NCBI GenBank assembly: GCA_913057985.1
Contig: CAJXPL010000012.1
Span: forward strand, 1 to 64,000
Origin: an uncultured Synechococcus sp.
GTDB lineage: Bacteria; Cyanobacteriota; Cyanobacteriia; PCC-6307; Cyanobiaceae
Direction of reading: 5' to 3'
DNA length: 64,000 nucleotides
Numbering within the stretch: position 1 is the stretch's first letter; every line of letters starts with the position of its first letter. The notes under the pieces were generated by a model. That model saw only the letters and a list, made by a program, of their open reading frames with translations, ran no database searches and was not told where the DNA came from. This document shows, one piece after another, positions 1-64,000 of the stretch. The position numbers and the translations under genes were made by a program.

Positions 1-4
1 AACT

Positions 5-71
5 GGGAGTCGAGGACCACTTGGCCTCCTCCCTATTAACCGGGGAATCAAGGACCGTATGGACTCTTCCC
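5..71. repeat. Two tandem imperfect hairpin repeats (29 nt, 38-nt period)
   Basis: Copies at 5-33 and 43-71 are both 29 nt and match at about 21 positions. Copy 1 folds as GGGAG/CTCCC, then GAGG/CCTC, then CCA/TGG with small bulges. Copy 2 keeps the outer stem as GGGAA/TTCCC, a paired G-C to A-T change. More copies could lie to the left of the window. Function unknown. Confidence 0.45.
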
Positions 72-111
72 CACGCCATTCCAAGCCGTCAGCTCAAAAG
101 CTGGTGGAAAT

Positions 112-273
112 TCACCGCACGTAGCGGGCATAACTGGGCAGTCGTTTCAATCGAATCTGAGTCGAATAACCCGTCGGCGTGATGATGTTCACCACTTCAG
201 GGGCAGGGCTATTCAGCGTGTAGCCACGTTGGGTCAACTTCTCCCAGGATTGTTTGAGTAATTCAGTGTCCAT
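112..273 (-). CDS. Small hypothetical protein, 53 aa
   Basis: An ATG-started frame of 53 codons reads as an ordinary soluble protein: MDTELLKQSWEKLTQRGY at the start, then a Pro/Thr/Ile stretch, and a basic, Arg/Tyr-rich tail ending ARYVR. I do not recognise a family. It is the leftmost gene call of the accessory region, transcribed leftward. A perfect 12-bp palindrome (276-287) sits just before the start codon and could be an operator. It is too short for most gene finders. Composition argues for a real gene, but there is no homology evidence. Confidence 0.45.
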   Translation of the reverse strand: MDTELLKQSWEKLTQRGYTLNSPAPEVVNIITPTGYSTQIRLKRLPSYARYVR

Positions 274-275
274 AA

Positions 276-287
276 GTTATCGATAAC
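276..287. promoter_or_regulatory. 12-bp perfect palindrome at a start codon
   Basis: GTTATCGATAAC is its own reverse complement and ends 2 bases before the ATG of the 53-aa gene on the minus strand. The position suits an operator that would block transcription or translation initiation. It could also be chance; it contains a ClaI-type ATCGAT core. Confidence 0.3.
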
Positions 288-320
288 ACATCTCATCAAG
301 CCTCCGCCAGTTTTGATCAG

Positions 321-338
321 TATGTGGCACTTGATGCA
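321..338 (+). repeat. Duplicated 18-bp fragment, copy 1
   Basis: The 18 bases TATGTGGCACTTGATGCA recur exactly at 600-617. In the same frame both copies encode QYVALDA preceded by Ala-Ser. Copy 1 has no start codon and stops soon after (LRSF, stop at 360), so it looks like the decayed end of a paralogue of the gene at 546-773. Confidence 0.5.
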
Positions 339-388
339 ATTTTGAACCTCAGGAGTTTTTAGCTTTGTGATGCCCCTAGCTACTGGTT

Positions 389-574
389 TTGGCATTCGAC
401 GAACTCGATAGGACAACCAGGTATATCCGTGATGCAAAGGCTCGCGCGCTGGAAGTGCTGAATGAAGCCTCCCCCAAGCTCACCGCACTTGAGAAGGCCA
501 TGTGGATGAAGTTGAAGCGAGGGGAACGCCCCTGCAAAAACAGCAATGGCCAATATCCCCGAAGAAAGCATTGA
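389..574 (+). CDS. Small hypothetical protein, 61 aa (doubtful)
   Basis: A TTG-started frame gives an acidic then basic helical protein (LAFDELDRTTRYIRDAKARA at the start). Codon composition looks coding up to about residue 50, after which the Asn/Gln/Arg-rich tail looks less convincing. It overlaps the next gene (546) by 29 bases. No family recognised. It may be a remnant within a decaying island. Confidence 0.3.
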   Translation: MAFDELDRTTRYIRDAKARALEVLNEASPKLTALEKAMWMKLKRGERPCKNSNGQYPRRKH

Positions 575-773
575 CGCAGAGGCTGCCAGTTATCTGCAAT
601 ATGTGGCACTTGATGCATTTAAGGACAAGGAATTAACGGACCATCAGGAAAAGCAGAAGAGAGATGATCCAAGAATTCAGCATGATTTCTCGGCCGCCGC
701 CGATGGTGCATCAGCTTGGCGACAAACGCTTTGTTGTCTGTGTGTCGAGTGGGCTGTGCTTGGAATTTGCTGA
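546..773 (+). CDS. Hypothetical protein, probably 3'-truncated (75 aa frame)
   Basis: ATG-started. Residues 1-50 read as a normal acidic/basic soluble protein (MANIPEESIDAEAASYLQYV). From about residue 58 the frame turns Cys/Trp-rich and implausible, where it meets the antisense recombinase-like fragment. Contains copy 2 of the 18-bp duplicated fragment (600-617). I infer a gene cut by rearrangement. Family unknown. Confidence 0.3.
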   Translation: MANIPEESIDAEAASYLQYVALDAFKDKELTDHQEKQKRDDPRIQHDFSAAADGASAWRQTLCCLCVEWAVLGIC

Positions 774-861
774 CCGATGGGATGCCGAGTGCTGCCTGAA
801 GAGCCTTCAGGTTGCCAGTGTTTTGCCTAAGTAGTGAGGCTGCACGACGCCTCGGATACAA
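619..861 (-). pseudogene. Possible tyrosine recombinase C-terminal remnant
   Basis: The minus frame contains RQNTGNLKALQAALGIPSVS and, about ten residues later, DNKAFVAKLM. Families of tyrosine recombinases often carry a TGNLKALQxxLGHxSVxTTxRYxH segment followed by a short helical tail. Here the LGH histidine is Ile, and the catalytic Tyr region reads QAQPTRHTD, so the fragment is at best inactive. Its upstream catalytic domain is missing: the region above 840 belongs to another gene on the other strand. A recombinase remnant would fit a tRNA-linked island, but the match is from motif memory only. Confidence 0.3.
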
Positions 862-1030
862 GTCCAGATCTCAGCTCTACAGACTTATCAACGACCGCTA
901 CCCGCACGAGCATGTCCATGTGCATCAGCACACGGGACAGCGTTTGGTTCACATAGAGGGGCTGAGGGAGAAGCTGCAGTGCATCTGCCAGTGGCGACCT
1001 GACAGCGTGTTTCTAAGGAAGCCTCTTTAA
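812..1030 (+). CDS. Small HTH DNA-binding protein, excisionase-like (72 aa)
   Basis: The frame reads SEAARRLGYKSRSQLYRLIN near the start, a typical helix-turn-helix of the MerR/Xis/DNA-binding-domain type: acidic first helix, turn at LGYKS, recognition helix RSQLYRLI. It is followed by a beta-wing-like stretch (HVHVHQHTGQRLVHI) and a C-terminal helix. Total length (about 65-72 aa) suits a phage or island excisionase or small regulator. The start is uncertain: TTG at 812 or GTG at 818. It lies head-on to the recombinase-like remnant. Role in excision or regulation is inferred. Confidence 0.5.
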   Translation: MPVFCLSSEAARRLGYKSRSQLYRLINDRYPHEHVHVHQHTGQRLVHIEGLREKLQCICQWRPDSVFLRKPL

Positions 1031-1128
1031 CGCCTGCGCTTTGCTTTGACCTTTAAGGCTCGCCTGTTGCGCCATACGGCTAGATAACCGCCGAGACCTA
1101 AGCCAACCAGAAGGAGTAGAGGGCTCAT
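1027..1128 (-). CDS. Tiny membrane protein, 33 aa
   Basis: ATG-started at 1128, with a single hydrophobic segment (SPLLLLVGLGLGGYLAVW) followed by a strongly basic tail (RNRRALKVKAKRRR), so the C-terminus should be cytoplasmic. The start overlaps the stop of the 79-aa gene upstream as ATGA, which supports real translation coupling. Family unknown. The pair could be phage-type small membrane proteins (holin-like), but no lipobox or other diagnostic motif is present. Confidence 0.5.
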   Translation of the reverse strand: MSPLLLLVGLGLGGYLAVWRNRRALKVKAKRRR

Positions 1129-1364
1129 GCTTCCACATCAGCGTGCCTTCTCCAAAGAGTCCATGGACGCTGGGCTTGAGGAGTGATCTCCTGTTGAAGT
1201 TCGATCTGCTGTGCGGTCTCGGCTTTCTGCAGGGCTTGCTCTTTGAGTTCCGCAGAAAGAAACAGTCCTGCAATGCAGATCATCAGGATGCTCAGGAGTG
1301 CCGCGACCAGATACATCGTTGACCGAGCGATGGCTTGTTCCTGCTCCCTGCTCAGGTCGCCCAT
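1125..1364 (-). CDS. Small membrane protein with coiled-coil tail, 79 aa
   Basis: ATG start at 1364 is preferred to the in-frame TTG four codons upstream. Residues 1-16 are polar (MGDLSREQEQAIARST), residues 17-40 form one membrane helix (MYLVAALLSILMICIAGLFL), and the rest is a Glu/Gln/Ala-rich amphipathic helix ending in a Trp/Arg patch. It overlaps the next tiny gene by ATGA. No family recognised. Size and layout resemble phage lysis or holin accessory proteins, but this is only analogy. Confidence 0.5.
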   Translation of the reverse strand: MGDLSREQEQAIARSTMYLVAALLSILMICIAGLFLSAELKEQALQKAETAQQIELQQEITPQAQRPWTLWRRHADVEA

Positions 1365-1392
1365 GGCTTGGCCCAAATCTGGTCAAGGTGTA

Positions 1393-1629
1393 TCAGTCAG
1401 AACTCTTTGCTGCGATTACAGAGGGTGTTGTTTTGTGTGCGCACTTCAAGCTGAGTTCCGCCCCGCCCGCCTGAGCCGATGACTCGTCGGCGGATGCTGC
1501 GGCACAACGCGATTGAGGCTTGGCAGACGATGCAGAAGACGGGCTGGAGGCGCTGCCCCCCGCCTGTCCGATGAGGTCCTCAGTCTGAGTGCAGAGGTGT
1601 ATTCCCATAGGTGATTTGAGCCACGACAA
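1393..1629 (-). CDS. Doubtful small ORF, 78 aa
   Basis: A TTG- or downstream-ATG-started frame, rich in Ser/Ala with a few Cys. It has no recognisable domain or membrane segment and could be non-coding. Listed because nothing better explains 1377-1579. Overlaps the 28-codon membrane-peptide frame in another frame. Confidence 0.12.
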   Translation of the reverse strand: MSWLKSPMGIHLCTQTEDLIGQAGGSASSPSSASSAKPQSRCAAASADESSAQAGGAELSLKCAHKTTPSVIAAKSSD

Positions 1630-1666
1630 GAACTAGGCCAGCGATTGGCAACACCAAAGGATCCAT
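1580..1666 (-). CDS. Candidate 28-aa membrane peptide
   Basis: ATG at 1666 opens a 28-codon frame, MDPLVLPIAGLVLVVAQITY and eight polar residues, with one short hydrophobic segment. No Shine-Dalgarno sequence is visible. Similar in style to the other tiny membrane proteins of this region, but it could be chance. Confidence 0.25.
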   Translation of the reverse strand: MDPLVLPIAGLVLVVAQITYGNTPLHSD

Positions 1667-1703
1667 GACAAGAGGTCTGCCAGCAGGTTGAGAAGTGAAA
1701 GAA

Positions 1704-1755
1704 CGCTGATCTGACTCCCCGCACCGTCAAGGGGGAGTCAGTGCAGTGATCAGCG
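1704..1755. other. Long composite hairpin
   Basis: Inner perfect stem CTGACTCCCC (1711-1720) with GGGGAGTCAG (1732-1741), 11-nt loop. The outer arms CGCTGAT (1704-1710) and ATCAGCG (1749-1755) also pair, with a bulge of about 7 nt on the right side. Together about 17 bp of stem. There is no T-run on either side, so it is not a simple terminator. It lies just downstream (minus strand) of the 72-aa gene at 1764-1982. It could be a structured RNA, a recombination or replication site, or an RNA-end stabiliser. Confidence 0.55.
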
Positions 1756-1756
1756 C

Positions 1757-1782
1757 CCAATGGTCAGCGGATAAACCATTGG
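1757..1782. other. Hairpin overlapping a stop codon
   Basis: CCAATGG (1757-1763) pairs with CCATTGG (1776-1782), 12-nt loop, spanning the end of the 1764-1982 gene. It stacks directly next to the larger hairpin at 1704-1755. Confidence 0.35.
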
Positions 1783-1982
1783 ATGGAGGTCTTGGGGACT
1801 CCGAAGACAACATTGCCCCTTTCGCGGGCTGTGCTCCTTTCGAATGAGGTGATGGCAGCAATCAAATGAGCAGCAACTACTGCTGCATTTGCTGCATCTG
1901 CTGCTGACTCAGCGATTGACCACCTGTTGTTCGTGCAGTTGATCATACAGCTCAAAGCAAAGACCACAGCTGCAACCAGCAA
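1764..1982 (-). CDS. Small membrane or exported hypothetical protein, 72 aa
   Basis: TTG start at 1982. Residues 1-15 are hydrophobic (MLVAAVVFALSCMINC), then an Ala-rich helix (residues 24-45) and a polar tail. The Cys residues do not sit in a standard lipobox. The 12-bp-phased TGTGCGCCA repeats at 1999-2021 lie about 17 bp before the start. Two hairpins follow its stop. Family unknown; start uncertain since the frame is open to the stop of the gene at 2025. Confidence 0.4.
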   Translation of the reverse strand: MLVAAVVFALSCMINCTNNRWSIAESAADAANAAVVAAHLIAAITSFERSTARERGNVVFGVPKTSIQWFIR

Positions 1983-1998
1983 CGGAAGATACCGCTGT

Positions 1999-2021
1999 TG
2001 TGCGCCAATTAGTGCGCCAGA
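1999..2021. repeat. Left 23-bp inverted repeat (two TGTGCGCCA units, 12-bp phase)
   Basis: TGTGCGCCA at 1999-2007 and AGTGCGCCA at 2011-2019. The block matches the reverse complement of 4725-4747 at 19 of 23 positions, so the two form an inverted pair about 2.7 kb apart around the nuclease/TerS-like cluster. It may be a terminal repeat, an integrase arm site or an operator pair. Confidence 0.55.
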
Positions 2022-2024
2022 GCA

Positions 2025-2411
2025 TCAAGACCGGGTGTTGCCGTGGCGATAGCCCCAACCAGGACGGCTCGCCTTTGCAGCTTCATGATCCATCTTCCGG
2101 CGCAGCAGAAGCTCGTAAAGCATCTTCTGGGCACCGACAGCAGCGGCGTATTGCTTGTCCTGCTCAGCCTTGAGAGAGATGCGTTGAAGGCTTGTCGCCA
2201 TGTGGACCATCAGATGCTGAGCATCGTGTGAATCAATGCTCAGTTGGAGCTGATCATGCGCCCAACGACAGTCCCGTTGGGCAGATGAACGTGAGCACCC
2301 CCACTGAGACATCTGTGCGGTCACAACATCGCTGAAACCCTTTCCCTGACTGACTAGAGCCAACGCTGATTCACGGCGTCTGTTGCGCTCAGCTCTGCTG
2401 GTTCTGGCCAT
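2025..2411 (-). CDS. HTH protein, terminase-small-subunit-like (128 aa)
   Basis: The basic N-terminus (MARTSRAERNRRRESALALV) leads into a helix-turn-helix-like segment (residues 15-50, with SRSSAQRDCRWAHDQL as probable recognition helix). A helical segment at residues 70-105 follows, ATSLQRISLKAEQDKQYAAA then VGAQKMLYELL. This order, an N-terminal HTH followed by a helix of the type 'LxxIxxKAExxxxxxAAxxAxxxLxxL', is typical of phage small terminase subunits, which bind DNA during packaging. The family call is inferred from layout; it could be another small phage/island DNA-binding protein. It sits 46 bases downstream of the nuclease gene on the same strand. The start is ATG. Confidence 0.45.
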   Translation of the reverse strand: MARTSRAERNRRRESALALVSQGKGFSDVVTAQMSQWGCSRSSAQRDCRWAHDQLQLSIDSHDAQHLMVHMATSLQRISLKAEQDKQYAAAVGAQKMLYELLLRRKMDHEAAKASRPGWGYRHGNTRS

Positions 2412-2457
2412 GGATCAGCCCCTAAAAAAATCGATGTGTCTCTGTGGCGTGTACCAA

Positions 2458-3564
2458 TCAGACCATCGTTTCTAAATCTTCTAATTCAGTATCACTGATA
2501 AGTATCACATCTGCAGATTCAGCAAGGCTCTTTGCTGCCTTTGTGAAACCAGCATTGGAGACGACGACAGCATGAGTGCCGTTAAAGAAGGCTTTGCCAG
2601 CGATGACCTCCTGTACGGCTTTATTTCCGACAGGGTTGCTGTACCGCTTGCATTGAATGCAGACCTTCAGATCTTCAATTTGCGCGATTAGGTCTACACC
2701 TTGGTCGTTTGAAGCCTGAGTTTGCTCAACGTTCGAGCCTGCCTCTTGAAGTATGCGCCCGCAGTAGATCTCATAGTCTTCGCCGGACATGTCCTCAGAG
2801 AAACCTGCTTCGACCCGCTCTTCCTCCTGTGCATCAAGCTCCTCTGCTACTGGATACATCGCATGCTTATTAATCCAATCATTAATAACCTCATACCATT
2901 CCACCTCTGAATGGCGCCCTAGCTTTTCAATTTTGTATTTCCACCACCCGTCAAACCAAGCATCGCCGCGAAAATCATCGTCGCTAACAAGTACATTCTT
3001 CCAGAAATAGGGGAATCCGCGTTTAAACCCTCTTCCATTGACGAAAGCATTGTCTTTGACATCGCCGATCGGAACTCCTACGTAATCAGAGAATTGCCCC
3101 CACCCTTCGACATCAATATTTCCATAGTCATCTTCATCGATTGATTCCAAGCGAATTCTATAGAGGGTGTATTTGTGCTCTTTTATCAAGCTGATATTAG
3201 AGGCTTCCCATTCTTCTGCAATCTGAATTCTTTTTTGTAAGTCTTCTGGCTCTTGAACTTTGTTTTGTTGTTTTTGTGTCTCTATTCCTTGGATATCAGC
3301 TTGCCGTTGCTCATTTGATTGTCGCATTGCCAGAGCGACGGAAAGAGCAATAAAGGCAAATATCCCGAAAAGAACAGCTCCTCCGCCTGAGTCAAGAACA
3401 GCCTGATTTTTTTGCTGTGGTCTTGTCTGGGCTGGGACCAGAACTGATGCGGTGACAGCTTGCTGATGCACCGCTGAACAGTGGCCGTTGCTGACGATGG
3501 GTGGCTTAACCACCTCATCGCTCAGCAACGGCCCTGGTTCAATGAAATCAAGAACGTTGGCCAT
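2458..3564 (-). CDS. Membrane-anchored Mrr-type restriction endonuclease (368 aa)
   Basis: The C-terminal ~105 residues form an Mrr-like PD-(D/E)xK nuclease domain: EDYEIYCGRIL opens it (about residue 262), then NDQGVDLIAQ with the metal-binding Asp (about 291) and VCIQCKRY with the Q-x-K signature (304-306). Mrr-family domains cleave modified or foreign DNA. Residues 1-58 are low-complexity and polar, residues 60-80 are a membrane helix (GGGAVLFGIFAFIALSVALA), then a Gln/Glu-rich coil and an acidic, aromatic-rich domain of unknown family (120-250). The ATG at 3564 overlaps the stop of the upstream gene as TGATG, which decides the start over an in-frame codon at 3603. The gene is clearly AT-richer than the core genome. 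A TM plus effector-nuclease plan is seen in several antiphage systems; a defence role here is inferred. Confidence 0.7.
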   Translation of the reverse strand: MANVLDFIEPGPLLSDEVVKPPIVSNGHCSAVHQQAVTASVLVPAQTRPQQKNQAVLDSGGGAVLFGIFAFIALSVALAMRQSNEQRQADIQGIETQKQQNKVQEPEDLQKRIQIAEEWEASNISLIKEHKYTLYRIRLESIDEDDYGNIDVEGWGQFSDYVGVPIGDVKDNAFVNGRGFKRGFPYFWKNVLVSDDDFRGDAWFDGWWKYKIEKLGRHSEVEWYEVINDWINKHAMYPVAEELDAQEEERVEAGFSEDMSGEDYEIYCGRILQEAGSNVEQTQASNDQGVDLIAQIEDLKVCIQCKRYSNPVGNKAVQEVIAGKAFFNGTHAVVVSNAGFTKAAKSLAESADVILISDTELEDLETMV

Positions 3565-3929
3565 CACCCAGCACCCACGTTGTCCAGTTCGTTCTGCAGC
3601 CAAAGGCGCTGCTGAATCAGCTCGTCACGCTGGTCAAGAAGACCACCAGCACGCTCTTCAATCTCTTTTTGAAGGCGGCTGATCTTGGCGGCTAACGACT
3701 GGATGTGGGTCTCTGCCTGCTTGCGGTAGTAATCACGCCCCAAGTTGGCTGGCAGCCACGAGGTGCGGCACCACTGTTCAAACTCAGGCGGCATACCGCT
3801 GAACTCAGGGTTGTCCCGCAGTGCAGCGTCTCTGTAACTGAGTTGGCGATCCAGAAGCCTTTGGCTGTCGCCTGGCTGGCAATAACACCAGTCGCCAAAG
3901 ACGGGATGAGGTCTTGCAAGCATCGTCAC
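3564..3929 (-). CDS. Coiled-coil hypothetical protein, 121 aa
   Basis: GTG start overlaps the stop of the 136-aa gene. Residues 1-70 contain several Cys, Trp and Pro residues (for example GDWCYCQPGDSQRLLDRQ) and may form a small folded domain. Residues 75-115 are a long coiled coil (HIQSLAAKISRLQKEIEERA and on). Third gene of the coupled operon that ends in the Mrr-type nuclease. Family unknown; probably works with its neighbours. Confidence 0.55.
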   Translation of the reverse strand: MTMLARPHPVFGDWCYCQPGDSQRLLDRQLSYRDAALRDNPEFSGMPPEFEQWCRTSWLPANLGRDYYRKQAETHIQSLAAKISRLQKEIEERAGGLLDQRDELIQQRLWLQNELDNVGAG

Positions 3930-4336
3930 CAGCTCCGGTATGCCTTCTTCCAGCTCGGTGTGTTGAGCCGGATTTCACGTTCCTGCCTGGCACGCTCGTT
4001 TTTGGCCCGCAGAGCCTCTGTTTGCATCTGCAGGGACTGAGCAGCAAGCACCCTGGCTTCACGTTCTTCGTCAATACGGTGGCGAATTGACGGATCAATG
4101 CCGCAGTAGTGAGCCAGTTCTGCGGAATCTTGTGCAATAAGGCTGGTAAGTGTCAGGTTTGACCTGATTTTTGCCAGATCAACAGGCTGACCGTAGTTGC
4201 GGTGGGGTAAATGACGGCTGGCACCATCAATCTTTGAGATCCTGGCCTCAAGCTGTCGTGCCTGAGTTTCCACTTGTGATGCGTTTTGGTAGGAGGCTGT
4301 GATGGCCTCATCAATGGATTGAAATTCAGCTGACAT
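3926..4336 (-). CDS. Helical hypothetical protein, 136 aa
   Basis: ATG start. Residues 10-35 and 90-125 are strongly helical and charged (VETQARQLEARISKID; RALRAKNE-type repeats), the middle carries a SLIAQDSAELAHYCGI segment. Starts 11 bases inside the 58-aa gene upstream and overlaps the next start by 4 bases, so translation of all four genes is likely coupled. Family unknown. Confidence 0.55.
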   Translation of the reverse strand: MSAEFQSIDEAITASYQNASQVETQARQLEARISKIDGASRHLPHRNYGQPVDLAKIRSNLTLTSLIAQDSAELAHYCGIDPSIRHRIDEEREARVLAAQSLQMQTEALRAKNERARQEREIRLNTPSWKKAYRSW

Positions 4337-4502
4337 GGACTGGCTTGCGGCGGCTTTGGGGGTTGCTCAGGGGGTCTGTAGACGGCACATGAGGTGCATC
4401 GTCATCAACATCAAAGGCATCAAGCTGACGATCAACCATTGCTTCCCAACGAAGACGGTTAATGATCAGGTCAGCCTGAATAGGTAGCTGACGTTTAGGC
4501 AC
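4326..4502 (-). CDS. Small hypothetical protein, 58 aa (first gene of the nuclease operon)
   Basis: GTG at 4502 opens a 58-codon frame: basic start (PKRQLPIQADLIINRLRWEA), an acidic centre (FDVDDDAP) and a basic tail ending VHVS. The codon pattern is clean and the stop overlaps the start of the next gene by 11 bases. No in-frame ATG exists between it and an upstream stop. Family unknown. It is easily missed because it is under 60 codons. Confidence 0.5.
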   Translation of the reverse strand: MPKRQLPIQADLIINRLRWEAMVDRQLDAFDVDDDAPHVPSTDPLSNPQSRRKPVHVS

Positions 4503-4557
4503 TGAAAAGCGGTATTTATCGGTGTATTTAGCTTAGCTCTTTTAAGTAGACTGAAAA

Positions 4558-4619
4558 CAACCAGTTCTTACGGTGGGCTGGTTGCTCAGCGCAGCGAGTA
4601 GGGGTCACTTCGGTGGCCC
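4558..4619. other. Tandem stem-loops, one with a UUCG tetraloop
   Basis: CAACCAG (4558-4564) pairs with CTGGTTG (4578-4584). GGGTCAC (4602-4608) pairs with GTGGCCC (4613-4619) across TTCG, an exceptionally stable C(UUCG)G loop. A short CTC/GAG stem can form between them. It may be a leader RNA, small RNA or terminator; the plus strand continues TTATTTGATATTT, a weak T-tract. Confidence 0.4.
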
Positions 4620-4724
4620 TTATTTGATATTTAGAGCAGTCACGAAATCACGAAGAAAAGGGCGACTTCCCAGTACTGGCCTATGTGCGCCAGCTTTTTG
4701 GCGCAAGCCGACCGCTTAGGGGCA

Positions 4725-4747
4725 TTTGGCGCACACTTTGGCGCACA
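4725..4747. repeat. Right 23-bp inverted repeat (two TTTGGCGCACA units, 12-bp phase)
   Basis: TTTGGCGCACA occurs exactly at 4725-4735 and 4737-4747. Read on the other strand it matches 1999-2021 at 19 of 23 positions. A further pair of the same motif in inverted arrangement forms a hairpin at 4686-4705. Confidence 0.55.
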
Positions 4748-4774
4748 AAAAATGATATTTAGCCGTTTTGCACT

Positions 4775-4798
4775 AAAAAAGCGGCCCATGTGGACCGC
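4775..4798 (-). terminator. Intrinsic terminator of tRNA-Ala
   Basis: On the minus strand GCGGTCCA CA TGGGCCGC (one G-U pair) is followed directly by six T residues (4780-4775). It lies 36 bases beyond the tRNA 3' end. Confidence 0.8.
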
Positions 4799-4833
4799 TC
4801 AGATGCCAGTACTGGACTGACTTTTTTGAAGAA

Positions 4834-4906
4834 TGGAGCCAAGGAGACTCGAACTCCTGACCCCCTGCATGCCATGCAGGTGCTCTACCAGCTGAGCTAT
4901 GGCCCC
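4834..4906 (-). tRNA. tRNA-Ala (GGC)
   Basis: 73 nt with a full cloverleaf: acceptor GGGGCCA/TGGCTCC (with a G-T pair), D arm GCTC/GAGC, anticodon stem CCTGC/GCAGG with loop ATGGCAT (anticodon GGC), T arm AGGAG-TTCGAGT-CTCCT, discriminator A. CCA is not encoded. The accessory region starts on its 3' side, the usual side for tRNA-targeted integration. Confidence 0.97.
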
Positions 4907-4966
4907 ATGTCGACGTGGTGGCTTCAGAGCCGCCGTCGTCGTGTCACAGCTTACACCGCGGGAGCC

Positions 4967-5590
4967 TCAGACCTGGCGCCACACGGCAACCAAGCGACCC
5001 TGCACCTCCACCTGTTCGGCGGGGAGCTCAATCGGTTGATAAGCGGGGTTGGCAGCTTCCAGCACCACCGTCGCCCCCTGGCGATGGAAATGCTTGAGCG
5101 TGGTGCCGCTGCCAGCCACCAGAGCACTCACGACCGTGCCGTTGCGCAGCCTCTGCGGATCCTGCACCGGCTCCATCAACACCACATCCCCATCGGCGAT
5201 GTGGGAGTCGACCATCGAGTCACCATTCACCGTCAGGGCAAACAGGCCGCGGGTCTCCAGCACCGGCGCCAGATCGAGATGCTCCTGCACATCGTCGAAA
5301 GCCGTCACCAGGCCACCGGCGGCAACGGCGCCCAGCACGGGTATCCCGGCGGCACCCACCATGTCGCCCAAGAGCTGCAGGGTGCGCGCCTGGCCTTCCT
5401 GCCAGGTGATCCATCCCTTCTGCTGAAGATGGCGCAACCGGCTCTGAATCGGCGCAGGAGAGCGCAGCCCCATCGCCTGCATCATCTGGCGAATCGAGGG
5501 GCTGTGGCGATGGGTGCCGATGTAGTCCGCCAGCCAGTCGTAAAGCTCTTGCTGAGCAGTGGTGAGGGGCTCCTGGGGGGCACGGGTCAC
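4967..5590 (-). CDS. lexA: LexA repressor
   Basis: LexA is the SOS-type transcriptional repressor that cleaves itself. The N-terminal winged-helix part (from APQEPLTTAQQELYDWLADY; SIRQMMQAMG and RLRHLQQKGW helices) is followed by the latent S24-type peptidase: Ala-Gly cleavage site in GAVAAGGLV, catalytic Ser in NGDSMVDSHI and catalytic Lys in TTLKHFHR. All self-cleavage residues are present. The frame is open to an ATG at 5656, but a LexA-type box lies at 5610-5623, inside that extension, so I place the start at the GTG at 5588-5590, giving 207 aa. Downstream of ftsH-argF on the same strand. Confidence 0.92.
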   Translation of the reverse strand: MTRAPQEPLTTAQQELYDWLADYIGTHRHSPSIRQMMQAMGLRSPAPIQSRLRHLQQKGWITWQEGQARTLQLLGDMVGAAGIPVLGAVAAGGLVTAFDDVQEHLDLAPVLETRGLFALTVNGDSMVDSHIADGDVVLMEPVQDPQRLRNGTVVSALVAGSGTTLKHFHRQGATVVLEAANPAYQPIELPAEQVEVQGRLVAVWRQV

Positions 5591-5609
5591 CGCAAGAAAA
5601 GGTTCGGGC

Positions 5610-5623
5610 AATACATTTGTACC
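5610..5623 (-). promoter_or_regulatory. LexA-type operator upstream of lexA
   Basis: Minus strand GGTACAAATGTATT resembles the cyanobacterial LexA box (RGTAC-N3-DGTWCB) with a mismatch at GTAT. It lies 20 bases before the proposed start, consistent with autoregulation. Confidence 0.5.
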
Positions 5624-5657
5624 GTTCCTTGCCGTGTGCCGCAAGCGCAGGCTCACC

Positions 5658-5882
5658 TCAAACCAGCTTCCACACCGCAGCCTCGGGAATGCTCGGCGCC
5701 AAGTTCAGGTCTTTGGGCTCCTTGAACACCACACGCCATTCGGGAACCCGGCAGGGGACATAGCCGGGATGCTCAATCAGCAGCCCCGGCTGCTCGGTTG
5801 TGCTGGCTACCCAGCCCGACATCCAGTGCCCGTCCTCCGAGAGGCCACCTTTGAACCAAACCCAGCAGCGTTCCTTACGCAT
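5658..5882 (-). CDS. Conserved-looking small protein, 74 aa
   Basis: ATG-started, rich in Trp and Pro (WVWFKGGLSEDGHWMSGW; HPGYVPCRVPEWRVVF), a pattern of a small beta-rich cyanobacterial protein. No signal peptide. Located between the 107-aa exported protein and lexA on the same strand. I do not know a function. Confidence 0.7.
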   Translation of the reverse strand: MRKERCWVWFKGGLSEDGHWMSGWVASTTEQPGLLIEHPGYVPCRVPEWRVVFKEPKDLNLAPSIPEAAVWKLV

Positions 5883-5893
5883 CGCGATGCTCT

Positions 5894-6217
5894 TCAGCGG
5901 TTTTTGTACGACTCAAGCTGTTGCGGACAGGCCGCCATCAGATATCCCATCAACTGCCCGGTGATACGGGACTTCTCCTGATCGGTTGGTGCGTTGGGAA
6001 CATCCTCGTAACGCATCGAGGTGTCGCGCTCAAACATGGTTTTGAGCTCAGGATCCGGCAAGGCGTAAAAAGCATCCACACCCATTTCACAGATTTTCTC
6101 GGCCGTCCATCGGGCGATGGTGCTCTGCTGTTGTTTGTCGGTGGCCTGATCCGCTGACGCTGCCACCGCATGGGCGGTGACGATCAACGGAACTAACCAG
6201 CGGTGGATCACCGTCAC
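5894..6217 (-). CDS. Exported hypothetical protein, 107 aa
   Basis: N-terminal signal peptide (VIHRWLVPLIVTAHAVAASA) with a likely cleavage near residue 21, then a helical mature part with two Cys (KICEMG; AACPQQ). The ATG overlaps the argF stop by 4 bases, so it is probably coupled to argF, without an obvious link to arginine synthesis. Family unknown. Confidence 0.7.
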   Translation of the reverse strand: MTVIHRWLVPLIVTAHAVAASADQATDKQQQSTIARWTAEKICEMGVDAFYALPDPELKTMFERDTSMRYEDVPNAPTDQEKSRITGQLMGYLMAACPQQLESYKNR

Positions 6218-7170
6218 AGACCACCCATCAACACCGCCAACAGCGCCTGCTGCGCATGCAGACGGTTTTCGGCCTGATCAAAGATGCGGCTCGCCTTGCC
6301 CTCCATCACCTCGGCGCTGATCTCCTCACCGCGGTGGGCCGGCAGGCAGTGCAGAACGATCGCATCGGCTGCCGCCTGCTCCATCAGGGCTTGATCCACG
6401 CAGAATCCCGCAAAGGCCTGCTCCCGCTGCGCCTGTTCGGCTTCCTGGCCCATGGAGGCCCAAACGTCGGTGTAAACGGCCTGGGCTCCCGCCACCGCCT
6501 CACGGGGATCCGTCACCACCTCAATCGAGGCACCGTGCTGTGCCAGGGATTGAGCCTGCTCAAGCACACCCGGCAAGGGCTCGAAGCCCTCGGGGCAGCC
6601 GATCCGCACATTCACCCCCAGCAAAGCGCCGCAGAGCATCAGGGAATGGGCCACATTGTTGCCGTCGCCCACATAGGCCAGGGTCTGACCAGGAAGGGCG
6701 CCATGGGCTTCCTGCATGGTGAGGAAATCGGCCAGGGCCTGACAGGGATGCTCCAGATCGGTGAGGGCATTGATCACCGGCACCGAGGCCCAGTGGGCGT
6801 AGTCCACCAGTTCCTGCTGGGCGAAGGTGCGAATCGCCAGCACATCGCAGTAACGGCTGAGAACCCGGGCCGTGTCTTCCAGCGGCTCGCCGCGGCCGAG
6901 CTGGGTGACGGAAGGATTGAGATCCACCGTCTGGCCGCCGAGGCGGGCCATGGCCACCTGAAAGCTCACACGGGTTCTGGTGGAGGCCTTGCTGAAGATC
7001 AGACCCAGCACACGGTTGCCCAGATCGATCCGACGATCGCCGCTCTTCAGTTGTGCAGCCAGATCCAGCAACGCTGCTGTTTCCTCGGCGGAACAATCCG
7101 CTGAGGAAAGGAAGTCACGTGCGCACAGCGGAGAGAGGACAGCAGCAACGCCCGCAGAAGCGGTAGCCAT
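6214..7170 (-). CDS. argF: Ornithine carbamoyltransferase
   Basis: Makes citrulline from ornithine and carbamoyl phosphate in arginine synthesis; cytosolic trimer. Visible motifs: carbamoyl-phosphate loop SKASTRTRVSF (about residue 60), HPCQALADFLTMQE, the ornithine-side region around DVWASMGQE and HCLPAHRGEEIS near the C-terminus. 318 aa is the normal length. Last large gene after ftsH on this strand (45-base gap), followed by overlapping small genes. Confidence 0.96.
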   Translation of the reverse strand: MATASAGVAAVLSPLCARDFLSSADCSAEETAALLDLAAQLKSGDRRIDLGNRVLGLIFSKASTRTRVSFQVAMARLGGQTVDLNPSVTQLGRGEPLEDTARVLSRYCDVLAIRTFAQQELVDYAHWASVPVINALTDLEHPCQALADFLTMQEAHGALPGQTLAYVGDGNNVAHSLMLCGALLGVNVRIGCPEGFEPLPGVLEQAQSLAQHGASIEVVTDPREAVAGAQAVYTDVWASMGQEAEQAQREQAFAGFCVDQALMEQAAADAIVLHCLPAHRGEEISAEVMEGKASRIFDQAENRLHAQQALLAVLMGGL

Positions 7171-7215
7171 CGCGACGGTTCAAAGGACTGTTATCGGGGA
7201 TGAGGCCCGCTGCCG

Positions 7216-9090
7216 TCAAGCGGTCACACCGGACGGCAGCACACTCGCCTCGAGCATCTGCTTGAGGTCATCCCCCTCGATCACCTCTTTTTCGAGGATC
7301 TTCTGGGCGATCGTCTCGAGCAGCGCCATGTTCTCGCGCAGGATCGCGAGGGCATCGTCGTGGGCCTGGTCCACAAGCCCGCGGACCTCCTTATCAATGG
7401 CCTGAGCCGTGGCATCACTCACCGAGCGGCGTGGGTTGTTGCCCCCGCCAAGGAAACGGCCACCGCCTTGCTTGTCGTAGGCCAAGGGCCCCAGGGTGTC
7501 GCTCATGCCATAGGTGCCCCCCATCTGCTCAGCCAGATCGGTGGCCCGCTGCAGATCGTTGGCAGCACCCGTGGTGATCTTGCCGAAGACGATCTCCTCA
7601 GCCGAGCGACCACCCAGAAGCGTGGCGATCTGGCCCTGGAGTTCCTCCTTGGAATTGAGGAAGCGCTCTTCGGTGGGCAGCTGCAGGGTGTAGCCCAGGG
7701 CGCTCATGCCACGGGGCACGATCGAGATCTTGGCCACCTTGCTGCCGCCAGGCATGAGATGGCCCACGATCGCGTGGCCCACCTCGTGGTACGCCACCAC
7801 TTTCTTTTCATCGTCCTGAAGGACGCGGCTCTTCTTCTCCAAACCAGCCACAACCCGCTCGATCGCTTCACCGAGATCCTGCTGCTCAACGCTGGTGCGC
7901 TGGGCACGCGCTGCGAGCAGGGCAGCTTCATTCACCAGGTTGGCGAGATCAGCGCCGGCGAAACCACTGGTGGCCTGGGCGACGCTGTCGAGGTCAACAC
8001 CTGCAGCCAGCTTCACCTTCTTGGCGTAGATCTCGAGGATGGTCTTGCGGCCGGAGAGATCGGGGCGGTCGACCAGAACCTGCCGGTCGAAACGACCCGG
8101 GCGCAGCAAGGCTGCATCCAGCACCTCGGGCTGGTTGGTGGCCGCCAGAACGATCACCGGCTTGTCCTGGGCGGTGAAACCATCCATCTCTGTGAGCAGC
8201 TGGTTGAGGGTTTGCTCCCGTTCGTCGTTGCCACCAACAACGCCCATGGAGCCAGAGCGGCTCTTGCCAATGGCATCGAGTTCGTCGATGAAAATGATGC
8301 AGGGGGCCTTCTTCTTCGCTTCTTCAAACAGGTCGCGAACACGGGCGGCACCGGCGCCGACGAAGAGCTCCACGAACTCGGAGCCGGAAATAATGAAGAA
8401 CGGCACTTCGGCTTCGCCGGCCACCGCCTTGGACAGCAGGGTCTTGCCCGTGCCGGGAGGGCCGACGAGCAGCACACCCTTGGGGATGCGTGCGCCGATC
8501 TCGGCGTAACGCTCAGGACGCTTGAGGAAATCGACGATTTCGGTGAGTTCCTGCTTGGCCTCATCCACACCCGCCACATCGGCGAAGGTGATGCGCGACT
8601 CTTCATCGGGCACGTACACCTTGGCCTTGCTCTTGGTGAAGCTCAACGCCCCCTGAGCACCACCGCCCATCGAGCGGCGAGCAAAGAACTGCAGCACCAG
8701 GATGAAGATCAGGGGCGGCACCACCCAGCTGAGGATGGTGGTGAAGATGTTCGGCTTCTTCGGGGGAGCTGCCGCGAATTCAACGCCCTTGGTCTCGAGG
8801 CGTTGGGGCAGATCCATGTCGAAGATCGGCGTGGTGGCCAGCACGGGAGGCGTGCCCTCCTCGGGATCACTCAGCTCGTAGCGAATCTGGTCTTGCGTGA
8901 TGAAGGCCCGCTTCACCGCACCGTCATTCACCTGGTCGATGAACAGGGAGTAGGGCACCCGCGGCACCTGCTGCATGCCATTGCTGGGAAGGAAGCTGCT
9001 GGCCAGCAGCAACACCCCGAAGCCAATCAGCACCAGGTTGATGATCCCGAAGCGACGGTTCGGCTGGTTGTCGTCCTGGCGGATCGGCAT
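7216..9090 (-). CDS. ftsH: ATP-dependent zinc metalloprotease FtsH
   Basis: Membrane AAA protease; in cyanobacteria FtsH hexamers in the thylakoid remove damaged photosystem II D1. Two N-terminal membrane helices (about 15-35 and 115-135) flank a lumenal loop; then Walker [14 protein letters not shown], Walker [14 protein letters not shown], the second region of homology [14 protein letters not shown], and the zinc site [13 protein letters not shown]. At 624 aa it matches cyanobacterial FtsH2-type length. Which of the FtsH paralogues it is cannot be settled from this sequence alone. Confidence 0.96.
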
Positions 9091-9174
9091 GGATGGCCTG
9101 AGAGTTCCGACACGCTACGAGGGATCTCTGGCAATCAACGGGTGTGAGAACCGAACGGCGCCTAGCTTCTGCCC

Positions 9175-9831
9175 ATGTGTGGTCGCTACTGCCTCGACAC
9201 GCCTCGCGCGGAATTGCAGCAGCTGCTGCGCAGCTGGTTGCGGCCGGAGGACAGCGCCTGGCTGGAGCATTACGCCCCCCGCGAGCTGATCCGCCCCCAC
9301 GAACCGGTGCTGGCTGTGCGGCGTGAGCACGGTGAAGGCCATCTCTCCCACATGCTCTGGGGCCTCCTACCGGGCTGGGTCAAGGACCCGCTGCAGGCGC
9401 CGCGACCGATCAACGCCCGCGCCGAAACCATCGCGGAGAAAGCCTCCTTTCGCGGGCCATGGCGTCATCACCGCTGCCTTCTGCCCAGCACCGGCTTTTT
9501 TGAAAAGGGACATCTGATCCAGCGCAAAGATCGGCAGATGTTCTGGCTGGCCGGTGTCTGGGACCGCTGGATCGGCCCCGATGGCAGTGAAGTGGAGACC
9601 TGCTGCGTGATCACGACGCAGCCCAACAGCCTGGTGGCGCCTTTGCACGATCGGATGCCGGTGATCATTCCCGAGGGGTTGGAGAGCATCTGGCTGGAAC
9701 CGGGTGATGGAGCCCACCGACGCGCCCTCGAGCCGATGCTCACGCCAGCACCAGCGGAGCCATGGGACTGCAGAGCACTCAAGCCAACTGTTCCTGCCAA
9801 GAAGCACCAGCAGCTCTCCTTGCTCGATTGA
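9175..9831 (+). CDS. SRAP-domain protein (YedK/HMCES family)
   Basis: SOS-response-associated peptidase family proteins crosslink to abasic sites in single-stranded DNA through Cys2. The start MCGRYC puts the catalytic Cys at position 2 after Met removal, so this start is certain. Other conserved positions: NARAET (active-site Asn), RCLLPSTGFFEKG (the usual GFYEW; Glu kept, aromatic context changed) and PLHDRMPVII (active-site His). 218 aa. Divergent from ftsH with an 84-base gap. Confidence 0.92.
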   Translation: MCGRYCLDTPRAELQQLLRSWLRPEDSAWLEHYAPRELIRPHEPVLAVRREHGEGHLSHMLWGLLPGWVKDPLQAPRPINARAETIAEKASFRGPWRHHRCLLPSTGFFEKGHLIQRKDRQMFWLAGVWDRWIGPDGSEVETCCVITTQPNSLVAPLHDRMPVIIPEGLESIWLEPGDGAHRRALEPMLTPAPAEPWDCRALKPTVPAKKHQQLSLLD

Positions 9832-9879
9832 GCAAGGCTTGACAGCCGCAGCTCACTGCCGAACCTGGGGGCAGCGACA

Positions 9880-10608
9880 GTGGCCAAGGTGCTGGTGGGA
9901 CTGGTTCAGCGGCTCCTGCGGCGTGATGACACCCAGCTGAAGCTGCTGTTGCTTTGCACTGTGATTGCCACCGTGGGCTTCGCCTTTCCCCGCCTGGTGT
10001 GGGCGACCTACATCGGCTACAGCCTGATTGCCTTGCTACTCACCCAGGTGATGGTGAGGAGCAGCAACGCTCCGAACTGGAGTGATGTGCTGTATCGGGG
10101 TCTGGGGCTGATGGCCGTGGTGACCATGTGGCTCTGGCTGCTCACGCCCCTGGAGCTGATTTACAGCGGCATGCCGCTGGCCCTGAGCTGGAGCGTGCTG
10201 GTGGGCTGGAGCGTGATCCGCCTGGTAACTCGCTTCGCCAGCACCAAGCGCGTCACCGAGGCGCTGCTGATGGGTGCCACTGCGGGGTACCTGCACATCG
10301 GACTCGCCGCCGGCCTGGTGATGAGTGCTCTGGAAACCATCCAGCCGGGCAGCTTTCAACCCCTGGAGATGGCCAACGTCGGCGATTCGAGCGTTCTAGC
10401 CAGCGCCCGCCTTTTTTCGGCCATCAACTACTACGCCTTCGTCTGCCTCACCACCGTCGGCTTCGGGGACATCAGCCCGATGCTCCCCCTGTCACGGATG
10501 GTGAGTGTGGCCACCAGCGTTGCCGGACCGCTCTACCTCGCTGCCGTGATGGGAGTGCTCATCGGCCGCTTTGCCAGCAGCCTCGATCGGCAAAGCCGGG
10601 AGCGCTGA
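9880..10608 (+). CDS. Two-TM potassium channel family protein
   Basis: GTG start. Hydrophobic protein of 242 aa with about six membrane segments and a pore loop CLTTVGFGDISP, the K+ selectivity filter (TVGFGD), close to the C-terminus, followed by a last helix. No cytoplasmic RCK/TrkA domain, so it is a short Kch-like channel. The substrate is inferred from the filter. Confidence 0.85.
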   Translation: MAKVLVGLVQRLLRRDDTQLKLLLLCTVIATVGFAFPRLVWATYIGYSLIALLLTQVMVRSSNAPNWSDVLYRGLGLMAVVTMWLWLLTPLELIYSGMPLALSWSVLVGWSVIRLVTRFASTKRVTEALLMGATAGYLHIGLAAGLVMSALETIQPGSFQPLEMANVGDSSVLASARLFSAINYYAFVCLTTVGFGDISPMLPLSRMVSVATSVAGPLYLAAVMGVLIGRFASSLDRQSRER

Positions 10609-10610
10609 GC

Positions 10611-11675
10611 TCAGCTGCCGCTGCGCCAACGCAGCAACCAGTCGCTGCCCATGGGCTCGCTCTGATGCCACTGCCCCTGCAGCACTTGATCCATGGCGCT
10701 GAAGTTCAGATCTCCAAGGGGGGTGCGGGCCGCCATGCCCCCCATCAACTTCGGAGCCACCACCGCTGCGATCTCCTGCACACAGCCCTGCCGGATCGCC
10801 GCGGCCGCCAGCTCAGGGCCGCATTCCCAAAGCACCTGGTTGCACCCCCGTTCCGCCAGGGCCTCCATCAGCTGCTGCGGTTCACAGGCCGAAAGCCGAA
10901 GGTCCTCAGGGCCGGATGGCAAACGCCGGAGATCGGCATCGGGGCCATGGGCCACGAGGGTCGGCGCCACCGCGGTGTCCCAGAGCTTGGCCTGATCCGG
11001 CAGATCCAAACTGCGGCTCAGCACCACCCGCAGCGGTTCCGGTGAACGCCGGCCCCTGCTGGTGAGCAACGGATCATCGCCGCGAACCGTGCCGCCCCCA
11101 ACCACCACGGCATCCACGCCGCTGCGCAGCCGATGCACCCAATCACGGGCGGGTGGACCACTGATCCATTGGCTGGCCCCATTGGGCAAAGCAGTGCGGC
11201 CATCCAGGCTCATGGCCCACTTCAAGATTCCAAACGGGCGGCCGGTGCGAACGCGGTGCAGAAAGGCCCGGTTCTGCTGGCGAGCCTCCTCGCGCAGCAC
11301 ACCACTGATCACCTCCAGCCCCGCCTGCCTCAGCTGCCGGATGCCGCCCCCATCCACCCGGGGATCGGGATCCTCCAGGGCGATCACAACGCGGCCAATG
11401 CCCGCGCGAAGAACCGCCTCACTGCAGGGGGGCGTGCGGCCGTGGTGGCAGCAGGGTTCAAGGGTGACCACGAGGGTTCCGCCCCGGGCCGCATCCCCGG
11501 CCTGCCGCAAGGCACCCACCTCAGCATGGGCATCTCCAGCGCGCGCATGAAAGCCTTCGCCCACAAGGCGCCCTTCGCGATCAAGAACCAAGGCCCCCAC
11601 GAGAGGGTTGGGGCTGGTGTGACCTTCTGCAAGGGCGGCCAGGGCCAGGGCCCGCCGCATCCAGAGCTCCCACAT
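10611..11675 (-). CDS. ribD: Bifunctional riboflavin deaminase/reductase RibD
   Basis: Second and third steps of riboflavin synthesis. The N-terminal deaminase domain has the zinc motifs HAEVGAL and PCCHHGRTPPC; the C-terminal reductase domain starts near GRPFGILKWAMSLDGRTA and includes VDAVVVGGGTVRGDDP. The frame is open to 11708, but an ATG at 11675 overlaps the stop of the upstream DUF3122 gene (TGATG), so I use that start (354 aa). Riboflavin kinase ribF is elsewhere in the window (22941). Confidence 0.94.
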   Translation of the reverse strand: MWELWMRRALALAALAEGHTSPNPLVGALVLDREGRLVGEGFHARAGDAHAEVGALRQAGDAARGGTLVVTLEPCCHHGRTPPCSEAVLRAGIGRVVIALEDPDPRVDGGGIRQLRQAGLEVISGVLREEARQQNRAFLHRVRTGRPFGILKWAMSLDGRTALPNGASQWISGPPARDWVHRLRSGVDAVVVGGGTVRGDDPLLTSRGRRSPEPLRVVLSRSLDLPDQAKLWDTAVAPTLVAHGPDADLRRLPSGPEDLRLSACEPQQLMEALAERGCNQVLWECGPELAAAAIRQGCVQEIAAVVAPKLMGGMAARTPLGDLNFSAMDQVLQGQWHQSEPMGSDWLLRWRSGS

Positions 11676-12181
11676 CAGCTGAGGGGCAGCTCCTGCAGGG
11701 ACCGCCATTCACCGACGACGTAGGGAGGGATCGGCAACTCGGTGAAGACACCCGGCAACGCCAAACGCAGCGGTCGGTTGTTGCTGAGATCGTCCAGCAG
11801 AGGATCGAGGGCAAATTCAGCCGCTGCGTCACGGCCATCGGTGGCCAACACCGGATTGGCCAGGGTGATGTCGTCCAGCTGCCATTCGCGCCGACCCGCC
11901 AACACCTGGAGGCTCACCGGATGATCAAGCCGCAGTTTGCCGGGGTAGCCCACCACGCGCAGCACCACCGGCTGGCCGGGAGGGCCCTCGCGGTAGGCCA
12001 CCGCCTGCCAGCTGTCGTAATCGAGGTCCCGCAGGCTCTCCAGCGAACGAACCATGGCGACGCCATCCTCGTTCTCATGCTGGTGCACCTGGGCCCAGGC
12101 CAGACCTGGCGTGAGCAGCAGCAGCCCCAAAGCAGCCAACAAACAGCAGAGCAAACGGCGCATGGGGAAGCGGTGAATCAA
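11675..12181 (-). CDS. DUF3122 family exported protein
   Basis: 168 aa with a signal peptide (RRLLCCLLAALGLLLLTPGLAWA, residues 8-30). The mature part resembles the cyanobacterial DUF3122 family (SLRDLDYDSWQAVAYREG, LRVVGYPGKLRLDHP, a short C-terminal LPIPPYVVGEW). Periplasmic or lumenal; function unknown. Translation likely coupled to ribD. Confidence 0.85.
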   Translation of the reverse strand: MIHRFPMRRLLCCLLAALGLLLLTPGLAWAQVHQHENEDGVAMVRSLESLRDLDYDSWQAVAYREGPPGQPVVLRVVGYPGKLRLDHPVSLQVLAGRREWQLDDITLANPVLATDGRDAAAEFALDPLLDDLSNNRPLRLALPGVFTELPIPPYVVGEWRSLQELPLS

Positions 12182-13215
12182 TGAATTCTCACAACAAACC
12201 CGAAAAGAAGGCGATTCACGCCAACAATCAGCCCATGGAGGTTGTATTCCACTCTGCTCCGTGCCTCAGCAAGAGCCTGCAGGCGGTGGGCTTTGAGATG
12301 GATGTCGCCCAATTGAGCCGGGGCCGACTCGAAGGGACGTTCCGGCTGGGTGGTTCACAGCAGCTGCCGGTTGTATCCATCCAGACCAATCAAGACCTGC
12401 TGCTTCAGGGCAACCGACGCCCTGGGGTGATGCCCCTCAGCTTGAACACCACCGATCAGCTGCCGGTGGTTCGCGGGAAGGAAACACAACCCGGCTCTCT
12501 GCATGGTTTTCAAACCAACCTGAGCGACGCTTTTGTTCAGCTTCCGGCAGGGGCCCACATCCAGGCTGCCCTCATCTCCCAAACACGATTTGAACAGCTC
12601 GCCACCACCACCGGTGATCACCAGGTGCTGGAGGTGATCCAACGATCCAACTCCGCCAACCTCCACCCCCAGAGGTTTGAGGAGATCAGCGCCTTGATCC
12701 AGGCCCAGCTGATGGGAGGGGGCCAGGAGGATCTGGTGGAAGTGGCGGCGCTGGAGGCGTTGTCAGCCCATCAGCTGCAGGGAACAGCCAGTGGTGAACT
12801 CGGTGTGGGGGCGGGATTGATGAAGGATCTGGTGGCTTGGGGGTTCAAGAACACCGGCCAAGCAATCACGCTCAACGATCTCAGCGCCACGATCTTCGCC
12901 TCGCGTTCTTCGATCGTTCACCACTGCCGCCAGAGCTTCGGCACCGGCCCCATGGCGTTGCTGAAACAGATCCGGCTCAGCCAGGTGCATCACGCCCTTA
13001 GCTCACCGGCGGTGCAGCAGGCCATTGGCAGCAGCACCGTGCATGAAATCTCCTGCCATTACGGCTTCCAGAGCCGCAATCACTTCGCCAGGGATTACCG
13101 CCACCAGTTCGGTGAATCCCCAAGCGCCACGCTTCAACGGGCATCCGCTCCGGGGATGAGCGTCCAATCGGTCTCCGTGGCCCAGAGCCCCCAGATGGCC
13201 ATGGCCCTGAGGTAG
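12181..13215 (+). CDS. AraC-family transcriptional regulator
   Basis: 344 aa. The C-terminal ~100 residues carry two HTH units typical of AraC: ITLNDLSATIFASRSSIVHH with CRQSFGTGPMALLKQIRL, then STVHEISCHYGFQSRNHFAR and DYRHQFGESPS. The N-terminal 220 residues lack a clear cupin and may bind an unknown ligand. Its 3' end overlaps the convergent GH116 gene by 82 bases. The start could be 12181 or the ATG at 12235 (MEVVFHSAP). Confidence 0.88.
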   Translation: MNSHNKPEKKAIHANNQPMEVVFHSAPCLSKSLQAVGFEMDVAQLSRGRLEGTFRLGGSQQLPVVSIQTNQDLLLQGNRRPGVMPLSLNTTDQLPVVRGKETQPGSLHGFQTNLSDAFVQLPAGAHIQAALISQTRFEQLATTTGDHQVLEVIQRSNSANLHPQRFEEISALIQAQLMGGGQEDLVEVAALEALSAHQLQGTASGELGVGAGLMKDLVAWGFKNTGQAITLNDLSATIFASRSSIVHHCRQSFGTGPMALLKQIRLSQVHHALSSPAVQQAIGSSTVHEISCHYGFQSRNHFARDYRHQFGESPSATLQRASAPGMSVQSVSVAQSPQMAMALR

Positions 13216-15632
13216 TGACAGGCCCGGAAGGTGTTCACCGCAGTGATCGCCTCAGGGGTGCGGAACTGCAGACCACCGGAATACACCTGCTCGACAACCG
13301 CTGAGCAGATCGCTTGCGCCGTCTGCTTGTCTCCCATCAGCCGGTAGTAGCTGGCGATCCCGAAGTTGATCCCCGTCCACACCTCGAGCGGGTGGGTGCC
13401 ATTGGGATCCAAGGGCGTGCCATCGCGACGAAGACCATTGGCCACACCGAGGGATCCGCCATCGAAAGCCTCGAAGCAGGCCTCCTTCACCGCCTTCAAG
13501 GTGCTGCGGCTGTTGTTGTCGCTCACCACCGGCGGCAGGCCCAGGAGCCGTGCGTAGAAATCGCCGCAGAGCTGATCGGCCATCACCACCGGGGTGCCGC
13601 TCTCGGCATCAATGTCGTAGTACTCGCCGTTCCAGAGCAGCTTGTCGAAATTGCCTCGGGATTGCTCCAGCCAACCGCTGAATTCCCGTTGCTCAGCGGA
13701 GGTGTCGAGCCCGGTGCTGAGATGAAGCGTCTGGGCAATGGCCAGGGCTGCCTCAAGCGCAGCAATCCAGAGGGCACCGCAGTAGGCACTCACCCCTTTG
13801 AGGGGCCAGTCGTCGAAGGTCTGATCCGGAGCACCGCCGTTGTCGGGCAGGCCATCGTTGTTCACGTCGAAGGTCTTGAGGTAGCGCAGCGCCTCCACGG
13901 CCGCCGGCCAGCAATCAGCGAGGAAGCGGATGTCTTCACCACTGGGGGCGAGCTTGAAGGTGCGCCACACCTGCAGCACAAAGTCGCTGCCGAGGTCCTT
14001 CCAGAGGTTGCAGTCCTGATAAGCGGTGTAGTTGGTCGCATCCCAGGGGATCTCGTTGGGAGCCCCCAGGTCGTGGGGGGTGGCTCCTTTCACCTTGCGG
14101 TCAGCTTCCACCCGGCCCTTGCCCTGGGTGAAATACCAACCGATCGGGCGCTGGGTGGCATCTGCGGCCGGAATCGCCCGGGCAAAGCTGCGCAGCACGG
14201 CCTTGTCGAGTTCCGGCCAGAGCTGCAGCAGGGCCAGGGATCCATAGAGACGAACGTCAAGACTTTCGTACCAGGCGTAGTCAAGGCACTCGAGAACGCC
14301 GAAGCGACCGTAGGGATCCTCCGGTGATGCCGCACTCCAGAGACTGCCGCCACTGCAGAGGTCGTAGAGCTCATTGAACAGAGCCATCCGCAGCGGTTCC
14401 GGCAGGTCCTGGCGTTGCAGCACCGGCTGCTGCCAGGCCTCGATCTGCTGACGCCAACTGCGCCAGTCACGCAGCGCTTCAGCGGCGATGGCAACCGCCT
14501 GATTGGCATCCGCAGCAAAGAAATCGGTGTAGCGGCGCAGCGCATGACTGCCGGTAGCAAAAGCCGTCACAGGCAGGTCCCAGCTGATCACCAGCGGAAT
14601 CTCAATGCTCTGCCCAGGGACCAGCTGACACTGCACCGCCAGCGCAGCACTGAGGGGATCGTCGGATCCACTGCGTCGGTCGTTGTTGCTTTCAGGGATG
14701 GAGCCATCAGCACTGAAGCTGTCCCACAGCTCACGCCCATCACCGCTGGGATTCCAGCGACTGCAGCGCTGGATCGTCACACCGGGCTGCTCGGCTGTGG
14801 CAATGCACCACTGGCCCTCTCCTTCGGCAACGGGTTTGGAGATGTTGCCCTCCAGCACCACTCCCTTGAGGGAGCCATCATCAATGCAACGGTTGCGCTG
14901 GCCGGCGGTGTTGCCGATGGCCGGGGCGTAGTTGTGCTCGGGGCTGCCGTCATCGCGGAAGTGAACCTCCGCCGAGGCATCGGTGTTGGTGAACCAGCCG
15001 GTGGTGTTGCGCCAACTCAGCAGCAACGACAAATCCAGAGGCTGATCCGTGGGATTGCGCAGCGTCCAGACGAACACCGCCACCGGGTAGCTGGTGCGCT
15101 GGTAATCACCCGGCAGGATCGGGCTGAAGGCCTCACAACGCACCTCGGCGTCATACACTCCCTCATAGTTGGTCCAGCTGAGGGGGTAACGGGCGGAATA
15201 GGTGCCGGTGCTGCGATCCGGCGTGCTGGCCGGGTACCACTCCCAGGCCTTCAGCGGCTGGCCAGCCTCCGGCCGCGAGGCATCCCGATCCGGCTGAACC
15301 GCCAAGGCGTGGGAGCGCTTGCCGCGACCATTCCCTTCAAACAGAGCGAACTGGCAGTCGGGAAGCACCCCAAACCAGTGCTCGCCGCCATCGAGGTGCC
15401 AGAGGTTGATGTTGCCGTCGGGCGCCCGCCCGAAGCAGCCAGCTCCAAAGCCCCCCAGCGGCATGCCGTGGTTGGGGCCGTCGTCGAGGTTGCTGGCATA
15501 GCGAACCGTGTAGGGCTTGTCCCAGCCCAAGCCGAAGGGTCGGCTCCAGGAGGCCTCCGGTGGCTGCCAGCCCTTGGCTTGCTTGCCGCGACCCAGCAGG
15601 GAGTTCAGAGCGGACCAACCGAACGAAGCCAT
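13134..15632 (-). CDS. GH116 family glycoside hydrolase (glucosylceramidase/beta-glucosidase-like)
   Basis: 832 aa. The N-terminal part MGLPGG-like signature appears as NHGMPLGGFGAGCFGRAPDG (about residue 53), typical of GBA2-type GH116; the catalytic barrel includes the region WDATNYTAYQDCNLWKDLGS and DNGGAPDQTFDDWPLKG, and the C-terminal HPLEVWTGINFGIASYY. These proteins hydrolyse beta-glucosides or xylosides; the marine cyanobacterial substrate is unknown (possibly compatible solute or envelope glucoside). No signal peptide, so cytosolic. Overlaps the convergent AraC regulator by 82 bases. Confidence 0.9.
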   Translation of the reverse strand: MASFGWSALNSLLGRGKQAKGWQPPEASWSRPFGLGWDKPYTVRYASNLDDGPNHGMPLGGFGAGCFGRAPDGNINLWHLDGGEHWFGVLPDCQFALFEGNGRGKRSHALAVQPDRDASRPEAGQPLKAWEWYPASTPDRSTGTYSARYPLSWTNYEGVYDAEVRCEAFSPILPGDYQRTSYPVAVFVWTLRNPTDQPLDLSLLLSWRNTTGWFTNTDASAEVHFRDDGSPEHNYAPAIGNTAGQRNRCIDDGSLKGVVLEGNISKPVAEGEGQWCIATAEQPGVTIQRCSRWNPSGDGRELWDSFSADGSIPESNNDRRSGSDDPLSAALAVQCQLVPGQSIEIPLVISWDLPVTAFATGSHALRRYTDFFAADANQAVAIAAEALRDWRSWRQQIEAWQQPVLQRQDLPEPLRMALFNELYDLCSGGSLWSAASPEDPYGRFGVLECLDYAWYESLDVRLYGSLALLQLWPELDKAVLRSFARAIPAADATQRPIGWYFTQGKGRVEADRKVKGATPHDLGAPNEIPWDATNYTAYQDCNLWKDLGSDFVLQVWRTFKLAPSGEDIRFLADCWPAAVEALRYLKTFDVNNDGLPDNGGAPDQTFDDWPLKGVSAYCGALWIAALEAALAIAQTLHLSTGLDTSAEQREFSGWLEQSRGNFDKLLWNGEYYDIDAESGTPVVMADQLCGDFYARLLGLPPVVSDNNSRSTLKAVKEACFEAFDGGSLGVANGLRRDGTPLDPNGTHPLEVWTGINFGIASYYRLMGDKQTAQAICSAVVEQVYSGGLQFRTPEAITAVNTFRACHYLRAMAIWGLWATETDWTLIPGADAR

Positions 15633-15690
15633 GCAGGGGCCGAGAGTCGACCCAGATTGCCAGGTTTGACGCGATCAGCCAGCCGTTGAA

Positions 15691-15732
15691 ATCAGCCTGC
15701 AGACATCAGCCCGCAGACATCAGCCTGCAGAC
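15691..15732. repeat. Three tandem 14-bp repeats
   Basis: ATCAGCCTGCAGAC occurs at 15691-15704, with one change at 15705-15718, and exactly again at 15719-15732. It straddles the stop of the 80-aa gene. The unit is not a multiple of three, so a copy-number change would alter the C-terminus. Confidence 0.85.
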
Positions 15733-15962
15733 AGTGGTGAGGGATTGTCTTCGGCATCCAGCAGGGCATCCAAGGTGACCGCCGTGCGAACCAAGGCTTG
15801 ATAGCGATGCAGGCTGCGGCGGTTCTGGTCCAGCCAACGGCCGGGGGCCGTCCCCTCCAGGTCGGGCTGATCGGGATCGAGCAGGGGCAGATCGTTCTGC
15901 TGAGCAATCAAGGCAATCACAAGCTCGTGCAAGCGTTGGCGGCGATCGTGGGCTGGGGTCAT
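15720..15962 (-). CDS. Small hypothetical protein, 80 aa
   Basis: ATG overlaps the sulfotransferase stop as ATGA, so it is probably coupled. Helical, with Arg/His-rich start (MTPAHDRRQRLHELVIALIA) and a centre LEGTAPGRWLDQNRRSLHRYQ. No family known to me. Its end lies within the 14-bp tandem repeat. Confidence 0.6.
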   Translation of the reverse strand: MTPAHDRRQRLHELVIALIAQQNDLPLLDPDQPDLEGTAPGRWLDQNRRSLHRYQALVRTAVTLDALLDAEDNPSPLSAG

Positions 15963-17032
15963 GCCTCCTCCATCAGGTCGTTCAGGCGCTGTTCCGCCGT
16001 CAAGGGCAGCGTCACCGGATCAGCGATGTAGCTGCGGGCCTGAGCAATCCGCGCCTGCAGCGGGGCCTGCGTCAGTGGCCAGCTGCTGAGCCCGAGTTCG
16101 TCATAGATCCGTTTCACCGCAGCGAAGGGTTGGCGGATCAATGCCTCATAGGACACCTCCACCAACTGCCCCGCAGGAATCCGGTACCGAGACGCTTCAA
16201 AGGCCTCAAGCAGCTGGCGATTGGCCGCAACCGTTTCCTCCACCTGGGTAACGGCATCGGGCAGGGGCTGGAGGCCCACCAGTGAACCCAACCGCTGCTT
16301 CACCTGAACCAGCGAGCGGATCGAAGCCTGCCGATCACGGCGCAACAGCACAAAGCGCGCCCTGGGGAAGTGGCGCAGCACCAACTCCACCCGGGCGGAA
16401 TGGGCACTGTTCTTGATCAGCAGTCCCGTCTTTCCCTGCCCGTCATGGCACCAGGTGAGCTTGGTGAAGTGCAGCCACTGCCGCTCGAAGGCAGCGGAGG
16501 AACCCAGAACATTGCGCCGGAAAAACCAGGGATAGGAGAGGGGAAAGGCCATGCCCGCCATGTTGGTGTCGATGGTGAGTCGGGCCAGACCGATCTCATC
16601 CTCCTGGGGGTCAGCCGGACCCCAGGGCACCGCATCGATCGGCCGCTGCCGCGTCATCCACGCTTGGAGTGCCCAGCGAATCCAGGGTTTAAGCAGCAAG
16701 GCCACCTGCGGCGCCGTGGTGAGCGAATTGCGCGCCGTGGCCAGCGTGGGGTCACAGGCCAGCAACTGATGCAGATAGGTGGTGCCACTGCGCCAGTGGC
16801 CAATCACCACGATCGGGTCGTCAGGCAGTTCAGCCTTCCGCAAGCGGCGAGCCCACAGCCACGACTGCAGCCAAGCCAGGGGCTCCACCAGCAGCCCACT
16901 GAGTCCCATCACCAGGCCCACTCTCCAGCAGGAGAGGGCCGGGCGACGCAGCTGCAAGCCTCGAAGCAGCACCGCAGGACGCAGGAAGCCCCCAGCCACC
17001 AAGCGATCCACCAGCAGATCACCCCCTGCCAT
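15959..17032 (-). CDS. Sulfotransferase family protein
   Basis: Transfers sulfate from PAPS to an unknown acceptor. The 5'-phosphosulfate loop is VIGHWRSGTTYLHQLLACDP (about residue 75) and the 3'-phosphate site is around KNSAHSARVELVLRHFPRAR with FVLLRRDR. The frame is open to 17158, but that extension would run into the divergent cobL; the ATG at 17032 (MAGGDLLVDRLVAGG) gives 357 aa. One or two hydrophobic segments near residues 25-55 suggest membrane association. Confidence 0.88.
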   Translation of the reverse strand: MAGGDLLVDRLVAGGFLRPAVLLRGLQLRRPALSCWRVGLVMGLSGLLVEPLAWLQSWLWARRLRKAELPDDPIVVIGHWRSGTTYLHQLLACDPTLATARNSLTTAPQVALLLKPWIRWALQAWMTRQRPIDAVPWGPADPQEDEIGLARLTIDTNMAGMAFPLSYPWFFRRNVLGSSAAFERQWLHFTKLTWCHDGQGKTGLLIKNSAHSARVELVLRHFPRARFVLLRRDRQASIRSLVQVKQRLGSLVGLQPLPDAVTQVEETVAANRQLLEAFEASRYRIPAGQLVEVSYEALIRQPFAAVKRIYDELGLSSWPLTQAPLQARIAQARSYIADPVTLPLTAEQRLNDLMEEA

Positions 17033-17064
17033 GGCCCCACAAACCCTCACACCAGAATGACGGG

Positions 17065-18348
17065 ATGATCGATGTGATCGGCGCCGACGCCGGGGCACCC
17101 GCCTCGTTGCCCGCTCCACAGCAGACGCTGCTGCGGGCGGCCACCGTGATTGCAGCACCGCAGCGGTTGCAAGCAGCTCTGCAGGACTGGCTGGGGGACG
17201 CCAAGCCCGAGCTGATCAGCAGCGATGACCCGCGGGCTCTGGTGGACAGCCTGCAATCAAAAACGACTGATCAAACTGTGGTGGTGCTGGCCAGCGGCGA
17301 TCCGCTCTGGTTCGGCCTAGGGCGCATCCTTTGCGACCGCATCGGGGCAGAGCGGCTGCGGTTTCATCCCGCCCCCACATCTCTGCAGCTGGCTTTCGCC
17401 CGCATCGGGCGCCCCTGGCAGGACGCCGACTGGGTGAGCCTGCACGGACGGGACCCCGAAATCCTGGCCAGCACCCTGCAGAAGCGACCGGCGGCCCTGG
17501 CGGTGCTGACGGACCCGAACCAGGGGGGCGCCGGCACCGTGCAGCAGATGTTGCGCAGCAGCGGCCTGGAGGCCAGCACAGACCTGTGGCTCTGCGAAAA
17601 CCTCGGCCACCCCGATGAACGGGTGCAGCTGATCGCCCCACACGCCGCACTACCAACAGATCTGCAGCCGCTGCTGATTGCACTGCTGATCGCCCGCGAA
17701 CCGGCCGCACCGGATCCGCATCAGCTGCCACTGTTCGGGCTCGATGACGGGCTCTACCTGCAGCACAGCGATCACCCCGGATTGATGACCAAGCGGGAGG
17801 TGCGCATCCAACTGCTGGCCGAACTCGCCTTGCCGCTGCTGGGCGTGCTCTGGGATCTGGGGGCCGGCACCGGCAGCGTTGGTCTCGAGGCGCTGCGCCT
17901 GCGCCCAGGGCTGCAACTGCTGGCGGTGGAACGCCGCGCCGGTGGCGCGAAACTGATCCAACGCAATGCACAACGGCTCGGCGTCAGCCCTGCGGCGGTA
18001 CTGGAGGCTGACGCCACCACGGTGCTGAACGGCGAGCTCCCGAGCCAGCTCAGCCAGCCTGACCGGGTTCTGCTCGGGGGCGGGGGCGCCCAACGGGAGC
18101 GCTTGCTGCAGGACGTGCTCGCCCGGTTGCGGCCTGGAGGTGTTGTGGTGATTCCCCTGGCGAGCATCGAGGCCTTGGCCAGCGTTCGGCCACTGCTCGA
18201 GAACGCTGGATTGGCCGTGCGCGTGCAGCAACTGCAGGCCTGGCGGGGACAACCGCTGGGGGATGGCACCCGCCTGGCTCCGATGAACCCCACCTTGATC
18301 GTGACGGGAACGAAGCCGGCTCAAGCCGGCTTCAAGGGGAAGACTTGA
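17065..18348 (+). CDS. cobL: Precorrin-6Y C5,15-methyltransferase, CbiE-CbiT fusion
   Basis: Corrin ring methylations at C5 and C15 plus decarboxylation in cobalamin (or pseudocobalamin) synthesis. Residues 1-200 are the CbiE tetrapyrrole methylase (IDVIGADAGAPASLP start, VVVLASGDPLWFGLGR, DWVSLHGRD); residues 230-420 are CbiT with the SAM-binding GxGxG (LWDLGAGTGSVGLEAL) and GGGGAQ. 427 aa is normal for CobL. The 3' end carries a perfect inverted repeat (18311-18332) and overlaps the convergent DUF192 gene by 17 bases. Confidence 0.94.
   Translation: MIDVIGADAGAPASLPAPQQTLLRAATVIAAPQRLQAALQDWLGDAKPELISSDDPRALVDSLQSKTTDQTVVVLASGDPLWFGLGRILCDRIGAERLRFHPAPTSLQLAFARIGRPWQDADWVSLHGRDPEILASTLQKRPAALAVLTDPNQGGAGTVQQMLRSSGLEASTDLWLCENLGHPDERVQLIAPHAALPTDLQPLLIALLIAREPAAPDPHQLPLFGLDDGLYLQHSDHPGLMTKREVRIQLLAELALPLLGVLWDLGAGTGSVGLEALRLRPGLQLLAVERRAGGAKLIQRNAQRLGVSPAAVLEADATTVLNGELPSQLSQPDRVLLGGGGAQRERLLQDVLARLRPGGVVVIPLASIEALASVRPLLENAGLAVRVQQLQAWRGQPLGDGTRLAPMNPTLIVTGTKPAQAGFKGKT
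18311..18332. other. Perfect inverted repeat between convergent genes
   Basis: GAAGCCGGCT and AGCCGGCTTC separated by two bases, at the shared end of cobL and the DUF192 gene. No T-run follows on either strand, so it may be a transcript-end hairpin rather than a classic terminator. Confidence 0.45.
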
Positions 18349-18775
18349 GCGGGGTGATCCGAACCGGATCGCCGATGCCAATCCCAAGCCGCTGCGCCTC
18401 ACCGGCACCGATCTCAATCACCGCATCAACAAAATCAGCCCGTCCATTGCCGTCGGCATCGGCGGCGTAGGAGCGACAGGGCAGGGCAGAGCAGGTGGGA
18501 ACGGCAGGCACCAGATCAAGCACCCGCCCATCGCGCACAAAGATCATGTCCAGTGGCGCAAGGGTGTTGAACATCCAAAAGCTCACCGGCTGCGGGGTGG
18601 AGAAGGGGAACCACATCCCGCGCAAGGGCGGCAGAGCCGGCCTCTGCATCAAGCCCAGCCGCTGCTGTTCCGGACTGCGGGCCACCTCGAGATCAATGCA
18701 ACGCTGCTGGGCCACGCACCAGCGGGCCCCAATTGACAGCCACTGCGGCGGTGACTCAGGGGGCAGAGCATCCAT
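18332..18775 (-). CDS. DUF192 family protein
   Basis: 147 aa. The DUF192 core is clear: LEVARSPEQQRLGLMQRP, GMWFPFSTPQPVSFWMFNTL (the F/M-W-M-x-N-T signature), DMIFVRDGRVLDL and a C-terminal IEIGAGEAQRLGIGIGDPVRI. Family members are small, often exported beta-barrels of unknown role; no clear signal peptide is visible here. Third gene of the nadK operon, 6 bases after the regulator. Confidence 0.88.
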   Translation of the reverse strand: MDALPPESPPQWLSIGARWCVAQQRCIDLEVARSPEQQRLGLMQRPALPPLRGMWFPFSTPQPVSFWMFNTLAPLDMIFVRDGRVLDLVPAVPTCSALPCRSYAADADGNGRADFVDAVIEIGAGEAQRLGIGIGDPVRITPLKSSP

Positions 18776-18781
18776 GGCCGC

Positions 18782-19459
18782 TCAAGCCTCCGGCAACACC
18801 TGCCCGAGGCAATAGCCCCGGCCGCGCACGGTGTGCAGCAAACGACGCTCACCACCGGCCTCCAGCTTCTGACGCAGGTAGCGCACGTACACCTCAACAA
18901 CATTGCTGCTGGAACGCTCCCCCTGCCACACCTCCTGAAGCAGCAGCTCGCGGCTCAAGACCTGGCCACGCCGCCGCCGCAGCACCTGCAACAGCATAAA
19001 TTCCCTGGCCGTCAACGCCACCACACGGTCTCCCCGCCGCACCGTTCGGTTGGTTGGATCAACGCTGAGATCGTCCAGCTCAAGCAGCGCCGGTCGCTGC
19101 CCTGAGCGCTGTTGAATCGTGCGGTGCAGGCGCAGACGCAGCAGCAGATCGCTGGGCCCGATCTCCGAGAGCCAGAAATCATCGACACCGCTTCCCAGGC
19201 AGGAGGCGCGAGCCTCAACGCTGTCGCGTTCCAGATCAAGCAGGATCGGCATGGCCCCGAAACGGCTGCGCAGATCTTGAATCAATGCGGCCTGATCGGC
19301 CGCCAGCACAGCGGCCACTGGCGATTCACCCGGTTCAGGGGCATGGGCCGAGGGCCCGGCACTGAGCCAATTCACTGTAGCGTAGCCCGATGCAGCCAGT
19401 CGGGGCGCCAGCGACACCGCCGAAGGTCCTGCCAACAGCAACAGGGGAACAGCGTTCAT
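18782..19459 (-). CDS. OmpR-type regulator with degenerate receiver
   Basis: 225 aa from the ATG at 19459, which overlaps the nadK stop as ATGA. The C-terminal winged helix is intact: [49 protein letters not shown] and RGRGYCLG. The N-terminal receiver-like half is altered: the segment that normally holds the phospho-accepting Asp reads [16 protein letters not shown], and the conserved Lys region reads [12 protein letters not shown], with no KP. It probably binds DNA without classical phosphorylation, or is gated by another signal. Target genes unknown. Confidence 0.85.
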
Positions 19460-20394
19460 TCCCGCTCGGGCTTGGCGATATGGGGCAGGCCCCAACCCAA
19501 TTTGTTGCGCAGCACCTGGAAGAACTCATGGTCGGCGAGGCGCACAAAGCGCACCGGGTGATCGCTGCGGCGGATCAGCACCCGATCTTCCGGCCAGACG
19601 TAGCAACCGGCACTGCCGTCCACCACCATCATCAGCCGCTCCGGCGTGGCGGGAAAAATCGTGACGGGTTCACGGTCGCTGAACACCAGGGCGCGGGAGG
19701 CCAGGGAATGGGGCGCGATCGGGGTGAGTTGCAGCACCGGACAATCCGGCGTGATCACCGGCCCTCCGGAGCTGAGGGCGTAGGCCGTGGATCCCGTCGG
19801 CGTGGAGAGGATCACACCATCGGCGGCAATATCCACCGGGGCGTGGCGGCCGATGGCGATCTCGAAGTGACACATGCTCGTGAGCGGCTCACGGTGCAGG
19901 GCCATTTCGTTGAGGGACAGCGCCTCCCAGCGGCGCTGATCGCCTCGCATCACACTCACCACGAGGTTGCTGCGTTCCTCGATCGTCCATTGCTGGGTGA
20001 GCACCACATCGAGGGCCCGGTCCAGATCATCGAGATAGGCCTCGGCCAGGAACCCCAGATGGCCGGTGTTGATCGTGAGAATCGGAATCCCCACAGGGGC
20101 GGTCTGCCGCGCGGCGGAGAGCACCGTGCCATCACCCCCCAGCACGATGGCCAACACCATCGATTGATCGAAGCCCTTGGGCACACAGGCGCTGTACCCC
20201 CGCAGCCGCAGGTGCTGATCAGGGTTGGCAAAGCCCACCATGCCCCCGGCACTGCTGGCCCGCTCCACGGCATGGCCGGCTGCCTCCAGGCGCTGCTGAA
20301 TCGCGTCCGCCGTCTGCACCGCCAGCGGCTTGCCGTCATTGACGATCAGTCCGATCAGGGGCACTGATCCACGACGGGTAGAGGGCAACCTCAC
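19456..20394 (-). CDS. nadK: NAD kinase
   Basis: Makes NADP+ from NAD+ and ATP (or polyphosphate). Signature motifs: [13 protein letters not shown] (GGDG), [11 protein letters not shown], the NE/D pair in [10 protein letters not shown] and [35 protein letters not shown]. 312 aa from the first ATG; a shorter start near [12 protein letters not shown] is also possible. Followed directly by the atypical regulator, so NADP supply and that regulator share a transcript. Confidence 0.95.
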
Positions 20395-20452
20395 CCTATG
20401 GGACGCGCGAGAACTGAACGACGCTCAGTAACGAAGTAACGAAGGTTCCTGA

Positions 20453-21460
20453 TCAGAACTGCTCGAGGAAGCGCAGATCGCTGGTGTACAGGCGGCGGAT
20501 GTCGTCAATACCATGGCGCACCATGCAGAAGCGCTCCACCCCAAGGCCCGCGGCGAAACCGCTGTAGCGCTCGGGATCGAGGCCCAGCCCTTCCAACACG
20601 GCAGGATCCACCATGCCGCAGCCCATCACCTCAAGCCAGCGGCCGCGCCACTGAACATCCACCTCGGCGGAGGGCTCGGTGAAGGGGAAATAACTGGCCC
20701 GGAAGCGCACCGGCAGATCACCGAAGAAGGCCTTGAGGAAGGCCATCACCGTGCCGCGCAGGTGGCTGAAATCGAGGCCTTCATCAATGGCCAGCACCTC
20801 CACCTGGTGGAACACCGGCGAGTGGGTGGCATCAACGGCATCACGGCGATAGACCCGACCGGGAGCCACGATCCGCACCGGAGGCGGGTTCTCTTCGAGG
20901 TGGCGGATCTGAACCGGGGAGGTGTGGGTCCGCATCAGCAGGTCACCACCCAAATAGAAAGTGTCCTGCATGTCCCGGGCCGGATGGTCCTCGGGGATGT
21001 TCAGGGCCGTGAAGTTGTAGTGGTCCCGCTCCACCTCAGGCCCCTCGGCCACGCTGTAGCCGAGGCCCAGGAACAGATCGACGATCTCTTCAGTGGTGGT
21101 GATCAGGGGATGGCGATGCCCCATCCGCACCCCTGAAGCCGGAGCGGTGACATCGAGGCTTTCTCTGGCGATGCGCTCCGCCATGGCCGCCTGCTTCACG
21201 GCCTGCAACCGCTCACCCAACAGCGACTGCACCTGCGTTTTCAGCACGTTGGCGCGCTGACCCACAAGGGGACGCTCCTGACCGGGCAGCTTGCCCATCG
21301 CCCCAAGCACTCCGGAGATGCGGCCCTTCTTGCCCAGCAGCCCGACCCGCAGTTGCTCCAGCGCATCGGCATCGGCCGCTTCGGCGATCTCCGCCGCAGC
21401 CTGCTGCTCGAGGGCATCGAGTTGATCGGTGAGCTGCTGCAGGGTGACCGGTGCGCTCAC
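20453..21460 (-). CDS. pheS: Phenylalanyl-tRNA synthetase alpha subunit
   Basis: 335 aa class II synthetase subunit, works with PheT (not in the window). N-terminal coiled coil (residues 1-90), then the catalytic core: [35 protein letters not shown], motif 2 [20 protein letters not shown] and motif 3 [12 protein letters not shown] ... [13 protein letters not shown]. Complete. Confidence 0.96.
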
Positions 21461-21531
21461 ATGGATGGAACAGACAGCTGCCGACTGTAAGCAGCCGTGC
21501 CGCTTAGGTTCACCTGAGTGCGAATGACCCC

Positions 21532-22341
21532 ATGGCCCCGCTGCGGATCCTGATCAGCAATGACGATGGGGTCTTCGCCGACGGCATCCGAACCCTGGCC
21601 GCCGCAGCGGCAGCCCGCGGCCACCACGTGACGGTGGTCTGCCCGGATCAGGAACGTTCGGCCACAGGCCATGGCCTCACCCTGCAGACCCCCATACGCG
21701 CCGAGCGGGCCGATGAACTGTTCGCCCCAGGGGTCACCGCCTGGGCCTGCAGTGGCACCCCCGCCGACTGCATGAAGCTGGCCCTGTTCGAACTGGTGAA
21801 GGAGAAGCCAGACCTGGTGCTCTCCGGCATCAATCACGGCCCCAACCTGGGAACCGATGTGTTCTGCTCCGGCACTGTTGCCGCAGCGATGGAAGGCACC
21901 CTTGAGGGCATTCGTTCCCTGGCGGTGAGCAGCGCCTGCTTCCAGTGGCGTCAGTTCCAGGCGGCCGCCGATCTTGCCCTTGAGGTGAGTGAACAGGCCA
22001 TCGCCGACCAGTGGCCCGACAACCTGCTGCTCAACCTCAACATCCCCCCCTGTGCCCGGGAGGAGATGGGAGCACTGCGCTGGACCCGTCTCTCGATCCG
22101 GCGCTACGACGAGCAATTCAGCCGTCGGGAAGACCCCCGTGGCCGCGCCTACTACTGGCTGGCCGGAGAAGCCGTGCAGGATCTGGAATCAGCCGGAGAA
22201 GGCCCAAGGGATTGGCCCAGTGATGTGGCCCAGATCCATGCCAATTCACCATCACTCACACCGATCCAGCCCGACCTGTTCTGGCGGGGCCCCCTCAGCG
22301 GACTGCCGCAGCTCAAGCTCAAGGATCAACTGGTGCGGTAA
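21532..22341 (+). CDS. surE: 5'-nucleotidase SurE
   Basis: Metal-dependent nucleoside monophosphatase and exopolyphosphatase of stationary-phase survival type. N-terminal metal site [14 protein letters not shown], phosphate loop [27 protein letters not shown] and the family signature [12 protein letters not shown]. 269 aa, complete. Its end overlaps the convergent DUF3611 gene by 16 bases. Confidence 0.95.
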
Positions 22342-22886
22342 ACCCGCTGCAGCAACCAGAGGGAGAACACCACCCCGATCAGGTGGGCGAACAGCACCTG
22401 GGTGTTGCTGAGCACAGACAGCATTTCCAGGGAGGTGATCGCCAGGTTGTCGGCCATGCCACGGCCGCCGATGGCAATGCCGGGAGTCTGCATCGAGGCC
22501 TGCACGAACAGGCTGCCGGCGAGGGCCTGATAGCCGATGGTGGCGAAGGTGAGGCCCAGGAGATCCGCCAACAGCCCCCGTTTGATCAGCCGCGCCACCT
22601 CGCCCCGACTGGGACGGGCCGCACTATCGATCGCCCGACCGGTCCGCACGATCAGCCAACCCTGCCAGAGGCTGAACAGCAGCACGAGAAAGGCCAGGGA
22701 CGTGAGCGACAAGCCAGGCCCCAGGCCCACAGCACGTTCGGAATTTCGAGCCAGGCTGCCGCCGATGTTGTTGAACAGCAGAACGCCCACCACAACGATG
22801 CCGAGGACCACCTGGATCCAGAACCGGATCCATCCCATCCGACGCACGCCGAACGACAACTTCTGGAAATCGAGGCGGTCTGGCAT
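22326..22886 (-). CDS. DUF3611 family membrane protein
   Basis: 186 aa with four membrane helices (about 20-45, 60-80, 110-130, 155-180). The pattern ([59 protein letters not shown]) matches the plant/cyanobacterial DUF3611 family, found in thylakoid or envelope membranes. Function unknown. Confidence 0.88.
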
Positions 22887-22940
22887 GCCCTGGTGCTCTG
22901 TCGTTCAAACTTGCCACCAAAGCGCACCTTCCGCACCTAC

Positions 22941-23882
22941 TTGATCCCGCTCTGTTCTCCAGAGGAGGCCCGTCGGCCCACTGCCCTGGCGCTGGGAAGC
23001 TTCGATGGCCTGCATGCAGGCCACCGCCGCGTGATCGCCGAGGCCATTCAGGACAGCCCGAAGGAGGCCGTTGCCTCGGTGGTGAGCTTCTGGCCCCATC
23101 CCCGTGAGGTGCTGTTCGGGGAGGCACGCCTGAGGCTAGATCTACCCAGCGAAAAACTCGCTCTGCTCGAACCCCTGGGGATCCAGCAGCTCGTGCTGGT
23201 GCCCTTCACCCGCGAGCTCGCTCAGCTGAGTGCCGAAGATTTCGTCAGCAGCGTGCTGCTGAACACACTTCAAGCCAGGCGCATTGCCGTGGGCACCAAC
23301 TTCCGCTTCGGTCATCAGCGGCGCGGTGACGCCGAGATGCTGGAACGGCTAGCGGCTCGCAACGGCGTTGAGGTGAAGGTGGTGCCCATCGTTGAAGACC
23401 AAGGGGGTCGGATGAGCAGCAGCCGCATCCGCGCGGCTCTCGATCAAGGGGATCTAGCGACCGCCAAAGCCTTGCTGGGCCGGGCCTACCGCTTTCAGGG
23501 ACGGGTGGTGCGGGGCCGAGGCCTGGGCCGTGAACTGGGCTGGCCCACCGCCAATCTCCAGGTGGATGGGCGAAAGGCCTTGCCAGGGCTTGGCGTCTAC
23601 GCCGCCTGGGCCCAACTGGATGGGGATGGCGATCGTCTGCCGGCTGTGATGAACCTCGGGCCCCAACCCACAATCGATCCCACATCTCCCTCAGCCGTGG
23701 AGGTGCACCTGCTGGATCAGAGCCTGGAGCTAGAGGGCAGGCAGCTGGGGGTGGAGCCGGTGCAGCGCTTGCGTGGCCAGACCAAATTCAGTGGACTCGA
23801 AGAGCTCAGCAGCCAGATCGGCCGCGACGCAGCCCAGGCCCGCGAGATTCTTCAGGCCGGCTCTCAGGCCACGGTCGGATAG
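22941..23882 (+). CDS. ribF: Bifunctional riboflavin kinase / FAD synthetase
   Basis: Makes FMN then FAD. N-terminal FAD synthetase: ALGSFDGLHAGHRRVIAEAI (HxGH-type), VVSFWPHPREVLF, GTNFRFGHQRRGD and MSSSRIRAALDQGDL; C-terminal kinase: GRAYRFQGRVVRGRGLGREL, GWPTANLQ and GVYAAWAQLDG, with NLGPQPTI. The reading frame is open further upstream, but homology begins here: I place a TTG start at 22941 (313 aa). The start codon is uncertain. Its 3' end overlaps a 30-codon gene on the other strand. Confidence 0.93.
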   Translation: MIPLCSPEEARRPTALALGSFDGLHAGHRRVIAEAIQDSPKEAVASVVSFWPHPREVLFGEARLRLDLPSEKLALLEPLGIQQLVLVPFTRELAQLSAEDFVSSVLLNTLQARRIAVGTNFRFGHQRRGDAEMLERLAARNGVEVKVVPIVEDQGGRMSSSRIRAALDQGDLATAKALLGRAYRFQGRVVRGRGLGRELGWPTANLQVDGRKALPGLGVYAAWAQLDGDGDRLPAVMNLGPQPTIDPTSPSAVEVHLLDQSLELEGRQLGVEPVQRLRGQTKFSGLEELSSQIGRDAAQAREILQAGSQATVG

Positions 23883-23956
23883 GCATTCACCAGCCCCCAG
23901 ACGATGAACACGCCGATGCCGCCGAGAAGGACGATTCCCCAGACCAGAACGTGCAT
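23864..23956 (-). CDS. 30-aa single-span membrane protein
   Basis: MHVLVWGIVLLGGIGVFIVW plus ten residues ending AYPTVA: one membrane helix with short polar ends. Size and layout resemble the small subunits of photosystems and cytochrome b6f, but it is not PetG, PetN, PetL, PsbM, PsbX, PsaI or PsaM as I know them. It overlaps the ribF stop by 19 bases, convergent. An in-frame ATG 9 codons upstream (23983) would give 39 aa. Real status unproven. Confidence 0.5.
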   Translation of the reverse strand: MHVLVWGIVLLGGIGVFIVWGLVNAYPTVA

Positions 23957-24016
23957 GGTGCTCTCAGAACCACCGTTCTCCATGACCGACGCCGAAACCG
24001 TTGCCCTCAGGGTGCC

Positions 24017-25075
24017 ATGAATCCAACCCCAAGCGAGACATCCCTGGATCCACGGGTGGCACGCCTGATCGACGCCAACCTCGACCGTGCCCGGGAAGGA
24101 CTGAGGGTGGTTGAGGACTGGTGCCGCTTCGGGCTGGAGCAACAGGATCTGGTGGTGCGCCTCAAGGACTGGCGTCAACGGCTGGGGCGACTCCATCACG
24201 ACAGCTACAAGCAGGCCCGCTCCACCAGCACCGACACCGGCGCCGGACTGGAGCATCCGGCCCAACTCGATCGCCACAGCCCCGACCACGTGGTGGCGGC
24301 CAACTGCGCCCGGGTGCAGGAGGCGTTGCGGGTGCTGGAGGAGTACGGCCGCTCCATCGATCCTGCGCTGGCCGCTGAAGCCGCAGAGATCCGCTACGGG
24401 CTTTACGACCTGGAGGTGACCTGCCTCAACGCCACCCTGGGAGCACGGCGACGCAACAAACTCAAGGATGCTCGCCTTTGCCTGATCACGACCCCCTGCG
24501 ATGACCTGACCGATCGGGTGGAGGCCGCCCTGCGGAACGGCGTGGGGATGGTGCAGTACCGCTGCAAAGCGGGGAACGACCGCGAACGCCTGCGGGAAGC
24601 TCAGCAGCTCAGGCAGCTCTGCAACCGCTTCGGGGCGCTGTTGTTCATCAATGACCGTGTGGACCTGGCCCTGGCGGTGGATGCGGATGGGGTGCACCTG
24701 GGCCAGGACGACATGCCCAGCGAGGTGGCCCGCGATCTGTTGGGCGTTGATCGTCTGCTGGGCCGCAGCACCCACAGCATCGATCAGGTTCATCAGGCTC
24801 AGCAGGAGCCAATCGACTATCTCGGATTTGGCCCGATCCATTGCACGGCCGTCAAACCCGAGCGGAAGCCTGTTGGTGTGGAGCTCCTGGCGCAGGCCAC
24901 TGCGATCAGCCAACGCCCCGTCTTCGCCATCGGTGGAATCACCTCGGCCAACCTGCCGGCCCTGCTCACGGCAGGTGGCCAGCGCGCGGCCGTGATCGGC
25001 GCGATCATGCACGCAGATGACAGCGGTCTGGCCTCGCGGCAACTGCTCCAGCAGCTGGACCACGCCACGTTCTGA
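24017..25075 (+). CDS. thiE: Thiamine phosphate synthase (cyanobacterial, with N-terminal extension)
   Basis: Couples HMP-PP and thiazole phosphate to thiamine phosphate. Residues 1-140 are the extra helical domain typical of cyanobacterial ThiE (ANLDRAREGLRVVEDWCRFG; ARVQEALRVLEEYGR). The TIM barrel follows: MVQYRCKAG, LFINDRVDLALAVDADGVHL, GQDDMPSE, DYLGFGPIHCTAVKP, FAIGGI. The ATG at 24017 gives 352 aa and avoids overlap with the 30-codon gene. Three bases before thiS. Confidence 0.95.
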   Translation: MNPTPSETSLDPRVARLIDANLDRAREGLRVVEDWCRFGLEQQDLVVRLKDWRQRLGRLHHDSYKQARSTSTDTGAGLEHPAQLDRHSPDHVVAANCARVQEALRVLEEYGRSIDPALAAEAAEIRYGLYDLEVTCLNATLGARRRNKLKDARLCLITTPCDDLTDRVEAALRNGVGMVQYRCKAGNDRERLREAQQLRQLCNRFGALLFINDRVDLALAVDADGVHLGQDDMPSEVARDLLGVDRLLGRSTHSIDQVHQAQQEPIDYLGFGPIHCTAVKPERKPVGVELLAQATAISQRPVFAIGGITSANLPALLTAGGQRAAVIGAIMHADDSGLASRQLLQQLDHATF

Positions 25076-25078
25076 GCC

Positions 25079-25297
25079 ATGCCTCTCACCCTGATGGTCA
25101 ACGGTGAAACCCGCGTGCTGGATCCAGCACCGGATCCCGCCAGCCTGGCGGCGGTTGTTGCCTTGCTGGCCAACAACCCCCAGCTGGTGGTGGCCGAGCA
25201 CAACGGTGTGATCGCACCCCGCAGCCGCTGGGACAGCATCGTGGTGAAGGATGACGACACCCTTGAGATCGTCACCATCGTTGGTGGTGGTTCCTAG
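25079..25297 (+). CDS. thiS: Sulfur carrier protein ThiS
   Basis: Carries sulfur as a C-terminal thiocarboxylate for the thiazole of thiamine. 72 aa ubiquitin-like fold (LTLMVNGETRVLD; IVVKDDDTLEIVTIVGGGS). The usual terminal Gly-Gly is followed here by one Ser (GGGS), so the reactive glycine is not the last residue as encoded. Directly after thiE; thiG is not in the window. Confidence 0.88.
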   Translation: MPLTLMVNGETRVLDPAPDPASLAAVVALLANNPQLVVAEHNGVIAPRSRWDSIVVKDDDTLEIVTIVGGGS

Positions 25298-25315
25298 AGT
25301 CGCGGGATCAATGCT

Positions 25316-26275
25316 GTGGGCGCTGCTGTGGCCACTCCCCGACTGTTGACACGATCCCGACGACTGCTCGCATCGCTCCTGTTGCCGCTGGTGATTGTGG
25401 GGCTGTGCCTGTTCCAGGCACAGCCGGCTGATGCCGCCCGCGGTGGGCGCATGGGAGGAGGCAGCTTCCGCGCTCCCTCGATGCCCCGATCAGGTGGCAG
25501 CTACGGGGGTGGCAGTTACGGCGGCGGTTACCGCGGGGGTGGCTACCGCGGCGGCGGACTGGGCTTCCCCTTCCTCATCCCCATCTTCGGCTTCGGCGGT
25601 GGTGGACTGTTTGGTCTGCTGATCCTGATGGCGGTTGCAGGCGTGCTGGTGAACGCCCTTCGTGGCGTTGGCAATGCCCCCTCAATCGGTGGTGCTGCTG
25701 CGGCTCCGGCCATGCCGCACAACGTGAACATGATTCAGGTGCAGGTGGGCCTGCTGGCCAGTGCCAAATCCCTACAGGATGATTTGCGCTCCTTGGCCGC
25801 CTCCTCAGACACCAGCAGTTCCGCCGGTCTGCAGAGGCTGCTACAGGAAACAACCCTGGCCCTGCTGCGCCAACCGGACCTCTGGGTTTACGCCAATGCC
25901 GAGAGCGGCAGTGTTCCCTTCAGCTCGGCTGAATCGACGTTCAATCGCCTCTCGATGAACGAGCGCAGCAAGCTGGACGCTGAGCTCACCAGCAACGTCG
26001 GCGGACAGCGGACGACGGACTCGAGTAACAGCACTGGAGACGCTGATGCCACTAACGAATTCATCGTTGTGACCTTGCTGGTGGCCTCCACGGCATCGGC
26101 CAAGCTCTCCGGGGCCGACACCGGTGAAGATCTGCGCCAGACCCTGCGCATTCTTGGTTCCACAGCCTCCAGTGAACTCATGGCCCTGGAAGTGATCTGG
26201 CAACCGGAAGGCCGTGGAGATGTGCTGAGCGCCAACGACCTGGTGACGGCTTACCCCAACCTCCAGCACCTCTGA
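25316..26275 (+). CDS. DUF1517 family membrane protein
   Basis: 319 aa. Signal/anchor segment (residues 15-40, LLASLLLPLVIVGLCLFQAQ), a Gly/Tyr/Ser/Arg-rich linker (RGGRMGGGSFRAP, GGSYGGGSYGGGYRGG), a second membrane helix near residue 95-115, then a soluble domain with repeated LRTLA-type helices and VVTLLVAS. This order matches DUF1517 proteins of cyanobacteria and chloroplasts. Function unknown. Same strand as thiE-thiS, 18 bases after thiS. GTG or other alternate start at 25316; uncertain by a few codons. Confidence 0.85.
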   Translation: MGAAVATPRLLTRSRRLLASLLLPLVIVGLCLFQAQPADAARGGRMGGGSFRAPSMPRSGGSYGGGSYGGGYRGGGYRGGGLGFPFLIPIFGFGGGGLFGLLILMAVAGVLVNALRGVGNAPSIGGAAAAPAMPHNVNMIQVQVGLLASAKSLQDDLRSLAASSDTSSSAGLQRLLQETTLALLRQPDLWVYANAESGSVPFSSAESTFNRLSMNERSKLDAELTSNVGGQRTTDSSNSTGDADATNEFIVVTLLVASTASAKLSGADTGEDLRQTLRILGSTASSELMALEVIWQPEGRGDVLSANDLVTAYPNLQHL

Positions 26276-26282
26276 GACGCCA

Positions 26283-26298
26283 GAGCCATTGATGGCTC
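26283..26298 (+). terminator. Weak hairpin after the DUF1517 gene
   Basis: GAGCCAT and ATGGCTC separated by two bases, 8 bases after the stop; a short GTTTTCT stretch follows about 10 bases later. A weak or partial terminator. Confidence 0.35.
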
Positions 26299-26394
26299 AT
26301 CTACAGGTTTTCTGAGTATTTCTCCCCAGCGATCAGGCCTAGCTTGGCTTGACCAGATTTCGCACTTCAAGCGTTGGCTCCCGACCCCCGCTCC

Positions 26395-26532
26395 ATGCAA
26401 TGGCAACAGGACGGCGAGCTGGCGCAGGCTGATCTGGATGCTCTTGTGCATGCTCTTCAGCAGGTGGAGTGTGATCACAACAGCGCTGAGCTGCAGCGTC
26501 TCGGCCAGATCGACCCTGCCGCTGCAGCTTGA
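26395..26532 (+). CDS. Small acidic helical protein, 45 aa
   Basis: ATG at 26395 opens 45 clean codons: MQWQQDGELAQADLDALVHA, then LQQVECDHNSAELQRLGQID and four Ala at the end. One Cys. Predicted all-helical. It lies between the DUF1517 gene and convergent larB, 5 bases before the larB stop. Too short for usual cut-offs. Family unknown. Confidence 0.5.
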   Translation: MQWQQDGELAQADLDALVHALQQVECDHNSAELQRLGQIDPAAAA

Positions 26533-26536
26533 AGCC

Positions 26537-27217
26537 TCAGCTTGAAACATCCGGGGCACAGCCCCTGAGCATCCGCAATGCAGCCATGGCTGCGCCGTAG
26601 CCGTTGTCGATATTTACCACTGTCAGCCCTGGGGAACAGCTGGCAAGCATTCCTTCCAAAGCGGTTCGTCCCCCTGCGCTGATTCCATAGCCAACGGAAA
26701 CCGGGACGCCGATCACCGGTTGCGGCACCAGCCCAGCCAGCACCGTCGGCAACGCACCCTCCATTCCCGCGCAGGCGATCAGGATCCGCGCCGTAGCGAG
26801 ACGGGGCAGTTGATCCAGCAAGCGGTGCAATCCAGCCACCCCCACATCCATCACAGGATCCACGCCGATGCCATGGCAACGCAGGGCCAAGCTGATCTCC
26901 TCCACCACCGTGCGATCACTGCTGCCTCCGCTGAGCACCGCCACCGCAGCCGGTGGCGGTGGCGCAGGCGCAGGAGGCAGTGCACCCAGGGTGAGGCAGC
27001 GAGCATCGGCATGAAGCTCCACCGCCGGCAACGCCTCACACACCCGTGACGCCTTTTCGGGAGCCACCCGGGTCACCAGACCCAGTTCTCCTGCTGCGGC
27101 AAAGCTCTCAAGAATGGCGACGATCTGATCGGCTGTCTTGTGTTCTCCCCACACGGCCTCGACCATGCCCAAGCGCTGGCGGCGCTGCAGATCGAGGCGA
27201 GCGTCCGGCGTGGTCAC
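26537..27217 (-). CDS. larB: LarB-like protein (AIR carboxylase-related, nickel pincer cofactor family)
   Basis: LarB carboxylates and hydrolyses nicotinic acid adenine dinucleotide in synthesis of the nickel pincer cofactor. 226 aa: N-terminal RQRLGMVEAVWGEHKTADQI (carboxylase region), then the PurE-like half AVLSGGSSDRTVVEEIS, ILIACAGMEGALPTVLAGLV, VIGVPVSVGYGISAGGRTAL and MLASCSPGLTVVNIDNGYGA. No larC, larE or larA is visible nearby, so the actual use of the cofactor in this organism is open. Start overlaps the TIGR03792 stop as ATGA. Confidence 0.88.
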   Translation of the reverse strand: MTTPDARLDLQRRQRLGMVEAVWGEHKTADQIVAILESFAAAGELGLVTRVAPEKASRVCEALPAVELHADARCLTLGALPPAPAPPPPAAVAVLSGGSSDRTVVEEISLALRCHGIGVDPVMDVGVAGLHRLLDQLPRLATARILIACAGMEGALPTVLAGLVPQPVIGVPVSVGYGISAGGRTALEGMLASCSPGLTVVNIDNGYGAAMAALRMLRGCAPDVSS

Positions 27218-27654
27218 TGCGGCAACAGTTCCCCTTCAAACACCAGCGGGAACGGATTGCCCTGGCGTTGCCCCGTTGCCTCACGGGCCAGCGTCTCGAA
27301 GCGCTCCTGAACCGTCTCCACCTCGGCCATGGGGATGGATTTCCAAGCCTGACGACTGCTCCAACGAATCAGCAGCGTTCCCTCTTCGGTGGCCGGATCC
27401 CAGAACAGATCACGACCCAGAAAACCAGGCTGTTGCTTCAGCCAAGGCTCCCAGCTGCCGCGTTCTGCCGCCATCCATTGATCACGGCTCTCCCTGGGGA
27501 CCTGCAGCCGCAGGTGCTCGACCACAGCCACCACGTCACCACGTGTCGGGTCGGACTCTGCCCGCACCTCTGTCTCCGAAAGCCCGCCCAACAAGAGAAC
27601 CAGCGCCAAACAAGGTGCGATGACCCTAAGCAGTACTAACCGGAGGTGATGCAC
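27214..27654 (-). CDS. TIGR03792-family exported protein
   Basis: 146 aa with a signal peptide (LRLVLLRVIAPCLALVLLLG, cleavage near residue 32) and an ABM-like mature domain (VVAVVEHLRLQVPRESRDQW; LKQQPGFLGRDLFWDPATEE; LLIRWSSRQAWKSIP). The pattern fits the cyanobacterial TIGR03792 family, of unknown function. Three bases after the trmD-ispF ORF, coupled to larB. Confidence 0.82.
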   Translation of the reverse strand: MHHLRLVLLRVIAPCLALVLLLGGLSETEVRAESDPTRGDVVAVVEHLRLQVPRESRDQWMAAERGSWEPWLKQQPGFLGRDLFWDPATEEGTLLIRWSSRQAWKSIPMAEVETVQERFETLAREATGQRQGNPFPLVFEGELLPQ

Positions 27655-27657
27655 GGT

Positions 27658-28863
27658 TCAGCTCCGCTGCAGAAGAGCCACAGCCTGGCAACTGATGCCC
27701 TCTTCCCGTCCCTCCGGACCCAAGCCTTCATTGGTGGTGGCCTTCACACCCACGGCATCGGGGGCGATGCCGATCGCAGACGCCATCCGGCTGCTCATCT
27801 CAGCAATGTGCGGCTTGAGTTTGGGGCGCTCAGCGATCACCACAGCATCGATGTTCACCACCGACCAGCCGCGCTCCTTCACCAGCTTCACCACCTGATC
27901 CAGCAGCTTCAAGCTGTCGGCCCCTTTCCATTTGGGATCGGTGGGGGGGAAGTACTTGCCGATGTCGCCGAGGGCAAGGGCCCCGAGCAGCGCATCCATC
28001 ACGGCATGCACCAACACATCGGCATCGCTGTGGCCATCCAGACCAAGACCATCGGGATGGTCGAGGGTCACACCCCCCAGGATCAGGGCCCGACCGGGCA
28101 CCAGCCGATGGATGTCGTATCCGTTGCCGATGCGCAGCTCCATGCCGGGATCTGAAGGGTCGTTCATTGTCGCGGTCTGCCAGCGGGCAAACAAATCGGG
28201 CCGCCGCTCGCGGGTGCGCTGCTCCCGCTGCTCCTGGCGCCATCGGGCGATGGCACCGTGATCGCCACTGCGCAGCACATCCGGAACGGACATGCCGCGG
28301 AAGTCGGCGGGGCGGGTGTAATGCGGGTGTTCCAGGAGGAGTGCACTGTGACTTTCCTCCACCAGGGAATCGGCGGTCCCCACCGTGCCGGGCAGCAGGC
28401 GCACAACACCGTTGATCACCGTCATCGCCGGCAGCTCACCACCGGTGAGGACGAAATCACCCATTGACACCTCCTCATCGGCCAGGCCGCGAATCCGTTC
28501 GTCGAAGCCCTCGTAGTGACCGCAGAGGAAGACCAGTTGATCGTGGTCGGTGGACCAACGCTGCAGATCTGCCTGCTGGAGGGGACGCCCCTGCGGTGAC
28601 ATCAACAGCACCCGGCTGCGGGGACTGCGGGGGATCGCCTCCATCGCGGCGAACACCGGCTCAGGCTTAAGCACCATGCCGGCGCCGCCCCCATAGGGCT
28701 CGTCGTCCACCTTGCGATGGCGATCCGTGGCGAAGTCCCTGGGGTTGTGCAGGTGCAACTCGGCAATGCCCGCGTTGAAGGCACGACCGATCACCCCCAG
28801 CTCCAGCAGAGGAGCAAACGCCTGCGGCGCCAGGCTCACCACATCAAGGCGATAGGGCGCCAT
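27658..28863 (-). CDS. trmD-ispF: TrmD-IspF fused reading frame: tRNA m1G37 methyltransferase and MEcPP synthase
   Basis: One uninterrupted frame of 401 codons. Residues 1-228 are TrmD, the SPOUT methyltransferase that makes m1G37: [64 protein letters not shown]. Residues 241-401 are IspF of the MEP isoprenoid pathway: [20 protein letters not shown] (metal ligands D, H), [31 protein letters not shown] and [17 protein letters not shown]. No stop separates them. Internal ATGs at 28167 and 28143 could start a separate IspF, but neither has a Shine-Dalgarno sequence. Either a natural fusion or two in-frame genes with a lost stop. Confidence 0.9.
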
Positions 28864-28869
28864 GCCGCC

Positions 28870-29331
28870 TCAGGCCGCGGGTTTGGACACCCTGCGGATG
28901 TCCGTGCAGAAACTGCCCTGCACCGGTGTTCCCTGGGCATCCACTGCCGTGGTGCTGCGCAGGCGCAGGTTGGCCCGCGTGAACCAGATCCGCTCCTGAA
29001 CCTGCACGCCGTCAGCCCGGCTGAGGTTCAGTTCCATGCTGCCGTCAGGCCAGAACCTCCAGTTGCCTGGGGAATCACCATCGAAAATCAGCCGTCCATC
29101 AGCAGCAAAGGTGAGGGTGCTGCTGGTTCCACCAGGGGCCTGCACCTGCAGTTGGCCGAGCGCCCCTTGCTCGCTCACGCAGCGGACGGTGAGTTCACCC
29201 CGTTCGCTGCTGTGCCACTCGTCATCACCACCAGCAGCCAGCTCAAAGCAACTGCGAAGGCTCATCCACTCCCCGTCGCAAAGGCTCAGAAAGGAGCCAG
29301 GGTCTTCCGGGGGAAAGGCTTGTTCACTCAT
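28870..29331 (-). CDS. CpcS/CpeS-type phycobiliprotein lyase
   Basis: S-type lyases attach bilins to a cysteine of phycocyanin, allophycocyanin or phycoerythrin. 153 aa beta-barrel: FLSLCDGEWMSLRSCFELA near the start, GNWRFWPDGSMELNL, then ERIWFTRANLRLRSTTAVDA and VQGSFCTDIRRVSKP, which matches the C-terminal signature of the family. Which member (CpcS, CpcU, CpeS, CpeU) is not decidable here. Six bases upstream of trmD. Confidence 0.85.
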   Translation of the reverse strand: MSEQAFPPEDPGSFLSLCDGEWMSLRSCFELAAGGDDEWHSSERGELTVRCVSEQGALGQLQVQAPGGTSSTLTFAADGRLIFDGDSPGNWRFWPDGSMELNLSRADGVQVQERIWFTRANLRLRSTTAVDAQGTPVQGSFCTDIRRVSKPAA

Positions 29332-29352
29332 GCGCCCATCCTCTCAGCCGGA

Positions 29353-30255
29353 TCACCAACTGATGGGGAGGAAGGGATATGGGCGGTTCCAGCCGTAAAG
29401 CGCCAACCGCTGCTGACCATGGGCGGCCGCTCCGCGCCGGTGAAAGCCAAACACGTCCGCCAGCACCAGGGTGTTGGCAGGGCAGGTAAGGGCAACAGGC
29501 CTTGGCAGACCCAGTTCAGCCAAGGACTCTTCGCGAATGCGGAACGATCCAGACACATCGGGCTGTCGCCGTTTTTCGGCAGCTGCAGTGGCTGTGGTCT
29601 GCTCCCAACGCAGGCGGGACGAATCAAGACGATGGCTGCCCGGCACGTATTCGAAGGGGCCGTCCTGGGGTTGCACCGGCCGAAGAAAGAACCAGAACTT
29701 CAGAGCCCGGAAGAACGTATCCCGATGCAGCACCTTCTGCAGATCCGGCGTGCGGGCCTCCTCGCCGTGCACCGTGAGGTAGATGTCCAGCTTGCGCGGA
29801 TTCATCGGCAAGCCGATGACCTGGCGCGATCCCGCACTAAGCCGCTGGTCATGGGAGAAGGCAGCGGCCCGAGGCATCTGCTCGGGGTCGATGTGCAGAA
29901 AGCGGTTGAGGGTTCCTCCATCGAAACGGTCAAACCCCCCGGGAAAGGGTTGTTTGGGGCGAAAACCAGGCCGGCTGTTGTCCGGCGCCGGATGCAGGCG
30001 TGAGGCGCGAGCCACCACGGTCTCCACCTCATCGCTCAAGGCTTCAAACTCCGGCTGCGCCAGAAAGTTCTCCAGCACCACAAAGCCATCCCGCCCCAGG
30101 CTGGCCAGCTGAGGTGGTCGCAGCAGCCGCCTCCAAAGACACAGCGTCTCGGCCAGCTGAACCCGGCGTCGATGCAGCTGCCAGCGTCGGTTCAGATCCG
30201 GGTGACCGACCCAGGGGTCCCGAAAGCTCTTGGTGCGCGTCAGCAGCGAAAGCAT
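29353..30255 (-). CDS. Phytanoyl-CoA dioxygenase family protein
   Basis: Fe(II)/2-oxoglutarate oxygenase with unknown substrate. Facial triad HxD in VLHRDTFFRALKFW, distal His in LADVFGFHRRGAAA, followed by the 2OG-binding Arg (QQRLALYGWNRP). 300 aa from the ATG at 30255; the frame opens earlier, but that would overlap era. Follows era on the same strand. Confidence 0.82.
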   Translation of the reverse strand: MLSLLTRTKSFRDPWVGHPDLNRRWQLHRRRVQLAETLCLWRRLLRPPQLASLGRDGFVVLENFLAQPEFEALSDEVETVVARASRLHPAPDNSRPGFRPKQPFPGGFDRFDGGTLNRFLHIDPEQMPRAAAFSHDQRLSAGSRQVIGLPMNPRKLDIYLTVHGEEARTPDLQKVLHRDTFFRALKFWFFLRPVQPQDGPFEYVPGSHRLDSSRLRWEQTTATAAAEKRRQPDVSGSFRIREESLAELGLPRPVALTCPANTLVLADVFGFHRRGAAAHGQQRLALYGWNRPYPFLPISW

Positions 30256-30293
30256 GGGCGCGACATTACGCGCTGATGCCATCAAGCGGGCAG

Positions 30294-31229
30294 TTATTGA
30301 TCTCCCGTATAACCCAGCTCCGCCAAGCGGGCCGGTTGGCTGCGCCAATCGGGCACCACCTTCACGAACAGCTCCAGATACACCGGACCATCAATCAGCA
30401 CCTGCATCTGCAGCCGTGCCCCCTGGCCAATGGTCTTGAGCATCGCCCCGCCCTTGCCGATCAGGATTCCCTTCTGACTCTTCCGTTCCACCAGAACCGT
30501 GGCCAAGACGGCCGTCCGACCCGCACCCTTGCCCTTGGCCGGCAACTCCTCAACGCGATCAATGGTGACGGCAACGCTGTGGGGCACTTCCTCCCGCGTG
30601 TGCAGAAGCACCTGCTCGCGAATGAGTTCCCCCAGCAGCACCCGCTCCGGTTGATCACTCACCATCTCGGGCGGATACAGCTGTGGCCCCAAGGGCAACT
30701 GAGCCGCCATCGCTGCTGTGAGATCTGCGCAGCCATCGCCTGACAGGGCGCTGCAGCGGTGCACCGGCCAATTCGTCTCCTGCAGTAGGGCGGCATAGGC
30801 GTCTTCCGCTTCAGAGCGGTGTTCCTCCGCCAGCTTGTCCCACTTGTTCAGGGCCACCAGCACCGGCAGGGACTGCTGCTGCAGCAAATTCACGATGAAG
30901 GCATCACCGCGCCCCGGGCGCTCGCACCCCTCCAACAGCAACACCACCAGATCCACTTCACCGATGGCGCTGCGGGCACTCTTCACCAGCCGTTCCCCCA
31001 GCAAGTGGTGGGGCTTGTGGATGCCAGGCGTGTCCACCAGCACCATCTGGGCCACCTCAGTGGTGAGGATGGCCCGCAGTCGGTTGCGGGTGGTCTGGGC
31101 CACGGGCGATGTGATCGCCACCTTCTCCCCCACCAACTGATTCACCAGCGTGGATTTGCCCACGTTGGGGCGACCGATCAGTGCGATGAAGCCAGAGCGG
31201 TAATCCTCTGGCAGGGGAGTTGCGTGCAT
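30294..31229 (-). CDS. era: GTPase Era
   Basis: 16S rRNA-binding GTPase for small-subunit assembly. G domain motifs: GRPNVGKSTLVNQL (P-loop), TTRNRLRAI (switch), DTPGIHKP (G3), NKWDK (G4), SALSG (G5). The C-terminal KH domain has SQKGILIGKGGAMLKTIGQG and VYLELFVKVVPDWR. 311 aa, complete. First gene of a likely six-gene operon ending at larB. Confidence 0.96.
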   Translation of the reverse strand: MHATPLPEDYRSGFIALIGRPNVGKSTLVNQLVGEKVAITSPVAQTTRNRLRAILTTEVAQMVLVDTPGIHKPHHLLGERLVKSARSAIGEVDLVVLLLEGCERPGRGDAFIVNLLQQQSLPVLVALNKWDKLAEEHRSEAEDAYAALLQETNWPVHRCSALSGDGCADLTAAMAAQLPLGPQLYPPEMVSDQPERVLLGELIREQVLLHTREEVPHSVAVTIDRVEELPAKGKGAGRTAVLATVLVERKSQKGILIGKGGAMLKTIGQGARLQMQVLIDGPVYLELFVKVVPDWRSQPARLAELGYTGDQ

Positions 31230-31304
31230 TCTCTAAGTCTGCGCCGCCATTGGATCAACCCGTTGAATCGACCCATAGCCTGAGAGCAGGAATTGAACAG
31301 GTCC

Positions 31305-31826
31305 ATGGCGGATCAGCAGCCCACCTTCCAGCAGGCCATGGAAATCACAGCGGCCTGGCTGAAGCAGTGGGACAACGAGGAGATCAGCGATGAGGTGCTG
31401 GCCGACCGCATCGGTGAAATGGTGGCCAGCCGCGATGGGGCCCGGGGATTTTTCGTGGTGAGCCTGGCGGGCGAGAGCGTGCTGATGGATCGGTTGCCCG
31501 ACGCCGTCGTCGGTCAGCTGCGCGGCGCCGGTTCTGGAGTTGTGGATCTGAGCGTTCGCAATCTGGCCATGAGTACTGCCATGGCCGTTCATCACCGGCG
31601 CACGGGAGATGAGGTGCAGCAGGCCGGCTCGGAGCGGGTCAGCAGCCGCTGCATTGAACTGCTCAGGCTGCTGGAACCAGCGGAAGTGAAGGAACGCCTA
31701 GAGCAACTGCTGGCCGCAGCCCTCGACAACCGCGGTGAGGACGTCGCCTTCCTGGAGAAGTGGGGGTACGACGCCGAGCAGAAACAAGCCATTGGAGACA
31801 GCGTCTATGCCGTGGCTGAGGGCTGA
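31305..31826 (+). CDS. Conserved-looking cyanobacterial protein, 173 aa
   Basis: ATG at 31305 (MADQQPTFQQAMEITAAWLK) is preferred to the upstream TTG. Helical soluble protein: ITAAWLKQWDNEEISDEVLA, DGARGFFVVSLAGESVLMD, and a C-terminal ALDNRGEDVAFLEKWGYDAE. No recognised domain. It stands alone between era (divergent) and the Bax-inhibitor gene (convergent). Confidence 0.75.
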   Translation: MADQQPTFQQAMEITAAWLKQWDNEEISDEVLADRIGEMVASRDGARGFFVVSLAGESVLMDRLPDAVVGQLRGAGSGVVDLSVRNLAMSTAMAVHHRRTGDEVQQAGSERVSSRCIELLRLLEPAEVKERLEQLLAAALDNRGEDVAFLEKWGYDAEQKQAIGDSVYAVAEG

Positions 31827-31831
31827 GCCAT

Positions 31832-31855
31832 AAAAAAACCCCGGACAGGCCGGGG
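31832..31855 (-). terminator. Intrinsic terminator (Bax-inhibitor gene)
   Basis: Minus strand CCCCGGCCTGTCCGGGG followed by seven T residues (31838-31832). Plus-strand transcription from the 173-aa gene also meets this hairpin, preceded by an A-run. Confidence 0.88.
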
Positions 31856-31897
31856 CAAGGAATGATTTGAATGCGTTGAAATCGTCAGTCGTGACGA

Positions 31898-32629
31898 TCA
31901 GTCGCGACGACCACCACCGTTGAGCACGATGATCAGGCGCAGGATGAAGATGAACAGGTTGATGTAGGTGAGGTACATGCTCAGGGCACCTGCCAGGTAT
32001 TGGTCATCCCGGTAGGAGCGGGGCATCGTGTAGAAGTCGACGAAGGCGGCGCCCACGAAGAGAACGGTGCCGAATCCGGCGATCATCAGCTCAAAGCTGG
32101 TGCCATGGAACATGGCAGGGGCAAAGATGCCGCCGATGAACTGGACGACCATCGCCAGGATCAAGCCGATCAATCCAAGACCCACCACTTCGGAGAGCGC
32201 CTGGCCAACGGAATCGCTCATGCGACGGCCAACGATCGAGGCAATCACGAAGGTGATTCCGGTGGCCAGTGCGGCGGTGCCGACTGCACCCACACCCGCA
32301 ACGGCTCCCGCCAAAGCCACCAGACCACTCAGGGTGAAACCGGTGATCAGGCTGTAGACCGACAGCAGCGGTAAGGCTGTGGCGTTGTTGCCCTTCAAGG
32401 CGACGTTCTGCGCCACGAAGAACAGCACCAGGTTGCCGATCACAGCCACCCAGAACAGGGGCATGAACAGCGGTGTGGACATCATCGAAAGACCACCAAT
32501 CACCCCGATTGAGGTGAGCACCATGCCGCCGCCGACGTAGGGCAGCGCTTTATTGACGACGTTGGGGCCGACGAGGGCGCTCGATTGCGCCTCGCGGATC
32601 GCCTCTTGGAAATTGCTGCTTGCTGGCAT
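31898..32629 (-). CDS. Bax inhibitor-1 family membrane protein
   Basis: 243 aa with seven membrane helices; the order NVVNKALPYVGGGMVLTSIG, TALPLLSVYSLITGFTLSG, the C-terminal FGTVLFVGAAFVDFYTMPRS and final LAGALSMYLTYINLFIFIL are typical of YbhL/YccA-type BI-1 proteins (proton- or calcium-leak). Function in bacteria unclear. Followed by a strong terminator. Confidence 0.92.
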   Translation of the reverse strand: MPASSNFQEAIREAQSSALVGPNVVNKALPYVGGGMVLTSIGVIGGLSMMSTPLFMPLFWVAVIGNLVLFFVAQNVALKGNNATALPLLSVYSLITGFTLSGLVALAGAVAGVGAVGTAALATGITFVIASIVGRRMSDSVGQALSEVVGLGLIGLILAMVVQFIGGIFAPAMFHGTSFELMIAGFGTVLFVGAAFVDFYTMPRSYRDDQYLAGALSMYLTYINLFIFILRLIIVLNGGGRRD

Positions 32630-32697
32630 GTCGACCAGGTCACCAAAGACTCATCACATCCTGCCAGCGGTGACAAGGGATTGGGGTGTGGATCTCC

Positions 32698-33693
32698 CTA
32701 TCGACGCTGAACTTTGGGCGTTTTGCGTTCGTCCCGGCGGGCATAGGCCTCCACCACCCGCTGCACGAGGGGATGGCGCACCACATCCGCAGCGGTGAGG
32801 CGGCAGACCGCAACCCCTTCAACGCCCTCCAACACCTCGGACGCCTCCACCAAACCGCTCTGCACGGTGGACGGAAGATCCACCTGGGTGATGTCTCCGG
32901 TCACCACCATTCGCGAACGCTCCCCCAGGCGGGTGAGCACCATGCGCATCTGAGCCGGCGTGGTGTTCTGAGCCTCATCCAGGATCACAAAGGCATCGCT
33001 CAGGGTGCGGCCTCGCATGTAAGCCAGGGGAGCGACCTCGATCACGCCCTTCTCCAACAGCACAGTGGTTTTCTCCGCGCCGAGCAGGGAATGCAAAGCG
33101 TCGTAGAGCGGACGCAGATAGGGGTCCACCTTCTGCTGCAGGTCGCCCGGCAGGAAGCCCAGGCGCTCCCCGGCTTCAACAGCCGGCCGGGTGAGAATCA
33201 AACGCTCCACCTTGCGTTCGGTGAGCATCCGAACCGCGAGAACGGTGGCGAGAAAGGTTTTACCGGTGCCGGCAGGACCGAGGGCAAAGGTGAGGTCGTG
33301 GCGCTCCATGGCGTCCACGTATTTCTTCTGGCGCAGGGTGCGCGGGCGCAGCAGGTTGCCCTTCTGGCTTTTCGCCAACACCTGCTCGCCCATGGCGGCA
33401 TGATCATCAACGCGGCCGGTGTTGAGTGCTCCCAGCGCTGACTGGAGGTCCACCGGTGACACCGACTGGCCGTCCTGCCAGATTGGGCGCACCAATTCAA
33501 CAACCGCAGCAGCCCTTTCAATCTGCGTTGGCCGCCCGGTGATCACCAGTTGAAGACCCCGCAACACCATGGAAGCTCCTGTCAGAGCTTCCAGGCGATG
33601 CAGGGTTGTTTCCGCTTCACCGGCGAGGGCAAGTGCAGCATCGGGATCGGGCAGGTCGAGAACGAAACGGCCGCGTTCGCCGTCGTCAGACAC
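32698..33693 (-). CDS. phoH: PhoH family ATPase
   Basis: 331 aa. N-terminal KH-like part ([19 protein letters not shown]), then P-loop [59 protein letters not shown] (Walker B) and [20 protein letters not shown]. Follows rpsP with an 8-base gap. Links to ribosome/RNA metabolism are suggested by the neighbours. Confidence 0.94.
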
Positions 33694-33701
33694 TGGAATG
33701 A

Positions 33702-34088
33702 TCAGCCCTCGGTGGATTCGGATTCTGCGGAATCAGAAGCTTCAGCAGCTGCAGCCTTGGCCTCAGCAGCCTCCTTGGCGGCTTGCTTGGCATCAGCTTC
33801 ACGCTTGGCCGCTTGCTTGGCCTTGCCCACGGTTTCTGCAGGACGCACGGTCTTTTCCAGAAGACCGCCGCGCTCGAGCAGCGTGCGAACCACATCGGTG
33901 GGTTGGGCACCCTGACCAAGACGCTCACGGATGGCCTCGGTGTCGAGGCGCGTTTCCTTCGTCCGCGGGTTGTAGAAGCCCAGCTCCTGCAGGGGACGAC
34001 CGTCCCGACGGGAGGTGCTGTTGCAGGCCACGAGGCGGAAGCTCGCTTCCCGCTTCTTGCCAAACCGCTTCAGGCGGAGCTTGATCAT
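33702..34088 (-). CDS. rpsP: 30S ribosomal protein S16
   Basis: ATG at 34088: [20 protein letters not shown] is the S16 start; [20 protein letters not shown] confirms. Residues 1-83 are S16; residues 84-128 are an Ala/Glu/Lys extension ([20 protein letters not shown]), longer than E. coli S16 but of a kind common in marine cyanobacteria. Confidence 0.97.
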
Positions 34089-34167
34089 CGTGGCCCTGGA
34101 ATGAAGGAAAAGAGGTGGTCCGGCGGCGCCTAAACGCCTGCCAAACAACAACCATACCGTTCCGCCC

Positions 34168-35628
34168 TCACAGATCCCCGAAGCCCTTCTTCTTCTTGGC
34201 GGGTCGCTGCCGCTTCGGTGGTCCACCGCGACCGGGACGACCTCCACCTCCGGGCATTCCACCCATTCCTGGCATTCCTGGCATTCCTGGCATTCCGCCC
34301 ATGCCCGGCATGCCTCCCATTCCGGGCATGTTGCCCTGGCTCATCTGCTGCATGAAGCCGCGCATTTTCTGGAAGTCGGCCAGCACCTTGTCCACATCTG
34401 CGGCCTGATGGCCGCTGCCGCTGGCAATCCGGCGACGCCTTGAGGGTTGACTCGCCAGGAGGTCGGGATTTTCCCGCTCCTGCTGGGTCATCGAGCCGAT
34501 CATGGCCTCGATGCGCTTGAGCTGCTGCTCCCCCTGCTTGAGCATGCCGTCATCGATCTTGTTCATGCCCGGGATCATTTTCATCAGACCCCCCAGCGAG
34601 CCCATGCGCTTGATCAAGCGCATCTGCTTGACGAAGTCCGAGAAATCAAACGTCGCCTCCTGCAGCTTCTTCTGCATCTTTTCGACGTCGGCGAGTTCGA
34701 CCTCCTTCTGGGCCTTCTCCACCAGCGTCAGCACATCACCCATGCCGAGGATGCGGCTGGCCATCCGTTCGGGATGGAACGGCTGCAGGGCCTCCACCTT
34801 CTCTCCGGTGCCGATGAACTTGATCGGCTGACCGCTCACCTTGCGGATCGAAAGGGCGGCACCACCGCGGGAATCACCATCAAGCTTGGTGAGTACCGCT
34901 CCGGTGATGCCCACCTGGTCGTGGAAGGCGCGGGTGAGTTCGGCCGCTTCCTGACCGATCATCGAATCCACCACCAGCAGCACCTCATCGGGCTGCACAG
35001 CAGTGCGGATCCGCACCATCTCCTCCATCATCTCGGTGTCGATCTGGAGGCGACCGGCGGTGTCGACCAGGAGCGTGTCGAAGCCTTCCTCTTTCGCCTT
35101 GGCCAGACCAGCGGCTGCAATGTCTTCCGGTTTGGCTTCAGCACCGAGGCTGAACACCTCCACATCGATCTGAGCACCGAGCGTTTTCAACTGCTCGATA
35201 GCCGCTGGTCGGTAGACGTCGGCCCCCACCATCAGGGCTCGTCGCCCCTGATCCTTGAGGTGGAGGCCCAACTTGGCCGTTGCTGTGGTTTTACCAGCAC
35301 CCTGAAGGCCGGCCATCAACACGACGGTGGGAGCTTCAGCTGCCTTGGCCAGAGGAGCGTTGTCGCCCCCCATGACCTCCACGAGCTGTTCATGGACCAC
35401 CTGGATGAACTTTTGATCCGGGCTGATCCCGCGCACCACCTCCGCACCAACGGCTTTGTCGCGGACCTCAGCCACGAACTCCTTCACCACCGGCAGGCTG
35501 ACGTCGGCTTCCAGCAAGGCCCGACGGACGTCCTTCAGGGCTCCATCGACGTTGGTTTCGCTGATGCTGTCTTGGCCACGCAGCCCCTTGACCGCATCCT
35601 CAAAACGGGCTGAAAGCTCGTCGAACAT
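34168..35628 (-). CDS. ffh: Signal recognition particle protein Ffh
   Basis: SRP54 GTPase that binds signal peptides and SRP RNA. N domain [19 protein letters not shown] domain [47 protein letters not shown] domain with methionine-rich helices ([17 protein letters not shown]) and [18 protein letters not shown]. The C-terminus is a Gly/Met/Pro low-complexity run ([15 protein letters not shown] repeats) ending [15 protein letters not shown]. 486 aa. Confidence 0.97.
34246..34335. repeat. Short tandem repeats encoding Gly-Met-Pro tail of Ffh
   Basis: The plus strand repeats GGCATTCCTGGCATTCC-type units about ten times, encoding PGMxGM repeats. A likely slippage-prone stretch with variable length among strains. 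Confidence 0.75.
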
Positions 35629-35696
35629 CGGCGTTACGCCCCTGGATCAATGGGGTGATCGTAAAAAGCGACGGGCAAGCAACCCGGGCAAGCAAC

Positions 35697-37652
35697 TCAG
35701 GAGCCCGGGATGTAGTCGTGCAAACGCCATTGGGTTCCATCTCTGCCGAGCACGTAGGTCACGCTGAAATCAGTCGGTGCCGTCTCATCAATGACGGTTC
35801 CATCAGCAGCCTGAAGGCGATCGCTGTAGGCCACCTGGGCCAGCAGTTCAATCCTGTGAGGCTTGCGGTCGACCACCTCGATGCTGGTGATCGAAGCATC
35901 AATCGCCTTGGAGCGCCCAGCAGCGGCGTCGACGGCCCGTTCACGCTCCACGCGCTTCACGAGAGGATCTCTGGCCACGACTGCAAGGTGCGCCGGCTGG
36001 CCAGAGAGTGCCAAAGCCTTGGCATCCAGCCATCCCTGAACCAGGGCCTGCAGCTCTGCTTCCGTCGGGGCATCACTGACAAGCGGTTCCGAGGGAGCGG
36101 AGGGCTGAAGGTCGGGCTTCAGGCTCGCGACGGGCTCATCGGCAAGCGGCAGTGAAGGAGCGTCGACGTCTGCGATCGCTTCAACCTCAGCGGTTTCTGA
36201 AGTCGTCTCCAGCGTCAGGGGCGCAGGATCCAGGTTGCGTCGAACCAGGGCGATGCCTCCCACAGCGATCCCGACCACCGCAAGGGCTGCAGCGGCTGGA
36301 CGAACCCAGTGTTGCTGCCACAGCGGCGGCGGAGCGTCTGTGTCTTCGGACTCAGCATCCACAACCGATTCATCCAGGTCGGGCGAGGACTCCATTGATG
36401 CATTCCCTGCCGTTGCCCAGGCCAGGGCCATCTCCTCAGCGCCGATCTGCCGCGACGCCTTGCGATCGAGACGATCGACAAAGCCCTGCACGTCACGATC
36501 GGCGAACCAGGCATCCAGATCAGCACCCGAGGCATCCACGTCGCGGTATCCCGGCAAGACATCGCGTTCAAGCCAGGCTCTGCAGTATTCGCATTGCGCT
36601 GCAAGACCATCACCGGGGTGGTTCAGGAACCAGGCCTGCAGGTCTGGATCCCGCAGGACGGCGAAATGCCGATCCGCATCCTTGACGTTGCCCAACAGCA
36701 AATCCAGACAGCCCAGCAGCGGCATCGGGTCGAGCTCGGCATTGGCAAGGGTCTGCATCCGATCGCGCGCCTGCTCCAGGAACTCGGGCTTGCGCCGCGA
36801 AAATCCCGCCGCAGTCAGCGCCAGAACCGTGAGAAAACCTGCATCAGCGGCGCCTGCCTCAAACCAGCGGCTGAACAGATCGATCTGCTCCTGAACGGTC
36901 AGGAAGCGACGGATCTGGTGAAAGAACGATTCGAAATCCTCCTGGCTGAGGCTGCCGGGCTGATCGTCATCAACATCAGCGGCCTCCAAGCCGCCCCGGG
37001 CAACGACCAACTCATCCAACAGCGTCAAACCCTGTTGATGGGAGGCCTGATCGCCAAGATCACGACTCAGCAGATCGAGAATCCTGAAGGGGGTGAGCCC
37101 CTGCAAATCGTTTTCCAGCCGGCGCTGCTGGTCGGGCAGCTTGCCCATCCGCTGTTGCAGCTGAATGCCGTCGATCAAAAGCTGGGCCGCCGACTCGTAG
37201 CGCCGTTGCTCCTGTTCCTCCAAGGCAGCATCGCGGCAAGCCAAGGCCGCCAGGAGCGTCAGATCCGCTTCACGGCCACTGCCAAGAGCCGGAGCCTGGG
37301 GAGGCTGGAGCCCCTGACGGGCCAGCTGAAAGGCCTCAACAGCGCCATGGGCCTCCCAGAGCAGCATCAGGCCCGCCACCTCACTGCTGGTGGGAAGGTC
37401 CAGGCCCACCGTGCCGTTGGGATGGGATTCACTGAGGCGCAACAGGGCTGCTTCGTACTCGGCCCTGTCGGCGGGATCGATCAGCAGATCAGCTGAGCGG
37501 CGCAGCAGATCCGCCCGCTGGAGCAGAGCTTCATGGGTGAAGCCCTGATCCGGGGGACTGTCACAGCGGGTTTCCAAGCGGCGCAGAATTGCTTCAGGGT
37601 CTGCCGATGGACTGACGCCCAGAAGTCGGAAATGATCAATGGGCAGATCCAA
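35697..37652 (-). CDS. ftn2: Division protein Ftn2/ZipN (ARC6 homologue)
   Basis: Membrane anchor for FtsZ in cyanobacteria. 651 aa: N-terminal J-like domain without HPD ([20 protein letters not shown]), a long helical repeat region (150-430), one membrane helix near residue 450-470 ([20 protein letters not shown]), an acidic Pro-rich linker and the C-terminal IMS/ARC6-like domain ([60 protein letters not shown]). Layout matches Ftn2. 68 bases upstream of ffh, same strand. Confidence 0.9.
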
Positions 37653-37753
37653 CAGCGCCGCTGCGAGGAGACGCGGATCTTAGTCAGTGTCAGGGGTTTT
37701 GCCCATCGCTCATCGGTTGGCCCTTAAAGTTGAACGCAATCCCTCAGGTGGAC

Positions 37754-38839
37754 ATGGGTCAGGACCTCGCTGTCGATTCCGCTCCGATTGGCACTGCGAC
37801 TGCTGGTCCCCATGCCGAACGGCTCTCCAAGCTGGTCACAACACAACGGGCCACCGTGGACCGGGACACCGGCTTGGAGCTGTACCGGGACATGACCCTG
37901 GGCCGGCGCTTTGAGGACAAGTGCGCCGAGATGTACTACCGGGGCAAAATGTTCGGCTTCGTGCACCTCTACAACGGTCAGGAAGCGGTCAGCACCGGCG
38001 TGATCGGTGCGATGAAGCGTCAGCACGACTGGTTCTGCAGCACGTATCGCGACCACGTTCATGCCTTGAGCGCCGGTGTGCCGGCCCGCGAAGTCATGAG
38101 CGAACTCTTCGGCAAGGAGACCGGTTGCAGCAAAGGCCGCGGCGGTTCGATGCACCTGTTCTCCAAGGAGCATCACCTTCTTGGAGGCTTTGCCTTCATC
38201 GCCGAAGGCATTCCCGTGGCACTCGGATCTGCCTTCACCAGCCGCTACAAGCGCGACGCCCTTGGTGATGCCTCAAGCAACGCCGTGACAGCAGCATTCT
38301 TTGGCGATGGAACCTGCAACAACGGTCAGTTCTTCGAATGCATGAACATGGCGCAGCTGTGGAAGCTGCCGATCATCTTCGTGGTCGAGAACAACAAGTG
38401 GGCCATCGGCATGGCCCACGACAGGGCCACCAGTGACCCGGAGATCTGGCGCAAGGCCAGTTCCTTCGGCATGGCCGGAGAGGAAGTGGATGGCATGGAC
38501 GTTCTTGCAGTCCGGGCAGCAGCCCAACGGGCCGTGGAACGGGCCCGAGCGGGTGAGGGTCCGACCTTGCTGGAATGCCTGACCTATCGCTTCCGCGGTC
38601 ATTCCTTGGCGGACCCGGACGAACTGCGCGCGGAGGAAGAAAAGCAGTTCTGGGCCAAGCGTGATCCCCTCAAAGCCCTCGAGCGGGACCTGACCGAAGC
38701 TGGCCTTGTGAGCAGCGATGAGCTGCGCGCGATCGAAAAGGACATCGACGGCATCGTTCAGGACTGCGTTGACTTCGCCCTCTCCGCACCCGAGCCAGAC
38801 CCTGCTGAACTCACCCGTTACATCTGGGCGGAAGACTGA
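37754..38839 (+). CDS. pdhA: Pyruvate dehydrogenase E1 component, alpha subunit
   Basis: TPP-dependent decarboxylation of pyruvate in the PDH complex (E3 candidate lpdA lies at 47661). Key segments: [59 protein letters not shown] motif [18 protein letters not shown] ... [11 protein letters not shown], and [15 protein letters not shown]. The ATG at 37754 (MGQDLAV) follows an AGGTGG sequence; a TTG at 37730 is less likely. 361 aa. Confidence 0.95.
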
Positions 38840-38884
38840 TTCAGCTGACCTGGATCAACTGAATCAATCGTCTCCCGGGAAGGC

Positions 38885-39823
38885 TCAGATGCCGCTCGGG
38901 AGTCGCCGGGTGAGGTTGCGCAACTTCCGCAGCGCCTTGAGTTCAACCTGACGCACCCGCTCGCGGGACACCTCCATCAGGCGTCCGATTTCAGCAAGCG
39001 TGTGGCGTTCGTTGCCCTCAAGCCCGAAACGCATGCGCAGAACATGCTGCTCCTGTTCGCTCAGGTGACTCAGCCAGCGGCCCAGCTGTTCGTGATGAAT
39101 CCGCTGTTCAACGATGTCGAGCGGTTCATCAAGGGATGAATCAGCAATCAGATCCCCGAGGAAGCTACGACCCTCCTCACCGTTGACGGGAGCATCCAGG
39201 CTGCTGGTGGTTAGGGCCTGACGCAGAAGCGAATCGAGCTCATCCAAGGGGATGTCCATGGCTTCAGCGATCTCGACACGGCTGGGCATGGCGCCGAGCT
39301 TGTGGGCCAGATCAAGACTGACCTTGCGAATCGTGGTGAGCCGCTCACTGAGATGAACGGGAAGACGAATCGTGCGCGACTGGCAGGCAATGGCCCGGGT
39401 CATGCTCTGGCGGATCCACCAGAAGGCATAGGTGGAAAACTTGTAACCACGGGTGGGATCAAATTTCTCAACAGCACGCTCGAGGCCCAGGGAGCCCTCC
39501 TGAATCAGATCGAGCAATTCCAGACCCTTACCTTGATATTTCTTGGCGACGCTGACCACAAGACGAAGATTGGCCTTCATCATCCGCTCTTTGGCGCGGC
39601 GACCGATCCTCAGAAGACGGCGCTGTGCCGTGGTGAGTTCTCCATCCTCGAACTCACGGGAACCGTCTTCGGTAAGCGCCATCATCGCTTGCACCTGATT
39701 GCCCAGCTCGATTTCTTCAGCTGGGGTCAGCAGTGGAATTCTGCCGATGGTGGCGAGATACCAACTGACGGGGTCGCTGCTGCGCCGACGTTGCGTCTCC
39801 AGCGGCTTGGAAGCTGTGGACAC
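38885..39823 (-). CDS. Group 2 RpoD-like sigma factor
   Basis: 312 aa. Sigma region 1.2 DPVSWYLATIGRIPLLTPAE, region 2 NLRLVVSVAKKYQGKGLELL and KFSTYAFWWIRQSMTRAIAC, region 3 SERLTTIRKVSLDLAHKLG, region 4 LSEQEQHVLRMRFGLEGNER and EIGRLMEVSRERVRQVELKA. Lacks the long region 1.1 of the primary SigA, so it is a non-essential group 2 factor. A 179-bp AT-rich leader (39824-40002) lies upstream. Confidence 0.93.
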   Translation of the reverse strand: MSTASKPLETQRRRSSDPVSWYLATIGRIPLLTPAEEIELGNQVQAMMALTEDGSREFEDGELTTAQRRLLRIGRRAKERMMKANLRLVVSVAKKYQGKGLELLDLIQEGSLGLERAVEKFDPTRGYKFSTYAFWWIRQSMTRAIACQSRTIRLPVHLSERLTTIRKVSLDLAHKLGAMPSRVEIAEAMDIPLDELDSLLRQALTTSSLDAPVNGEEGRSFLGDLIADSSLDEPLDIVEQRIHHEQLGRWLSHLSEQEQHVLRMRFGLEGNERHTLAEIGRLMEVSRERVRQVELKALRKLRNLTRRLPSGI

Positions 39824-40002
39824 CTTGGGTGCTGCGGAAGTGAGTTGACTTTCCTACGAACAGAAAGAATGTCGAAGTGTTTTCAGCAACCCTTCAGATT
39901 CAGAACAGCAAACCGCAATATTTCAGATTTGCGAAAGATTTAAAAACCAACAAAAGCTCTTTTGGGACCTGCAAGCCGAGGCAATCAAAACGAATCATTT
40001 GT
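39824..40002. promoter_or_regulatory. AT-rich intergenic leader of the sigma factor gene
   Basis: 179 bases, much more AT-rich than the flanking genes, between the sigma factor start and the nnr stop. It should hold the sigma promoter (minus strand). GTTCA and TGAAC (40001-40018 region) form a weak inverted pair. No clear -10/-35 set can be fixed. Confidence 0.4.
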
Positions 40003-41550
40003 TCAGACTTCGTTGAACATCGTTGTTTGCTTTTTCTGACACCGCGCTGTATTGATTTTCAAACAATCCGCAATTGTTGAAGCATCACTGGAGCGAGCAC
40101 GAGCTGCCGCCAAACCGTGCAAAGCCGCAGCGGCAGCGAAGCTTTCAAGCCCGGGCTGCTGTTGTGCCGCAACTCCCTGGGCGCCCCAACCGGTGGCAAA
40201 ACCGGCCAGCAGATCACCCAGGCCGGTGCGGGCCACATGGGGGCTCGTGGATGTGAGCACCACCGCCGCACCCGATGGATCAGCCAGCACGGAATGCGCA
40301 CCCTTCAGCAAAATGCAGCAACCGCTGCAGCGGGCTGCGGAAATCGCCTTTTCCAGCGCGTCACCTGCTCCATAGTCTGGAAACAACCGCGCGAACTCGG
40401 CCGCATGGGGCGTGAGCCAGGTGGGCCCCCGCCGCTTCAACAACCAGCGCCACCCCTGCGGACTGGCCGCCAGACCGTTGATGCCATCGGCATCGAGCAC
40501 CAGCAAACCGGCGACGCTGAGCATCTGCTCCGACCACTGGTTCCACCAATGGGTGGGCTCCCCCAGACCGGGACCGACCAAAACCGCATCCAGCCGCTCT
40601 GGAATCACCCCGTCCTCCAGTTGCATCACCTCCGGCAACACCTGCCACAAGCTGGATTGAAGACGGGGCGGCACAACGGCCTGAACGCAGCCGCAGCCAC
40701 TGGCCATGGCCCCCCGCAGCGCCAGATGTGCTGCGCCGGGGTAGCGATCACTGCCCGCCACCACCAGGCAGCGGCCGCGTTCGTACTTCATCGCTGTGGG
40801 CGGCAGCGGCGGTAACGGGGCCGAGCTTGCCTCTCTCACCGGCAGGCGGCGCGGCAAGACCGCAGCGGCATTGCCCACCGCCGCTGGCGGCAAGCCCAGA
40901 TCGACCCGCACCAGCGCACCCACCCAGGGGCGGGCCGGGTCCAGACACAACCCGCGCTTCAACCAGCCAACGCTGAGGGTGACCGAGGCACAGGCTGCCT
41001 GCTCGCCCAACACGGTTCCCTGGTCGGAGCAAAGGCCCGACGGAACATCCAGGCTGATCAAGGCCCCAGGCCGAAGCTGCTGGCGACGCCGGAACAAATC
41101 CGCCAAGCACTCAGGCAGGGGCCGACTCTGGCCGAGCCCGAACACCGCATCAAGCCACAGTGCGGCTCCGCCGGGGTCGGGCTCGTCAGCCAGGCGCTGC
41201 AGACCAAGCCACTCGCCATGGCGCAGATGTTCAGCGGTGAGGGGCTTGCGAATCGGCAGGGGACACCACAAGGACACCTCAACGCCAGCCAGGTGCAACT
41301 CCCGAGCCACAACGAGACCATCGCCACCGTTGTGACCGGGGCCCACCAGGACAACCACGCCCTGGCGCAGCAGATCCCGGCGCGCCAGCAGCCAGGCCGC
41401 CATGGCCAGCCCCACTTTCTCCATCAAGGCCGCAACAGGCATGCCGCTGTCGAACAACCTCTGTTCGAAGGCGGCCATGGACGCGGCATCCACAAGCAGA
41501 TGATCGGAATCAGCGGGAGGCCACACCAGTTGCGGTTGCCGGGACCTCAC
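40003..41550 (-). CDS. nnr: Bifunctional NAD(P)H-hydrate epimerase/dehydratase
   Basis: Repairs hydrated NADH/NADPH. The N-terminal epimerase half (YjeF_N) has [40 protein letters not shown] and [13 protein letters not shown]; the C-terminal ADP-dependent dehydratase has [59 protein letters not shown] and [16 protein letters not shown]. The frame opens at 41598, which would overlap the mnmA start; the GTG at 41550 avoids that (515 aa). The tail after about residue 500 is unusually polar. Confidence 0.92.
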
Positions 41551-41576
41551 TATGGAGAGAACTCCCTGCGCCGCCC

Positions 41577-42728
41577 ATGGCCGTCGGATCGACCACAACC
41601 CGCGCTGGAGAGGCTGCTCTTGAGCGCCTCAGGCAATGGCCCGGAGAGCATCGTGTGGCCGTTGGTCTCTCTGGAGGCGTCGACAGTTCCCTGACGGCGG
41701 CACTGCTGGTGGAGGCGGGCTGGCAGGTGGAAGGCCTGACGCTCTGGCTGATGAGCGGGAAAGGGGCCTGTTGCGCCGAGGGGCTGGTGGATGCGGCCGG
41801 CATCTGTGAACAGCTGGGCATTCCCCACCACGTGGTGGACACGCGCGAAACGTTCCAACAGGAAATCGTTCAACGGCTGGTGGATGGCTATCGCGATGGG
41901 ATCACGCCATTGCCCTGCTCCCAGTGCAACCGATCGGTGAAGTTCGGACCAATGCTCGATTGGGCTCTGCAGGAGCGAAAGCTGCCCCGCATCGCCACCG
42001 GCCACTACGCCCGGATCCGTCATGGCGGTGATCGAGGGCGCCATCAGCTGCTGCGGGGCCTCGATACCCGCAAGGACCAGAGTTACTTCCTCTATGACCT
42101 GCCCCAGGAGGTTCTAGGGCGCATCGTTTTTCCCTTGGGGGAGCTGACCAAACCCGACACGCGACTCGAAGCCGCCCGCCACGGTCTGCGCACCGCAGAA
42201 AAACCGGAGAGCCAGGATCTTTGCCTGGCCGACCACCACGGATCGATGCGGGCGTTCCTGGACGCCTATCTGCCACCGCGACAGGGGGAAATTGTGCTGG
42301 CGGACGGCACTGTCGTGGGCGAGCACGACGGCATTGAACATTTCACCATCGGTCAGCGCAAAGGGCTCGGTGTGGCCTGGCGCGAGCCCCTTCACGTCAT
42401 CCGCCTTGACGCTGCCATGAATCGTGTGGTCGTGGCACCCCGGGCCGAGGCCGGCCGAGACAGCTGCGTGGTGGGTGCGGTGAACTGGGTCTCAATTGAC
42501 CCGATCGAGGCGCCGCGAACCGTTGAGGTGCAGGTGCGCTACCGCAGTACTCCGGTGAGTGCGGAACTTTCACCCCTTCCAGCAACCGAAGCAGATCAGC
42601 AGCGGGAGCGGCCCCACCGCTGCCGTCTCAGCTTTGAGGAGGAGCAGTTCTCGATCACACCAGGCCAGGCGGCGGTGTTCTACGACGGTGAAACCGTTCT
42701 GGGTGGGGGGCTGATCCAACGGGAATAG
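41577..42728 (+). CDS. mnmA: tRNA 2-thiouridylase MnmA
   Basis: Thiolates U34 of tRNA Lys, Glu and Gln. P-loop [20 protein letters not shown], catalytic Cys pair in [16 protein letters not shown] and [13 protein letters not shown], and GHYARIRHG. 383 aa; complete. Divergent from nnr with only 26 bases between starts; its end overlaps the convergent lnt by 49 bases. Confidence 0.96.
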
Positions 42729-44095
42729 GGCGTGACGCGCTGACGCACCTGAACGACGGCCTCGGCGACCCCAGGGGCTTCCGGCGCCAACAACCTCTGG
42801 ACCGACCCGTTGGCCGAAATCAGCGCCGTGGGGCCCGTATTGCCAACGCTGAGCAGATCCCGTCCTGTCTCGATCGCCCGTAACTGCGCGAGAGCCAGAA
42901 ACTGCTCCTGCAATTGGAGCGGATAGGGGTCGAGATTGGCGATGGCCAGGAGCCAGGTCGCTCCATCGGCAGCGGCGCGGGCCAGAGCCAGACCATCGGC
43001 GATCTCGTAGCAGATCGCAACGGCCGCAGGGGGTTCCACCACCGCCATCGTTCTCGGGGCCGGACCGGGGGACAGTCCCCCCACCGCAGACAGTCCCGCC
43101 GTCAGCCCGGCAGGAAGAGGCGGAATCCATTCCCCGATCGGCACGAGACGGTGCTTGTCAGCCAGAGGAACGGGAAACCAGTCGGGGGGCTCATACAGCA
43201 ACAGAGAACTGCGTTGCTGACCCCGCACCCAACGGAATCCGCCACTGATCAGAGGAACGGCTGGAGCTTCGGCCGGCAGCTGAAAACGCGCCGGAAGCGC
43301 TCCCTCCGGAGCAACCACAGCGGCTGGATTGTTGGGCTCCAGCTGACGCATCGCATCCACCAGAGCCATTGGAAGCGCCTGCTGACGTTCCAGATCGAAT
43401 TTTTCTCGGGTGGGAACGGCGGGTTGCCAAACCCCCAGAACAACGGAGCCGACCGGCGGCGGCGGCACTGACAACAGCCAGCTGCCCAAACCATGGGCCA
43501 GAAGCACACTGGCCAATCCGAGCAGGCCCCAGCGACGCCAGGCAGCGGGTTGCTCGAACAGCGCCAGCAGGCAGCAGCCCCAGCACAACTGCAGCCATGT
43601 CAGCCCTCCGGAACCGAACCAGCGGGCCAATCCCGCCAGGGGACGGTCCCAGGGCAGGGTGGTGCCGCCGACGCCGATCCAGAACAGCGGCGAACCCGAC
43701 AGCACCAGTTCGGCGAGGGCCCAGACCCCAGCCAGCAACACCAGCCGCACTGACCGCGGCCAGTGATGAGGCAGCCGCCGCGCGAGCACAGACCATCCGG
43801 CCAGAAGCAGAGCGGCAAGGCTTCCGCAGGCCAGCCAGAGGGCCAGTGCCACAGGCAGGCTCAGCCAGGCGGGGACGCCCATCCAGGTGAGTGGATGCAG
43901 GGCCAGCAGCCAACGGTGACTGGTCAAAACGGCCAGCAGTCCCCAGCCCGCCGACCAGCGGGGGCGCTCAGCCACGGACCAGAGCAGCGCAAGGGCAGGG
44001 ACCATCAGCAATGGCCCGCCAAGGGATGGAGCCACGCCGGCCAGGACGCCGCCAAGCAGCACCCGCGATCCGGCCTGCAGTTGGTGATTGCCCAT
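42680..44095 (-). CDS. lnt: Apolipoprotein N-acyltransferase
   Basis: Adds the third acyl chain to lipoproteins in the inner membrane. Six or so N-terminal membrane helices, then the nitrilase domain with the Glu of [10 protein letters not shown], Lys of [15 protein letters not shown] and the nucleophile Cys of AICYEIADG. The ATG at 44095 ([11 protein letters not shown]) gives 471 aa; a longer frame reaches 44140. Confidence 0.9.
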
Positions 44096-44148
44096 GGTCA
44101 GCAGTCCCGGCCGAAGGCATCCTGGATCGGACCCGCCCACCTGTCGCC

Positions 44149-44478
44149 ATGGATGCCGCGAATCCTCTCCAGCAACTGCTGCTCCGCGGCCTGGGCACCA
44201 CCACCCTCGTTGCTGAGCGTCTGCGCGGCGTCACTCAGAACTGGGTGAGCAGTGGCCGGCTGGATCCGAATGAAGCATCGGCTCTGGTGGACGACGTGCT
44301 CAAGGCCCTGCGTGGTGAAACCCCCGAGCTGGAACAGCAGATGGGGCGCAACCTGGAACGCAACCGCGACAACCTGCTCCAGGACTTCGGCGTTCCCAGC
44401 CAGAAGGAAGTGGACGAGCTGCGCGGTCGCATTGATCGCCTCGAGCAACAGCTGCGGCAGATGAACCGGCCTGAATGA
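44149..44478 (+). CDS. Phasin-like coiled-coil protein, 109 aa
   Basis: ATG at 44149. MDAANPLQQLLLRGLGTTTL and a C-terminal coiled coil (VDELRGRIDRLEQQLRQMNR) with VSSGRLDPNEASALVDDVLK in the middle: the layout of PhaI/PhaF-like phasin-family proteins found in cyanobacteria without PHA synthase. Function not known. Divergent from lnt with 53 bases between starts. Confidence 0.72.
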   Translation: MDAANPLQQLLLRGLGTTTLVAERLRGVTQNWVSSGRLDPNEASALVDDVLKALRGETPELEQQMGRNLERNRDNLLQDFGVPSQKEVDELRGRIDRLEQQLRQMNRPE

Positions 44479-44529
44479 ACGCCGGCGCCGCGGACCGGAG
44501 GTCAGAATCAGCGCAACAGAAGCCTTTCC

Positions 44530-45129
44530 GTGCGCGACATCATCATCAGCACAACGGTCTGTGTGGCCTGCCTGCTCCTGGCCCTGGTCAGCCAGATCGT
44601 GGCCCCCTCCACCGTTTCCGCAGCCCCGGTGCAGCCTGCTGCCGTTCGCAGCGAGGCTTCGAAACCCCAGAAGGCGTTGAGCTTCGAACTCGACCCTGAC
44701 GACCCCAACCCGACTCTTTTCGCCATGGCCAACGATTCCGCTCCCGCCGACGCCTCAGCCCTCGGCGGCCCCCTCGATGCCCCCGACACCACCATCACCG
44801 CCAGTGGTCTGAAAATCATTGAGTTGGAGGTGGGCAGCGGCGAAGAGGCCACACCCGGCCAAACGGTGGTGGTGCATTACCGCGGCACCCTGGAAGACGG
44901 ACTCCAGTTCGATGCCAGCTACGACCGGGGCACACCCTTCAGCTTCCCCCTCGGGGCTGGTCGGGTGATCAAGGGTTGGGATGAAGGTGTTGCCGGCATG
45001 AAAGTTGGTGGCAAACGCAAGCTGGTGATCCCTTCCGACCTGGCCTACGGAAGCCGGGGCGCCGGTGGCGTGATTCCCCCCAACGCAACCTTGATCTTCG
45101 AGGTGGAACTGCTCGACGTGAAGAAGTGA
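44530..45129 (+). CDS. FKBP-type peptidyl-prolyl isomerase, exported
   Basis: GTG start. Signal/anchor helix ([20 protein letters not shown]), a linker rich in Ala/Pro, then a full FKBP domain from about residue 85: [60 protein letters not shown] and [17 protein letters not shown]. Thylakoid lumen or periplasm. 199 aa. Confidence 0.93.
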
Positions 45130-45171
45130 GCGGAAGCTAGGCTCAATCCAAGCCAATTCCGCTCTGAACCG

Positions 45172-45645
45172 ATGCTGCGCTCGGCCCTTTCCGCCCTTGC
45201 ATGTGCCCTCCCTGCCCCCGTGGCAGAAGCCCATTGTGACGGTCCTTGTGGCGTGTACGACCCGGCTTCCGCTCGCGTGGCAGCCGAAGCCGTTCTGTCG
45301 ATGACCAAAAAGCTGAAGGCGATGGAAGCTCCCGCCTCTGGTGACGCTGCTGCCATGGCCGCTTACAACAACACCTTCGGCCGCTACGTGGCCATCAAGG
45401 AAGAGGAAGCACAGAAGACCAAGAAAGAGCTGTTGATCCTCTGGACCGACTACTTCAAGCCCGATCACCTGGCCACCTTCCCCGACCTGCACGACACCTT
45501 CTGGAAAGCAGCCAAACTCTGCAGCGCCTGCAAGGTGAACATCGATCAGGCCAAGGCCGAGGAACTGATGGCCGCCGTTGAGAAAATCCACGGCATGTTC
45601 TGGCAATCCAAGGGCCGTTCCGACGCTTGGGTCACCGCATCCTGA
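45172..45645 (+). CDS. sodN: Nickel superoxide dismutase
   Basis: The Ni-hook HCDGPCGVYDP follows a 20-residue propeptide (MLRSALSALACALPAPVAEA) that must be cleaved for His1/Cys2/Cys6 to bind nickel. The helical body (YNNTFGRYVAIKEEEAQKTK; LLILWTDYFKPDHLATFPDL) is normal; 157 aa. Followed by its protease sodX with a terminator-like hairpin in between. Confidence 0.96.
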   Translation: MLRSALSALACALPAPVAEAHCDGPCGVYDPASARVAAEAVLSMTKKLKAMEAPASGDAAAMAAYNNTFGRYVAIKEEEAQKTKKELLILWTDYFKPDHLATFPDLHDTFWKAAKLCSACKVNIDQAKAEELMAAVEKIHGMFWQSKGRSDAWVTAS

Positions 45646-46028
45646 GCTCGAACAGAACCAATCCCTCCATCGCAGCAGCAGGTCTTCGCGACCTGTTGCT
45701 GCTTTTTTGTGGCCGCCGCCTGCTTCTGCGCATCGAAGGACGATCGATGCAACCCACCCTTGAACCCGGAGATCGGGTTCTGGTCAGGCGGCTGGGCCGG
45801 AAGACCGCACCCTGCCTGGGATCTGTGGTCGTGACCTGGCATCCCCAGCGCAGCAAGCTGCGCCTGATCAAGCGTCTCAGCCGATTGGACAGCAGAGGAC
45901 TTTGGTTGCTGGGCGACAACCCAGGCGAAAGCACCGACAGCCGTCAACTTGGAGCTGTGCCTACCAATCTGTTGATCGGCGAAGTGGTGGGTCGGTTGCC
46001 GCGTGGGAAATCAGAACAGAGCCGGTGA
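45627..46028 (+). CDS. sodX: NiSOD maturation protease SodX (S26 family)
   Basis: Signal-peptidase-like enzyme that removes the SodN propeptide. Catalytic Ser in LRIEGRSMQPTLEPGDRVLV, catalytic Lys in KLRLIKRLSRL, and GDNPGESTDSRQLG (box E). The frame opens with a TTG at 45627, overlapping sodN by 19 bases; the true start may be any alternate codon before LLLLFCGRR. The hairpin/T-run at 45672-45708 lies within its first codons. Confidence 0.88.
   Translation: MGHRILSSNRTNPSIAAAGLRDLLLLFCGRRLLLRIEGRSMQPTLEPGDRVLVRRLGRKTAPCLGSVVVTWHPQRSKLRLIKRLSRLDSRGLWLLGDNPGESTDSRQLGAVPTNLLIGEVVGRLPRGKSEQSR
45672..45708 (+). terminator. Intrinsic terminator/attenuator between sodN and sodX
   Basis: GCAGCAGCAGGTC (45672-45684) pairs with GACCTGTTGCTGC (45690-45702; one G-T pair), loop TTCGC, followed by TTTTTT. 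It comes 27 bases after the sodN stop, inside the sodX 5' coding region, and would set a high sodN to sodX ratio. Confidence 0.85.
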
Positions 46029-46679
46029 GGTCTTCTGCAGCCAGATGGCCCCGGTGATGATCGAGAGAGCACCCGTACCGCCCACCAGAAAAGGCATCAG
46101 CCGGGCACCGCTGCGGAGCGTGAGGAACGACACCACAGACACCACGGCCACCATGGCGCCAATGGAACCAAGCAAGTAAGCCACGAGGTAGCCCAAGGCG
46201 GCGTGGGGCGGCAGGGCCAACGCAGGGATCACTGCAAGCAGATGACTGGCCCCCGCCAGGCCATGCAGCAAGCCCAGGCCGGAGGAGGCGTGGACGTGGC
46301 GACGGTGGTTGCTGGCGCCGCGCACATGCAAGTGAAGATGACGATGCTCTGCGGCACCGTCATGGCGGTGCTGATGGGTGTGCAGTTCCAGCCCGAACGC
46401 CGTGCGCACGGCCAGGGCACCCACCACCAGCAGAGCCACACCCACCAAAAATTCCGCCCAGGACGACATCGCCTCCACATGGGCCAGGTCTTTCAGACCA
46501 ATGGCGATCAACGCCAGAACCACAACCCCGGTGGAGTGACCAGCACCCCAAGCCAGGGCGTGACGAAAGGCGGCCCATGGCTTGTTCAGGGAGAAAGGCG
46601 CCATGGCCACCAGGTGATCAGCACCACCCACCACATGAACGGCCCCGGCTGCAACACCGGTCAAAAGGCTAATCAGCAC
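46011..46679 (-). CDS. Nickel permease-like membrane protein (HupE/UreJ/RcnA type)
   Basis: 222 aa, six membrane helices, with HVVGGADHLVAMAPF and AWGAGHSTGVVVLAL (metal-site His pairs) and a His-rich cytoplasmic loop (HTHQHRHDGAAEHRHLHLHV). Such proteins move Ni2+ or Co2+. It faces sodN-sodX and overlaps the sodX stop, so nickel supply for SodN is the likely role; import versus export cannot be told from sequence. Confidence 0.82.
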   Translation of the reverse strand: MLISLLTGVAAGAVHVVGGADHLVAMAPFSLNKPWAAFRHALAWGAGHSTGVVVLALIAIGLKDLAHVEAMSSWAEFLVGVALLVVGALAVRTAFGLELHTHQHRHDGAAEHRHLHLHVRGASNHRRHVHASSGLGLLHGLAGASHLLAVIPALALPPHAALGYLVAYLLGSIGAMVAVVSVVSFLTLRSGARLMPFLVGGTGALSIITGAIWLQKTSPALF

Positions 46680-46732
46680 AAAGAACCGCCTGAGTGTCGC
46701 AATTCTGCATCAGCAGTGAAATGGCAACGGCC

Positions 46733-47620
46733 TTAACCGGCCTGGATCAACTGCACCAGACCAGCTTCAACATCCTGCTGCCGCATCAAGGCTTCCCCCA
46801 CCAGCACAGCCCCCGCACCGGCGGCTTGCACGCGATCGAGATCGGCCCGGCTGAACAGACCCGATTCACTCACCAGCAGCACCCGCTGTTGCTTCAACCG
46901 GTCGTTGAAGTCGACAAGCAGCCGCTCGGTCGTGGCCAGATCCGTCTCGAAGCTGGTGAGATCGCGGTTGTTGATTCCGATCAAGGGAAAGCCGCCAATG
47001 TTGAGCACCCGGTCCATTTCGGTGGCGTCATGAACCTCCACCAACACGGTGAGACCCAGTGCCGCCGCAGCCTTGTTGAGATAACGAAGATCCTGATCCG
47101 AGAGGATGGCAGCGATCAGCAGCACCGCATCAGCCCCAGCCGCTCTGGCCTGGAACAGCTGGTAAGGGCTCAGCACAAACTCCTTGCAGAGCAGAGGCAG
47201 GTCAACGGCCTGACGCACCTCCACCAAGACATCAAAGCCGCCCTGGAAGAAGGTCTTGTCGGTGAGCACCGAGAGGCAGCTTGCACCACCAGAGGCATAG
47301 GCCTTAGCAATCGCCACCGGGTCGAAATCCTCACGGATCACCCCTTTGCTGGGGCTCGCTTTTTTCACCTCAGCGATCACCGCAGGTTTCGTGGCGGCCG
47401 CCTGCAGCGCCCCCAGGAAATCCTTGGTGGGGGGAAGCTTGGCAATCTGCTGCTTCAGGTTGTCGAGGGGAACCTTGTCGCGGGCGGCATCGATCTCACG
47501 GTCCTTTTCCCAGACAATCTTCTCGAGGATGTGACGCGGTTCCTCGTCGTCGTGGGGCACCGCATATTCGAGATGGGCCACCCGCACCTTGGGGTTGGGG
47601 GGACGACGGCGGATCTCCAT
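46733..47620 (-). CDS. trpC: Indole-3-glycerol-phosphate synthase
   Basis: Tryptophan synthesis. TIM barrel motifs: [111 protein letters not shown] at 47620 ([20 protein letters not shown]) gives 295 aa. Downstream of lpdA in the same orientation. Confidence 0.96.
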
Positions 47621-47660
47621 GGAAGAGGAAAAAGACTGGAACGAAAAACGTGGGGCGGGA

Positions 47661-49103
47661 TCAGGCGGCCACCTGGGCGGCAGCCTGCTTGTAAGCAACC
47701 TCCACCACCTCGCTGAGGGTGGGGTGGGTGTGCACTTCGGTGGCGAGCTGACGCACGCTCTGGCGCCGGGCAACGGCATTGGCCACCTCCTGGATCAGGT
47801 CGGCGGCGTGAAGCCCATAGATGTGGGCGCCAAGCACTTCACCGCTGGTTTTGTTGAACAGCAGCTTCATCAGGCCATCGCTGTCCAGTTCAGCCAGAGC
47901 TTTGGAATTGGCCTTGAAGTAGCTGCGAACGGAACCGAGCTGGAAGCCATCCTTCTCTGCCAAAGCTTCGGCATCCGCCTCGGTCAGGCCGACCGAGCTG
48001 ATCTCGGGATGGGTGAAGGTGGCCGCCGGAATGCTGCGGTAATCGATCTCGCGCGCATGGCCAAGGATGTTGTCCACCGCAACGGTGCCTTGGGCAGCAG
48101 CCGTGTGGGCCAGCATCAGCTTGCCGGTCACATCGCCCACGGCCCAGAGATGAGGAACAGGCTGGTCGTTGACCAGAACGCGCATGGCATCGTCGATCGG
48201 GACGAACCCACGGTTCGTTTCCACGTTCAGTGACTCCAGGTTGAGACCCTTGCTGCTGGGAACACGCCCTGTGGCCACCAGAACGGCATCCACCTCAAGG
48301 GTCTCCACCAGTTCACGGCTGTTGAAATCAGCCAGTTCGATCTGCACCGGACAGCCCGGGGTGACCTTGCGGGCCAGCAAACCGGAACGCGCATCGATAT
48401 CGCGACCATCAATCAAATGACGCCCAGCGATCTTGGCGATGTCGGGATCAAAGGTGGGCATCACCTTGTCCATGGCCTCGATCATCGTCACCTCGCAACC
48501 GAGGGCGGTGTACACATCAGCGAATTCAAGGCCGATGTAACCGCTGCCGATGATGGCGATCCAGCGGGGCAGCCATTCCAGGTTGATGGCCTCGTCACTG
48601 GTGAACACCGTGCGGCCATCGGTTTCGATGCCTGGCGGAACAAAGGGATCTGATCCGGTGGCGATGATCACGTCCTTGGCGGTCAGCACCCTGTCCACCC
48701 CGCTGGGTTCCCGCAGTCCCACCTTCTGGCTGCCCTCAAGACGGCCGTGCCCACGAAGGATGGTCACCCCGGCCCGTTCGAGGGTTTTGGTGAGGTTGGT
48801 GCGGATGGTCTGAACCAGCTGATTGGCGTGATCAGCGATCTTCTGCCGCTCGAACCGGACGGGAGCAGCGTGAATGCCGAAGCTCGAGAGGTGTTTGTCG
48901 TCTGCCAGTTCCCGCACTTTTCCACTGGCGGCCAGCAGCGCCTTGGAGGGCACGCAGCCCCGGTTCACACAAGTGCCACCCATGTCGCGGGATTCAACGA
49001 TCGCCGTCTTCAAGCCGTGCTCGGCGGCATGTTTGGCAGCATCGAAGCCGCCGTAGCCGGCTCCAATAACAATGACGTCGAAGTCGAAGCTGGCGTCGCT
49101 CAC
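47661..49103 (-). CDS. lpdA: Dihydrolipoyl dehydrogenase
   Basis: E3 flavoprotein of PDH and glycine cleavage. FAD loop [20 protein letters not shown], redox disulfide [19 protein letters not shown] region [20 protein letters not shown], and the His-Glu dyad near [14 protein letters not shown] (Glu) and HTHP (His). 480 aa. Start overlaps the RNA methyltransferase stop by 4 bases. Confidence 0.95.
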
Positions 49104-49930
49104 CCGAACTGCTGCGATGTGGCGGTCATTGTCGCTCTTCGCCGCTCCAGAAGGAGAGGAACAGCGGCAGACGCCACATTCAGGGATTCCACCCGTGCGC
49201 TATGGGGGAGCGTGACGGCATGGGTGCAGCAGGCCTGCAGATCCGGATGCAGACCTGCGCCCTCGGTTCCCAGCACCAGCGCCGTCGGCAGAGTCCAGTC
49301 GAGATCCCAATAGGGAATCGGAGAAGCTTGGGTCGAATCGGGCACCAGGGTGGCCACCACTTGCACACCCAAAGCTGCTAACTGCTTCAGTTCCTGCCGA
49401 AGCTGTGAAATCGCCATCGCTTCGCTGGGTCCAAAGCGTTGATGCGGCAGTTGAAGCAGAGCACCGGCAGAGGCCCGCAACACCTTCGTGCCAAGGGGAT
49501 CAACGCCAGCCCCCATCCAAACCGCGTTGACGTCAGCGGCCAGGGCCGTGCGCAGCAACGTGCCCAGATTCCCTGGATCCTGAATCCGATCCAGAACCAG
49601 GAGGAAGTCCAGCTCTGGTGGGACGGCGGGCAGTCGATCCAGGGGGCTCAGGCAGGCAACGCCATCAGGTGTGACTGTTGTAAGAGCAGCCCGCAACACC
49701 TCATCTGTGACGATCCGCCATCGCGCCTGAGAACAACGTTCAGCCAGGGCCGGATGACCTTGCCACCAGGCTTCAGTCGAGATGATTTCAACGGGTGCGT
49801 TGCCCTGCCTGAGAACTTCCTGCAATAGGTGGGTGCCCTCGAGAAGCAACAGCCCCTCGGCCTCTCGCCCAGCACGGGTCGCCAGGGTTCGCAGCCGTTT
49901 GACCAGGGGATTACGTCGGCTGCTGATCAG
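49100..49930 (-). CDS. SpoU-family RNA 2'-O-methyltransferase
   Basis: SPOUT knot motifs: VLDRIQDPGNLGTLLRTALA, PTALVLGTEGAGLHPDL and AVTLPHSARVESLNVASAAV. The conserved substrate-binding start ISSRRNPLVKRLRTLATRAG is encoded upstream of the first standard start codon (TTG at 49849); in that frame the only codon before ISSRR is CTG at 49928-49930. I therefore extend the gene to 49930 (276 aa) with a probable CTG start. Target (23S rRNA or tRNA) unknown. Upstream of lpdA. Confidence 0.85.
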   Translation of the reverse strand: MISSRRNPLVKRLRTLATRAGREAEGLLLLEGTHLLQEVLRQGNAPVEIISTEAWWQGHPALAERCSQARWRIVTDEVLRAALTTVTPDGVACLSPLDRLPAVPPELDFLLVLDRIQDPGNLGTLLRTALAADVNAVWMGAGVDPLGTKVLRASAGALLQLPHQRFGPSEAMAISQLRQELKQLAALGVQVVATLVPDSTQASPIPYWDLDWTLPTALVLGTEGAGLHPDLQACCTHAVTLPHSARVESLNVASAAVPLLLERRRATMTATSQQFG

Positions 49931-49956
49931 GGGGAAAGAGGAATCCAGAGAACGCC

Positions 49957-50205
49957 TCAGAACGCTGCGTGTTTGCGCACGTTCAGGCCCTTGTGAACGC
50001 TCAGATCTTCTCCGTCGAGCTCGAGGCCATTGATGGCTGCGATTTCCCCTTTAATTCCTTCCGCTGCCAGATTTTCAATCATCTTTTTGATCACCTGATC
50101 CTCGACGGTTGCATGGTCGATGGAATCAGGGGTGAGAAACTCAAGAAACTTCCCGACCTTCGAAGCAACGACTTCCGAGGCGTTGGAAATTTTCAGAACG
50201 ATCAT
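49957..50205 (-). CDS. Small hypothetical protein, 82 aa
   Basis: ATG start. MIVLKISNASEVVASKVGKF and a C-terminal GELDL-like acidic stretch (AINGLELDGEDLSVHKGLNV). Soluble alpha/beta. A hairpin (50210-50229) ends just before the start. Possibly co-transcribed with tRNA-Leu(CAG) upstream. Family unknown but composition is clearly coding. Confidence 0.7.
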   Translation of the reverse strand: MIVLKISNASEVVASKVGKFLEFLTPDSIDHATVEDQVIKKMIENLAAEGIKGEIAAINGLELDGEDLSVHKGLNVRKHAAF

Positions 50206-50209
50206 GGTA

Positions 50210-50229
50210 GTCGGGTGTCGTTACCCGAC
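50210..50229. other. Hairpin between tRNA-Leu(CAG) and an 82-aa gene
   Basis: GTCGGGT (50210-50216) and ACCCGAC (50223-50229), 6-nt loop. It begins 8 bases beyond the tRNA 3' end and ends 5 bases before the ATG on the minus strand. No T-run follows; it may act in tRNA processing or control the start. Confidence 0.45.
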
Positions 50230-50237
50230 AAAGTTAG

Positions 50238-50321
50238 TGCGGATGGGGAGACTTGAACTCCCACGATGTTGCCACCACTAGTACCTGAAACTAGCGCGTC
50301 TACCAATTCCGCCACATCCGC
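50238..50321 (-). tRNA. tRNA-Leu (CAG)
   Basis: 84 nt with a long variable arm: acceptor GCGGATG/CATCCGC, anticodon stem CTAGT/ACTAG, loop TTCAGGT (anticodon CAG), T arm GGGAG-TTCAAGT-CTCCC, discriminator A. CCA not encoded. Confidence 0.96.
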
Positions 50322-50470
50322 TGGCGTGTCGTGTTCGACCGAATGAACATAGAGCATCACCGATCCGTGGCTTCCCCGGCCCCGAAACAAACTGTCCAGT
50401 TTGGACGCCGGCCGTCTAGACGGTCTCAAAGACTGTTGCCAAAATCCGGACATAGGGGATCAGCTCATAA

Positions 50471-51772
50471 ATGATGGTCGTTGCAGAAGCGTCTCAGGAG
50501 AGTCTCAAGCAACGCCTCAATGTCAGCGGCGGACACGCCTTGAAGGGAACGCTTCGCGTCAGCGGCGCGAAAAACTCTGCCCTGGTGCTGATGACAGCCA
50601 GCCTCCTGAGTGAGGAGACCATTGAACTGACCAACATTCCCTCCCTGACAGACATCGATGGCATGAGCGCCATCCTTGAAGCTTTGGGGGTTCAGGTGAG
50701 CCAAGGCGCAGATCGCATTCGCCTCACCGCCGCCGAGCTCAATGGCTCGGCCCCTCCCTACGAGCTGGTCAACAGCCTTCGCGCCAGTTTTTTCAGCATT
50801 GGCCCCCTGCTCGGACGCCTGGGACACGCTCGGGTCCCCCTGCCTGGAGGGTGCCGTATCGGGGCTCGTCCCGTGGTGGAGCACATCCGCGGACTCAAAG
50901 CCCTCGGTGCCGTCGTCAATGTCGAGCACGGGATTGTCACGGCCTCAGTGCCTGGCAGCAAAAAACGCCTGACGGGCGCTCAGATCGTGCTCGACTGCCC
51001 CAGCGTTGGCGCCACCGAAACCATTCTGATGGCAGCGGTTTTGGCCGATGGGGTCTCCACCATCGAAAACGCTGCTCAGGAACCTGAAGTGCAGGACCTG
51101 GCCAACCTGCTCAACAGCATGGGAGCCCAGGTCAGCGGCGCTGGCGGCCCGGTGATCACCGTTCAAGGCGTAGAGCGTCTCCGTGGTTGCAGCAACTACC
51201 CGGTGATCCCGGATCGCATCGAAGCCGGAACATTCCTGATGGCGGCGGCAATCACGCGCTCACCACTGGTGGTGGAGCCCGTCATTCCCGAGCACCTCAG
51301 CGCTGTGATCCAAAAACTTCGTGATTGCGGCTGCTCCATCGAGATCAAGGGGAGGGCCGTGACGATCACCCCTGGCGAGATCACGGCCGTGGACATCACC
51401 ACCCAACCGTTCCCCGGGTTTCCAACCGATCTCCAGGCACCGTTCATGGCCCTGATGTGCACCGCGAAGGGCACCAGTGTGATCAGCGAAAAGATCTACG
51501 AAAACCGTCTGCAGCATGTGGCCGAACTGCAGCGCATGGGGGCATCGATTCGACTCGAGGGCAGCACCGCCATCGTTGAAGGAGTGGCTCAGCTGAGCGC
51601 AGCTCCCGTCACCGGCACCGACCTCCGTGCAGCCGCAGCCATGGTGCTGGCTGGCCTCTCCGCCAAAGGAATCACCGAAGTGGCTGGTCTGAAGCACCTG
51701 GACCGGGGCTACGACGACCTCGAAGCCAAGCTCAGCGCTGCTGGCGCTGAGGTGAAGCGCAACATCCCCTGA
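50471..51772 (+). CDS. murA: UDP-N-acetylglucosamine 1-carboxyvinyltransferase
   Basis: First committed peptidoglycan step. GTLRVSGAKNSALVLMTASL at the start, the active-site loop PLPGGCRIGARPVVEHIRGL (catalytic Cys), DCPSVGATETILMAAVLADG, and VAGLKHLDRGYDDLEAKLSA at the end. 433 aa, complete. Fosfomycin-target Cys is present. Confidence 0.96.
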   Translation: MMVVAEASQESLKQRLNVSGGHALKGTLRVSGAKNSALVLMTASLLSEETIELTNIPSLTDIDGMSAILEALGVQVSQGADRIRLTAAELNGSAPPYELVNSLRASFFSIGPLLGRLGHARVPLPGGCRIGARPVVEHIRGLKALGAVVNVEHGIVTASVPGSKKRLTGAQIVLDCPSVGATETILMAAVLADGVSTIENAAQEPEVQDLANLLNSMGAQVSGAGGPVITVQGVERLRGCSNYPVIPDRIEAGTFLMAAAITRSPLVVEPVIPEHLSAVIQKLRDCGCSIEIKGRAVTITPGEITAVDITTQPFPGFPTDLQAPFMALMCTAKGTSVISEKIYENRLQHVAELQRMGASIRLEGSTAIVEGVAQLSAAPVTGTDLRAAAAMVLAGLSAKGITEVAGLKHLDRGYDDLEAKLSAAGAEVKRNIP

Positions 51773-51805
51773 AGTGGGGCCCTTCGATCAATACAATCCC
51801 TGTGC

Positions 51806-51888
51806 GGGAGCCTGGCGGAATTGGTAGACGCAGCTGACTCAAAATCAGCCGGCCACTGGTCTTGGGGGTTCAAGTCCCCCGGCTCCCA
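51806..51888 (+). tRNA. tRNA-Leu (CAA)
   Basis: 83 nt: acceptor GGGAGCC/GGCTCCC, anticodon stem GCTGA/TCAGC with loop CTCAAAA (anticodon CAA), long variable arm, T arm GGGGG-TTCAAGT-CCCCC, discriminator A. Ends 13 bases before the argD start. Confidence 0.96.
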
Positions 51889-51901
51889 TCCCTCCGCCGT
51901 G

Positions 51902-53083
51902 ATGAACACCTACGGCCGGTTCCCTTTGGCTCTGGCCAAAGGGAACGGCTGCTGGGTCAAGGACACCCAAGGCAGGCGCTACCTGGATGCCGTCGCCGGC
52001 ATCGCCACGTGCACCCTGGGCCACAGCGACAGGGCCATGCAGCGGGCTTTGCGAAAGCAGCTGGGTCGGCTCCAGCACGTGTCAAACCTCTATCGGATTC
52101 CGGAACAGGAAGAGCTGGCCAGCTGGCTGGTGAACAACAGCTGTGCCGACAGCGTCTTCTTCTGCAATTCCGGCGCCGAAGCCAATGAAGCCGCGATCAA
52201 GCTGGCCCGCAAACACGGCCATCAACGGCGCGGTATCGAACAGCCCGTGATTCTCACGGCAGCAGCCAGCTTCCATGGCCGCACGCTTGCGGCGGTCACC
52301 GCCACGGGTCAACCCAAGTACCACAAGGGTTTTGAGCCCATGGTGACCGGGTTTGATTATTTCCCATACAACGATCTGAAGGCCCTCGAAGCCCTGATCA
52401 ACCGCTACGAACAGGCCGGCCCCTCGATCGCGGCCGTTCTGGTTGAACCCCTGCAGGGGGAGGGTGGCGTCAACCCTGGAGATCGCGTTTTCTTCTCACG
52501 CCTGCGCGAGATCTGCACGGAGCGAAACATCCTGCTGATCCTTGATGAAGTGCAGGTGGGCATGGGGCGGAGTGGTCGCCTCTGGGGCTATGAACAGCTG
52601 GGCATCACCCCTGACGCCTTCACCCTGGCCAAGGGCCTGGGCGGTGGCCATGCCATTGGTGCCTTATTGGTGAATGCATCAGCTGATGTGTTCGAACCCG
52701 GCGACCACGCCAGCACCTTCGGAGGCAATCCTTTCGCCTGCAGAGCGGGGTTGACGGTGGCCACCGAAATCGAACGCCGCGACCTGCTGACCAACGTCAC
52801 AGCCCGTGGCGAACAACTGCGCGATGGACTCCAAGAGCTCGTGAACTGCTTCCCGGAGCACCTGCAAGGCGTGCGCGGCTGGGGCCTGCTGCAGGGAATC
52901 GTGATCCGGGAAGGCAGCAGTTGGACGGCACCCGCGCTGGCGAAAGCCGCCATCGATCACGGCCTGCTGCTCGTGGCGGCCGGCCCCTCGGTGCTGCGCA
53001 TGGTGCCCCCACTGACCATCAACAAGCGCGAGGTGCGCGAACTGCTGCGCCGTCTGGCGACAACCCTCTCCAGCCTCAGCTGA
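51902..53083 (+). CDS. argD: Acetylornithine aminotransferase
   Basis: PLP aminotransferase of arginine (and possibly lysine) synthesis. FCNSGAEANEAAIKLARKHG, FHGRTLAAVTATGQPKYHKG, LLILDEVQVGMGRSGRLWGY and the PLP-lysine in FTLAKGLGGGHAIGALLV. 393 aa from the ATG at 51902, which follows the tRNA by 13 bases, so both may share a transcript. No Shine-Dalgarno. folC starts right after its stop. Confidence 0.94.
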   Translation: MNTYGRFPLALAKGNGCWVKDTQGRRYLDAVAGIATCTLGHSDRAMQRALRKQLGRLQHVSNLYRIPEQEELASWLVNNSCADSVFFCNSGAEANEAAIKLARKHGHQRRGIEQPVILTAAASFHGRTLAAVTATGQPKYHKGFEPMVTGFDYFPYNDLKALEALINRYEQAGPSIAAVLVEPLQGEGGVNPGDRVFFSRLREICTERNILLILDEVQVGMGRSGRLWGYEQLGITPDAFTLAKGLGGGHAIGALLVNASADVFEPGDHASTFGGNPFACRAGLTVATEIERRDLLTNVTARGEQLRDGLQELVNCFPEHLQGVRGWGLLQGIVIREGSSWTAPALAKAAIDHGLLLVAAGPSVLRMVPPLTINKREVRELLRRLATTLSSLS

Positions 53084-54298
53084 GTGGACGATCTGTCTGA
53101 TCTGATCCCGCGCTTCGACCTGCGTGGCATGGATCTGCAGTTGGATCGCATGGATGCGGCCCTGCGCGAGCTCGACCATCCCTGTCGGACGATTCCCGCG
53201 ATCCAGGTGCTGGGCACCAACGGGAAGGGATCCATCGTCAGCTTTCTGGAATCAGCCCTCTGTGCCGCCGGCCTCCGCTGCGGTGTCACCACCTCCCCCC
53301 ACCTGGTGAGCTGGTGCGAACGCATCCGGATCCAGGGGAAACCCATTGCGATTGAAACCCTGCGCAGCCGGTTGCAGGAACTCCAGCCGCTGAACCAACG
53401 GCATCGGCTCACTCCGTTTGAACTGCTGGTGACAGCCGCCTTGTTGGAGTTCCAACAGCACGCCTGCGAGCTGCTGGTGCTGGAAGTGGGGCTGGGGGGA
53501 CGGCTTGATGCCACCACGGCCCATCCCTGCCGTCCTGTCGTAGCCGTCGCCAGCATTGGCCTGGACCACTGCGAGCACCTGGGCCACAGCCTCACCGCCA
53601 TCGCAACTGAAAAAGCGGCAGCGATCCCGCCTCAGGCCACCGTGATCAGTGGTGCACAAGCCCCTGAAGTGCGGGACGTGCTGGAGACAACCTGCCGGAC
53701 CCAGCAGGCCAGGCTCCACTGGGTGAAGCCCCTGGATCCAACCTGGCAACTGGGCTTGCCCGGCGCCATTCAGCGCAGCAACGCCGCTGTGGCCCTTGGT
53801 GCCCTGCAAGCCCTCTCGGGCTTGAGCTGGACGTTGCCTGAGGCTGTGATTCAGGAGGGCTTCGCCACAGCCCACTGGCCCGGTCGGCTGCAAAGCGTGC
53901 GTTGGGGTGACCACAGGCTTCGCCTTGATGGAGCCCACAATCCACCGGCCGCAGTGCAACTGGCCGAAGAACGCAGCCTGTGGAGCCATGCCGCCAATGG
54001 TGTGGTGTGGATCCTGGCAATCCAGGCCCACAAGGACGCTGTCGCCATGCTCCGGACGCTGCTGCAGCCGCAGGACCAGGCCTGGATCATTCCGGTGCCA
54101 AGCCACAGGAGCTGGAACCGGTCGGCCCTCCTCCAGGAACTGCCTCAGCTCGAGCACCAGCTGCAGGAGGCAGACAACCTCGAAACCGTGCTGCACCAGC
54201 TCAGCAGCAATGGATGGCCGACACCGGTGCCGATTGTTGCCGGATCGCTGTATCTGATCGGTGACCTGTTCGCTCGCGGCGTTGTAACGGCAGAGTGA
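53084..54298 (+). CDS. folC: Folylpolyglutamate synthase / dihydrofolate synthase
   Basis: GTG start directly after the argD stop. P-loop VLGTNGKGSIVSFLESALCA, SPHLVSWCERIRI, LEVGLGGRLDATTAHPCRPV, SIGLDHCEHLGHSLTAIATE and the C-terminal RLDGAHNPPAAVQLAEERSL. 404 aa. Four-base overlap with the next gene. Confidence 0.94.
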   Translation: MDDLSDLIPRFDLRGMDLQLDRMDAALRELDHPCRTIPAIQVLGTNGKGSIVSFLESALCAAGLRCGVTTSPHLVSWCERIRIQGKPIAIETLRSRLQELQPLNQRHRLTPFELLVTAALLEFQQHACELLVLEVGLGGRLDATTAHPCRPVVAVASIGLDHCEHLGHSLTAIATEKAAAIPPQATVISGAQAPEVRDVLETTCRTQQARLHWVKPLDPTWQLGLPGAIQRSNAAVALGALQALSGLSWTLPEAVIQEGFATAHWPGRLQSVRWGDHRLRLDGAHNPPAAVQLAEERSLWSHAANGVVWILAIQAHKDAVAMLRTLLQPQDQAWIIPVPSHRSWNRSALLQELPQLEHQLQEADNLETVLHQLSSNGWPTPVPIVAGSLYLIGDLFARGVVTAE

Positions 54299-54840
54299 GC
54301 ACAGCTTGCGCGTGGACTGTGCTGCGAATCTCCTGGTTGCTGGGCCTTCTCCTGCCCCTCCTGCTCATGGCAACGCCGGCCCTGGCCCTGGACACCTCAG
54401 CTGGGGTGGGACTGCAGGATCGTGCCCTATTCCAGGAAAAGGTGGACTACACGCTCACCAACCAGAGCAACGGCGACTTCGAGGGGCAGAACCTGGCCAA
54501 CACATCCTTCGCCGGAGCCGTGGGCCGCGGAGCGAATTTCCGGGGCGCCAACCTGCATGGCGCGATCCTCACCCAAGGGGCCTTCGCCGAAGCTGATTTC
54601 CAGGGAGCTGACCTCTCCGACGCCCTGATGGATCGCGCCGACTTCGTCGCCACCGATCTACGCAATGCCGTGCTGACGGGGATCATTGCGTCGGGCAGCA
54701 GCTTCAGCAACGCTCAGATCGAGGGGGCCGATTTCACGGATGCCCTGCTTGATCGTGATGATCAACGCCGGCTGTGCAGCGAGGCCGATGGCATCAACCC
54801 CAGCACCGGAGTTTCCACCTTCGACAGCTTGGGCTGCTGA
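54295..54840 (+). CDS. Exported pentapeptide-repeat protein
   Basis: GTG start; signal peptide (LRISWLLGLLLPLLLMATPA, cleavage near ALALD). The mature part has A(D/N)LxX repeats: GANFRGANLHGAI, EADFQGADLSDALMDRADFV, ATDLRNAVL, and AQIEGADFTDALL, a right-handed beta-helix. Similar lumenal pentapeptide proteins occur in thylakoids. 181 aa; function unknown. Confidence 0.88.
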   Translation: MSTACAWTVLRISWLLGLLLPLLLMATPALALDTSAGVGLQDRALFQEKVDYTLTNQSNGDFEGQNLANTSFAGAVGRGANFRGANLHGAILTQGAFAEADFQGADLSDALMDRADFVATDLRNAVLTGIIASGSSFSNAQIEGADFTDALLDRDDQRRLCSEADGINPSTGVSTFDSLGC

Positions 54841-54843
54841 TCC

Positions 54844-56208
54844 TCAGGAGCGCTCCTCCCAACCTCGAAGCTTGCCGGGATTGAGCAGGCCCTCGGGATC
54901 AAAGCGCTGCTTGGCCGCCACCTGATCGGCATCGATGACGCCAAGGCCGCCGTCTTCCACGGTGATCACGTGGGGGTTGAACAACACGGCACCCGCGGCC
55001 CTGCAGTCGTCCATCAACCGGTTCAGCTGATCTGCCCCCTGCCAACGCACGAGCGGCAGAGCCGCCAGCCGAGGACAGCCCTGCTGACGCACAAGCTCGA
55101 GATGCCAGAGCAGGGCATCACCCCAGCGCTGCTTCAAGGCCGCCATCGCTGGGGCCTCCGGTTGCGGCAACAGCATCTGCAGGTAGGTCCATCCCGGCTC
55201 TGAAGCCCGCACATGCAGGGTGGTGTGGTTCCAGCTCAGCTCGCGCAAGCCATTGCCCCCGGAGAGATCCTCAGGGCCGAGATCCCGCAGGATGGCGCCA
55301 GCTGACTGCGCCATCCGTTGCAGGCTGTTGAGCCCATCGGGGGCAACGAGCAACAGCAGCCGATGCGCCGAGACGGCAGGACCACCCCAGCTGGGCATCC
55401 GGGGCAACAGCGGCTGTTCCAGCAGGCTCGCCAAATGGAGATCCAAGGCCGAGGCAGCGATCCGTTGCATCAGCTCAATCGCCTGCTCCCAGTGCTCGCA
55501 GTCCACGCTCACCTGGTGCCAGTTGACCGCTGGAGCTGTGGCCAGGCTGAGGGCCGTGATGATGCCGTTGGTGCCGTAGGCGTGATTCAAAGCCTCCGCA
55601 TCCATCTCGCCGAGTTGATGGCGCCGGGCATCGGGGCGTAGCGGCACGATCTCCAACCCGAGCAGATGACCTGGATCCCGCAGGAAGCCCCAGCGCAGGG
55701 AACCGATGCCCCCAGAGCCCCCTGCCACAAAGCCGCCAATGGTGGCGCTGCGCCAAGTGCTGGGCATCAAGCGCAGCTGGCGTCCATGCCGGCGCAACTC
55801 CTGATCCAGATCGCGCATCACACAGCCCGGTTCCACCGTCACCACCCCGGTGATCGGATCAATCGCGCGGATCTGCCGCAGGGCTGTGGTGAGCATCACC
55901 ACGCCGCCCTGCAGAGGCACACACTGGCCGTAGTTCCCTGTCCCGGAGCCGCGCAGGGTTAAGGGAACCTGGTGCTCAGCGCAGGCCGAAGCCAGCCGTT
56001 CAACGGCATCCACCGTGCGCGGACGAACCACCAACTCAGCACGGCAGGCCTCCAGCCGCGGCGTCAGGACGGGGGAGTACTCAAAGGCGTCCCGGGAATG
56101 GCGCTGCAGCTCCCCCGGTTCCTCCAACAGCTCCAGTTCCGGAACAGCAGTGAGGGCTTGCCGCAGGGCAATCAAGGCTTCGGCGCGACCCATGGCGTGG
56201 CGGAACAC
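54844..56208 (-). CDS. FAD-binding oxidoreductase (GlcD/VAO-type)
   Basis: 454 aa. PCMH FAD domain: VVRPRTVDAVERLASACAEH, VPLTLRGSGTGNYGQCVPLQ, VTVEPGCVMRDLDQELRRHG and GGFVAGGSGGIGSLRWGFLR; C-terminal cap ends in DPEGLLNPGKLRGWEE. Oxidises a 2-hydroxy acid or related substrate; the electron acceptor is unknown. Start at 56208 or the ATG at 56193. Last gene of a three-gene minus operon. Confidence 0.88.
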   Translation of the reverse strand: MFRHAMGRAEALIALRQALTAVPELELLEEPGELQRHSRDAFEYSPVLTPRLEACRAELVVRPRTVDAVERLASACAEHQVPLTLRGSGTGNYGQCVPLQGGVVMLTTALRQIRAIDPITGVVTVEPGCVMRDLDQELRRHGRQLRLMPSTWRSATIGGFVAGGSGGIGSLRWGFLRDPGHLLGLEIVPLRPDARRHQLGEMDAEALNHAYGTNGIITALSLATAPAVNWHQVSVDCEHWEQAIELMQRIAASALDLHLASLLEQPLLPRMPSWGGPAVSAHRLLLLVAPDGLNSLQRMAQSAGAILRDLGPEDLSGGNGLRELSWNHTTLHVRASEPGWTYLQMLLPQPEAPAMAALKQRWGDALLWHLELVRQQGCPRLAALPLVRWQGADQLNRLMDDCRAAGAVLFNPHVITVEDGGLGVIDADQVAAKQRFDPEGLLNPGKLRGWEERS

Positions 56209-56211
56209 TGG

Positions 56212-57492
56212 TCAGGGTCTAGCGCCCGGTGACGACTGCCAGTGGCCGTCCACGAGAACCTGACGCTGGGGAGCACAACGGATCAGGTCCGACCAGCCCT
56301 GGCCCTCCATGCTGATCAGATCGGCGGGAGCTCCGGCCCGCAGCACCCCATCCCACTCCAGTTGAAGAATGGCGGGCGGTGCCGTGGTGAAAGGGGCCAG
56401 GCCCAGGCGCTGCCAAGGCAACAACTGAGTCAACGGCATCGATGCGGCCAGCAGGGCCAAGGGATCAAAGTCACCTCCCGGGAACCAGGGGTCGGCCACG
56501 TTGTCACCCGCCACCGCCACCGGAACACCAGAACGTTGCAACTGACGGATCGGGGCCTGCGGACGCTGAAGTGGTGTGGCGTGATCCGCCCGCGCCAGCA
56601 ACCAGGCATTGGTGAGGGGCAGGGCAATCACACTGAGCTGCGCTGCTGCCATGCGCTCTGCCAACCGCATCAGGCGTGACGCCGGCAGCAGAGAAAGACT
56701 GCTGGCATGGCTGCAGGTGACGGGAACCTGCACCGGCACGCGCTGCAGGGCCTTCAACAGCTGAACCATGCCCTGCGCCGGACCGTGATCCGCCTCATCG
56801 ATGTGCAGATCGATGCCGCAGTTGTGGCGATCAGCCAGGCGCAACAACACCTCCAACTGCTCGGTGACCAGAGCCGATCCACAAGGAGGGGTCAGCACAC
56901 CACCAAGACAGCCGCCACTGGCGGCCACACGACGCGCCAGAGCATCCGCTTCAGCTGAACACCAGAATTCCAAGGGCACCAGCGCCACCAGCTGGAGATC
57001 AATGCGGGTGCGCCAGCGCTGCTGCAGGGTGAGCAAGGCCTCCCAACTGGGCTCAGCACCGGGGCCTCCACTATCCACATGGCTGCGCATGGCCCGCAGA
57101 CCATTGGCGAATGCCCTCTCCATCGCGCGCTCTCCGCGTTGAAGCACACAGGCCACGGTTCGGCTGCTGTGCTCCCGCAGGTTGGCCTCCAGGGCACCGC
57201 CATAGCTGCCGCTGAGGTTTGGATGCTCCTGCCAGGTGTAGGCCTTGTCCAAATGGACATGGCAGTCGACCAAGCGCGGCAGCACCATCCGAGACGGAGA
57301 CACGCGTTCGGCGGGCAGGGGCATGGGCTCCCGCAGACGCCCCTGATGCCAGGCAAGCCGCACAGGCGTCAGCCCTTGCTTCTCAACCTCCGGCAAGGGC
57401 GTTGAAGGGGCGAAATCCAGCAGTCCCAGGGGTGCCCAGGCCTCAAGGGCACCACTGCCCGGCTTGGCCTCAAGAGACGGGGTGTCCATCAC
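56212..57492 (-). CDS. Amidohydrolase, cytosine-deaminase-like
   Basis: 426 aa. Metal-site and deaminase motifs: PRLVDCHVHLDKAYTWQEHP, SHVDSGGPGAE, GIDLHIDEADHGPAQGMVQL (HxxE), VTCSHASSLSLLP and VAGDNVADPWFPGGDFDPLA. This is the order of CodA/atrazine-type hydrolases; substrate unknown. Upstream overlap with the DUF4359 gene and a 3-base gap to the FAD oxidoreductase suggest a shared pathway. Confidence 0.85.
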   Translation of the reverse strand: MMDTPSLEAKPGSGALEAWAPLGLLDFAPSTPLPEVEKQGLTPVRLAWHQGRLREPMPLPAERVSPSRMVLPRLVDCHVHLDKAYTWQEHPNLSGSYGGALEANLREHSSRTVACVLQRGERAMERAFANGLRAMRSHVDSGGPGAEPSWEALLTLQQRWRTRIDLQLVALVPLEFWCSAEADALARRVAASGGCLGGVLTPPCGSALVTEQLEVLLRLADRHNCGIDLHIDEADHGPAQGMVQLLKALQRVPVQVPVTCSHASSLSLLPASRLMRLAERMAAAQLSVIALPLTNAWLLARADHATPLQRPQAPIRQLQRSGVPVAVAGDNVADPWFPGGDFDPLALLAASMPLTQLLPWQRLGLAPFTTAPPAILQLEWDGVLRAGAPADLISMEGQGWSDLIRCAPQRQVLVDGHWQSSPGARP

Positions 57493-57920
57493 CGCTCAGC
57501 ACCATTGCTGGCATCGGTGCGGAGGACGACGAAACGACCGGCCACACCAAGGCTGAGCACTTCAAAACCAGGCAGGCGCAGACCCGGCAGCATCTCCTTC
57601 CGTTCCATCCGCGTGGAATAGAGACTGGCCACAAACAAGTTGCGGCGGATGGTGAACTGGCCTGCCAATGCCCCCAGTGCATCCCGCTGGGAGGCAATCA
57701 GTTCAGGGCAATTGCGAATCCAGAGACGCAGGACCATCGGCAGGGTTGGTTCGTCGCACAGTTCCTTGGTGCCCAACCGGACCAGCTGGTCTCCGGCATG
57801 GGCCTGGTAGTCCTCCAACGATGGGTTGGATACCACCAGCGACAGCACCCCGGCCGCCGCAATCCCCCCCGCCAACATCGCCAGAGCAGACCGACCTTGC
57901 GGACGCGATGAACGGGACAC
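57489..57920 (-). CDS. DUF4359-type exported protein
   Basis: 143 aa; N-terminal membrane/signal segment (ALAMLAGGIAAAGVLSLVVS), then SLEDYQAHAGDQLVRLGTKE, two Cys, NLFVASLYSTRM and VLSLGVAGRFVVL, which fits the DUF4359 family of cyanobacteria. Function unknown. First gene of the operon with the amidohydrolase. Confidence 0.75.
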   Translation of the reverse strand: MSRSSRPQGRSALAMLAGGIAAAGVLSLVVSNPSLEDYQAHAGDQLVRLGTKELCDEPTLPMVLRLWIRNCPELIASQRDALGALAGQFTIRRNLFVASLYSTRMERKEMLPGLRLPGFEVLSLGVAGRFVVLRTDASNGAER

Positions 57921-57961
57921 CAGGCAGGCTGCAGCTCGTGTTGGTAGATTCTCACGGACGC

Positions 57962-58035
57962 GGCGGGCGTCGCCAAGTGGTTAAGGCAGCGGCTTGTGGC
58001 GCCGCTATTCGGGGGTTCGAATCCCCTCGCTCGCC
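57962..58035 (+). tRNA. tRNA-His (GTG)
   Basis: Encoded G-1 at 57962, acceptor GCGGGCG/CGCTCGC, anticodon stem GCGGC/GCCGC with loop TTGTGGC (anticodon GTG), T loop TTCGAAT, discriminator C, as expected for tRNA-His. Confidence 0.96.
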
Positions 58036-58038
58036 CTT

Positions 58039-59124
58039 CTAACAACTCAACAAAGCGTCCAGGAGAGGTTCTGCACCCCAGCGGATTGGATCCGTGCAGG
58101 GCAGACCCAGGGTCTGGCGGATGCGCTCCACCTCCTCTCGAGCCTGGGCCTCATCAAGGCGTGCTGTGTTGAGGGCGACAGCGGCCACCTTGGCTGGCTC
58201 ACCGGCCCCATCAGGCCGAGCCCAACTTGCCAGGGTTTCAGTGGTGGCCACCAAAGCCTCAAGGCTGGGGAGAGGAATCTGAGGCAGCCGGTCGATGGTC
58301 TGCTGTGCTGCCCGATGCACGAGCAACAGAGCCGTCGGCTGGGTACCGCGCAACAGGGGCAGGGTGGCTGTTGAGGCCGGATGGCAGAGCGACCCCTGCC
58401 CCTCCACCAGCACAAGACCCTGCTCCGGCAGAGCCGCCGCCGCGCGAAGCACCGCCGCCTCCACCGCACCGGCGGCGTAATCGACGCGCACAGCATCCAG
58501 GGCGACCCCTTCTCCGCTGATCAGAATTCCGGCCTGCCCTGTGCCCACAAAGCGCGCGGGGATCCCGGAGCGCTGGGCTGCCTCCAGGAGAGACAGGCAT
58601 GCGCTCATCTTGCCGACAGCCATATCGGTGCCAATGGCCAGAAGGCGCTGGCAGGGAAGCTCTGCAGCGCGGGCCTGGCCAACGTTGAGACCTTCCGGCT
58701 CCCGGCGAAGATCCCAGATCCAACGGTCAGGCCAGCAGGCTTCCGCCAGCTCAGGATCATCGGCCAGCCGGGTGTGGAGTCCGCTGGCGAGGTGAAGGCC
58801 GGCGCGCAACGCCGCCAAGGCATCGTGGCGGACAAGATCAGGCAGCCGCCCCCCCGAGGGAGCCAGGCCGACCACAGCAACCTCAGGCTCGTAGGGCAGC
58901 GCCGCAGCCAAATCCGCCACCACCGGCACGTCCCGCTCGATACCGGTGACGCGTTGCAGAGACTGACCCGCATGGTCGGGATCGATCACCGCGACGATCG
59001 GTCCGGCACGGTGGCGGAGCATGGCCAGACCGGTCTTGCCAGTGAGGCTGGCCAATCCGCCGTGTTGTAGCAGCACCAACCGCATCTCCCGAAATCCCGG
59101 CGGCGCCTGAATCCCGCGCATCAC
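58039..59124 (-). CDS. DUF1611 protein, DgcN-like
   Basis: 361 aa with two parts: an N-terminal Rossmann-like domain (VVADLAAALPYEPEVAVVGL, LVRHDALAALRAGLHLASGL) and a C-terminal P-loop-like domain (LLAIGTDMAVGKMSACLSLL, GTGQAGILISGEGVALDAVR, LVEGQGSLCHPAST). DUF1611 includes DgcN, which with the neighbouring enolase-type racemase DgcA acts on D-glutamate as an N-acetyltransferase. The four-base overlap with the dgcA-like gene supports that pairing. Exact substrate unproven. Confidence 0.8.
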   Translation of the reverse strand: MMRGIQAPPGFREMRLVLLQHGGLASLTGKTGLAMLRHRAGPIVAVIDPDHAGQSLQRVTGIERDVPVVADLAAALPYEPEVAVVGLAPSGGRLPDLVRHDALAALRAGLHLASGLHTRLADDPELAEACWPDRWIWDLRREPEGLNVGQARAAELPCQRLLAIGTDMAVGKMSACLSLLEAAQRSGIPARFVGTGQAGILISGEGVALDAVRVDYAAGAVEAAVLRAAAALPEQGLVLVEGQGSLCHPASTATLPLLRGTQPTALLLVHRAAQQTIDRLPQIPLPSLEALVATTETLASWARPDGAGEPAKVAAVALNTARLDEAQAREEVERIRQTLGLPCTDPIRWGAEPLLDALLSC

Positions 59125-60233
59125 GCTGCTGTGCCTCCTGCAGGACGGATCCCCAATCCAGCCATCGCCGAAGGTCGCAAACGATCGTTCTGCAACTCAA
59201 GGCCCACAAAGGGGTCATCCACCAAGTTGAGGTGGCTGTCGAGATCCGGCCAACGAATCAGAGGCAACATCTGGGCCGCTGCGCCGTTCAACAACGAGCT
59301 GTCGGAGTAACACCCCACCATCAGGTCCAGCCCCTTCGTCTGCGCCACCTGGGCCATTAGCAGGGCCTGACTGAGCCCGCCGGTCTTGAGCAGCTTGAGA
59401 TTCACACCATCCACCACGGGAGCCAGGCGCAGCAGATCGTCCAGATCCCAGCAGCTTTCATCCGCCACCAGGGCCATCGGACAGTGGGGGTGAAGCGCCG
59501 CGAATCCCGCTGTGTCCTGCGTGGGATCCAGATCGGGAGCCAGGGGTTGCTCCAGCAGCACCACCCGGTGTGCGGCCAGGGGCTCCAGCATTTGCCTGGC
59601 CTGATCCACGGTCCATCCGCCGTTGGCATCCACCTGCAGTTCGATGGCCACACCCTGCCGCTGGGATTGATCCTTGATGGCTTGGGCCACCGCCTCCAAC
59701 AGGCTGAGGTCGTGGTCCAACCCGTCAGGGCTGCCCAGCTTGAGCTTCACCCGTGTCGCCGGCAGCTGCGTCCACCAGCGTTGGAGACGATCCAACACGG
59801 CATCCACAGAAGCCAGTCCCAGGGTGACGCTGGTGGCCACACCCTCGGCTGGATCCAACCCCCAGAGCCGCCACAGCGGATGGCCGAGCCGTTGGCCATG
59901 CCAGTCCCACAAGGCCAGGTCGATGGCACAACGGGCCGGGGGACTCAGGGATGCAAGCAGGGGCTCAAACCGTTGCGGACGGTGGGGATCCAGAGCTTCC
60001 AGTTGCGGCAAAAGCCCCAGCAGTTCCTGTTCCACAGCCTCAAGGGCAAAGGCTCGGTGGCCGGTCTCAAATCCCCCGGTCTCGCCGCGGCCCACCAGCC
60101 CATCACGTTCCAACCTGAGCTCTAACCGCACCACGGCAGCGGTGGTGCCCCGGCTGATCGTGAGGGGCACGGCCTTGGTGAGCGAAAACCGTGTGAGGGC
60201 CCAGCCCATCGCCATCCGGCTGTCAATCTCCAA
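59121..60233 (-). CDS. Enolase-superfamily racemase/epimerase, DgcA-like
   Basis: 370 aa of the muconate-lactonizing/dipeptide-epimerase group: KxK acid/base RVKLKLG (about residue 160), metal ligands in QVDANGGW, LLEQPLAPD and ALVADESCW, second base Lys in NLKLLKTGG, and MVGCYSDSSL. Such enzymes epimerise dipeptides (L-Ala-D/L-Glu) or N-acyl amino acids. Together with the DUF1611 gene the N-acetyl-glutamate racemase (DgcA) is likely; a muropeptide epimerase is the alternative. Confidence 0.82.
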   Translation of the reverse strand: MEIDSRMAMGWALTRFSLTKAVPLTISRGTTAAVVRLELRLERDGLVGRGETGGFETGHRAFALEAVEQELLGLLPQLEALDPHRPQRFEPLLASLSPPARCAIDLALWDWHGQRLGHPLWRLWGLDPAEGVATSVTLGLASVDAVLDRLQRWWTQLPATRVKLKLGSPDGLDHDLSLLEAVAQAIKDQSQRQGVAIELQVDANGGWTVDQARQMLEPLAAHRVVLLEQPLAPDLDPTQDTAGFAALHPHCPMALVADESCWDLDDLLRLAPVVDGVNLKLLKTGGLSQALLMAQVAQTKGLDLMVGCYSDSSLLNGAAAQMLPLIRWPDLDSHLNLVDDPFVGLELQNDRLRPSAMAGLGIRPAGGTAA

Positions 60234-60283
60234 ACTGACACAACACCGCTGTGACTCACACTGAGAAGGCTTGAGCCAGAGAT

Positions 60284-61678
60284 TTGGTCGCCTCCGCCCC
60301 CCTCGCCACTGACGCCACCGCCAACCCCCAGCGCGGCAGCTACTGGATCACCACGTTCGGCTGCCAGATGAACAAGGCGGACTCCGAACGGATGGCGGGA
60401 ATCCTGGAGGCCATGGGCTATCGGGAGGCGTCAGCCGAACTGGATGCCGATCTGGTGCTCTACAACACCTGCACCATCCGGGACAACGCCGAGCAGAAGG
60501 TTTACAGCTACCTCGGAAGACAGGCCCAGAGGAAACGCAGCAACCCCAATCTCACCCTGGTGGTGGCGGGCTGCGTTGCTCAGCAGGAGGGCGAGTCCCT
60601 GCTCCGGCGGGTGCCGGAGCTGGATCTGGTGATGGGACCGCAACACGCCAATCGGCTTGAAACCCTTCTGCTGCAGGTGGACAGCGGTCAGCAGGTGGTC
60701 GCCACCGAAGACCACCACATCCTTGAAGACATCACCACGGCCCGCCGAGACAGCAGCATCTGTGGCTGGGTGAACGTGATCTACGGCTGCAACGAACGTT
60801 GCACCTACTGCGTGGTGCCCTCCGTGCGCGGCAAGGAACAATCACGACTGCCCCAGTCGATCAAGCTGGAAATGGAGGGTCTTGCCGCCCAGGGCTACAA
60901 GGAAATCACCCTGCTCGGACAGAACATTGATGCCTACGGCCGCGATCTGCCTGGCATCACGCCGGAGGGTCGCCGCCAACACACCCTCACGGATCTGCTC
61001 CATCACGTCCACGACGTGGAGGGCATTGAACGGATCCGTTTTGCCACCAGCCATCCGCGCTACTTCACCGAGCGGCTGATCGATGCCTGTGCCGACCTGC
61101 CCAAGCTCTGCGAACACTTCCACATTCCGTTTCAGAGCGGGGACAACGACGTGTTGCAGGCCATGGCCCGGGGCTACACCGTTGAGCGCTACCGGCGGAT
61201 CATCGACCGCATCCGTGAGCGCATGCCCGATGCCTCCCTCAGTGCCGATGTGATCGTTGCCTTCCCTGGCGAAACCGATGCGCAGTACCGCCGCACCCTC
61301 GATCTGATCGAAGAGATCGGTTTCGATCAGGTGAACACAGCGGCCTATTCACCCCGGCCCAATACCCCTGCAGCCCATTGGGACAACCAGCTGCCGGAGG
61401 AGGTGAAGGTGGAACGCCTGCGCGAAATCAATGTCCTGGTGGAACGCTGCGCCCGGAAGGCCAATGCCCGCTATGAGGGGCGCACGGAAGAAGTGCTGGC
61501 GGAGGGCATCAACCCCAAGGACCCATCGCAGCTGATGGGGCGAACCCGCACCAATCGCCTGACCTTCTTCAGCTCCACCGGAGCGGATGGTCGTGCCTAC
61601 AAAGCGGGCGATCTCGTGCCGGTGCGCATCGATGCGGTGCGCTCCTTTTCACTCAGCGGCAGCCCCCTGCCCCACTGA
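60284..61678 (+). CDS. miaB: tRNA methylthiotransferase MiaB
   Basis: Radical-SAM enzyme that makes ms2i6A37. N-terminal UPF0004 cluster cysteines ([55 protein letters not shown]), radical SAM CxxxCxxC in [20 protein letters not shown], and a TRAM domain at the end ([16 protein letters not shown]). 464 aa, TTG start. Confidence 0.96.
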
Positions 61679-61729
61679 GCACAACGCTGATACCTTTGGC
61701 GCTCCCACCGCTCAGGGGTCGCCGCATTC

Positions 61730-62782
61730 ATGCCGTCCAGTCCCATCACGGTCGGGCTCGTCTTTGGAGGCCGCTCTGGAGAGCACGACGTGTCGATCCG
61801 ATCTGCGGCGACCGTCGTCCGAGGCCTGCGCAGCGGGCAGAACCGAGAGCGATACACGGTGCTGCCGATCTACATCGACCGTGATGGTCGCTGGTGGGGA
61901 ACAGATCTGTCCGAGGCAACCCTGGCCTCCGAAACCGCACCGGAGCTCAACCCACCTCTGCCCCCATCAGGATTCCAGGGGTTCCCGGAGGGATGTGATG
62001 CGGTCGACCTCTGGTACCCGGTGCTGCATGGTCCCAATGGAGAAGACGGCACCATTCAGGGGTTGTTCCAGCTGACCGGCAAACCGTTCGTTGGTGCCGG
62101 CGTGCTCGGCTCAGCCGTCAGCATGGACAAGCAGGCGATGAAATCTGCTTTCGCCAGCGCCGGGCTGTCCCAGGTGCCCTATGTGGCCCTTCACGCGTCC
62201 GACCTCGAGAACGCGATCAGCCGATCGGCCCTCATGGATCGGATTGAACGCGAACTGAACTACCCCTGCTTTGTGAAGCCCGCCAATCTCGGCTCCTCGG
62301 TGGGCATCAGCAAGGTGCGTTCCCGCCAAGAACTGGAAGCAGGCCTCAATCAGGCTGCAGCGCTCGATCCAAGGCTGGTGGTGGAGCAGGGCGTCAACGC
62401 CCGAGAGGTGGAATGCGCCGTCCTGGGGGGACGCATGCTCGAAGCGTCGGTGATCGGTGAGGTTTGTTTTGATGCGGACTGGTACGACTACGAGACGAAA
62501 TACACCGCAGGGCGCAGCACCACGTTGATTCCCGCTCCACTACCCGATGAAGTGGCTGACCGCATCCGCGCCCAGGCCCTGCAGGCCTGCGCTGCCGTGG
62601 GCGTCAACGGCATGGGTCGGGTGGATTTTTTCTACGACGACGCCAACGATCAGCTCTGGATCAACGAAATCAACACCCTGCCTGGTTTCACGGCCCAGAG
62701 CATGTTCCCGATGCTCTGGGCGGCCAGCGGAGTAACACTCGAACAGTTGGTGCACAAACTGATCCAAACCGCAGGAGAATGA
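61730..62782 (+). CDS. ddl: D-alanine--D-alanine ligase
   Basis: ATP-grasp ligase for peptidoglycan. [63 protein letters not shown] site around [16 protein letters not shown], and metal ligands [20 protein letters not shown] with [11 protein letters not shown]. 350 aa, complete. Downstream: a small membrane protein and ftsQ. Confidence 0.96.
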
Positions 62783-62805
62783 ACGCAGCGTCCTTCGCCT
62801 GACCC

Positions 62806-63216
62806 ATGAGCCACGGACTGCTCTGGTTTCCTTTGTTGCTGGCCTTTGTGCTGCTGGCGTCGCTCGGATGGCTGGAACGCCGGCGCCAAACCCTGTTTCG
62901 CGCCTGGGCCGAAGGCTCTGAACTCGCCAAGCTCGACGGTTGTGGTGGTGCGCGTCTGAAAGACGGTGCACTGCACTGGAGCAGCTTCGAGGCGGGCAGC
63001 TTTCAGGATCAGGGCTCGTTTGATATCTGCAAACTCGAACTGGTGGAACTGATGTCTCTGGCCTCCGGTGATGCGCCACTCACCGATGAATCCCAGGGGC
63101 GGTGTCGGCTGCGCCTCGTTGGCAAGGATCTGCAGATGGATGTGCCCTTCTCTGATGCGGACCGCGCGCGCAGCTGGGGCGAGCAACTGATGGCACGGGC
63201 CCGATGCGACCTGTGA
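62806..63216 (+). CDS. Small membrane protein between ddl and ftsQ, 136 aa
   Basis: ATG-started. One N-terminal membrane helix (LLWFPLLLAFVLLASLGWLE), then a soluble domain (ALHWSSFEAGSFQDQGSFDI; CRLRLVGKDLQMDVPFSDAD). No family known to me. Its place between ddl and ftsQ suggests a cell-wall/division role in cyanobacteria, by context only. ftsQ starts inside its last codons. Confidence 0.75.
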   Translation: MSHGLLWFPLLLAFVLLASLGWLERRRQTLFRAWAEGSELAKLDGCGGARLKDGALHWSSFEAGSFQDQGSFDICKLELVELMSLASGDAPLTDESQGRCRLRLVGKDLQMDVPFSDADRARSWGEQLMARARCDL

Positions 63217-64000
63217 GGCGGGTCTCGACCAACAACAAATCCTCCCAACGGCCGGTTTCCGCTCAGGTCGCCCGGCGCCGAGACTTACGCCGGCAGCGCC
63301 GCCGGACCCTGTTGCTTCAGCTCTGGCGCTTGGTGGCCTTGCTGCTGCTCAGTGGCGGATTCAGCTGGATCTTGCTGCGCCATGGCTGGACGCTGCGGAG
63401 CCCTGAGGCAGTCATCCTGACCGGCGGTGCTGACCTTGAGACCAATCAGGTGATCGAGGCGGCCAAACTGCGCATTCCCTCACCCCTGCTGGAGGTCAGT
63501 CCGAGGGAGCTGGAACAACAGCTGGTCGGGGCACTACCGGTTCACAGCGCTCACGTGCAGCGCCGGATGTTCCCCGCTCGCCTCGTCATCAGCCTGAAGC
63601 CGGAGATTCCAATCGCACGCGCTGAGCGTCGGGGACCCGCTGGACGGGAACGGGGGCTGCTCAACGCCGCAGGTGAATGGATTCCCCTGAGCGAAGCATC
63701 ACCAAAACCTCTCACCAACATCATGGTGCGCGGTTGGAACGATCGGCAACGCGGCCAGATTGCTGCACTTTTGCAACAACGGGATCGATTCGAGGGGAGA
63801 CTCAAAGCGATCATGCTTCACCCCGACGGGGGCGTCAGTCTGATCACCACGGGATTGGGCCGAATTGATCTCGGTGGCGAACCGGCCCTCCTGAATGCTC
63901 AGATCGAAACGATCCTCCATCTGAACAAGACGTTGCCAATGCACCTGCGCAGGGGCCATCACAGCAGCCTTGATCTCAGCAATCCGGACCGCCCGGAACT
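63204..64000 (+). CDS. ftsQ: Cell division protein FtsQ, partial at the window end
   Basis: Divisome protein bridging FtsB/L with earlier parts. The frame runs without stop to the window end (about 265 codons). Basic N-terminus (RRDLRRQRRRTLLLQLWRLV), membrane helix LVALLLLSGGFSWILLRHGW, then the POTRA domain (EAVILTGGADLETNQVIEAA; VQRRMFPARLVISLKPEIPI) and the start of the FtsQ beta domain. Start is either the ATG at 63204 or the GTG at 63213, which overlaps the upstream stop. Confidence 0.9.
   Translation, partial: MRPVRRVSTNNKSSQRPVSAQVARRRDLRRQRRRTLLLQLWRLVALLLLSGGFSWILLRHGWTLRSPEAVILTGGADLETNQVIEAAKLRIPSPLLEVSPRELEQQLVGALPVHSAHVQRRMFPARLVISLKPEIPIARAERRGPAGRERGLLNAAGEWIPLSEASPKPLTNIMVRGWNDRQRGQIAALLQQRDRFEGRLKAIMLHPDGGVSLITTGLGRIDLGGEPALLNAQIETILHLNKTLPMHLRRGHHSSLDLSNPDRPE

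Follow-up and report, generated by a model that had tools for sequence, protein, structure and literature searches.

Organization of the ribF-thiE locus

The window analysed here, a stretch of 64,000 nt from the genome of an uncultured Synechococcus sp., carries on its plus strand a ribF gene (22941..23882) encoding FAD synthetase and riboflavin kinase domains (Pfam PF06574 and PF01687), for which we infer an in-frame TTG as start codon, and a thiE-type gene (24017..25075) encoding thiamine monophosphate synthase with an N-terminal ThiD2 domain (PF02581 and PF17792). Directly after thiE, on the same strand, a 72-aa open reading frame (ORF) at 25079-25297 corresponds to ThiS (PF02597, E = 3.8e-12).

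Between ribF and thiE, the minus-strand frame 23956..23864 is translated into MHVLVWGIVLLGGIGVFIVWGLVNAYPTVA followed by a stop. An earlier note had described it as a 30-aa single-span protein overlapping the end of ribF; the frame, the span and a tail-to-tail overlap of 19 nt with the end of ribF (stop codon 23880-23882) were all found, but the proposed length and start proved too short. An ATG at 23983, located 27 nt upstream of the Met of the 30-aa version, is present in all 50 loci examined, and this start together with the conservation of the upstream segment sets the gene at 23983..23864 (minus strand, stop included) and its product at 39 aa (MENGGSESTMHVLVWGIVLLGGIGVFIVWGLVNAYPTVA), namely MENGGSEST-MHVLVWGIVLLGGIGVFIVWGLVNAYPTVA. 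The 30-aa stretch corresponds to this protein from its internal Met10 and comprises the membrane span and the WGLxNAYP tail.

As read from the sequence, the 39-aa protein contains a single hydrophobic stretch, in keeping with the size and topology of NdhQ (about 40-46 aa and one membrane span). Residues M1, G16, G21, W29, A34 and Y35 (39-aa numbering) are invariant in an alignment of 30 sequences. The N-terminus of close homologues (L001-L056, paralogue loci excluded) is typically of the form M[ED]N[GS]GS[ED]S[TPS]-MHVLVWG..., and it is variable in more distant members of the family, where 9 of 90 sequences have no suitable ATG within the 20 upstream residues inspected and may use other start codons. 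The overlap with ribF could be measured in 29 loci of the genus: 24 have 19 nt, four have 4 nt and one has none. The start codons of the small gene and of thiE are divergent and only 33 nt apart, so a promoter of the former would sit either in this gap or inside thiE; neither a sigma-70-like nor a terminator-like site was found in the region 23700-24200.

Identification of the ORF as ndhQ

Single-sequence searches of Pfam, NCBIfam and PDB with the window ORF gave no match, and the assignment depends on profiles. Profile A1, built from 30 members of the family and searched against all PDB sequences, matched chains 6khi_Q, 6l7o_Q and 6hum_Q (E = 2.2e-8, 1.2e-7 and 1e-5, respectively), all named NdhQ, after which only noise followed (E≥7). 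The alignment begins at residue 1 of the 39-aa form and contains no gaps. The statement of the earlier note that the protein matches none familiar to its author consequently fails for databases, as the family profile recovers the solved Thermosynechococcus NdhQ chains, while its suggestion of a minor photosynthetic-complex subunit was right in kind, the subunit very probably being NdhQ of photosynthetic complex I (NDH-1L). That the gene is easy to miss was well judged: it has 39 codons, overlaps ribF and is left unnamed by any Pfam or NCBIfam model tested, the 30 A1 members producing weak unrelated matches only (best 0.0037 and 0.0052).

Profile A3 consists of 22 NdhQ-type proteins from other families and of no sequence from the family of the window ORF, its rows having themselves been gathered with A1 in other families of the class. 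These proteins are of the type MSDLNRGIMKFDGADSPxxVxxSAVLILGxIAALIxWALxxAYA, and their profile matched NdhQ in PDB at 1.8e-27. Searched against the genome of the window, A3 placed the window ORF first (E = 2.0e-5, at 23983-23879), followed by a paralogue (0.07) and then by a match at 0.72, which makes the window ORF the best NdhQ candidate of its genome. The two profiles aligned with each other in hhalign at E = 1e-14 over 36 columns. By these comparisons the window ORF is homologous to experimentally identified NdhQ.

Compared with NdhQ of Thermosynechococcus (chain Q of 6khi/6khj, 6l7o/6l7p, 6nbx/6nby and 6hum), the window protein aligns without gaps over 36 residues from its start Met and shares a D/E-S-type N-terminus before a small-residue helix, a single span and a W[GA]LxxAY end. 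The differences lie at both termini, with the preceding 8-9 residues of the MSDLNRGI type lacking in the window ORF, and the tail reading WGLxNAYP instead of WALxxAYA. The MSDLNRGI segment is near-invariant in A3 and missing in A1; being common outside the family to which the genome of the window belongs, it was not counted as defining. Genome G143, from the same family, provides a bridge: it encodes RGIMRFDGADNP ahead of the helix and reaches an A3 score of 7.7e-22, so that its protein appears intermediate between the short and long NdhQ forms. The alignments point to a diverged form of NdhQ in this family, with a shortened N-terminus that starts at the Met equivalent to residue 9 of most other NdhQ proteins. 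The gene context is also distinct: the window ORF has ribF on one side and thiE on the other, and in 26 loci of other families neither gene was found over flanks of about 0.2-1.6 kb.

In the same class, 101 of the 104 rows matching A1 at E≤1 lie below 1e-3, and the best matches in other classes of the phylum were 4.9e-4 (with a stop inside), 0.005 and 0.009, the remainder being weaker. Those other classes are non-photosynthetic. The occurrence of the family, in photosynthetic cyanobacteria and not in the non-photosynthetic classes, agrees with what excerpts of a published survey indicate (PMC12038448). The expected partners are likewise encoded in the genome of the window: NdhF at G000:C19 40783-42744, scoring above the TIGR01974 cut-off, and, adjoining it at 39180-40604, a weaker antiporter-type match read as NdhD. 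Taken together, we consider it very nearly certain that the window ORF is ndhQ, encoding a subunit of cyanobacterial NDH-1L that is known but readily overlooked, and whose membrane helix would dock onto NdhD1 and stabilise the complex.

Conservation, selection and synteny

The earlier note had named a frame broken in close relatives as the result that would speak against the gene. Homologues were found in all 34 genomes searched in the genus, among them that of the window (best E ≤4.4e-10 in each), and the frame is intact throughout, with no stop inside the best match. Within the whole family the ORF was matched in 167 of 201 genomes (E≤0.01); a stop falls inside the match in some rows, and the four that were read (G145, G192, G047 and G124) simply end at NAYP, the apparent stops arising because the alignment ran beyond the natural one. 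In 30 loci of the genus, the numbers of variable codons at positions 1, 2 and 3 were 17, 6 and 32 of 37, respectively, and the pairwise dN/dS was about 0.06 (ratio of means; median dS 1.11, median dN 0.055), the pattern expected when a gene is translated and strongly constrained by purifying selection.

The arrangement is equally stable. When one locus was taken from each of 91 genomes, ribF was convergent and thiE divergent around ndhQ in 89, each neighbour being syntenic in 90 of 91; the two remaining loci lie at a contig edge or on a short fetched fragment.

A paralogue in the genus and lineages showing no ndhQ

A paralogue of the form MARxLQ...WTAVxFASITALVxWGxxNAYP is encoded in the same genome on contig C15 (2257-2385; L031 and L163), with further loci at L182-L191. 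It ends in WGxxNAYP or NAYS, was present in all 11 genomes of the genus drawn and measures 43-51 aa in the seven copies read, which come from six genomes of the genus; when the window sequence alone served as query, a second match, in some cases weak, was obtained in 25 of 34 genus genomes. The paralogue and NdhQ profiles find each other; the paralogue profile retrieved neither NdhQ from PDB nor any relative from viral sequences. Its neighbourhood differs between lineages (10 loci), with the exception of two copies of genome G021, located in a shared duplicated segment, and of L190 and L191, which belong to another genus, represent a diverged form and have common neighbours.

Certain lineages show no ndhQ. 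Genus g17, with AT-rich genomes of 1.6-1.7 Mb, which we take to be probably high-light Prochlorococcus, gave no A1 match at E≤1 in any of 12 genomes. In the nine genomes whose locus was read (L131-L133, L135, L136, L138 and L363-L365), no more than about ten bases separate the ribF stop from the start of thiE, and a local search of these nine ribF-thiE loci revealed no NdhQ-type frame that stands out, the best match (0.068) lying away from the junction. All nine keep an NdhF above the cut-off. Weak A3 matches were obtained in eight of the nine (E 0.28-0.77), six of which were read: three had no W..AY end and scored about 0.001 in a local search of limited size, and three were broken by stops; they were taken as chance and rejected as NdhQ. 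In genus g5, genomes G037, G120 and G142 (L129, L366 and L130) keep NdhF and yielded A3 noise only (E 0.65-2.5), either no A4 match or one at 0.82 (A4 being the viral profile described below), and again noise at the ribF-thiE junction; G093 of the same genus carries ndhQ. Genome G118 (A3 0.34) also has no ribF match, and its lack of ndhQ may therefore reflect an assembly gap. As judged from these genomes, NdhQ appears not to be indispensable everywhere, since a related genus without a match retains NdhF.

Alternative interpretations

Short membrane helices can look alike through composition, and the window ORF might belong to photosystem I, photosystem II or cytochrome b6f as a small subunit that has yet to be named and that resembles NdhQ only in being hydrophobic. 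Its one span, some 20 residues long, its conservation within the photosynthetic class and the lack of a name in the curated families tested would suit such a subunit, but the PDB search with A1 returned no chain of these complexes up to E = 10, its three real matches being NdhQ and all else noise, and a profile made from NdhQ of other families finds no better match in the whole genome than this ORF. On the PDB result this possibility was rejected, and we regard it as highly unlikely. The paralogue on contig C15 could instead be the working NdhQ, with the window ORF doing something else in the same or a related complex. The two share the WGxxNAYP end, occur together in the 11 genus genomes drawn, and the paralogue profile aligns with A1 at E = 6.8e-11 and with A3 at 1.2e-5 (hhalign). 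Against the paralogue, the best that its profile finds in PDB is an unrelated regulator at 0.44, its A3 score is 0.07 versus 2e-5 for the window ORF, its strong matches (E≤1e-19) are limited to the genus and one genome of another, and its surroundings vary by lineage, whereas the window ORF is family-wide and syntenic. PDB matches, A3 score, distribution and neighbourhood thus all led to its rejection as the true NdhQ, which makes this exchange of roles extremely improbable.

There is, in addition, a practically negligible chance that the ORF is untranslated and that its conservation merely reflects the end of ribF and the upstream region of thiE. The frame does have 19 nt inside ribF and begins 33 nt from the thiE start codon; yet 101 of its 120 nt lie outside ribF, the codon-position bias and the dN/dS of about 0.06 are those of the ndhQ frame, and the related genus devoid of the ORF has thiE about ten bases past the ribF stop in 9/9 genomes read, an ORF-free junction which indicates that the neighbours do not need its DNA.

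NdhQ-like ORFs in cyanophages

When IMG/VR was searched with the family alignment, 112 related stretches could be confirmed, and 80 of these (L277-L356) were retained. They encode NdhQ-like ORFs of 26-33 aa, such as MTNLFISSFLLFGSIGLFIYWGLNNAYPH. Profile A4 was built exclusively from viral peptides (29 rows, with starts chosen by the analyst), 22 of which had been collected through an A1-derived pattern and so carry a selection bias; its match to the ORF in all 80 IMG/VR loci serves as a consistency check only, as those 22 rows come from the same loci. Against PDB, A4 placed the three NdhQ chains on top (0.0013, 0.0042 and 0.062; next 0.42), and in hhalign it aligned with A1 at 7e-18 and with A3 at 3e-9. 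In the genome of the window it recovered the window ORF (3.1e-9), the paralogue (9.9e-7) and then a match at 1.4. By the same measure of homology as applied to the window ORF, the phage ORFs are NdhQ-like. In support of a viral origin of the contigs, all 10 flanking ORFs tested, taken from eight loci, matched PHROGs.

Among 50,697 phage records, 75 matched either of two viral peptides (E≤10), all of them Synechococcus phage or cyanophage, with listed E-values of 4e-4 to 3, many individually weak; a third viral query reached 1e-5 in S-CAM9. Searched against the phage records, the full 39-aa host protein gave no match, and the viral queries alone find these ORFs. Six host, paralogue and phage peptides searched in PHROGs returned nothing except a weak match to phrog_13092 (E = 0.13). 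One phage query also matched a polymerase frame of an ssRNA phage, which at E = 5 was taken as chance. The ORF was unannotated in all seven phage records read (S-CAM4, S-CAM9, Sf-CH3, ACG-2014h, ACG-2014f, S-SRM01 and S-RIM12; L367-L373).

Five of these seven records have a gene for plastocyanin, PTOX or 6-phosphogluconate dehydrogenase in the 4-kb flank of the ORF. In the IMG/VR set, a distance rule placed petE, PTOX, gnd, tal or zwf immediately next to the ORF in 29 of the 80 loci, as in the arrangement petE-ORF-PTOX-gnd (L316 and L327). Pfam confirmed an alternative oxidase, a 6-phosphogluconate dehydrogenase and a transaldolase in three abutting loci. Some viral ORFs share a few bases with a neighbour, either at their start with the preceding stop or at their stop with the following start. 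In 42 of the 80 loci none of the genes looked for was found within the available flank, some of these lying instead near a nucleotide-sugar epimerase gene (L287 and L305). Structural genes gp14-gp18 flank the ORF in several isolates; the same queries that match four of the seven phage records found none near it in the 80 IMG/VR loci, even at E≤1e-3. Both these 42 loci and the gp14-gp18 pattern speak against a single phage cassette. The viral dN/dS values of 0.14 (68 close pairs), 0.30 (viral pairs) and 0.48 (pairs with dS<1) are all rough, being derived from 23-26 codons and affected by saturation.

Phage copies of NDH-1 subunits named in excerpts of the literature are ndhI, ndhD and ndhP (PMC10452541, PMC3877843), and the NdhQ-like ORFs are not among the phage NDH-1 genes named there. 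Titles and abstract openings, mostly from open-access literature, on NdhQ and phage, NdhQ and Prochlorococcus, and cyanophage NDH-1 report no phage NdhQ; NdhQ and phage met in a single paper, where the word occurs within the title of a reference.

Proposed role and implications

By homology with the Thermosynechococcus structures and published deletion work, we infer that the window protein would form one transmembrane helix docking on the side of NdhD1 opposite to NdhP and contacting NdhF1 and a bound beta-carotene. In this position it would staple the distal proton-pumping NdhD1/NdhF1 module onto NDH-1, yielding NDH-1L, the complex that serves cyclic electron flow and respiration as ferredoxin-plastoquinone oxidoreductase. 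Excerpts of the structural literature locate NdhP and NdhQ distally in the membrane arm, one on either side of NdhD and both beside beta-carotenes and lipids (PMC6992706, PMC7021789); there the two subunits sandwich NdhD and contact NdhF, the deletion of either disassembling NDH-1L (PMC6992706), and beta-carotene sits between NdhD1, NdhF1 and NdhQ (PMC7021789). Parts of a further source describe NdhP and NdhQ as membrane-arm stabilisers, with NdhQ added along with thylakoid-bearing cyanobacteria (PMC12038448). The ndhQ gene of Synechocystis 6803 (Norf6, 46 aa), likened here through its description and length in an excerpt of PMC5126843, is likewise a small, late-recognised gene of an NDH-1L subunit.

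The window ORF belongs to a known family and is worth annotating. The ndhQ of picocyanobacteria may already be on record, as the survey in PMC12038448, to judge from the excerpts, includes WH8102 and CCMP1375; named records of the family include many Synechococcus and Prochlorococcus genomes. The curated models tested fail to recognise this subunit of a major electron-transport complex; the present assignment gives it a name and a correct start, and its fixed placement between ribF and thiE offers a handle for annotating ndhQ across the family. Genus g17, in which NdhF is kept and no NdhQ was seen, provides a natural test of the necessity of this subunit.

We see about an even chance that viruses of marine and freshwater cyanobacteria possess, as an auxiliary metabolic gene that has escaped notice, a stripped-down NdhQ of their own, whose product would be exchanged into the NDH-1L of the host in the course of infection and hold the NdhD1/NdhF1 module together. 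Such a protein would consist only of the membrane helix and the WGLxNAYP tail, would often be encoded inside electron-flow and pentose-phosphate cassettes and, once in host NDH-1L, would sustain cyclic and respiratory electron flow and the ATP supply; the roaming paralogue of the host may belong to the same phage-host exchange. The viral family remains a case built from homology and context, and is the part likely to surprise a specialist. Phage NdhQ-like ORFs would add the stability of NDH-1L to the functions that phages may tune, and such micro-ORFs suggest that auxiliary genes of under 40 codons go unnoticed.
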